Positions 1 to 30,015 of a DNA stretch of 30,015 bases are shown in pieces. The first letter of the stretch is position 1. Each line of letters opens with the position of its first letter. This stretch comes from a virus: positions 1 to 30,015 of the IMG/VR virus record IMGVR_UViG_3300020219_000053, one strand, 5' to 3'. Made by a program: the position numbers and the translations under genes. The notes under the pieces were generated by a model. That model was not told the DNA's origin. It worked only from the letters and a program-made list of their open reading frames with translations, and did no database searches.

Positions 1-985
1 TATATTTATACTTTACTCTTACTTTTGCTACATTTTTTAATGTAAAATATTGTTGTTCAGTAAGTAATTCGGAAAGTTTAAATTGATTAGAGTTTAGAGT
101 TAGATATTTAGATGCATGTTCTGTATCGTACCGATCATCCAGTGCCAGATAACCTAATTTACTAATATCATAATCAAAAAAAGAGTTACCGTTTCCCAGT
201 ATATCATTATACAGGAACGTTAATCTTTCAAGCTTAATAACAGGTGAATGTTTCAGAGTAACGATAAAATCATTTATATTGAAAGTACCTGCGGTATCGG
301 TAGAGCTGAGTGTCAGGTCTTCTTCGGCATTTTCTTGCTGAAGGCTTATTAATGAATCGGAAAATACCGTAGTGATGTTGGCCAGGACCGGAGATATAGA
401 TTTCCTTTTACCAACACGAAGAATTTGATACGCACCTTCTTCATCCAAACGATCAAACGGGCCTGATTCGCGTGTTTTCAGCTCATCCACAACTAATTTA
501 GTCAGATAATTTTCATTTTTTAGCTGACGAATATCCGCAAGCGCTTTATTAAGAAGTCCAGCCTGACTCTCAATAGCCTGACTGACAATCGTTCCATCAT
601 CAATATCGTAGATCTGTTCCCTCAGCAATGCTTTCATATTTTTAATGAAAGGATTGCTTGAATCTTGAGGAGAGCGTATTAAAGAGGCATTATTTTTACC
701 GTCTTCGATCAAAAATGCTGTTCCGTTAACATTTTTGAACTTTGAAAGATCGGTAGATATGAATTCTATTTTGTATTCTATCTCTGGCGTCAGAGGCAAA
801 CACAGTATGTCAAGAGTTGAGCCGCTCACCACTACCGATTGAACCATAACCGGTGGTACGGAGGTTATTTGAGGCGTTATTTTGACGTTCTCAACCAACA
901 AGCCTGGCGTGAGGTTATCGCTGAAACTTACCGTAAGTGTCGTGTTGGATAGAACATTAACCTGTTTGAGTCTTAAATTTGCCAT
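1..985 (-). CDS. Beta-rich tail/baseplate protein downstream of the J-like wedge, C-terminus beyond window (partial)
   Basis: This open frame starts at ATG 985 and runs 328 codons without a stop to the left edge. It begins MANLRLKQVNVLSNTTLTVS. The first 80 or so residues read as an Ig-like beta-sandwich, with alternating strands such as TTLTVSF and STLDILCL. A middle, more helical part (about residues 105-175) follows, and the visible end contains VAKVRVKYKY, a strand pattern also repeated in the upstream J-like protein. The start lies 10 nt after the J-like stop, with an AAGGT ribosome site overlapping that stop, so the two are likely co-translated. Position suggests a baseplate-periphery or fibre-attachment protein. 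I do not recognise a named family, and the missing C-terminus limits the call. Confidence 0.75.
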   Translation of the reverse strand, partial: MANLRLKQVNVLSNTTLTVSFSDNLTPGLLVENVKITPQITSVPPVMVQSVVVSGSTLDILCLPLTPEIEYKIEFISTDLSKFKNVNGTAFLIEDGKNNASLIRSPQDSSNPFIKNMKALLREQIYDIDDGTIVSQAIESQAGLLNKALADIRQLKNENYLTKLVVDELKTRESGPFDRLDEEGAYQILRVGKRKSISPVLANITTVFSDSLISLQQENAEEDLTLSSTDTAGTFNINDFIVTLKHSPVIKLERLTFLYNDILGNGNSFFDYDISKLGYLALDDRYDTEHASKYLTLNSNQFKLSELLTEQQYFTLKNVAKVRVKYKY

Positions 986-995
986 CTAGCTGACC

Positions 996-3900
996 TTATC
1001 GGCCCTCCAACACAACCGATACATTATTCGCGACAAAGTATTGATTTCTCTGCGCAGTAATGCTCAAAACTTGCCCTGTCTTGCCTTCTTGATTGAAGGC
1101 CGTGACTCTCACCCGATCAACTCCATCTACGGCACCCGCGACATTCACCATATCCGATGCATCCAGAATATCATTTAGTTTATTCGTATTGATCGCTACG
1201 ATCAATCTATCTCGAACATTCTGCGTGACAGTTGTTCCGGCATTGTTAAATTCTGATTTCAATACAATTGCCAACGTAACATTAATCTTTATTTCAGAAG
1301 CCTGTTTAATCAAAACATCTGAATTGATCGGGCGATTCGTTTCAAGGGTCAAAGTAGTGTCGCCGATCAATCTATTATAGTTATATCGTACGAGAATTCT
1401 TTCATTTAACTTTGGCGCGGTGTAATTGTAAGTAATTAAGTACCTAGAATTAATTGCAGGCTGGTTTGTCTGGCTGACCGTCAGCAGAGCATTGGAAATG
1501 GTCGTGAATCCGCTCGATACAGCTACTTTATTTATTTGAGCAAAATATTTATTTCCATAAACGGTTCCGTTTCTCGTGAAAAATAGATCTTCATGATCAT
1601 TCGGATCCATATAATAAAACGTAACTCTTACTTTATCACCTATATTTGGAAGATTATTAAGATTATTCGTAGTTGCGGGCAAACGTACCTTTAACCCACC
1701 AAGCGTCTGATCCGTTATGGATTCATTTGAATAATACAGCGCAGTACGTAATTGGTTACCCAGAACATCATAACTCGTCAGGACATCCGTTACTTCCGCC
1801 CCAATCACCTCGACTCGTTCCATCTTGACTACCCTGATAATCCCGTAACGGCTACTCAGAGTATCGTTGGAGGTCAAGGAGAGTGCGGTTCTCAATGCCT
1901 CTCCTAGATCCTGAACCAATCCAGAGTCATTGATGGTAAATATAATATCTTTAGCTTTGGTAATGGTGGTGCCGGTAAATGTCACGACTCCTTCATTATT
2001 TATCTGATCTGATAACGATACCGCGAGTCTCGTTACGGATTGTTTCAATGAAGCCGTACTGAAGTACACCACTAGTACTTTTTCGTTACCAATGAGCGTT
2101 TCCTGAACCGCGTCTGAAAAAGTTAATATGTTTCCGACTACCGTTATATTGGGATCGCTCAGTTCGGAAGCATCGGCAAGATTCATTACGAATATCTGAT
2201 TCAGATCTATATTTGATGGAATAGTAAGGCCCGTGAGGATAAACTTACCTGAAGGAGCCAACGTCACATCGGCAATTTCTTTCGAAATAACATTGCATGC
2301 AAACGTAGAAGGCTGGAATCTGGAAAGATCACGTACCTGGTACGTCACCATTACCGATTCATCAACAGTCAAACCTACCTGACTAAGATTCAGAATATAG
2401 TTAAGATCTGTATCCGTACTAACGGTCCCGGCTCCGTTCCATAATTCTGTCCCGTCAAGTTTGGCTGCCGATACAACATTCGAGGCTATCAATTCATATT
2501 CAGCGCTGGAAAGATCAAGCTTTAAATAATATTGACCTCCAGACGAAAGTGCAATTTTTGCGTGTTGTGATTCAATCAAACAAGCTGGATTGGATCGGTT
2601 ACGTACGGTAACCTGATTATGATCATATCCATTACCTTTTCTGATCGCCGGAAGTTCATTCAGTCGGAATGAGAAAAGATCTGATATTTCAGCAATATAA
2701 TTAACTTTTGCCGTAAAAACATTGGGCCCGGAAGGATAATTCTGAACCGGTATCGTAATTAGATTATTATTCAGATTCCCTGTCAAACCATTTACGATAA
2801 ATATGTCCTGAACACCGTACGTAACCTGAACGGTCTGACCAGCCTGGGCCGAGGTATCGGTCGGAAGAACCACCGTAACGTCATAGAAGATACCGAAACC
2901 CGTAACGACTTTGGTGCTCTGAACGCTCCCATCGTTTTGACTGGTTTGGTAAAGTTCTTTTGAAGTATTGAAGATCTTGACCGAACTAACGGTTTCAAGA
3001 GGCATCAATAGCCCCGTCAGGATCACGACTAGTTTTCCTAGATAAACACCGCTCGTTGCGACGGTTACGGTACTGGTTCCGGATGAAAAGGCATTTACCG
3101 AAATAACCGATGTGATCGGATGGATGGCAGTGCCGCTATAAAATGTTCCGGATGTATTTTTAGTAAAGACTACCGATTCATCCCTTACAGCATTGCTGAA
3201 TCCCCAATCCACGCTATCCTGTACGGTTCTTGGATTGGTACGGGTAAATCTTCCGTCATAGTCAACATATGGATCGTATTGTACGATCCAAGTATAATCT
3301 ACCTGAAGGATATCGCTCGGCGAAGGTAGTGTATTTCCAGAAATTTGGATTCTTCCGAGTGTATTGATGGTTCCGGTACCGTTTAGATTCTGATTCGTTA
3401 CAGTATAACGTTCTCCCGTCGTGACGTTGAAAACCCTCGTTACACCGGTACATGGAGTATGAAGAAGTGTAATAACAGAACGGTCCGTCGTGAGTACGGT
3501 GCTGTTTTCATTAGTAATTAGAAGATTTTGCTGTAATGCGGGAATCGTCAATACGTCTGTAAACGTAACATTATCCTGACCGTTGTATTTTCCTTTTACT
3601 CTATCTTCCGGAAGATCAGATATCTTATCACTAATCCATACAAATTTATCAAAACCCCAAGGGCTACCCGAATATACACCGGTATCCTTAATTAACTCAT
3701 AATTACCCTGAACTCTACCTAATGAATCAATTGTTTTTTCTTTAAAATTAGATCCGCTTAATGAGCCCGTCACTTCCACAATTTGTTGAGCTGGTTGTGC
3801 CGGGAGGGTCTTGGCAGCAATATTATCAATTCTTTTACGATTTACTGTTTTGTTCTCATCACCAACAATTTGACCCAAAACAAAGTTATTTTTTATATCA

Positions 3901-4799
3901 GTCGGGTCTCCGCGATTGCTGGCATCACGATAGATAAAGCTATCTACCTGTTCAGCGAGTCTTGTCCCCAGGATAATAATATCGACTTTTCCGCCCTGAC
4001 CTTCTGATATGATGGTAAAGGATCCGTCATCATTCTGAAATACTTGTGTTCCGTCACGAATCATCAGGCTGTCGCCTGGCTCGATTACCAAGGCATCCAG
4101 AACATCTGTATCCGAGAGAACAAGATTACGGTATCCGAGAGCCGTTCCGACATTGGAGCCGCTGAAGATCGCCAGGACTCGATTTCTGAAAGAAGTATCG
4201 TCTTCTTGATTCGCTCCACCAGAGAATGGATTTATATTCGTGACATTCGAAATCCCTGCGATGTTGGTTCGGCTGATACCAAATTTAGATATGTTACCGA
4301 TTATGCCGGGAGTCGTGGCGATGACCGGCACTTCAACCGCATACAAATCTGATATTCCGAGGAAATCAAGTTCGTTTCGATATCTCGTGGCAACGGCTTT
4401 ATATAGATTTGATTGAGAAGGATTGATAGAAATGCCGGTTTGAGTTGCGAAGGATATTCCGCTGCTGGAAAAAACAAGCGATCCACGGCCCACTCCGATG
4501 GTCGCGGGGATGCTGGCGAAAGTCAAAAGCGCCACACCACTACTGGTTGTGGATGATTTTCTCGATACTCCAAAGTTTTGAGATAAGAAATCAAGGTCAC
4601 TGCCAGAAACCAGTCTTATGGATTGTTGATCTGAAATTTTAGAAATTTCATCATACAATAGAGAAAGCTGTCCAGCAGGGGATTCAATAAATAAATCTCT
4701 CGCGACTGTACCGGGCTTGACATCAAGATTGGGCTGGCGTGATCGATAAAAATCAATCAAATTTAGTATTATTTCATCTGCATATCTGATCGTTACCAC
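996..4799 (-). CDS. Baseplate J/gp6-like wedge protein with a large repeat-domain insertion
   Basis: This 1267-aa protein is a Baseplate_J-type wedge component, which in P2 (gpJ) and T4 (gp6) forms the baseplate ring that triggers sheath contraction. The family core is visible at both ends. Residues 1-250 include PGTVARDLFIESPAGQ, then a region with GVGRGSLVFS, and NPFSGGANQEDDTSFRNR (about 190-207). Residues 1155-1267 include the usual closing domain with VRDRLIVAINTNKLNDILD and VDGVDRVRVTAFN. Between them lies a beta-rich insertion of about 900 residues containing recurring strand ends of the form V-x-V-x-Y/F near 502, 661, 820, 912, 1061 and 1125. P2 gpJ is about 300 aa, so this is much enlarged. 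The start is GTG, chosen because GGGAG lies 5 nt upstream. It follows the gp25/W-like gene, the standard neighbour of J. Confidence 0.88.
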   Translation of the reverse strand: MVTIRYADEIILNLIDFYRSRQPNLDVKPGTVARDLFIESPAGQLSLLYDEISKISDQQSIRLVSGSDLDFLSQNFGVSRKSSTTSSGVALLTFASIPATIGVGRGSLVFSSSGISFATQTGISINPSQSNLYKAVATRYRNELDFLGISDLYAVEVPVIATTPGIIGNISKFGISRTNIAGISNVTNINPFSGGANQEDDTSFRNRVLAIFSGSNVGTALGYRNLVLSDTDVLDALVIEPGDSLMIRDGTQVFQNDDGSFTIISEGQGGKVDIIILGTRLAEQVDSFIYRDASNRGDPTDIKNNFVLGQIVGDENKTVNRKRIDNIAAKTLPAQPAQQIVEVTGSLSGSNFKEKTIDSLGRVQGNYELIKDTGVYSGSPWGFDKFVWISDKISDLPEDRVKGKYNGQDNVTFTDVLTIPALQQNLLITNENSTVLTTDRSVITLLHTPCTGVTRVFNVTTGERYTVTNQNLNGTGTINTLGRIQISGNTLPSPSDILQVDYTWIVQYDPYVDYDGRFTRTNPRTVQDSVDWGFSNAVRDESVVFTKNTSGTFYSGTAIHPITSVISVNAFSSGTSTVTVATSGVYLGKLVVILTGLLMPLETVSSVKIFNTSKELYQTSQNDGSVQSTKVVTGFGIFYDVTVVLPTDTSAQAGQTVQVTYGVQDIFIVNGLTGNLNNNLITIPVQNYPSGPNVFTAKVNYIAEISDLFSFRLNELPAIRKGNGYDHNQVTVRNRSNPACLIESQHAKIALSSGGQYYLKLDLSSAEYELIASNVVSAAKLDGTELWNGAGTVSTDTDLNYILNLSQVGLTVDESVMVTYQVRDLSRFQPSTFACNVISKEIADVTLAPSGKFILTGLTIPSNIDLNQIFVMNLADASELSDPNITVVGNILTFSDAVQETLIGNEKVLVVYFSTASLKQSVTRLAVSLSDQINNEGVVTFTGTTITKAKDIIFTINDSGLVQDLGEALRTALSLTSNDTLSSRYGIIRVVKMERVEVIGAEVTDVLTSYDVLGNQLRTALYYSNESITDQTLGGLKVRLPATTNNLNNLPNIGDKVRVTFYYMDPNDHEDLFFTRNGTVYGNKYFAQINKVAVSSGFTTISNALLTVSQTNQPAINSRYLITYNYTAPKLNERILVRYNYNRLIGDTTLTLETNRPINSDVLIKQASEIKINVTLAIVLKSEFNNAGTTVTQNVRDRLIVAINTNKLNDILDASDMVNVAGAVDGVDRVRVTAFNQEGKTGQVLSITAQRNQYFVANNVSVVLEGR

Positions 4800-4804
4800 T
4801 TAGA

Positions 4805-4809
4805 CTCCC
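4805..4809 (-). promoter_or_regulatory. Ribosome binding site fixing the GTG start of the J-like gene
   Basis: GGGAG is followed by five nucleotides and then GTG at 4799. It lies in the 11-nt gap after the gp25/W-like TGA stop. It supports GTG rather than a downstream ATG as the start of the J-like protein. Confidence 0.6.
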
Positions 4810-4810
4810 A

Positions 4811-5245
4811 TCATAAAAATCCAGATACAGTAAATGATGTCTGTACTTTATTGTAAGTTCTATCCAGAACAGTTATCTTGACTATAAATAATCTAGGATC
4901 GGTATCGTTTCTCTGAACAAGTATTCCGACGATCGCTGCTAATTGTTCTTCCGCAGATAATTTTTGGAAGCTTTCAAGTTGAATTCCTTGAAGTGCCTGA
5001 AGCGTCGTTATGGATGTCCTTAATTGATTTTCGGCCGCATCCGTTATGATGGCGGTATCGAGATGAGATCCGATTAGAGTTTTGGATATAAAAGAACCGT
5101 ACCATGGATTAAAAACGTTTGAACCGGCTGGTGTAATGGCTATTTTTAATATATCTTGAATCAGCTTATCTTTATCCTGAACCGTCTCTAATTGACCGTT
5201 CAGAATGCTGATATCTCCATTTTTTAGCTTCAAATCAAACGACAT
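4811..5245 (-). CDS. gp25/W-like baseplate wedge protein
   Basis: This 144-aa protein matches the small wedge family of T4 gp25 and P2 gpW, which links the sheath to the baseplate and starts sheath polymerisation. The sequence shows the typical order: an N-terminal strand pair (MSFDLKLKNGDISILNGQLE), the helix-rich DKDKLIQDILKIAITPAGSN, then the family hallmark NPWYGSFISKTLIG, and a C-terminal alpha/beta portion ending in strands. Length is normal for the family. GGAGAG lies 2 nt before the ATG. It sits immediately upstream of the J-like gene, as in P2-like and T6SS-like clusters, where the two products are partners. Despite an old gp25 annotation as a lysozyme, enzymatic activity should not be assumed. 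Confidence 0.88.
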   Translation of the reverse strand: MSFDLKLKNGDISILNGQLETVQDKDKLIQDILKIAITPAGSNVFNPWYGSFISKTLIGSHLDTAIITDAAENQLRTSITTLQALQGIQLESFQKLSAEEQLAAIVGILVQRNDTDPRLFIVKITVLDRTYNKVQTSFTVSGFL

Positions 5246-5295
5246 AACTCTCCATCACAAGCTATACCGGATTATCAGCCGGAATAATGATCGAA

Positions 5296-6903
5296 TCAGG
5301 AATTTGTCGTCTTGCCTTTATAAATAGCATCAATTATAGTAAATATTCGTCTAACTTGGGTTTCGTATCCCGTCAGGACTGCCAAAGACCCGAGTGTTCT
5401 GGATCCTTTTGATTTTCTATCTTTTACCTTCTCGGATTGAAGCTCAGGATTCTTATACATACGTTCGAACGCTGCATCATCCAGCATATCCAGCAATATA
5501 GCGTGATCAACTGTCCATAAAGCAATGTAAGTTGTCAACATATCAAGTAGTCCGAACCCTGTATCATCACCCATGATCATCGCGATATTAAATAATGCTG
5601 ATTCTGACTTTCTTGCAAAATCATTTCTTCTATTCGTAATATTGGTTATTTTTTGCTCATAAACCGTTGGTACGTTTGGCCCAAAACTTCCCAGCGCCAC
5701 CTCATCAATTGCCGAAAATACCGTACCACCGATTTGTTTTTTAAATATTTCAAACTCCGTATCGGCAATCAATTTCTCTTTTGTCAATCTACTTATTTCA
5801 AGCTCATCCGGCGTAAGTGTAGCGCTGGATGTATCAAGATCATACGAACTGATGCCTGCGGTGATTCCTTTGGCGGATGGTTTTGGTTTCCACGTAATAT
5901 TACTTGTAGTACGGCTCAATTCTCTCTGAGATTCAAAAAGCTGATCCGTAACGGTTTTTAGTAAAACAAAAAGATTCTGTACAATAAAAACTTCAGACCT
6001 GTATAGCTTCGACGCTCCTCCCAAAAGATCCATTAATCTTTGGCTTGTAAATCTTTCATCTTTTTTAATTTGATCAATAGATTTTTGTAAATCTTTAAAA
6101 TCAACGTTTTTATTCGCTACATTGAATCTAACTCTACAAACCTTCTCGATCATAGGTCTGGAAAAGGTTGTATCGCGATTAAGTATTCTTTCTTTGTCTG
6201 TTAGGAATGGTGTTCCGATTTTATTAATCGCCGGAAGAACCGTCAGATCGATCCTCGGATCAACAATGAACGGTTTAATGATATGCTGAATAGCTTTTAA
6301 TGATTTGAGATCGCTGCCACTAAACTGAGCCGTTGGATAGAGTTGTTTGACATTCTCTCTAACCGTATATTCTTTTGTTTGAGCTTCACCTTCATCTAAT
6401 GGGGATGATTCGTTGCCTTCTTTCATCATAGACAATTCTCTTGAGAATTGAACAGAATAGGCCAGTGCGGAGCTTATATCGTTTTCTTTTGCATAGATGG
6501 CGAGTCTTGATTTTGACCATGTTTCTCTAGCATCGAGAAGTTTTAACGTTCCTTCAGATAATCCCGCGGCTACTTGGTATCTTTTATTTCTCAGATCTTC
6601 ACTAAGGTTTAGATTAGGATCGAATCCAGGATTGTAAGAACCAAGATCTGAACAGATTGGCAAACCAAGTAATCTATAAAAGGTATTGCAGTAACTTTCT
6701 TGCGGTTCACGATTAATCAATCCAGCATGCGTGATCGATTCTATAGCTTTTTCTTCGAATTTAAATTTTGATTGTTCTGGAGTATTGTAACGACTTCTAT
6801 AGCGCTCAATTTCAGACGCGAAACTGTCGTATATTTTAGTGATATCCTGTTTAACATACTGAGTGTCAAAAAAAGAATTCTGATTATAAATATTATCCGG
6901 CAC
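5296..6903 (-). CDS. Structural protein of unknown fold in the baseplate wedge region
   Basis: This 535-aa protein is mostly helical and hydrophilic, without a signal peptide or membrane segment. An N-terminal stretch near residues 68-83 contains SYCNTFYRLLGLPIC, which looks like a conserved-core motif. Later parts contain charged helices such as DLQKSIDQIKKDERFT and LSRLTKEKL-like segments, and a basic region near 490-500 (KVKDRKSKGSR). It starts with GTG at 6903 inside the end of the 77-aa gene (11-nt overlap), with AGGAG about 6 nt upstream, so it is translationally coupled. Being between the hydrophobic 710-aa protein and gp25, it is most simply a wedge or hub-wedge connector. I do not recognise the family and assign no function beyond location. 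Confidence 0.75.
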   Translation of the reverse strand: MPDNIYNQNSFFDTQYVKQDITKIYDSFASEIERYRSRYNTPEQSKFKFEEKAIESITHAGLINREPQESYCNTFYRLLGLPICSDLGSYNPGFDPNLNLSEDLRNKRYQVAAGLSEGTLKLLDARETWSKSRLAIYAKENDISSALAYSVQFSRELSMMKEGNESSPLDEGEAQTKEYTVRENVKQLYPTAQFSGSDLKSLKAIQHIIKPFIVDPRIDLTVLPAINKIGTPFLTDKERILNRDTTFSRPMIEKVCRVRFNVANKNVDFKDLQKSIDQIKKDERFTSQRLMDLLGGASKLYRSEVFIVQNLFVLLKTVTDQLFESQRELSRTTSNITWKPKPSAKGITAGISSYDLDTSSATLTPDELEISRLTKEKLIADTEFEIFKKQIGGTVFSAIDEVALGSFGPNVPTVYEQKITNITNRRNDFARKSESALFNIAMIMGDDTGFGLLDMLTTYIALWTVDHAILLDMLDDAAFERMYKNPELQSEKVKDRKSKGSRTLGSLAVLTGYETQVRRIFTIIDAIYKGKTTNS

Positions 6904-7126
6904 GTTTCACTCCTATGAGTGCCAATTCCTGCTCAATGGTCGTCATGACGGGATTCAGAACAAAATAAGCCGTGATCCAACGTTGCTCTGATCCTGACAT
7001 ACTCCACCATAACCTATCCAGATCGTCTAATAATAAAGCCGATTCCAACGTATCGTAATTCTTGGTTTCGAATTCTTCTTGCCTCGCCAGATACAACTGA
7101 ACCGCTGGAGTTATGAGTCCACTCAT
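6893..7126 (-). CDS. Small 77-aa tail protein overlapping both neighbours
   Basis: This 77-aa acidic, helix-forming protein contains LLLDDLDRLWWSMSGSEQRW near its centre and ends with IGVKRAG. The ATG overlaps the stop of the 710-aa gene as ATGA, with GGGAGAG just upstream, and its TAA lies 11 nt inside the 535-aa gene. This double overlap in the same strand is strong evidence that it is real and co-translated. It could be an adaptor or chaperone for one of its neighbours. No family is recognised. Confidence 0.75.
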   Translation of the reverse strand: MSGLITPAVQLYLARQEEFETKNYDTLESALLLDDLDRLWWSMSGSEQRWITAYFVLNPVMTTIEQELALIGVKRAG

Positions 7127-9255
7127 GACGACTCTCCCGCACCGGTATCGTTTGCCGTATCGGTGGCGTCGCGACGGACCTTCGTCGTGTCGTCGAGCGT
7201 TCCAGAACCGGTGCTGGTAGCGATGGGGGCCGTGATGAACGTGTAATCAAGTTGCTGAATCCCAACGCTCGCCTGAACAGTCAAATCAATTGGTAAACTT
7301 ATATTCTGGAAATAATTATTATTATACTGAACCCTAATCGTTCCGACTCCGCCTACATCGCTACTGATTTCTGCTGTAAACGCTTCCGAACCATCGTAAC
7401 TAAATGGAGTGATGGATCCGAAAGTAATTTCAGGCTTGAAATTCGCAGCTAACTGTGCTCCCACATCCGGAGGCAATCCTGCACCCAAACTTGCAGAATT
7501 CTGATCCTTCAATAAGGCTTTAACTTTTATGGTTTTGGTGGTGAATTGAGATGCCGGATCCACGGTAAAGCTACTTTTGGTATTCGATACGCCTATATTT
7601 ACAAATTGATTCAATGCAGCTTTTGAGTCATCCAGCATTACATTGAGGCACCCGATCACTTCGGACTGGAAATCAGCTGTCGTGGCGAGAGTCATGTTGG
7701 TTCGGTATCTGGCAAGTGCCGAATCCACACATATTTTAGCAGCGGCAGGATCCGGAAGCGGAACGGCTCTCAACCGGTCAGGATTGAGCCCTGTAAAGGT
7801 TGCATTTGCGAGCTGGCGATCCGCCGCGACTGCTGGCAAGCAACCAATCGTAATAAGTGTCTCACCCGCTAGTACATAATGATTTACTCTTACAGTATAA
7901 CTGATATCGCTTATCGTGACACCATCAGCAGCAGGTGTACTGGCGATCGTAATATCCTTATGAAGCATTGTATTGAGACTGCCCTGCACGCCTTCTACCA
8001 AAATATGTGTCTTCTCATCATCTTCAAATGCTGAGCCACCGACCAGACTCAAAGCTCCGTTAAAAGGCTGAGCTGGAAAATTTGCCCAATTCAACAGCGC
8101 AAGAGTAGGTGTGCGATCAATAATACAATCTTTCATTCTGATGTATCTGGGAACCCCTGTTCCTCCGAATGGAGTCGGATCGTATAGGAAACGTAAATCA
8201 ACTACATAAGGAGCTTTTGTGGGGAATGTATCTTTCGTGTATACTTTTCCTTGTGGGAAAAATATAAATCCCAATAATGGATTCACATCTACCGGGAATG
8301 TAATGTTGAAAAACATCTCCGTCCCGACAAGAGTCGAATCATAAAACTGCCAGCTTTCTCTCCTGACCTGTCCCAAAGAAGCAAAGAGCGTCTTGAAAAC
8401 TTCCGGAATTCCTGAAATGGCCGATGCATCCGGCCCGACTTGACTCAGATAAAGAAGATTTCCAGTGTTTTCTCTGGTATACGGAGCAGATTTGATGAAA
8501 GCCGGACAGACCTCTACAGTACAGCATCCCGTATCATCCTGAGCAGAATCATCACACGGAGGAATTCCGAAGACCAATAGAAGAATTGCTTTGATCACTT
8601 GGATCAGAACATCCAAAACGCCCAACACGGCAAATATGTTCTGCATAAAACATAAAAGATGTCCGAGCTTTCTCAGAATAATCAGTGCTGATTGAGAATC
8701 TCGTTTAGCAAAAATCTTACCCAGCAGGACAATATTTTTTATTAATTGATTAACGATTCTAGTTACTTCAGAAATGATATACGCGATCAGCGCTACGATC
8801 AGCAGGATCAATGAAATGATCATGATGATGATGGCAATGATCGGAAACATCGCAAGAAAATCCGGAATGCATACCCGGAACAATTTCTGCATTTTCCCAC
8901 CCAATTTGATCGGATTGGGAATGGCACAGAGAATTTCGATCATGCATAAAATAATGCCGATCGAAGGAAGTCCGAATTTATATATAGAAATGAATCCGCT
9001 AAAATCATTCAGCAGCTTCATTATCGGGTCAATATTGACCCGATCAATGCTTGGATTTATGCTTGGTTTGAATAAACCTGGAGGAAGTCTTAGATTAAAA
9101 TTATCAAACAGAGCCTGAAGATTTTCAGGAAATTTATTAATAAAACCGAGATTCGGAATATCAGTTAGTTGACCGTTGGCACTTCCGAAGCCCGGAACCG
9201 GTTGCGGTGTAAACTCCGGAGGTGTAACTAGATTGTCAGAAATATTACAAGGCAC
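7123..9255 (-). CDS. Baseplate-region protein with long hydrophobic helices and a cysteine cluster
   Basis: This 710-aa protein has three parts. Residues 1-90 are proline-rich and soluble. Residues 97-232 are strongly hydrophobic, with a segment at 99-112, a long one at about 131-162 containing AIIIMIISLILLIVALIAYI, and one at about 205-232. Immediately after comes a cysteine cluster at C234, C244, C245 and C250. Residues 260-710 are beta-rich and end in a Thr/Asp-rich hydrophilic tail. It starts with GTG at 9255, 15 nt after the spike gene's stop, with AGGA/AAAGAG-type signals in the gap. Position between spike and wedge genes suggests a virion baseplate protein. The helices could be membrane-active during DNA entry or buried at an oligomer axis. 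Neither function is proven by sequence. Confidence 0.72.
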   Translation of the reverse strand: MPCNISDNLVTPPEFTPQPVPGFGSANGQLTDIPNLGFINKFPENLQALFDNFNLRLPPGLFKPSINPSIDRVNIDPIMKLLNDFSGFISIYKFGLPSIGIILCMIEILCAIPNPIKLGGKMQKLFRVCIPDFLAMFPIIAIIIMIISLILLIVALIAYIISEVTRIVNQLIKNIVLLGKIFAKRDSQSALIILRKLGHLLCFMQNIFAVLGVLDVLIQVIKAILLLVFGIPPCDDSAQDDTGCCTVEVCPAFIKSAPYTRENTGNLLYLSQVGPDASAISGIPEVFKTLFASLGQVRRESWQFYDSTLVGTEMFFNITFPVDVNPLLGFIFFPQGKVYTKDTFPTKAPYVVDLRFLYDPTPFGGTGVPRYIRMKDCIIDRTPTLALLNWANFPAQPFNGALSLVGGSAFEDDEKTHILVEGVQGSLNTMLHKDITIASTPAADGVTISDISYTVRVNHYVLAGETLITIGCLPAVAADRQLANATFTGLNPDRLRAVPLPDPAAAKICVDSALARYRTNMTLATTADFQSEVIGCLNVMLDDSKAALNQFVNIGVSNTKSSFTVDPASQFTTKTIKVKALLKDQNSASLGAGLPPDVGAQLAANFKPEITFGSITPFSYDGSEAFTAEISSDVGGVGTIRVQYNNNYFQNISLPIDLTVQASVGIQQLDYTFITAPIATSTGSGTLDDTTKVRRDATDTANDTGAGESS

Positions 9256-9270
9256 GACTCTTTATATATC

Positions 9271-11322
9271 CTACATTATAGATTTACTATTGCGCAGTAC
9301 CGTTCTGGATGCATCAGGATCATTAGAATACATATTGATCTCTTCGGCATCCAGATCAATCTTCATGGCTTTTAATAAAAGCGTTCTGCTGGAAATAAGT
9401 TTTATATTCTGTGGTGACATTACCGTGACACCATCATTATCTATTCTAACTACCGTTACTTCACCAGTATCCCGGAATACCCTGATATCAACGGCACCTG
9501 GACGCCAAGCCATGTTTTTTAGCTGAAATCTTGAGTCTTTGGTCTGCCCGTCACATAAACCGATTGCTCCACTATCGCACCCTCCTACCTGAATCAACAG
9601 ATCTCCAGATAAAGATAGCCCCATGCTTACATTATTAAGGTCTCTACCTACGTTACCTATGATAGATCCATGAGTATCCAACCAAAATGATTGTTTATCT
9701 ACGGTATTGGATCCGATATTCATTTCAATCATTCCATCAAAATTAATACTTCCGGATCTACCCCCAGCATTTGCATCGGGACCAGAAATATTAATTTCTT
9801 TTGATACGAATGATTTTGGAAATTTTTTATTTTCAATTCCTGATTGTTTCGGATCCAGTTCATATGCAAAAGGTTCTGGTGTGCTGAAAGCAGTAAAGCA
9901 AGAAGTTATGTCGTGGTAAGCTGTGCCGTGTAGGATTGTTTTATCAGTAAATCTATCTTGCGGGGTAAAAAGAGCAGAAGTATTGGCCGGGTCTTTTATC
10001 TCGATTGCTCCGGAACCGAATGCAAATGTCTCGATCGCAATATCTCTCCTGAGTCCTTTATTCTCAGGTGTCTGATTATCAAATGAAAAGTTATTCGGAG
10101 TATCTTTTCCATTTACAGTAGAACGGTTCTCGTACCTTGTAAGCAGTGGTATGTTGCCGGTTTCGCTGCTCGCCGGAACATTTATTTTAAATTGTCCTTC
10201 TTTATCGATATCTATAAAAAATCTACTTCTGAGTCTTGCAAAATCATCTTTATTATTAACTTCGGGAACCGGGACCACGGCGATCGGATCGATCTGAAGT
10301 TTTCCGTCTTTTAATTTTTTAACCGGACCTTTCCTAGCATTTATTTCAAAATGATAAGCTAAACTTTTACGTTCTATGGCACGGATTCGTTGAAAAGCAT
10401 TAAGTTTATCATTATTGGTACGGAATGAATAATTTTTTTCTTTACCCGCCGGAATAACATTTCGATTAAGATCCAGTAGATTGCCATAAATATCAACAAC
10501 CGTTCCCTTGACCGTTTCCATCAAATAATTAGGAGCCGCGAGAGTCAATCCTAAAAGATCTGTCCGGGCTTCTCTACGGTTGTATTTCAGTGGAGTGGTG
10601 TTGATTTTATTTCTAGTATATCTGGACGCTTCGGCTGGATCAGATTCGTATCCGAAACTATGTGCGAATTCATAAACCATCTCTCTCTTTTCAATAAAAG
10701 GGAGATTCCGGGCAATGCTGCTTGAATTCTGATCGTTCTGATCAATCGTCAGGGCATCAAATGGAGTCGATGGATCGAAACAAATCGGCACTAACGAATC
10801 ATCATATTCATGCGATTCTCTCCTCGATACATTGCTTTCGGTATCTCTAGGATTAAGATCTCGCTTTACAATTCCTTCAATATTTATACTGGCTTCCGAT
10901 ACAGAGAATTTTTCATTAATATTACTAGAAAGTATATTACGATTCGGATCAATCCTTAATTGTGTATAATCGTTTCCGATTGAAATATATTGATCCGGAT
11001 CAAGGTTTATTTTTGTTCCGGAATCGCTCTGGATCAGAAGTGAGTTGCCAGAAATATTTAATGATTGGTAAAGATTGCTTTTAACAATTTGGTTTATTAA
11101 GAAATATTCTCCACCTTCGGCTTGTTGAACCGTAACAGGAGTTCCGGGTTGAGGAGAACCTCCGATAAAGTGGCCCTGTTCTCCAAAATAGCCCGGAAGA
11201 TACGGAACATTAACTTTTCCTTCTCCATTCAGGAGAGAAACGGATAGCTTTCCATCGGGTCCGAGTCTCGATTCAACCTGACCTCTCTGGAGAGTCCCGG
11301 GTATTTTATTAAATGGTTTCAT
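9271..11322 (-). CDS. Tail spike/puncturing protein with N-terminal OB-fold (gpV/gp5-like)
   Basis: This 683-aa protein begins with an OB-fold-like region (about residues 12-80: KLSVSLLNGEGKVNVPYL, then GTPVTVQQAEGGEYFLI), as in the gpV/gp5/VgrG spike family that sits under the hub and pierces the outer membrane. Residues about 85-150 are strand-rich (SGTKINLDPDQYISIG). The C-terminal 150 residues resemble the gp5 beta-helix, including GSIIGNVGRDLNNVSMGLSL and LLLKAMKIDLDAEEINM. The central part is unassigned. I see no lysozyme catalytic domain of the T4 gp5 type. Its ATG directly follows the hub TAA (TAAATG), fitting hub-spike coupling. Whether a separate PAAR-type tip caps it cannot be seen here. 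Confidence 0.75.
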   Translation of the reverse strand: MKPFNKIPGTLQRGQVESRLGPDGKLSVSLLNGEGKVNVPYLPGYFGEQGHFIGGSPQPGTPVTVQQAEGGEYFLINQIVKSNLYQSLNISGNSLLIQSDSGTKINLDPDQYISIGNDYTQLRIDPNRNILSSNINEKFSVSEASINIEGIVKRDLNPRDTESNVSRRESHEYDDSLVPICFDPSTPFDALTIDQNDQNSSSIARNLPFIEKREMVYEFAHSFGYESDPAEASRYTRNKINTTPLKYNRREARTDLLGLTLAAPNYLMETVKGTVVDIYGNLLDLNRNVIPAGKEKNYSFRTNNDKLNAFQRIRAIERKSLAYHFEINARKGPVKKLKDGKLQIDPIAVVPVPEVNNKDDFARLRSRFFIDIDKEGQFKINVPASSETGNIPLLTRYENRSTVNGKDTPNNFSFDNQTPENKGLRRDIAIETFAFGSGAIEIKDPANTSALFTPQDRFTDKTILHGTAYHDITSCFTAFSTPEPFAYELDPKQSGIENKKFPKSFVSKEINISGPDANAGGRSGSINFDGMIEMNIGSNTVDKQSFWLDTHGSIIGNVGRDLNNVSMGLSLSGDLLIQVGGCDSGAIGLCDGQTKDSRFQLKNMAWRPGAVDIRVFRDTGEVTVVRIDNDGVTVMSPQNIKLISSRTLLLKAMKIDLDAEEINMYSNDPDASRTVLRNSKSIM

Positions 11323-14300
11323 TTATTCGCTAACCAGCCAGATATCTATAACAGAACTTGCAAGTATTTTCTCTCTCTTTATTCCGTCTGATGAGGCTCC
11401 GGAGGATGCTGATGAATTATTGTTAAGATTGTTTACGGCATCCCACGCAAAAGATGATGGTTGTCTGGGTTCAGATTCTTTTCCACGATCTATTTCTTCT
11501 ATCGTTACTAATTCTTTCGGCAATGGTAAAAACACGGAATCATCCGCGAGCGCGGGCGCGGGAGGATCACTGCTGCCGAAAGCTGCCGTGGCTTTTTTAG
11601 AATTTTCCGCGGTAAGGAACTTCTTAACAAATTCAGCAGCTTCTTTTAATTCAGGTGTTACGGTGTTGATTCCTTTTTTGCTATTGAAGAATATTCTGAT
11701 CTGAACTGTCGGAAGAACCTTGTCTGAATTTGGTGTCATGAAAGAGAAAATGCTCCTTCCGATATTCAACAATATATTTTTGTTTTTGGATCCGTACGGA
11801 TCCGCTGCAATTTGATCCCCGCCAGATTCGCCTGTTGCTCCGCTGGCCCCTGCTGCTCCGCTGGCCGCTGACTTCAAGACCGACCCACCCACGGGAGCCA
11901 AGATAATCGTTCCTAACTTCTGATCCCCTGAGTCCGGCCCCTTATAGACAGTCTGATTAACTTGATCTCTGTTTCGATACAGAACCTTACCAATAACATC
12001 GAACGATGTTGGGATGTATTCTCCCAAACCATGTCCGTGCGACATATTGATGGTCGTTTTGAAAACACTTCCATAAGTAAAAATATGACTTACTGATTGT
12101 ACGTAAAATAATATATTTCTTGGTTCAAAATATACAACTTCACCAGGCTGTTGGAATTCATTTCCTACCAATGTTGCGGATCCGGTAAATATTTTACCTC
12201 TTTCACGATTCAGCAATGATACCGCGTACGGCGCACATTGAGTATCGGGATCGCTAAAAAACGGAACCGTAACGGCTTGAGTACCTTTGAGTCCGTACAT
12301 TCTCCAAAGATCATAATCCACAGCATATGCGCTCGTGAGAGCGTTTCCTCCGCTCTTGCTAAGACTCAAATCTCCCGGAGCGTCCGCGAATCCTTCCGCG
12401 AACAACCCGTCTACCCTGACCATATTAAAACCAGGTGGTTTTTCATTAAAATCATATGAAATTATGTTTCGGTTCCGTATAACGTACCTTGAACCGGATC
12501 CAAATCCATAATCATCATAGGATTCATCCTCGATCATATTTTCTAATATTTCCGGAACATCTTTTTTGGTGAAAAGATTCTGGAACGTAACCTTATTCGA
12601 CTCTCCGCCGGAAGTTGTAGTTTCGTACGTATCCTTCATACTTTTAACGGCACTCGCGGCAGACTTGACAAGATTCTGCCTCCTACCGATCAGTCCCGCA
12701 ATTTCTTTGGTTATTTTGAAGACATCAATGGCACTGGTGGTTTTTAGTTTATCAGTATTGACCAGTAAGCTTTTCAACTGAACCGGAGCTACACCTGTTT
12801 TTGATGTTAACCGATTAACAATCGCATCTGAACGATCTTGTAACTTATCAGAAGATGTGATGAATGTATTAATATTACTGACTGATGTTTGAGATACAAG
12901 ACTTACTCGTTTTTGAATATTAAATACAGATCCGGTATTTTTTGCCTGACGTTCCAACGAACTAGATAAATCACCTAAGTTTCTAACTAATTCAGAAGAA
13001 TCCGATACCTTTGTTTTATCGTCGGGATCTTTTTCATTAAAAATAGCTTCCAATGAAGCGATTTTTCCATCCTGGGCTGATACGAAAGTAAATGTACCTC
13101 CGCCTATATTTATTAATGCCGTGACTTCATCATCAGACGCTTTTCCGAGCGCCAATGCATAATACCTGATCTCATCTTCAACAACTTCTATATTTTCAAC
13201 AAGACTCTTTACTTGATTTTTAAACAGGTCTTCTAGAAACGATGGAAACAGCTGGATTCCCAATTGCTCCTTCATCTGAAACATTTTGTAGAATACGCTC
13301 TGTGGAACACGGTTGTATTGAGGAGGACGGATCTGAATATGACCCTGTGAGTCACAAAATACTTCCAAATCCAAAATCCCCGCAACATTGTTAATCTGTT
13401 CTCCTACATATGAATAATCGCTAGAAAAATCATTCATATTTCCTGTTACGGATTTACTAAAAGCTTGAAAATCATAGTCTTTATCATACGAGTCATCTAC
13501 AATCAATAGATTCGAATCATCATTGGATTTGACACGATACATCAATCGACGTGTCAAATAATTAAGCTTTCTTCTTAATTCTTTCCTCAGACGTGATTGT
13601 TCAGTAAGGGTAGATTTACCCGTGTCCATCAGACCGCCAACTTCAAACGAAATATCATCACCCTGTATACTGAGGAATTTTTCCCCTGAATTCATGGCTT
13701 GATTGACTGCTTTTTGCTTTTCACCGATCTGTTCATCTAACTCTTTTATTCTTACTTTGAATACAAGGGTACTGTCTTGTTGAGCCGTACCGTCTTGCCC
13801 CGACGAAACTCCTCCAGACGTAACCATAGATAAACGATCGAATAGAATTGCTCGTTCTCTCAGAAGAGATTCTAATTGGCTAGAATCATTCAAGAGATCT
13901 GTTTGGGTACGTATAGCCAGAGCTGTTTGGGATTCAGGTATGCTGAGACGTTTGAATGGAATGTAATTTCCATAAAGACGATTGTTTTTCTTTAAATTAT
14001 TAAGAAGACCTCTATAATACGAGGCATCGACAGTTTGTTCTGTTTTGTACGAATCAAACTGAATAGCATTTTTATAAAACGTAGCAAAATTATAAGGCTC
14101 TCCAGTTAATAATAAAGACAGGACATTCATCACGTCTTGTCCGGCAAATGCATCGCTAGTGGTTCTCGTGATAACAGTTTCAACAATGGATGCACTTGGA
14201 TTGAATGTATTTTTTGTTTGAGTAAGAGTGGCGATGCCTGATTTCCAACGATATACCATTCCAGATGGCGCGTAATATATTTGATTAATAAGTTTACTTA

Positions 14301-16167
14301 CCGGATCTGCTTTCATATCCTTATTGAAAAAGTTCGTCAACGTGACTTCTTTTCCTTTATCCGGACCAGAGTCAAATTTAGGATTATTTTTTGTTATGAA
14401 ATCAATGTTTTGTGGAAGAAGCTTCGGTACACCTCCACCCTTCCCGCCAGCTTTTCCGGTAATGGAATCAAATGTCGTGTCGAACGGAGTCACGGGATCG
14501 TAAATCTGATGATCAAAATCTGTGGCTGATGGAGTAAAATTAACCTTGCCTTGCTTAAAATAAGCAGTCATGTCTTCTCCCAGAACACGTAACGTAAACG
14601 CACCGCTTCCGTATGATTGTGGTGCTGATGTTACCAACCCGGCAAAAACATGTGTCCCGGCCTTATCCGTTACGAAATGATGCCTTAGCATCGACCAAAG
14701 ATAATTAGGAAAATCCGATCCAACAAAAACGTCCTTTTCAATCTTGCTGAATCCAGCGTCAGGTTTGAAAAGACTATTTAGACTATCCTTCAATCCATTC
14801 AGTCCCTGACTTACCTTTTGTTGAAATCCAAATGAATTAAAACTTGTCTGGAGACCAGAAAGAATCTTCGTATCTAACTGACTTTTACTATTAATGTATA
14901 CATGGATCTCATCAAGAGGCTGAATTATAGATTTTTGATTATAATGAAGTCTCATCTGCTTTCGTAGCAACGTATTATCTTTATTGAAACTTCTTAATTT
15001 TCTTTCAGTATTGGCTTCGGTGCTGAGTTGGGCGAATATTGAATTCGCAATAGATTTGATAAGATCTTTTTCTTGACCTTTCAAACCTTGATTTCCAAGC
15101 GGCCCTCCAAAATCAGCCGCTGTATCGATATTCGTAACATCACCTATGATGGCTTCACCAAAGTTCCGATTCCCAGGATCCGTATCAAGATTTATCTCTA
15201 TTCCCAATCCGTCGATCAATACTCTTACTTTTTTGCCAAGAAACGTATCCGGCTGAACTATGAATTTGATCGGATTGACACCTCTATTTTTTCTTTTAAG
15301 ATTTAATAGTCTTTTAGTCAGCGCCATGGTGCTGTCGAGGGCACTTTTGCTTAATTGAAAAAATGTACTGCTGTAGAACGGATTTAATGAATCACTGATC
15401 GCACGATCAATGTCTTCATCCGTAATTACAAGGATTTCTAATGGATTGGATAGTGAAAGGCTACAGGAGCCACTTCCCCATTTAATACTAGTGGTGGTTT
15501 CGAGTTGATTTACCGTAGTCAATTCAATCACGCCGGTACCGATTCCGTATGTTGTCTTGAAACTACTGTTTCGGTTAACTACCCATTGTGTAGTGGCGCT
15601 GGTACGATTAAACGCCACTAATTTTCTAATTTTCTCGATTGCTTTTTTTAAACTAGAAGGTTGTTTATTGGGGCTCAAAATAGATGGTGAAAATAAATCC
15701 ACGACATCCGCCGCATCTACCAAGATCGGCAGCATCGCATATTCAACATTGTTCTGAATCTGTGCGATCCTCTCTATCTTGGATAATTTTTCATATGCTG
15801 ATAATTGATTACATTTATTATTAAAAAGAATAGCCGATGCTTTCAAGAACAATTTATCATGCTTATCCATAAGTTCCGTGTTCGTCTGAACACGGAGTGA
15901 TGAAAATTCTCTCTTTTTAACAAGAACCGTAATCTCTGGTTCTTGAGACATGATTTCTAATTGTTTCGGGAGTCTGGAATGTTTTGTAAATCCATTCTCA
16001 AGGTATCTTCGCTCGGCAGATTGATCAAATTTGCCCGCAAAATCCCCGAGCGCGCCGAAACGCTGAGTCGACCCGTCATCGTTGGTCGTATCGAGAGATC
16101 TTAATTTATTATCCGATAGATTAAATTGTTGATCCAGAATACTGCCGAGATTATCAAAAAACGCCAT
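11323..16167 (-). CDS. Giant baseplate hub protein (gp27/gpD-like) with helical insertions
   Basis: This 1614-aa protein is the best hub candidate. Hub-family signatures occur in pieces. Around residues 418-545, DEIHVYINS is followed by VFAGLVTSAPQSYGSGAF and LRVLGEDMTAYFKQGKV. Residues 933-954 have LEVFCDSQGHIQIRPPQYN. Residues 1340-1380 have PGEVVYFE, FYVQSVSHIFTYGSVFK and TTINMSHGHG. Between them are charged helical, coiled-coil-prone insertions near 760-880 and 960-1180. A low-complexity Ala/Gly/Ser stretch lies near 1433-1450, and the C-terminal 150 residues are Pro/Ser-rich. T4 gp27 is about 390 aa and P2 gpD about 390, so this is roughly four times larger. The spike gene follows with no gap. 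No muralytic motif was recognised. Confidence 0.72.
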   Translation of the reverse strand: MAFFDNLGSILDQQFNLSDNKLRSLDTTNDDGSTQRFGALGDFAGKFDQSAERRYLENGFTKHSRLPKQLEIMSQEPEITVLVKKREFSSLRVQTNTELMDKHDKLFLKASAILFNNKCNQLSAYEKLSKIERIAQIQNNVEYAMLPILVDAADVVDLFSPSILSPNKQPSSLKKAIEKIRKLVAFNRTSATTQWVVNRNSSFKTTYGIGTGVIELTTVNQLETTTSIKWGSGSCSLSLSNPLEILVITDEDIDRAISDSLNPFYSSTFFQLSKSALDSTMALTKRLLNLKRKNRGVNPIKFIVQPDTFLGKKVRVLIDGLGIEINLDTDPGNRNFGEAIIGDVTNIDTAADFGGPLGNQGLKGQEKDLIKSIANSIFAQLSTEANTERKLRSFNKDNTLLRKQMRLHYNQKSIIQPLDEIHVYINSKSQLDTKILSGLQTSFNSFGFQQKVSQGLNGLKDSLNSLFKPDAGFSKIEKDVFVGSDFPNYLWSMLRHHFVTDKAGTHVFAGLVTSAPQSYGSGAFTLRVLGEDMTAYFKQGKVNFTPSATDFDHQIYDPVTPFDTTFDSITGKAGGKGGGVPKLLPQNIDFITKNNPKFDSGPDKGKEVTLTNFFNKDMKADPVSKLINQIYYAPSGMVYRWKSGIATLTQTKNTFNPSASIVETVITRTTSDAFAGQDVMNVLSLLLTGEPYNFATFYKNAIQFDSYKTEQTVDASYYRGLLNNLKKNNRLYGNYIPFKRLSIPESQTALAIRTQTDLLNDSSQLESLLRERAILFDRLSMVTSGGVSSGQDGTAQQDSTLVFKVRIKELDEQIGEKQKAVNQAMNSGEKFLSIQGDDISFEVGGLMDTGKSTLTEQSRLRKELRRKLNYLTRRLMYRVKSNDDSNLLIVDDSYDKDYDFQAFSKSVTGNMNDFSSDYSYVGEQINNVAGILDLEVFCDSQGHIQIRPPQYNRVPQSVFYKMFQMKEQLGIQLFPSFLEDLFKNQVKSLVENIEVVEDEIRYYALALGKASDDEVTALINIGGGTFTFVSAQDGKIASLEAIFNEKDPDDKTKVSDSSELVRNLGDLSSSLERQAKNTGSVFNIQKRVSLVSQTSVSNINTFITSSDKLQDRSDAIVNRLTSKTGVAPVQLKSLLVNTDKLKTTSAIDVFKITKEIAGLIGRRQNLVKSAASAVKSMKDTYETTTSGGESNKVTFQNLFTKKDVPEILENMIEDESYDDYGFGSGSRYVIRNRNIISYDFNEKPPGFNMVRVDGLFAEGFADAPGDLSLSKSGGNALTSAYAVDYDLWRMYGLKGTQAVTVPFFSDPDTQCAPYAVSLLNRERGKIFTGSATLVGNEFQQPGEVVYFEPRNILFYVQSVSHIFTYGSVFKTTINMSHGHGLGEYIPTSFDVIGKVLYRNRDQVNQTVYKGPDSGDQKLGTIILAPVGGSVLKSAASGAAGASGATGESGGDQIAADPYGSKNKNILLNIGRSIFSFMTPNSDKVLPTVQIRIFFNSKKGINTVTPELKEAAEFVKKFLTAENSKKATAAFGSSDPPAPALADDSVFLPLPKELVTIEEIDRGKESEPRQPSSFAWDAVNNLNNNSSASSGASSDGIKREKILASSVIDIWLVSE

Positions 16168-16189
16168 CTTACTTTATCTATATCTGACT

Positions 16190-17047
16190 CTATCTTTTCG
16201 TAGAATAGTGTCCGAATGTGCTGGGAATACCACCAGCAGAATTGTTGCTCGGCCCACCAACGGCAGACCTGTTCCAAGGCATGCTGTTGAGCCGGTATCC
16301 TCGTCTCTGCGTTACATGAAAATGCATCGAATAACTGATCGTTCCGATCAATTCGGCATCTTCCGTTACCGAAAAATCTTTAAAATAACCTCGGAAAACT
16401 GATCCGTCATAATACATTTCTACCCCAAGCGCCAACGCCGCTAAGGACGGAACATTCTGTGGAGCAATGGCGCCGGAACCTGGATCCGCACCGAGCAGTC
16501 CTCCCGCAACGGTACTGGCGATGCTTCCGCCCAATCCTCCACCAAAAATAGATTCACCAGCTTTATCAACAATACCCTGAAATCCTGATGTCCTGGCATC
16601 TGCTGATAGAGCCAATCCGATCGCATCGAATGATAATTGTTCTGCACGGAATATTTCATACAGAACATTGATTCCTTCGATACCAGAACTTCCGGTCGAT
16701 CCGCTGATCGTGAGCTTAGGAAGCTCCTCTCCCCAATACTGAATAACGAATCCGCCTTTCGTTTGTTCTTCCTTTATTATTTTAGTATAAATGTATACTA
16801 TATTTTTAGGATTCACGTACATCTTTACGACACCGTATTCCGGAACGAACCAACTAATAATTTTTCTTTTTTGTTTCGCCGGACGTCTATCTGACGGTGC
16901 TTTGGCTGATGGAAGACCATTCCCATCACCTGAAGGAATTCCCGATACAATGAATCCATCTTTCTCGAAGTCTTGAGGTCCGCTTGAACCACCGAGAGCT
17001 TGTGAGACTTGATTCAATCCATCAATAATAGGTCCGAATACGCCCAT
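16190..17047 (-). CDS. Tail-tube-proximal baseplate protein (conserved myophage minor tail protein)
   Basis: This 285-aa protein has a low-complexity N-terminus (1-60), then a conserved-looking core: VKMYVNPKNIVYIYTKII, TKGGFVIQYWGEELPKLTIS, GSTGSSGIEGINVLYEIFRA, and near the C-terminus GVEMYYDGSVFRGYFKDFSV followed by HVTQRRGYR. The NPKNI...TKGGF...YWGEEL...GxTGSSGI pattern is, to my knowledge, common in myophage proteins encoded between tape measure and hub, where they join the tube to the hub. A Gly-rich internal segment (about 165-195) may be a flexible loop. It ends 22 nt before the hub ATG. Its own start has no good Shine-Dalgarno nearby; GGAGG lies 19 nt upstream inside a hairpin. Confidence 0.65.
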   Translation of the reverse strand: MGVFGPIIDGLNQVSQALGGSSGPQDFEKDGFIVSGIPSGDGNGLPSAKAPSDRRPAKQKRKIISWFVPEYGVVKMYVNPKNIVYIYTKIIKEEQTKGGFVIQYWGEELPKLTISGSTGSSGIEGINVLYEIFRAEQLSFDAIGLALSADARTSGFQGIVDKAGESIFGGGLGGSIASTVAGGLLGADPGSGAIAPQNVPSLAALALGVEMYYDGSVFRGYFKDFSVTEDAELIGTISYSMHFHVTQRRGYRLNSMPWNRSAVGGPSNNSAGGIPSTFGHYSTKR

Positions 17048-17067
17048 GATAATATGAGTTGATATGC

Positions 17068-17096
17068 CTCCGGCATTCTCTTGTCTTATGCAGGAG
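17068..17096 (-). other. Short imperfect hairpin in the tape measure-baseplate gene gap
   Basis: Immediately after the tape measure TAA, CTCCTGCAT (17096-17088) can pair with ATGCCGGAG (17076-17068) around an 11-nt loop, with one T-C mismatch. The 3' arm includes most of a GGAGG ribosome-site-like sequence at 17071-17067. No U-run follows, so it is not a convincing terminator. It might affect translation of the next gene. Confidence 0.3.
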
Positions 17097-19241
17097 TTAT
17101 TCTGATCTTCTTGGGATCAGAGACTGTCTCGATTCTACTTCGGCGATGATTTTACCTTTATCATTAACTCTGCCACAATCAATGCACTTCACCTCTAGTT
17201 GTCCAGTGATCTTTAAACTATCGGGAAACTTTACTTCCTGCGCTCCGAGACGTGCCTGATTTTGTCCCGTACCTGCGCCGCCACCCGTACCAACATTTTG
17301 GATCGATCTTACGGTTTTATCCGTAAGAGCCGCGGAGGGAGATTTTTCAGCCGGACGCTGAATCTGTTGCGCTGCCATTTGTTGGTGTTGTTTATGTGTA
17401 ATGACAGGAGGAAGAGGAGCGGTAGTCCTGCCCCGTACCATATCTCTCTTATCCGTATCACCAATACGCGTGATCGTCGGAAGAGGCTTATCTGGACGTG
17501 TGGCTTCGTGGTGTTTCTCTTTTCCACTAATAAAGAGTTTGGCGGTTGCCCCGGCTTCCTTGATTGACGGGAAAAGTCCGCCTTTTTGAGGCGCGGTAGA
17601 ATCTTGTAAAGATGCTCCGACAGCTTGAGTCGCGTCTTGTGATAAACTGTTTAATACTTTTTCAACTATAGGATTGCCTTTTCCAGCAATTACTCCAAGT
17701 ATTCTTGTAATGTTTGCTAATGATTCCTGCTGTATCTTGGTAATACTGGCACTTATGGCCGTGAGTGCGGTTTTTCGATCATCCTGAACATTTTTACCGC
17801 GCTGACTGCTTATTTCGAAAAGATCTTGCTTGCCTCTTACTTCTCCCGTTCCGAGCGTTCCGGTTTTCAACGCATCAAAGAATCTTCCGGCAGACTGCTC
17901 ATCCTTTACCATGGCTCCGAATGGAGTGGATTTTGCTAATGATAATTGTCTTCGGTATTGTGCGGCAGACCTGGGATCCTGTCCGGCTTGTTCAAGAGAT
18001 ACGATATTCCCCCCAAGCTGGCGTTTAAACGTATCCTGAGCCATTTTCATGACTTCATCAAGCTTGTCTTGCCGTATCAGATTATCAATTTTATAAGCGC
18101 CCTGAAGCCCTCCCGGACCTCCGGATCTAGATGAAATGAATGCTTTGCTTCCGGTATCGAGACCCTTAATACCATCCACCATTTCATTAATCAATTTGGC
18201 TGACTGTGTAGATGATAAGCCTATTTCTCTAAATGTTGGACCGAAACGTTGCAGGATATTAAGAGTAGAGTTGGATTGATCTCCAAGCATTCCGAATTTA
18301 TTAGCAACATCCTCAGCTACGGACCTGACATCATTAAATGTTAATTTAGAGAATTCAGATACGGCATTCAGGGCACCTATATATTTAACAGCATTACCAG
18401 CACTCAAGCCCATCTTTTCATAAGCTTCTTTTATTTCTAACTGAACCTTTGGCAATCCTCCGAGAGTCGTGACGGAAACTCTTGTCGCGGCATTCTCAAC
18501 ATCTAATGCTCCGCCCCATTCAGTCATGGAGTCAGATGAACTATTCATGGCTCCCGGAATCTCTCCGATAGTGGATCTTAGTTGATTCAACGATGTAACG
18601 CTGAATCCTGTTGCTAAGGATAAATTCTTTGTTTGTTCTATAAGATTATGAGTTTTATCAGTAAGATTTTGAGAAGAAGCTCCCCCGATATCAAATACGT
18701 CGCTTAGTTGACCACGGGCCACGGCCAATTGAATAAATTGGTCTTCAACGCCTCGGATGGCTTGAGCATTTCTGATCATAAGATCAATTCCATCGGTAAC
18801 TCCGGTGATCATTTTTTCGATCTCCATTCCCACTTCTGGTATATTTCCTGTCAGGCTTGTAATCTGAGTCAACACTCCTTTAATCGGAGCAAAGGTTTCG
18901 GCAGTTGTGACGAATCCTAATTTTGCATCGGTCGCAAAACCTGCAAACGTCTCAGATGCATGTTGGCCAGCAATTGCAGAACTGATAATCGCTTCACCTA
19001 ATTGTTTAACAAGAGTTATAGTGGACTCTATTTTCCCGGGATCAATAAATTTACTTATACTGTCTTTATTATTCTGTACTGTTGATTTTAAGTCAGTTAA
19101 TTGTTTATTAAAGCGATCTGTTTCGGTGCCCGCTTTTTGAGCGTTATTTATGAAGCCTTCCATGGCTTTTGCCAATGCATCAAATCCTGATGGATCCGGT
19201 GCGGTCGGAACCGTGGCAGTAGTTTCGGAAGGATCAGTCAT
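17097..19241 (-). CDS. Tail tape measure protein
   Basis: This 714-aa protein is assigned as the tape measure, which sets tail length, occupies the tube and is ejected with DNA. Support is its position directly after the G/GT-type chaperone pair and before the baseplate hub genes, its largely helical composition with repeated Gln/Ser/Thr-rich amphipathic segments, and a hydrophobic Ala/Gly-rich central region (for example LGEAIISSAIAGQHASETF near 80-98). A Pro/Gln-rich linker precedes a short beta-like C-terminus (LKITGQLEVKCIDCGR) containing a CxxC pair. With the usual approximation of 1.5 angstrom per residue, this predicts a tail of about 105 nm. No lytic transglycosylase or peptidase motif was recognised. 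The ATG lies 11 nt after the GT stop and lacks a strong Shine-Dalgarno. Confidence 0.82.
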   Translation of the reverse strand: MTDPSETTATVPTAPDPSGFDALAKAMEGFINNAQKAGTETDRFNKQLTDLKSTVQNNKDSISKFIDPGKIESTITLVKQLGEAIISSAIAGQHASETFAGFATDAKLGFVTTAETFAPIKGVLTQITSLTGNIPEVGMEIEKMITGVTDGIDLMIRNAQAIRGVEDQFIQLAVARGQLSDVFDIGGASSQNLTDKTHNLIEQTKNLSLATGFSVTSLNQLRSTIGEIPGAMNSSSDSMTEWGGALDVENAATRVSVTTLGGLPKVQLEIKEAYEKMGLSAGNAVKYIGALNAVSEFSKLTFNDVRSVAEDVANKFGMLGDQSNSTLNILQRFGPTFREIGLSSTQSAKLINEMVDGIKGLDTGSKAFISSRSGGPGGLQGAYKIDNLIRQDKLDEVMKMAQDTFKRQLGGNIVSLEQAGQDPRSAAQYRRQLSLAKSTPFGAMVKDEQSAGRFFDALKTGTLGTGEVRGKQDLFEISSQRGKNVQDDRKTALTAISASITKIQQESLANITRILGVIAGKGNPIVEKVLNSLSQDATQAVGASLQDSTAPQKGGLFPSIKEAGATAKLFISGKEKHHEATRPDKPLPTITRIGDTDKRDMVRGRTTAPLPPVITHKQHQQMAAQQIQRPAEKSPSAALTDKTVRSIQNVGTGGGAGTGQNQARLGAQEVKFPDSLKITGQLEVKCIDCGRVNDKGKIIAEVESRQSLIPRRSE

Positions 19242-19252
19242 TGTTTATTAAT

Positions 19253-20214
19253 TCATGAACCTGTCAGGGCTCGGCGTTTTCGTTTCTTTTTTGAAGAAAC
19301 GACGTTAGTTTGATTAGATTCGATAAGTTTACGTGAAAATTCATCGAATTCAGCATCGGTTGATTTGAATGTATTATTATCACGATTCAATAGTTCCCGA
19401 ACTGCCTGTGGATTGATGAAAGATCCAACAGCATAACTGATATCTCGAATATCCTCACCTTTTTCCATCTGATCCTCAACCCAATGCTCAAACATTAATA
19501 GTTTCAGAAGAGGATCCATGTCCTCAAAATATGGATCATCCGGAAGTCTTTGATATGTTTTACTTAAGAACCAGATAAAACGCTGATCTGGTTCCTTAAC
19601 TATTTTTTTATTTCTTCAGCCAATTCTTTCAGATCGGTTTCGGAACTGACCTTAAATCGATCCGATGCTTCTCTCGTCAATGATGCAAATTCAGAATAAA
19701 GCCGCTCAATAAGGCTTTCATCAAATTCATCCAGAATATCCATAACGGCCGAACGATCATTTGTTTCGAGAGCCGTAAATAGATCGTTCCCATCAATCGC
19801 GCATAATGATGTTGCTAATTGCTGTCTACGTAGTTCAAATGTCTGCTGGATCACATCCTGTTGAAGCGATTCAGCTATACATGACCGCATTTCTTTTGAT
19901 TTAAGAGTCCTGAGTGTAAATGTAGTATTTTCGATCCGTACTTCTTTAGTTATTCTTCCGATATTCGCTAGAAATTCTACACGCTGTTTATTATACGGTG
20001 TTATTTTTACTTTTCCGGTTACTTTTTCTTTCCGGGCTGCGGCAATTTCTCTTTCCATTGCAGCATAATCAGCTCGTGATTGACCATACTCTTCGTTAAG
20101 ATCATTATCCTGGCCAGAATTATCCGGAACTTCATAGGTACGTTGAGTCGAGGCTCGGTGCGTAACGGAAGGTGAAAAATTTTTATTTCCGATCGGACTA
20201 TTTATACTTGACAT
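19253..20214 (-). CDS. Tail assembly chaperone GT-type fusion made by -1 ribosomal frameshift
   Basis: The 0-frame chaperone (20214-19600) and the ORF ending at 19253 are joined if ribosomes slip back one base on seven A residues at 19609-19603. After the slip the -1 frame reads IVKEPDQRFIWFLSKTYQ and continues openly into MDPLLKLLMFEHWVEDQM. The product is about 320 aa: 204 shared residues, 28 from the joining segment, and 88 from the downstream ORF. The extension is acidic-helical and ends in a basic tail (KKKRKRR). In lambda and many other tailed phages the equivalent GT protein coats the tape measure and recruits tube protein. Placement between tube and tape measure genes matches exactly. 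The internal ATG at 19519 has no properly spaced ribosome site, favouring frameshift expression. Confidence 0.85.
19568..19609 (-). promoter_or_regulatory. -1 programmed frameshift signal: A7 slippery run plus stem-loop
   Basis: On the sense strand the frame reads ATA AAA AAA TAG, so A_AAA_AAA is a canonical X_XXY_YYZ slippery heptamer immediately before the 0-frame stop. Eight nucleotides later, GAACCAGAT (19594-19586) pairs perfectly with ATCTGGTTC (19576-19568) across a 9-nt loop. Four more outer pairs (TTAA/TTAA) are possible past one bulged G. Spacer and stem size fit known -1 stimulatory hairpins. No U-run follows the stem, arguing against a terminator. Confidence 0.85.
19600..20214 (-). 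CDS. Tail assembly chaperone, G-type (unshifted product)
   Basis: This 204-aa protein lies between tail tube and tape measure genes, the standard place for the G-type chaperone. It has a polar, disordered N-terminus (about 1-60), then a small beta part (KVTGKVKITPYNKQRVEF, TTFTLRTLKSKE) and a helical C-terminal half ending AEEIKK. Its TAG stop directly follows the slippery run of seven A residues, so termination yields this short form and slippage yields the long form. In characterised phages the short form is made in excess. It is probably not part of the finished virion. The start ATG has only a weak purine-rich upstream signal (GAAG). Confidence 0.85.
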   Translation of the reverse strand: MSSINSPIGNKNFSPSVTHRASTQRTYEVPDNSGQDNDLNEEYGQSRADYAAMEREIAAARKEKVTGKVKITPYNKQRVEFLANIGRITKEVRIENTTFTLRTLKSKEMRSCIAESLQQDVIQQTFELRRQQLATSLCAIDGNDLFTALETNDRSAVMDILDEFDESLIERLYSEFASLTREASDRFKVSSETDLKELAEEIKK

Positions 20215-20240
20215 ACTGCCGTTCTTCTTTCTTCAAAATG

Positions 20241-20275
20241 AATCAGGAGAGCTGCATTTCTGCGCTCTCCTGATT
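20241..20275 (-). terminator. Strong hairpin after the tail tube gene, probable intrinsic (leaky) terminator
   Basis: In the 83-nt gap between the tube stop and the chaperone start, AATCAGGAGAGC (sense 20275-20264) pairs perfectly over 12 bp with GCTCTCCTGATT (20252-20241) across an 11-nt loop. The sense strand continues CATTTTG, only a short T-run, so termination may be partial. A leaky terminator here would lower expression of chaperone and tape measure relative to the abundant sheath and tube. It could instead stabilise the 3' end of sheath-tube mRNA. Confidence 0.6.
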
Positions 20276-20297
20276 ATATATCAATTTGATTCTTTGT

Positions 20298-20921
20298 TTA
20301 GAATGGATTACGATTTAAGAAGGCATTGATAAGACCCGGGGCATCCATAGAGCCACGACGACCGCCACGATCCGCTTCACGTTCGATCTCATCATTAAAG
20401 AATACGAGTCCTCGTTCTCCACCCGTTGCGGCATTATTGGCTCCGCCAGCAAAATGGCTCTCAATGCTTTCGCAATCAAAGTGCATTTGTTCAGATATGA
20501 TAAAAGCATCCGCGCCATAACTAGTTTGGATACTATTTATCCACACATTTCGAAGAGTCGTGACGATCGTATTCTCCCCATCTCCTTTAAACGTATCGAA
20601 GATATCAATATCAAACGGATATCGCTGAGCATGCGCGTGTACGTACCCACGGCCAAAAGCCTCGGCAATGCGAAGACGATCAAAACGAATCCGGGTACAA
20701 TTGCCTATAATTTTGACTGAGCCGTTTGGGACGCTATCAACGTTACCATCCGTCCCAACCTCCTTAAGCATATAGATCGCCCGCGTCTCGGTGTAACTGA
20801 TCGTCTGGATCGCGCCGATCGCGTTATTATTAACTTTAACTACAATATTAGTGCTGAGTGCGGTGCCGATACGATTTTTACCGTCGCCCGAATAAAAATT
20901 TGTTCCCGTTTGAGCTGCCAT
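20298..20921 (-). CDS. Tail tube protein (gp19-like)
   Basis: This 207-aa protein is the best tube candidate. It directly follows the sheath gene, as in most myophages, and is beta-rich, with strands such as STNIVVKVNNNAIGAIQTIS, SVKIIGNCTRIRFDRL, and FDIDIFDTFKGDGENTIVTT, followed by WINSIQTSYGADAFIISEQM. This matches the single-barrel hexamer-forming tube fold of T4 gp19-type proteins (163 aa). The extra length is mostly a C-terminal Gly/Arg-rich tail (from about residue 160) ending in FLNRNPF, which may be flexible. GGAGA lies 5 nt upstream of the ATG, one of the better ribosome sites in the window, consistent with high expression. The product forms the conduit for DNA. Confidence 0.8.
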   Translation of the reverse strand: MAAQTGTNFYSGDGKNRIGTALSTNIVVKVNNNAIGAIQTISYTETRAIYMLKEVGTDGNVDSVPNGSVKIIGNCTRIRFDRLRIAEAFGRGYVHAHAQRYPFDIDIFDTFKGDGENTIVTTLRNVWINSIQTSYGADAFIISEQMHFDCESIESHFAGGANNAATGGERGLVFFNDEIEREADRGGRRGSMDAPGLINAFLNRNPF

Positions 20922-20968
20922 TTAGTTCTCCAGATCCTGTAATATAATAAAATTATTCATTCTTTGAG

Positions 20969-23710
20969 TTAGAGAACGCCAATCCCGACTTTTATATAAA
21001 TCCAGTTGACAGGATAGATCGGCTGGGCTCTTAGTGAAATGTTCCATTGTCTCGGATCCACCGAATCACGCACAACTTTCAAATCTGCGTATTTCGTTAT
21101 CAATGACCCGGTAAACGAATTAAGCAATCCGATCGCGCGTGATGTCAAGCTTCCCTGAGTCGTATCATCTTCGGGATTACCTACGAACCCATCAAAGCCC
21201 AATCGAAGTGACTTGGCGATCCGGTCACGAATGAAGATGATCGAAATCTCTTCCTCTTCCGGAAATCCGCTATTCGTTGTGGTCTTGCCCTGTATAACCT
21301 TGCCACCACCGGATACCGGCTGAACTACCGTGATGCCGGACCCAACCAACTGCTCCAATACAGTCGGTGAATACCGCTTATCGTTCAGAATAGTTATCCC
21401 GGCTAACGTCTTATTCGTTAGTGGGATCGCAACATTCGGCGTTCCGCAGAAGAACCCTGCGGCAGCCGCGGCCATGTAGAATCCGTCAATCTTTACCCGT
21501 TCTGTCCCGGCCTGCACGACAATCTCATCAGGATACATATACACGGCTCGGAATGTATTTCCGAATGCTGCCCTGACGCTATAGTTGGCAAGGTCTTCCG
21601 TATTTCCAGACAGGATCTCATTAATATCGTCTCCCTGAATACCTTCCAGGACTCCAATATCCTCAACCGCTGCCAATTTTGAGCCCCTGACATTGTCAGG
21701 AGTCAAACCACGAATACCGCCGCAGAACAGAACACGTTCGCGTTTGTTCTTGATATTGCTCATTGTTCTACAGTGAGCAAGTGTGTTCTGAAATATCGCG
21801 CTGATGGTCTGCTTGGGTAGCGGTACCACGATATCAACTTCAACCGTTTCTAGCTTAGCAAGCGTTCCTAACCATCCTGCATCGAAGAAATCAGCGTCCC
21901 GATCATCAATCAGTGTCGTGCGGAGAGACTGTCCTGCCGGTACAACACTCTGATTCACCACTACGAATGAGCCGTTTTTCGTTGTATCGAATACTTCAAA
22001 CGCAACGTTTGTTTCGTCAACAAAGTATTTCTTAATCGTGATGGCGAAGTTATTTCCCGACACCACTCCTGCAATTAGGAATTTGCCATTATTTACTTCA
22101 TTCGAAGACGCGGTGATCTTTACATTTAGTAATGTCAGTCCTGAAATCAAACTAAAGTCAGTCGAGGCACTTCCCAAAACTGCCTTCGTTCCATCAATCA
22201 TATTAGGTGTGATGACACCATCACCAATTGTACTGATGACAGTGCCGGATGAATTAACCAATTGGAACTGTACAGCAGTGGCGGATGTAAAGAGTGGGAA
22301 CCTTACATTGAGTGATCCGCTCGATACTGCCGTTATATCGAATATGCCTTTGTTTACATCATTCGCAACATTAAACTGTTTAATCTTCTTACCTACATCG
22401 GAAGCCGTAAAGGTAAACGATGCACTGGTAAGGGTTGCGTTACCTGGACTTGCTACGGATGAAACCAATGTTCCGTTGGTACCGAATTTAGTTACGAGGG
22501 GTCTCTCGATAACCGTGTAGTAGTAAGCGTAGGTTGTGGTGCTGAAAATAAATGTATTGAGCGATGGCGTGGTGCTGGTATCACCTACCGTAAATAGTGG
22601 ATGTTTGTTCGGAAGAACCTGAGTCTCGATACCCGTCGCGGCATTCGTTGTGAAGAAATGTAGATTTGAATTTACATCTGGTTTCACACCTACCGGAAGT
22701 GGGAATATGTACTCTTCAATATCCGTGCTGGTAGACGATACTGATGTCGAAAGATCAAAAGCAGTACGTCTGGGCAATGCTGGTTTCGTCTGAAGCGTCA
22801 CGACACCCGGAGTAGCGTTGGAGAACGCAATCTGACAGCCAAGTGTTAGATTGTTATCAACGCTTGAAAGTCCATGTTTTTTCGATATATCTTCCATATT
22901 ATCGAAAAATACCGGGTCATTCAGATCGGTAATCGAAATATACGCCGCAGTCAGGGAATCATTGCGAAGCAGAACGCCAGATTCAACTTTAACTTGGAAG
23001 GAATCGCCTTCTTTAAAGTTATTTGAGCCGAAGGTTGGGTTCTGATAAACGCTGAATCTTATAATGCCGTTCGAAACGATATTATTGTCAGATAGCCAGA
23101 CAATTGGGTTTCCATAACCATCAAGTAACGCACCCGAAACTGAACCAAATGCCAAGAACTTGGCCGTTTGGGTCATCGGGGCTCCGTATCCGTCACGCTG
23201 GACCGATACGCATTTGATGGTCCAGGTTTCGGAAGGAGCGTTCAGGTCAACGACGCTGAGATTCTCAATCGTGCCGGAACCAAAATTTGAAGTAGATGGG
23301 AGATAGAATTTACCTCCCAGGTCAACCAAATGGGCAGACTGTAGTTCAATTCTGCCGGTGGCCGGATCTACTCTACAATCGTAAAAATCATCAAACGCAT
23401 TTAGATCTATTTTGGCTTCTAGTAATTTTAGAGGTGAGCCGTTTCGATAAATGATTGTTCTGTTGATTACGTTTGGGAAGAGAGTGAGCTTGAAGTGACG
23501 TCCGTCAGCTCCGCTGGTTGAGGCGTAGGTTGGATTGAAACCATCCAAACCTCCACCCAAAGCTGAACTTACGATTACTTCGGTACGGGCTCCTTCGCCC
23601 ATAATTGCTGCGAGGCGCACGCCTCCCGGAACCGAAACGCCCGACGTTACCGTTTGGACATCTGTATATACTCCGGGAATTGCTCCCGCTGCACCTGGGA
23701 TGTTAGCCAT
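20969..23710 (-). CDS. Tail sheath protein with enlarged middle region
   Basis: This 913-aa protein is a contractile tail sheath. The N-terminus (IPGVYTDVQTVTSGVSVPGG) and the C-terminal domain (from about 635: NTLAHCRTMSNIKNKRERVL, then GFYMAAAAAGFFCGTPNVAI, and finally ISLRAQPIYPVNWIYIKVGI) have the sheath-family arrangement, the last strand being the one that links neighbouring subunits. The region from about 150 to 600 is a large, probably surface-exposed insertion, including two similar segments near 426-490 and 512-585. T4 gp18 is 659 aa, so this is longer than usual. The ATG has a good AGGAAA site about 5-6 nt upstream. Tube protein follows after 47 nt. Confidence 0.88.
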   Translation of the reverse strand: MANIPGAAGAIPGVYTDVQTVTSGVSVPGGVRLAAIMGEGARTEVIVSSALGGGLDGFNPTYASTSGADGRHFKLTLFPNVINRTIIYRNGSPLKLLEAKIDLNAFDDFYDCRVDPATGRIELQSAHLVDLGGKFYLPSTSNFGSGTIENLSVVDLNAPSETWTIKCVSVQRDGYGAPMTQTAKFLAFGSVSGALLDGYGNPIVWLSDNNIVSNGIIRFSVYQNPTFGSNNFKEGDSFQVKVESGVLLRNDSLTAAYISITDLNDPVFFDNMEDISKKHGLSSVDNNLTLGCQIAFSNATPGVVTLQTKPALPRRTAFDLSTSVSSTSTDIEEYIFPLPVGVKPDVNSNLHFFTTNAATGIETQVLPNKHPLFTVGDTSTTPSLNTFIFSTTTYAYYYTVIERPLVTKFGTNGTLVSSVASPGNATLTSASFTFTASDVGKKIKQFNVANDVNKGIFDITAVSSGSLNVRFPLFTSATAVQFQLVNSSGTVISTIGDGVITPNMIDGTKAVLGSASTDFSLISGLTLLNVKITASSNEVNNGKFLIAGVVSGNNFAITIKKYFVDETNVAFEVFDTTKNGSFVVVNQSVVPAGQSLRTTLIDDRDADFFDAGWLGTLAKLETVEVDIVVPLPKQTISAIFQNTLAHCRTMSNIKNKRERVLFCGGIRGLTPDNVRGSKLAAVEDIGVLEGIQGDDINEILSGNTEDLANYSVRAAFGNTFRAVYMYPDEIVVQAGTERVKIDGFYMAAAAAGFFCGTPNVAIPLTNKTLAGITILNDKRYSPTVLEQLVGSGITVVQPVSGGGKVIQGKTTTNSGFPEEEEISIIFIRDRIAKSLRLGFDGFVGNPEDDTTQGSLTSRAIGLLNSFTGSLITKYADLKVVRDSVDPRQWNISLRAQPIYPVNWIYIKVGIGVL

Positions 23711-23838
23711 GAATTTTCCTATTCAAGTTAGTCATGATGATGTTTGATTATTAGCTATTTCTGAATTTATCATTCTAACAATACCACCTAATATACAAGA
23801 AATTGCTACGACATTGATAAAATTATTAAAATAAAATA
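23711..23838 (-). promoter_or_regulatory. AT-rich non-coding gap upstream of the sheath gene, possible promoter region
   Basis: This 128-nt stretch is the longest gap between assigned genes in the window. On the sense strand it contains TTGTAT, 15 nt, then TAGAAT, a poor match to a sigma70-type -35/-10 pair, about 30-50 nt before the sheath ribosome site. Only a very short hydrophobic reading frame without a good start crosses it. A promoter for sheath and tube would make sense, but the sequence evidence is weak. Confidence 0.25.
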
Positions 23839-24636
23839 TTAAAGTTGTAACAATACATCTAATAATGTTTGTGTTGAAGTGATGGTGATGTTCTGAGCCA
23901 CGGGTGTCGTACCGGCAACATTTCCGAATTCTACGCTTGTCTTGATCACTTCTATAATATTTCCGATCGGAACATGTCTTCTCCATTCACTTCTAATATT
24001 CAGCGTAATGATTTGTTTAAATAATTTATCGTTCCGATCATCAGCCTCTGTCCCACCACCAACCTGAACGCCCTTTACGGCCAAACCGGCATGTTCGAGT
24101 TTACTGAACCACAAATCAGCAAAAAATAAACTAATCTGTTGAGTCAGATCGTCCCTTCCACGAAGAGATCTTGACATTACTTCGATAGTAATCGAGCCTT
24201 CCCAGGCTCCCGCAAGAATAAAATATTCAGGAATTGCAAATGTTTTTATATTTCCATACCCATCCTGAAATACTCTTTTCCCCCACTGAACGCTTCCTTG
24301 CTCATGATTCAAAGAAATCGGAACATAATTGGATCCGCCATGCCGGATAATCAATGCAGGATAGAAAATAGTATCTCTTCTGAAGGATTCTCCGATAAAC
24401 AATCTTGTCGTGAGATCTTTAAGTTCTTCCGTATATCCGGCTTCAGGATGAAGATCCGTATGATCCGGTGTATTAGCGAATCCAAACCGATCTCGATCAA
24501 ATCTATAGTACGAATCTTTACTAAAATGTTCACGTAACGAAGAAATAACCAATTCCTTCGGATACACGATCATCGTGTTCTGTACGACATGGTAGATCTG
24601 GTCAAGATCCGAACGTAGGAAATTATTCGTTACCAT
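23839..24636 (-). CDS. Probable tail terminator/neck protein upstream of sheath
   Basis: This 265-aa soluble alpha/beta protein contains MVTNNFLRSDLDQIYHVVQN at the start, a middle beta part (FYPALIIRHGGSNYVPISLN, FAIPEYFILAGAWEGSITIE) and a later helix-strand unit (QISLFFADLWFSKLEHAGLA, KLFKQIITLNIRSEWRRHVP). Strand-helix-strand architecture, size and position directly upstream of the sheath fit tail terminator or neck proteins (T4 gp3/gp15 role), which cap the tube and join it to the head. The ending beta strand ITITSTQTLLDVLLQL is hydrophobic. The family was not recognised outright, so the role rests mainly on order. The start ATG has AGAAG very close upstream. Confidence 0.55.
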   Translation of the reverse strand: MVTNNFLRSDLDQIYHVVQNTMIVYPKELVISSLREHFSKDSYYRFDRDRFGFANTPDHTDLHPEAGYTEELKDLTTRLFIGESFRRDTIFYPALIIRHGGSNYVPISLNHEQGSVQWGKRVFQDGYGNIKTFAIPEYFILAGAWEGSITIEVMSRSLRGRDDLTQQISLFFADLWFSKLEHAGLAVKGVQVGGGTEADDRNDKLFKQIITLNIRSEWRRHVPIGNIIEVIKTSVEFGNVAGTTPVAQNITITSTQTLLDVLLQL

Positions 24637-24659
24637 CTTCTACCATCTATACTTAATAA

Positions 24660-25019
24660 TCACCGGTGACCCATGACCGCGGTAGATGGAGGATCATTCG
24701 TTACGGCACTGCAAGTAACCGTAAGTCTCAAATTCGCATTCTGCCCGATCATATAATCAGATGGAAGTGATGTTATTTCCGCGTAATATGTAGAAGTACT
24801 GAACGCCGCAACGTTTGCAAACGTCAGGGTAAATGACCCCGATGCAGATGAATCCAACATATATGAAGAGCAGGAAGAAATATTATTGTTCAGAATACCT
24901 GCCTCGGCTTGACATGAAATCCCTACCGCGTAGGCATGTGTACCGCTGCTAGAGGAACCGGTAGCGATGGTATTTCCCTCTATCAGGACAGATGTATAAT
25001 TATTTGTAAATTCTGGCAC
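24660..25019 (-). CDS. 119-aa beta-helix-like protein, same frame as the upstream fibre/spike
   Basis: This frame begins with GTG at 25019, ten nucleotides after the upstream TAA, and lies in exactly the same frame as the 1441-aa gene. AAAGGA at 25030-25025 overlaps that stop and is well spaced from GTG, so reinitiation is likely. The protein starts MPEFTNNYTSVLIEGNTIAT and contains ILNNNISSCSSYM, the same Asn-rich rung pattern (hydrophobic-x-I-x-x-N-x-I/C) seen in the C-terminal beta-helix upstream. A strand-rich 65-residue end follows (SGSFTLTFANVAAF). It may be a separately translated tip, a cap or chaperone for the spike, or the remainder of a longer spike split by a stop. Experimental function is unknown. 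Confidence 0.65.
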   Translation of the reverse strand: MPEFTNNYTSVLIEGNTIATGSSSSGTHAYAVGISCQAEAGILNNNISSCSSYMLDSSASGSFTLTFANVAAFSTSTYYAEITSLPSDYMIGQNANLRLTVTCSAVTNDPPSTAVMGHR

Positions 25020-25024
25020 GATTA

Positions 25025-25030
25025 TCCTTT
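25025..25030 (-). promoter_or_regulatory. Ribosome binding site of the 119-aa gene, overlapping the upstream stop
   Basis: AAAGGA shares its first two A residues with the TAA stop of the 1441-aa gene and stands 5 nt before GTG at 25019. This supports independent initiation rather than readthrough, though both remain possible. Confidence 0.55.
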
Positions 25031-28000
25031 ACGTACCTGATGTTCTATCAACAATCAAAGCAGTATTGATTGTGCTGGATCCGTAATAATGTTGGTTAAT
25101 AAATGTTACGTTGTAAGCAGTTATCCTGTTATTTCGAATAACTACGCTCGGTACCTGCACTGTAGGATCGGTAGGTGTCCGGATGCCAAGATGAATCCAC
25201 GAACAAGTATTATTCTGTATGATCCAAGAGCCTGAAAAAACTCCGGTTGGAAAATTAACATTAGGTCTGACTCCACCCTGATAGACCAATCCGGTTCCGG
25301 CCCCACTGTAAATAAATCTGCAAGTGTTCTGATCTACAAACAACATATTCTCTTTATCACGAATAACTGTTCCGTTAACCGTACTGAGCGGCGTATCCTG
25401 ACGTGTCAGTATATTAATAGCTCCACAAATATTATCTTGAATCTTGCATTTTATCGCAATGATTCCTCTGATATTGTTGCCATTGGCAGTACTGCTGAAA
25501 CTTATCAATTGGTTTCGATCGCAGATATTTTCCTTAATGACAAAATTAACCGCATAACAAGTAGTCGCTCCGCTCGTTGTATTGCCCGTTACAGCGATCA
25601 CGGCTCTCTTTACTTCTCCGGTAGCGGTACAGGAGAAACGGTTATTCTGAAGAATTACGTTCTGGAACGCTCCTCCGGATGATGGATATCGGAAATTTAG
25701 AGCCGCATAATGATCAACCGAACTAATAACAAATTCACAATTCTGTATGGTTACGTTGGTTACGGGAGCCGTTACGGATCCAGCCAGACAATCAATCACT
25801 CCAGCATTGCTGTTGACTAGATTCGTTGATGTATAGGAGCTATCTGCCGTAGCCGGGGTGTATTCGAGCCGAATCCCATCAAGCGTTACGTTGCTCCCCA
25901 ACTGAATCGAAGAGGCTCCGACAGCTGGCGTGCATCGAAATATCGCTCCGTCTCCCTCAAATTTTACTGGATAATCATACGCGAGAGATATCGGTGACGT
26001 TAGAGTGAATATCCCTTTCAATCGCACAATATTATTATGGGTCGTGTTGTAACGCAGCCAATTATTTAGTCCAGTCAGGGTATTGAAATTACCATTTATT
26101 TGATTGCTCGTCCAAACGATCGGTATATTGGCAGAGCTGTCACGGGCAAATTTACGCGCATCCGAAACAGTCAAAGAGAAAGTAGTGGCGTTGGTAACAT
26201 CCGAAACAACCAAATATAGTAAAGTTAGGTCTTTTCTTGCTATTGCGATCTTCTGAAAAGTCGTCGATTCTACTGTATAGGTAGAAGAATTGACTGGATT
26301 GAATAGTGTTACTTCTCTTGTGGGATTATTACTTAGACTTATAGTTGAGTCGTAATCAGTAAGCGGTAACGTTCGGATATCTCCACGATCATCTACGCAT
26401 ACGGCCCAAAGAATCTTATTGTATGGAGATCCTGAAATGTATTCCTGAACGATCGGGATACCGATTTTGAAATGATTCTGTTCAAGAAGTCTTCCGTTGA
26501 CAAGTGCTAGGCCACCGGTAAACGATAACTGGTTTCCAGCTACACTTACCTGGTCAAATCCCCTCACAACACCATTCTGGTGAAGATGCCTGTCGCCTGA
26601 AGAAATCAGATCCAGTGCTGAGGTCGTTAGTTCTTTCTCACTAACATTGCCAAATTGACGTACATCACGAATGTAACTGACTTTTTTCGTTGGATCGTCG
26701 AGCTGACAAGAACCCAAGAAAAAAACTTCAAGATCTTGAATTAGCGATGGAAACAGATCAATAACTAATGATTCATTAGTAAATGAAACTGGAATTGTAT
26801 TGAAATCAAACAGTATATCGATATGATCAACGTTCGTTTCATCATAAAATCTAGTTACGGTGCCACGTTTACCTGTTATGGCCGGGCCAAGATTATTGAT
26901 TGAGTCACGACACAGGTATCCGGTATACGTACCATCGGTTTGATTGTAGCTCTGTATAAATAATGTTATTTTTTTATTAAGAGCTGAATCGTAGCCTCTT
27001 AGCTTTGAAGAAACTTTAATAATATTAGCCGTGGCTAGACTGACATTCGTTGTATTTCGATTAAACCGAGCACGCTCATGGGTGAACGTATGAGTTGCGG
27101 AATCAACATATATTTCGAAGTATCGTTTAAATAAATCAGTACTGGTGGAGTTGATAACATTAAGTTTATCAAATGATACGGATTCATCACCAAAGTATAT
27201 TCTTACCTTGATTCCAAGGCTTGTCGCGGCGACAGGGTTCCCGGCAGCATGGACTCCGTTATAAACTTCAATTATAGTTTTGTTAACCACACCGTCACAC
27301 GCGTCAAACGTAACATTTTCAATTATAAATCTACCATAATCGAAATCATTAATGGTCGTGGATGGGGTTACCGGTTGAACCAATAAGGTTTTACCAGGAA
27401 TCAGCTCGGCTTTTGAAAGATCCAGTGGAATTTCGTATTTTACACGAACCGTTTGGGATGGAAAAATATTCTTTTCTGAAATCGTTGCGAGCCAATATCC
27501 ATCTTTAAACGTATCAACATATCCATCGCTGACTTGTCTTAGTGATGATCTTTCTATTCCATCAACGTAATAATTTTTAGCGTTCAGAGGAACGAAAATA
27601 TTAGCGGATGTTTGAGACTGCTCAATCGTTATGAATCCAGATCGATATGATGCCGAGGCGACATTTGCATTACTTCTTCCCAATCCTAACGGATCAAGAT
27701 TATTAGAGGCATCACCGATGACATTATTGACGAGGGTCCCGACCAGAACGCCAATGTTATTCACGACACCAGAAATAATGCTGAATCCGGCATTCAGTAT
27801 CGAGTCTGACATCATGATTCCGAATTCACCAGAACTCTGGAATGCTATGAATCTATAATTAAATCCTGCTCGGTGCAGCGCATCGTTTGTGCTCTGTACG
27901 ATCGAATCAAGTGTATATTTGCCCGGCGTGGCACCGAGGTTCCCCGTGACATCAATCGGAGGGAGATTGATAGTTTTGGTTACAGGGTCACCATACGGAT

Positions 28001-29354
28001 AAATAGCTAGATAAAGATTATAATTACTCGGGCCGAAGTTGTTTGGATCAAATCCTAAACCCAAGCACATAGCGGCTTTTGGATGGCCAAGGAGCAAAGA
28101 TCCGTTTTGATTAAATTGGTTATTTACGGCAGAAAGCGCCAAAACACCAGATTTATTCTCGCTAAAAAGTGGTTTGTCTATCCGGGCAATCGCCAGAGCC
28201 GATTCCCTTATGTTTCTTCCAGCAATCCTAACGATATATTTTCGATTCGGAGGAACCGCACCATCATAGGTAAACCGGATAGAATCGATAAGATACTGTA
28301 CTTTCAAATCACCATAATCAACTGTAATTATGTATCCCGGTTTAACTTTTCCAAATTCAGAATCAAACTTGAATACTGCGTCATTCCCAGGAATGAATTC
28401 AATAATGTCATCGCCAACATTATTATCATCGACGATCGATGAGACATTTGCGTGTCTCAGGTAAGTTTTAACAGGCGTGAACGGAACCGCGGCTCCGTAT
28501 CCATCTGTATTGAGAATTACTCCACGGCATGTACGACTGATGCCGTTGGCATGATGATTTTGCTGATGATTATTTGTAGATAAGAAATTTGTTTTGTCGA
28601 TTGATTCAGCGAATTCCTGGACATCTTTAATTGTTTTCGGAATAATGAAAAAACCGCTAGAATCGAGCGAAACGGATCTGGCCGGGTGTGAAATGGTATC
28701 GGCATACCCATCCGTATGAACCAGACCATCTGCTCTAAAGTGTCTCAGAAGCTCTTGATTAAGACTTCTTAGAAATAGAGCTAGGTTAGAGCCTCTGGAT
28801 TGGCCGAAACGATTTTTAGGGGACTCTCCTCCGGGCCAGCCGAAATTAGGATCTCTTGAATCGGAAGGTTCAGAATTGATATCGATGTGAGATACGACGT
28901 GGCGTCCGTTTATCGTTGGTATGGATATGGACGCGACACCTGAAAGATGTCTAACAAAGTCTGTACTGAGTTCGGAAAACAGATCCGTTAGATTGATTAG
29001 ATCGTTTTTTGTTAGATTTAGATCGGTAAATAGAGAGGTGGTGTTGTGGGCGAGAGCAAGTTTTGATTCAGCAATCGCGGCAGTCGGGGAGACTTCTAGA
29101 TCCGTTACCGGGCCAACAATCGCACCCGCGGCTACGATTGCGGCAGGTTTGAGCGTACCATCAGGATTTATACAGAGCGCGATTCTTGCAGCGAGCGAGC
29201 CTGAACTTCCTGAGATATTTAGTCCAAGTTCTCTTTCGATGATAAAAACAGCTGAACGTAATTGATTAATTGCGAGACTGCCGATTTCGACAATATTATC
29301 ATCGACCCTCGGAAGACTCGTATCATCATCATATTTATTGGGATAATTGCTCAT
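25029..29354 (-). CDS. Large mosaic tail fibre/spike protein with C-terminal beta-helix
   Basis: This 1441-aa protein appears multi-domain. The N-terminus (MSNYPNKYDDDTSLPRVDDN, then a helix with QLRSAVFIIERELGLNI) looks like a virion-attachment region. The middle (about 140-1080) is a chain of beta-rich segments, including FPSQTVRVKYEIPLDLSKAE near 631-650. From about 1085 the protein reads as a right-handed parallel beta-helix, with recurring rungs VTIQNCEFVI, VILQNNRFSC, FVIKENICDR, KIQDNICGAI, WIIQNNTCSW and VVIRNNRITA up to about 1412. Such helices are typical of tailspikes that bind or cleave surface polysaccharides, but I cannot identify catalytic residues. The 119-aa gene follows in frame. 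The ATG overlaps a possible 17-codon leader as ATGA. A host-recognition role is inferred. Confidence 0.72.
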   Translation of the reverse strand: MSNYPNKYDDDTSLPRVDDNIVEIGSLAINQLRSAVFIIERELGLNISGSSGSLAARIALCINPDGTLKPAAIVAAGAIVGPVTDLEVSPTAAIAESKLALAHNTTSLFTDLNLTKNDLINLTDLFSELSTDFVRHLSGVASISIPTINGRHVVSHIDINSEPSDSRDPNFGWPGGESPKNRFGQSRGSNLALFLRSLNQELLRHFRADGLVHTDGYADTISHPARSVSLDSSGFFIIPKTIKDVQEFAESIDKTNFLSTNNHQQNHHANGISRTCRGVILNTDGYGAAVPFTPVKTYLRHANVSSIVDDNNVGDDIIEFIPGNDAVFKFDSEFGKVKPGYIITVDYGDLKVQYLIDSIRFTYDGAVPPNRKYIVRIAGRNIRESALAIARIDKPLFSENKSGVLALSAVNNQFNQNGSLLLGHPKAAMCLGLGFDPNNFGPSNYNLYLAIYPYGDPVTKTINLPPIDVTGNLGATPGKYTLDSIVQSTNDALHRAGFNYRFIAFQSSGEFGIMMSDSILNAGFSIISGVVNNIGVLVGTLVNNVIGDASNNLDPLGLGRSNANVASASYRSGFITIEQSQTSANIFVPLNAKNYYVDGIERSSLRQVSDGYVDTFKDGYWLATISEKNIFPSQTVRVKYEIPLDLSKAELIPGKTLLVQPVTPSTTINDFDYGRFIIENVTFDACDGVVNKTIIEVYNGVHAAGNPVAATSLGIKVRIYFGDESVSFDKLNVINSTSTDLFKRYFEIYVDSATHTFTHERARFNRNTTNVSLATANIIKVSSKLRGYDSALNKKITLFIQSYNQTDGTYTGYLCRDSINNLGPAITGKRGTVTRFYDETNVDHIDILFDFNTIPVSFTNESLVIDLFPSLIQDLEVFFLGSCQLDDPTKKVSYIRDVRQFGNVSEKELTTSALDLISSGDRHLHQNGVVRGFDQVSVAGNQLSFTGGLALVNGRLLEQNHFKIGIPIVQEYISGSPYNKILWAVCVDDRGDIRTLPLTDYDSTISLSNNPTREVTLFNPVNSSTYTVESTTFQKIAIARKDLTLLYLVVSDVTNATTFSLTVSDARKFARDSSANIPIVWTSNQINGNFNTLTGLNNWLRYNTTHNNIVRLKGIFTLTSPISLAYDYPVKFEGDGAIFRCTPAVGASSIQLGSNVTLDGIRLEYTPATADSSYTSTNLVNSNAGVIDCLAGSVTAPVTNVTIQNCEFVISSVDHYAALNFRYPSSGGAFQNVILQNNRFSCTATGEVKRAVIAVTGNTTSGATTCYAVNFVIKENICDRNQLISFSSTANGNNIRGIIAIKCKIQDNICGAINILTRQDTPLSTVNGTVIRDKENMLFVDQNTCRFIYSGAGTGLVYQGGVRPNVNFPTGVFSGSWIIQNNTCSWIHLGIRTPTDPTVQVPSVVIRNNRITAYNVTFINQHYYGSSTINTALIVDRTSGT

Positions 29355-29404
29355 CTGATCTTTCGCGCGCTGCCGGAACGGCTAATCAGTTCCGCACCAG
29401 TCAT
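29351..29404 (-). other. Possible 17-codon leader ORF coupled to the large fibre gene
   Basis: Within the 95-nt gap before the 1441-aa gene, ATG at 29404 opens MTGAELISRSGSARKIR and stops at TGA 29351, overlapping the downstream ATG as ATGA. The ATGA overlap is typical of coupled genes. However, the ribosome site is poor (TTTAAGT), and a frame this short can arise by chance. The same gap holds TATATT, a possible -10 element without a clear -35. Confidence 0.2.
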
Positions 29405-29449
29405 ACTTAAATATAGAATGAATGAAGTCGTGACGAATCGTTTTCTTCG

Positions 29450-29887
29450 TTACGGATCAAGTGTTTTTCCACTTTGGCCTGGGCCCGGTTCCTGAGACGG
29501 ATACAATGGAGTCGGAGGTGCAGAGTCTCCCAAATCAATCTGACCACCGCTGACTGCTTTTATATTGCTCTTTATCATACTTCTGATGACACGATAAATA
29601 ATGCTACTAAAAGACCCTGCGGTCAGGCCCATGCTTAATCTGCCGCTCAACGAAACAATATCAGAAGAGTATGGATATTTAGTTGCGACGCCGCAAAACA
29701 GCAATCCTGTTAGAATTGGCGAGAGTGGGAGGAACACATCATTATAAAATTTAGCAAATTTATTAACCAGATTAAACTGTACCATACAGTAGTCGGTTAT
29801 TTTTCGCAATGAAAAATTAATTGCCGCGATGGTTAAGCATAATAGAAGAAAATTCCAACTTAGTAAATTTTGTAATGCAGTTTCCAT
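29450..29887 (-). CDS. Small three-helix membrane protein, holin candidate
   Basis: This 145-aa protein has three likely membrane helices: about 8-26 (LLSWNFLLLCLTIAAINFSL), 52-69 (LPLSPILTGLLFCGVATK) and 84-104 (RLSMGLTAGSFSSIIYRVIR), followed by a Pro/Gly-rich hydrophilic tail ending KTLDP. Three helices and small size fit a class I holin, which permits lysis by opening the inner membrane, and holins often lie close to fibre genes. No endolysin or spanin gene is visible in the window, so the assignment is tentative. It could equally be an exclusion or structural membrane protein. TGAGGAAAA directly precedes the ATG and gives good support for the start. The gene lies 10 nt after the glycine-rich fibre gene's stop. 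Confidence 0.6.
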   Translation of the reverse strand: METALQNLLSWNFLLLCLTIAAINFSLRKITDYCMVQFNLVNKFAKFYNDVFLPLSPILTGLLFCGVATKYPYSSDIVSLSGRLSMGLTAGSFSSIIYRVIRSMIKSNIKAVSGGQIDLGDSAPPTPLYPSQEPGPGQSGKTLDP

Positions 29888-29897
29888 TTTTCCTCAA

Positions 29898-30015
29898 TTA
29901 AATCATATACACGATCATTATCGCACCACCACCGCCATTAAACCCTCCCGTGCCGTTATTTGTTGGAGGATAAGCTGCATTCCCGCCGCCGCCGCCGCCG
30001 CCCGCGCCAAAATAC
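29898..30015 (-). CDS. Glycine-rich C-terminal tip of a tail fibre/adhesin (partial, start beyond right edge)
   Basis: The visible 38 codons end the gene at TAA 29898-29900. They read YFGAGGGGGGGNAAYPPTNN, then GTGGFNGGGGAIMIVYMI. Glycine runs followed by a short hydrophobic terminal strand (AIMIVYMI) are characteristic of many phage fibre tips and of glycine-rich adhesin domains, where the last strand packs the tip. This indicates that another fibre or adhesin gene lies just upstream. The remainder is outside the window, so neither length nor receptor can be stated. Confidence 0.65.
   Translation of the reverse strand, partial: YFGAGGGGGGGNAAYPPTNNGTGGFNGGGGAIMIVYMI
29985..30002. repeat. 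(GCC)6 trinucleotide run encoding polyglycine in the fibre tip
   Basis: Six tandem GCC units (GGC on the sense strand) followed by GGG encode seven consecutive glycines. The run is in frame, so loss or gain of units would change loop length without a frameshift. This local GC-rich run contrasts with the AT-rich surroundings. Confidence 0.8.

Follow-up and report, generated by a model that had tools for sequence, protein, structure and literature searches.

Probable −1 programmed ribosomal frameshifting between tail assembly chaperone frames in an uncultivated phage with a contractile tail

Introduction

In phage lambda, the slippery site of the G/GT tail genes is GGGAAAG, and frameshifts in tail assembly chaperone genes more widely were reportedly described by Xu, Hendrix and Duda in 2004. 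In systems of this kind, little of the fusion is made, and the mature virion contains neither form. In Bacillus phage G, gp181 and gp182 are annotated as tail assembly chaperone, with gp182 being the joined coding sequence. In lambda, the tape measure protein is bound by the short form, whereas recruitment of the tube subunit is the task of the fusion (PMC5009743). Conserved −1 frameshifts are also found in the chaperone genes of other contractile-tailed phages (PMC12846349), and an announcement-level prediction tentatively gives AAAAAAA as the slippery heptamer of 13 Paenibacillus larvae phages (PMC6256562). A_AAA_AAA has been documented as a shift site in bacteria: in reporter tests, a seven-A cassette gave about 10% shifting, and tail assembly chaperone genes gave 6–7% (PMC3711429). 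In E. coli, −1 slippage is weaker on A_AAA_AAA than on A_AAA_AAG; in some bacterial dnaX genes, the zero-frame stop lies directly after the shift site (PMC5009743).

Here, we describe a locus of this type in a virus record of 30,015 bases, the whole of which was analyzed and is referred to below as the window. As in the lambda G/GT kind, the site lies between the major tail tube and tape measure genes, and the −1 overlap falls at a heptamer near the end of the first frame.

Results

The tail module and its chaperone ORFs

The minus strand of the window encodes a contractile-tail module made up of a tail sheath gene (PHROG 2839), a gene for a tube-like protein, the chaperone ORFs, a tape-measure-like ORF, and a gene for a baseplate J protein. 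The upstream neighbor of the cassette encodes a tail tube-like protein of 207 aa (20298–20921, minus strand), a homologue of phage G gp180. The downstream neighbor, named by position and length, encodes a tape-measure-like protein of 714 aa (17097–19241, minus strand) and starts 11 nt past the end of the −1 ORF. The sheath gene (20969–23710, minus strand) is long, encoding 913 aa, and the match to known sheath families is confined to the last part of the protein. The gap that separates the tube gene from the chaperone gene contains a long inverted repeat at 20239–20272 (minus strand), ATCAGGAGAGC...GCTCTCCTGAT, without a clear T run; it is possibly a terminator or attenuator, which would lower chaperone expression relative to that of the tube.

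The 0-frame ORF (19600–20214, minus strand) encodes 204 aa and is assigned as the short (G-type) tail assembly chaperone. It matched the tail assembly chaperone family PHROG 2792 weakly (E=0.001), and residues 1–53 of the −1-frame extension, the T-type part, likewise gave a weak match to the tail assembly chaperone family PHROG 25000 (E=0.002). Profile comparison related the first half to gp181 of Bacillus phage G (E=6e-9) and the extension to the extension of gp182 (E=5e-7), each E-value being that of one single comparison. When the first half was modeled with AlphaFold, pLDDT was above 90 over most of residues 80–190, and among predicted viral structures the fold matched several annotated tail assembly chaperones, including gp181 and gp182 of phage G and one of Rhodococcus phage Finch. 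By these PHROG matches and profile homologies, both halves correspond to tail assembly chaperones, and the first half also does so by fold.

Other searches gave little. The fold search of the PDB yielded only weak matches with the first half, the best being YqbN (3klu) at E=0.4, and nothing with the extension. The protein search of the phage collection with the first half returned no match, and that with the extension returned weak matches to SPO1-like phages and phage G. Matches of the extension to PHROG 1316 (RNA polymerase) were discounted, as they were probably due to its basic tail.

The slippery site and its conservation

The 204-codon ORF ends with GAA ATA AAA AAA TAG, in which the slippery heptamer A_AAA_AAA (19603–19609, minus strand) begins after the first two bases of the codon ATA and adjoins the 0-frame stop TAG (19600–19602, minus strand). 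An 8-nt spacer, TAGTTAAG, which includes the stop (19595–19602, minus strand), separates the heptamer from a hairpin with a 9-bp stem. The window thus contains a heptamer of the form X_XXY_YYZ followed by a structure within the range of about 5–9 nt downstream. Every one of these elements, as given in the original prediction, is present on the minus strand, and the −1 frame is open, as had been stated, for 28 codons into an 88-codon ORF, giving 116 residues after the slip. A second in-phase A_AAA_AAA occurs at 15649 (minus strand) within a gene for a 1614-aa protein; it has no adjacent 0-frame stop and is probably neutral. Readthrough of TAG was rejected, since the 0-frame closes again (TAA) within a dozen codons and the downstream ORF lies in another frame. 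Within the window, TAG, TAA, and TGA are all in use as stop codons.

The −1 extension and the first ORF each served as queries against viral contigs, and the relatives obtained were reduced to 24 non-redundant sites including that of the window; site counts and quoted probabilities ignore kinship among the phages and serve as guides, not exact values. No relatives were found in the bacterial genome collection. The heptamer was exactly seven A in the same phase at all 24 sites, the 0-frame stop abutted it at 22 and followed one codon later at the other two, and the −1 frame was open across the 0-frame stop at 24/24. Only one other in-phase A_AAA_AAA occurred within 5,299 upstream codons of these genes. 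With relatedness ignored, the choice of A-ending codons was improbable under the genes' own codon usage, at about 10^-6.8 and 10^-8.2. A tube homologue was located upstream of the cassette at every site (24/24), and, where the contigs reach, a long tape-measure-like ORF, homologous or similarly placed, began no more than a few bases after the −1 ORF, the gene order in the relatives being sheath, tube, chaperone, and tape measure.

Metagenomic contigs and a homopolymer, a typical place for indel errors, might suggest that the frame break arose by a sequencing or assembly error and that the true gene is one unbroken ORF. Such an error is extremely improbable, as the same frame break, heptamer, and 0-frame stop recur in 24 diverged sites from many samples and the frame break is also found in the cultured phage G.

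The homopolymer could also act during transcription: the polymerase would add one A to the A7 run, or drop two, and the fusion would arise from ordinary translation of some of the mRNAs. The A run is at the right place for this, and bacterial cases of slippage on such runs are known (PMC5009743, PMC3711429), but seven A falls short of the usual requirement (eight or more, PMC3711429; nine in the examples of PMC5009743). Moreover, the run is neither longer than seven nor variable at any of the 24 sites, and its phase, the abutting stop, and the stimulators (stem and Shine-Dalgarno-like element) are of the type associated with ribosomal slippage. Transcriptional slippage is accordingly an improbable source of the fusion.

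The −1-frame extension

The −1-frame extension read after the slip (19253–19603, minus strand) has 116 aa and was supported by the PHROG 25000 match, conservation, and pN/pS. The first ATG of the −1 frame is codon 29 (19517–19519, minus strand), inside the conserved domain, and is the start that a gene caller would pick for an 88-aa second ORF. A GAGG lies 2 nt upstream, too close to provide a normal ribosome site. At none of the 24 sites does ATG, GTG, or TTG occur in the −1 frame over the stretch from the preceding stop of that frame to the slip.

It could be supposed that the 88-codon ORF is a separate gene starting on its own at the ATG at 19519, with an incidental −1 overlap. Gene callers would report exactly this, and most relatives have ATG or TTG at that point. 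However, no consistent ribosome site precedes the ATG in the relatives, and the conserved Met is accounted for by a conserved MDP motif. The most conserved residues (EP-RF-W-L) also lie upstream of the ATG: in the relatives, the extension is conserved from residue 1, with the motif I-x-x-E-P-x-x-R-F-x-W-x-L, and its predicted structure opens with a confident helix at residues 5–17. Such residues and such a helix ahead of the ATG are what a fused product calls for, and an independent start cannot supply them. In the 16 codons after the slip, which are also ahead of the internal ATG, the −1 frame had a pN/pS of 0.26, and the other two frames had values of 1.24 and 1.50, which indicates purifying selection in the −1 frame only. 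Two separate genes are therefore highly improbable.

Relatives that have lost the run and kept independent starts would have spoken against a frameshift, and a check for them gave none; the searches began from conserved peptides, and a distant relative without both the site and the peptide would escape them.

Downstream hairpin

The putative stimulatory hairpin of the window (19568–19594, minus strand), which was assigned from folding and relatives, has a perfect 9-bp stem and a 9-nt loop. Its arms, GAACCAGAT (19594–19586) and ATCTGGTTC (19576–19568), form nine Watson-Crick pairs, and the stem lengthens to 11 pairs by a G-U and an A-U pair reaching 19596/19566, in which case the spacer is 6 nt. 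The fold had an energy of −13.8 kcal/mol, with z = −3.5 to −4.3 against dinucleotide shuffles. When compared with synonymous recoding of the same −1-frame peptide, p was 0.073 for the MFE of the whole region and 0.045 for a correctly spaced stem. Taken alone, the stem of the window thus exceeds the expectation from synonymous recoding by a small margin only, since GAACC/TGGTT pairing is already favored by the codons for the conserved E-P and W. A search of Rfam gave no match.

Among the relatives, a contiguous stem whose 5′ arm begins 5–8 nt past the heptamer was clear in about half of the 24 sites, being strong in the window, L006, L015, L018, L019, L023, L033, L042, and others. Such a stem was absent at the right spacing from 8/24 sites (L017, L021, L022, L027, L039, L045, L046, and L049). 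Over the whole set, the stems exceeded synonymous-codon expectation (Fisher combined p = 4e-4). The original prediction had proposed conservation of the A7 run and the stem among related phages as a check; the run is conserved throughout, and the stem is not. The core is the heptamer with the stop, and the hairpin is a variable accessory. Chance is excluded by the combination of elements and their conservation, not by the stem itself.

Upstream Shine-Dalgarno-like element

In many relatives, a Shine-Dalgarno-like (SD-like) element, AAGGAGGT or close to it, was found about 13 nt upstream of the A7 run, instead of or alongside the stem; L045, L046, L049, L023, L028, L029, and L035 carry it. An element of −6 kcal/mol or better was present at 15 of the 24 sites versus 9% of background windows, and over the set the element went beyond synonymous expectation (Fisher p = 2e-4). 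The window has no such stimulator upstream of its own A7 run, the sequence there being AAAGAATTG (−1.5 kcal/mol). The stemless L045, L046, and L049 have some of the strongest SD-like elements, and the overall anticorrelation between stem and SD-like element was not significant (Spearman −0.31, p = 0.15), so that a trade-off between the two is suggestive only.

Discussion

At this locus of an uncultivated contractile-tailed phage, the tail assembly chaperone gene is very probably subject to −1 programmed ribosomal frameshifting that yields G- and GT-type products. The original prediction of a −1 frameshift that joins the chaperone ORFs between tube and tape measure is strongly supported by the way in which heptamer, stop, reading frame, and order of genes are conserved over the 24 sites, and by the homology to gp181/gp182 of phage G. 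Against it stand the slight excess of the window's stem over synonymous recoding, the eight sites that have no contiguous stem at the right spacing, and the weaker slippage on A_AAA_AAA than on A_AAA_AAG in E. coli. We infer the slippage itself, its rate, its ribosomal nature, and the chaperone role of the products.

In the proposed mechanism, most ribosomes would make the 204-aa chaperone and terminate at TAG. In a minority, the stop next to the heptamer and the stem beyond it would cause a pause, and the lysine tRNA would re-pair one base back on A_AAA_AAA, the next codon read being ATA (Ile). Reading would then continue for 116 residues to give a 320-aa fusion (204 + 116), with the predicted junction peptide EEIKKIVKEPDQR. 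Lambda gpG/gpGT suggests, by analogy, that the short form coats the tape measure protein and that the fusion recruits tube subunits.

A more speculative and rather doubtful extension of this model is that the core (the A7 run and the abutting 0-frame stop) is fixed and the stimulators turn over by lineage, as stem, SD-like AAGGAGGT, both, or neither, with release at the abutting stop as the main setter of the ratio of short to long chaperone. The phage family is a natural series in which the slippery core is fixed and the stimulators vary, which is useful for testing how a frameshift ratio is kept constant as the signals change. In addition, an essential tail assembly protein can now be annotated correctly in its second half, the conserved start of which gene callers would cut off, in a group of large uncultivated phages.

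Among known systems, SPO1L1 was considered as a direct parallel and rejected: its homologue of the extension is in the +1/−2 frame relative to gp21, and gp21 has no detectable homology; for these two reasons, it was left out as evidence for the same shift. In the gp21/gp22 region of SPO1L1 (L011, 4001–4429), the frame homologous to the extension runs over the last part of gp21 and comes before the point at which gp22 is annotated to start; this may be an unannotated frameshift of another direction.

E. coli dnaX resembles the window in its A-rich slippery heptamer and downstream stem loop; its upstream SD-like stimulator has counterparts in some relatives but not in the window, and the gene is unrelated. 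The heptamer tentatively given for the Paenibacillus larvae phages is AAAAAAA, as in the window, a likeness by description and not by sequence. The original prediction had presented the A7 run with the abutting stop as distinct; this holds against GGGAAAG of lambda but not as something new, since phage G has A_AAA_AAC_TAG and AAAAAAA is reported for the Paenibacillus larvae phages (PMC6256562).

The window differs from lambda in its contractile tail and in having A_AAA_AAA with an abutting stop rather than GGGAAAG, and the likeness between them is one of arrangement, not of sequence comparison. What the two share is a −1 shift close to where the gene for the short chaperone ends, ahead of the tape measure gene, with short and extended forms (PMC5009743). 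In phage G, as in the window, the cassette lies between tube and tape measure, the shift is −1, and a 0-frame TAG adjoins the heptamer; both halves are homologous by profile comparison, and the first half also by predicted fold. The phage G heptamer is A_AAA_AAC (TTA AAA AAC TAG in the DNA at the join) and differs from that of the window in the last letter, its first half is shorter (115 aa) and its extension longer (252 aa), and its downstream stem has 5 bp and is weak (z about −1.1) versus 9 bp in the window. The signal is thus another case of a widespread and already known kind of phage frameshift.
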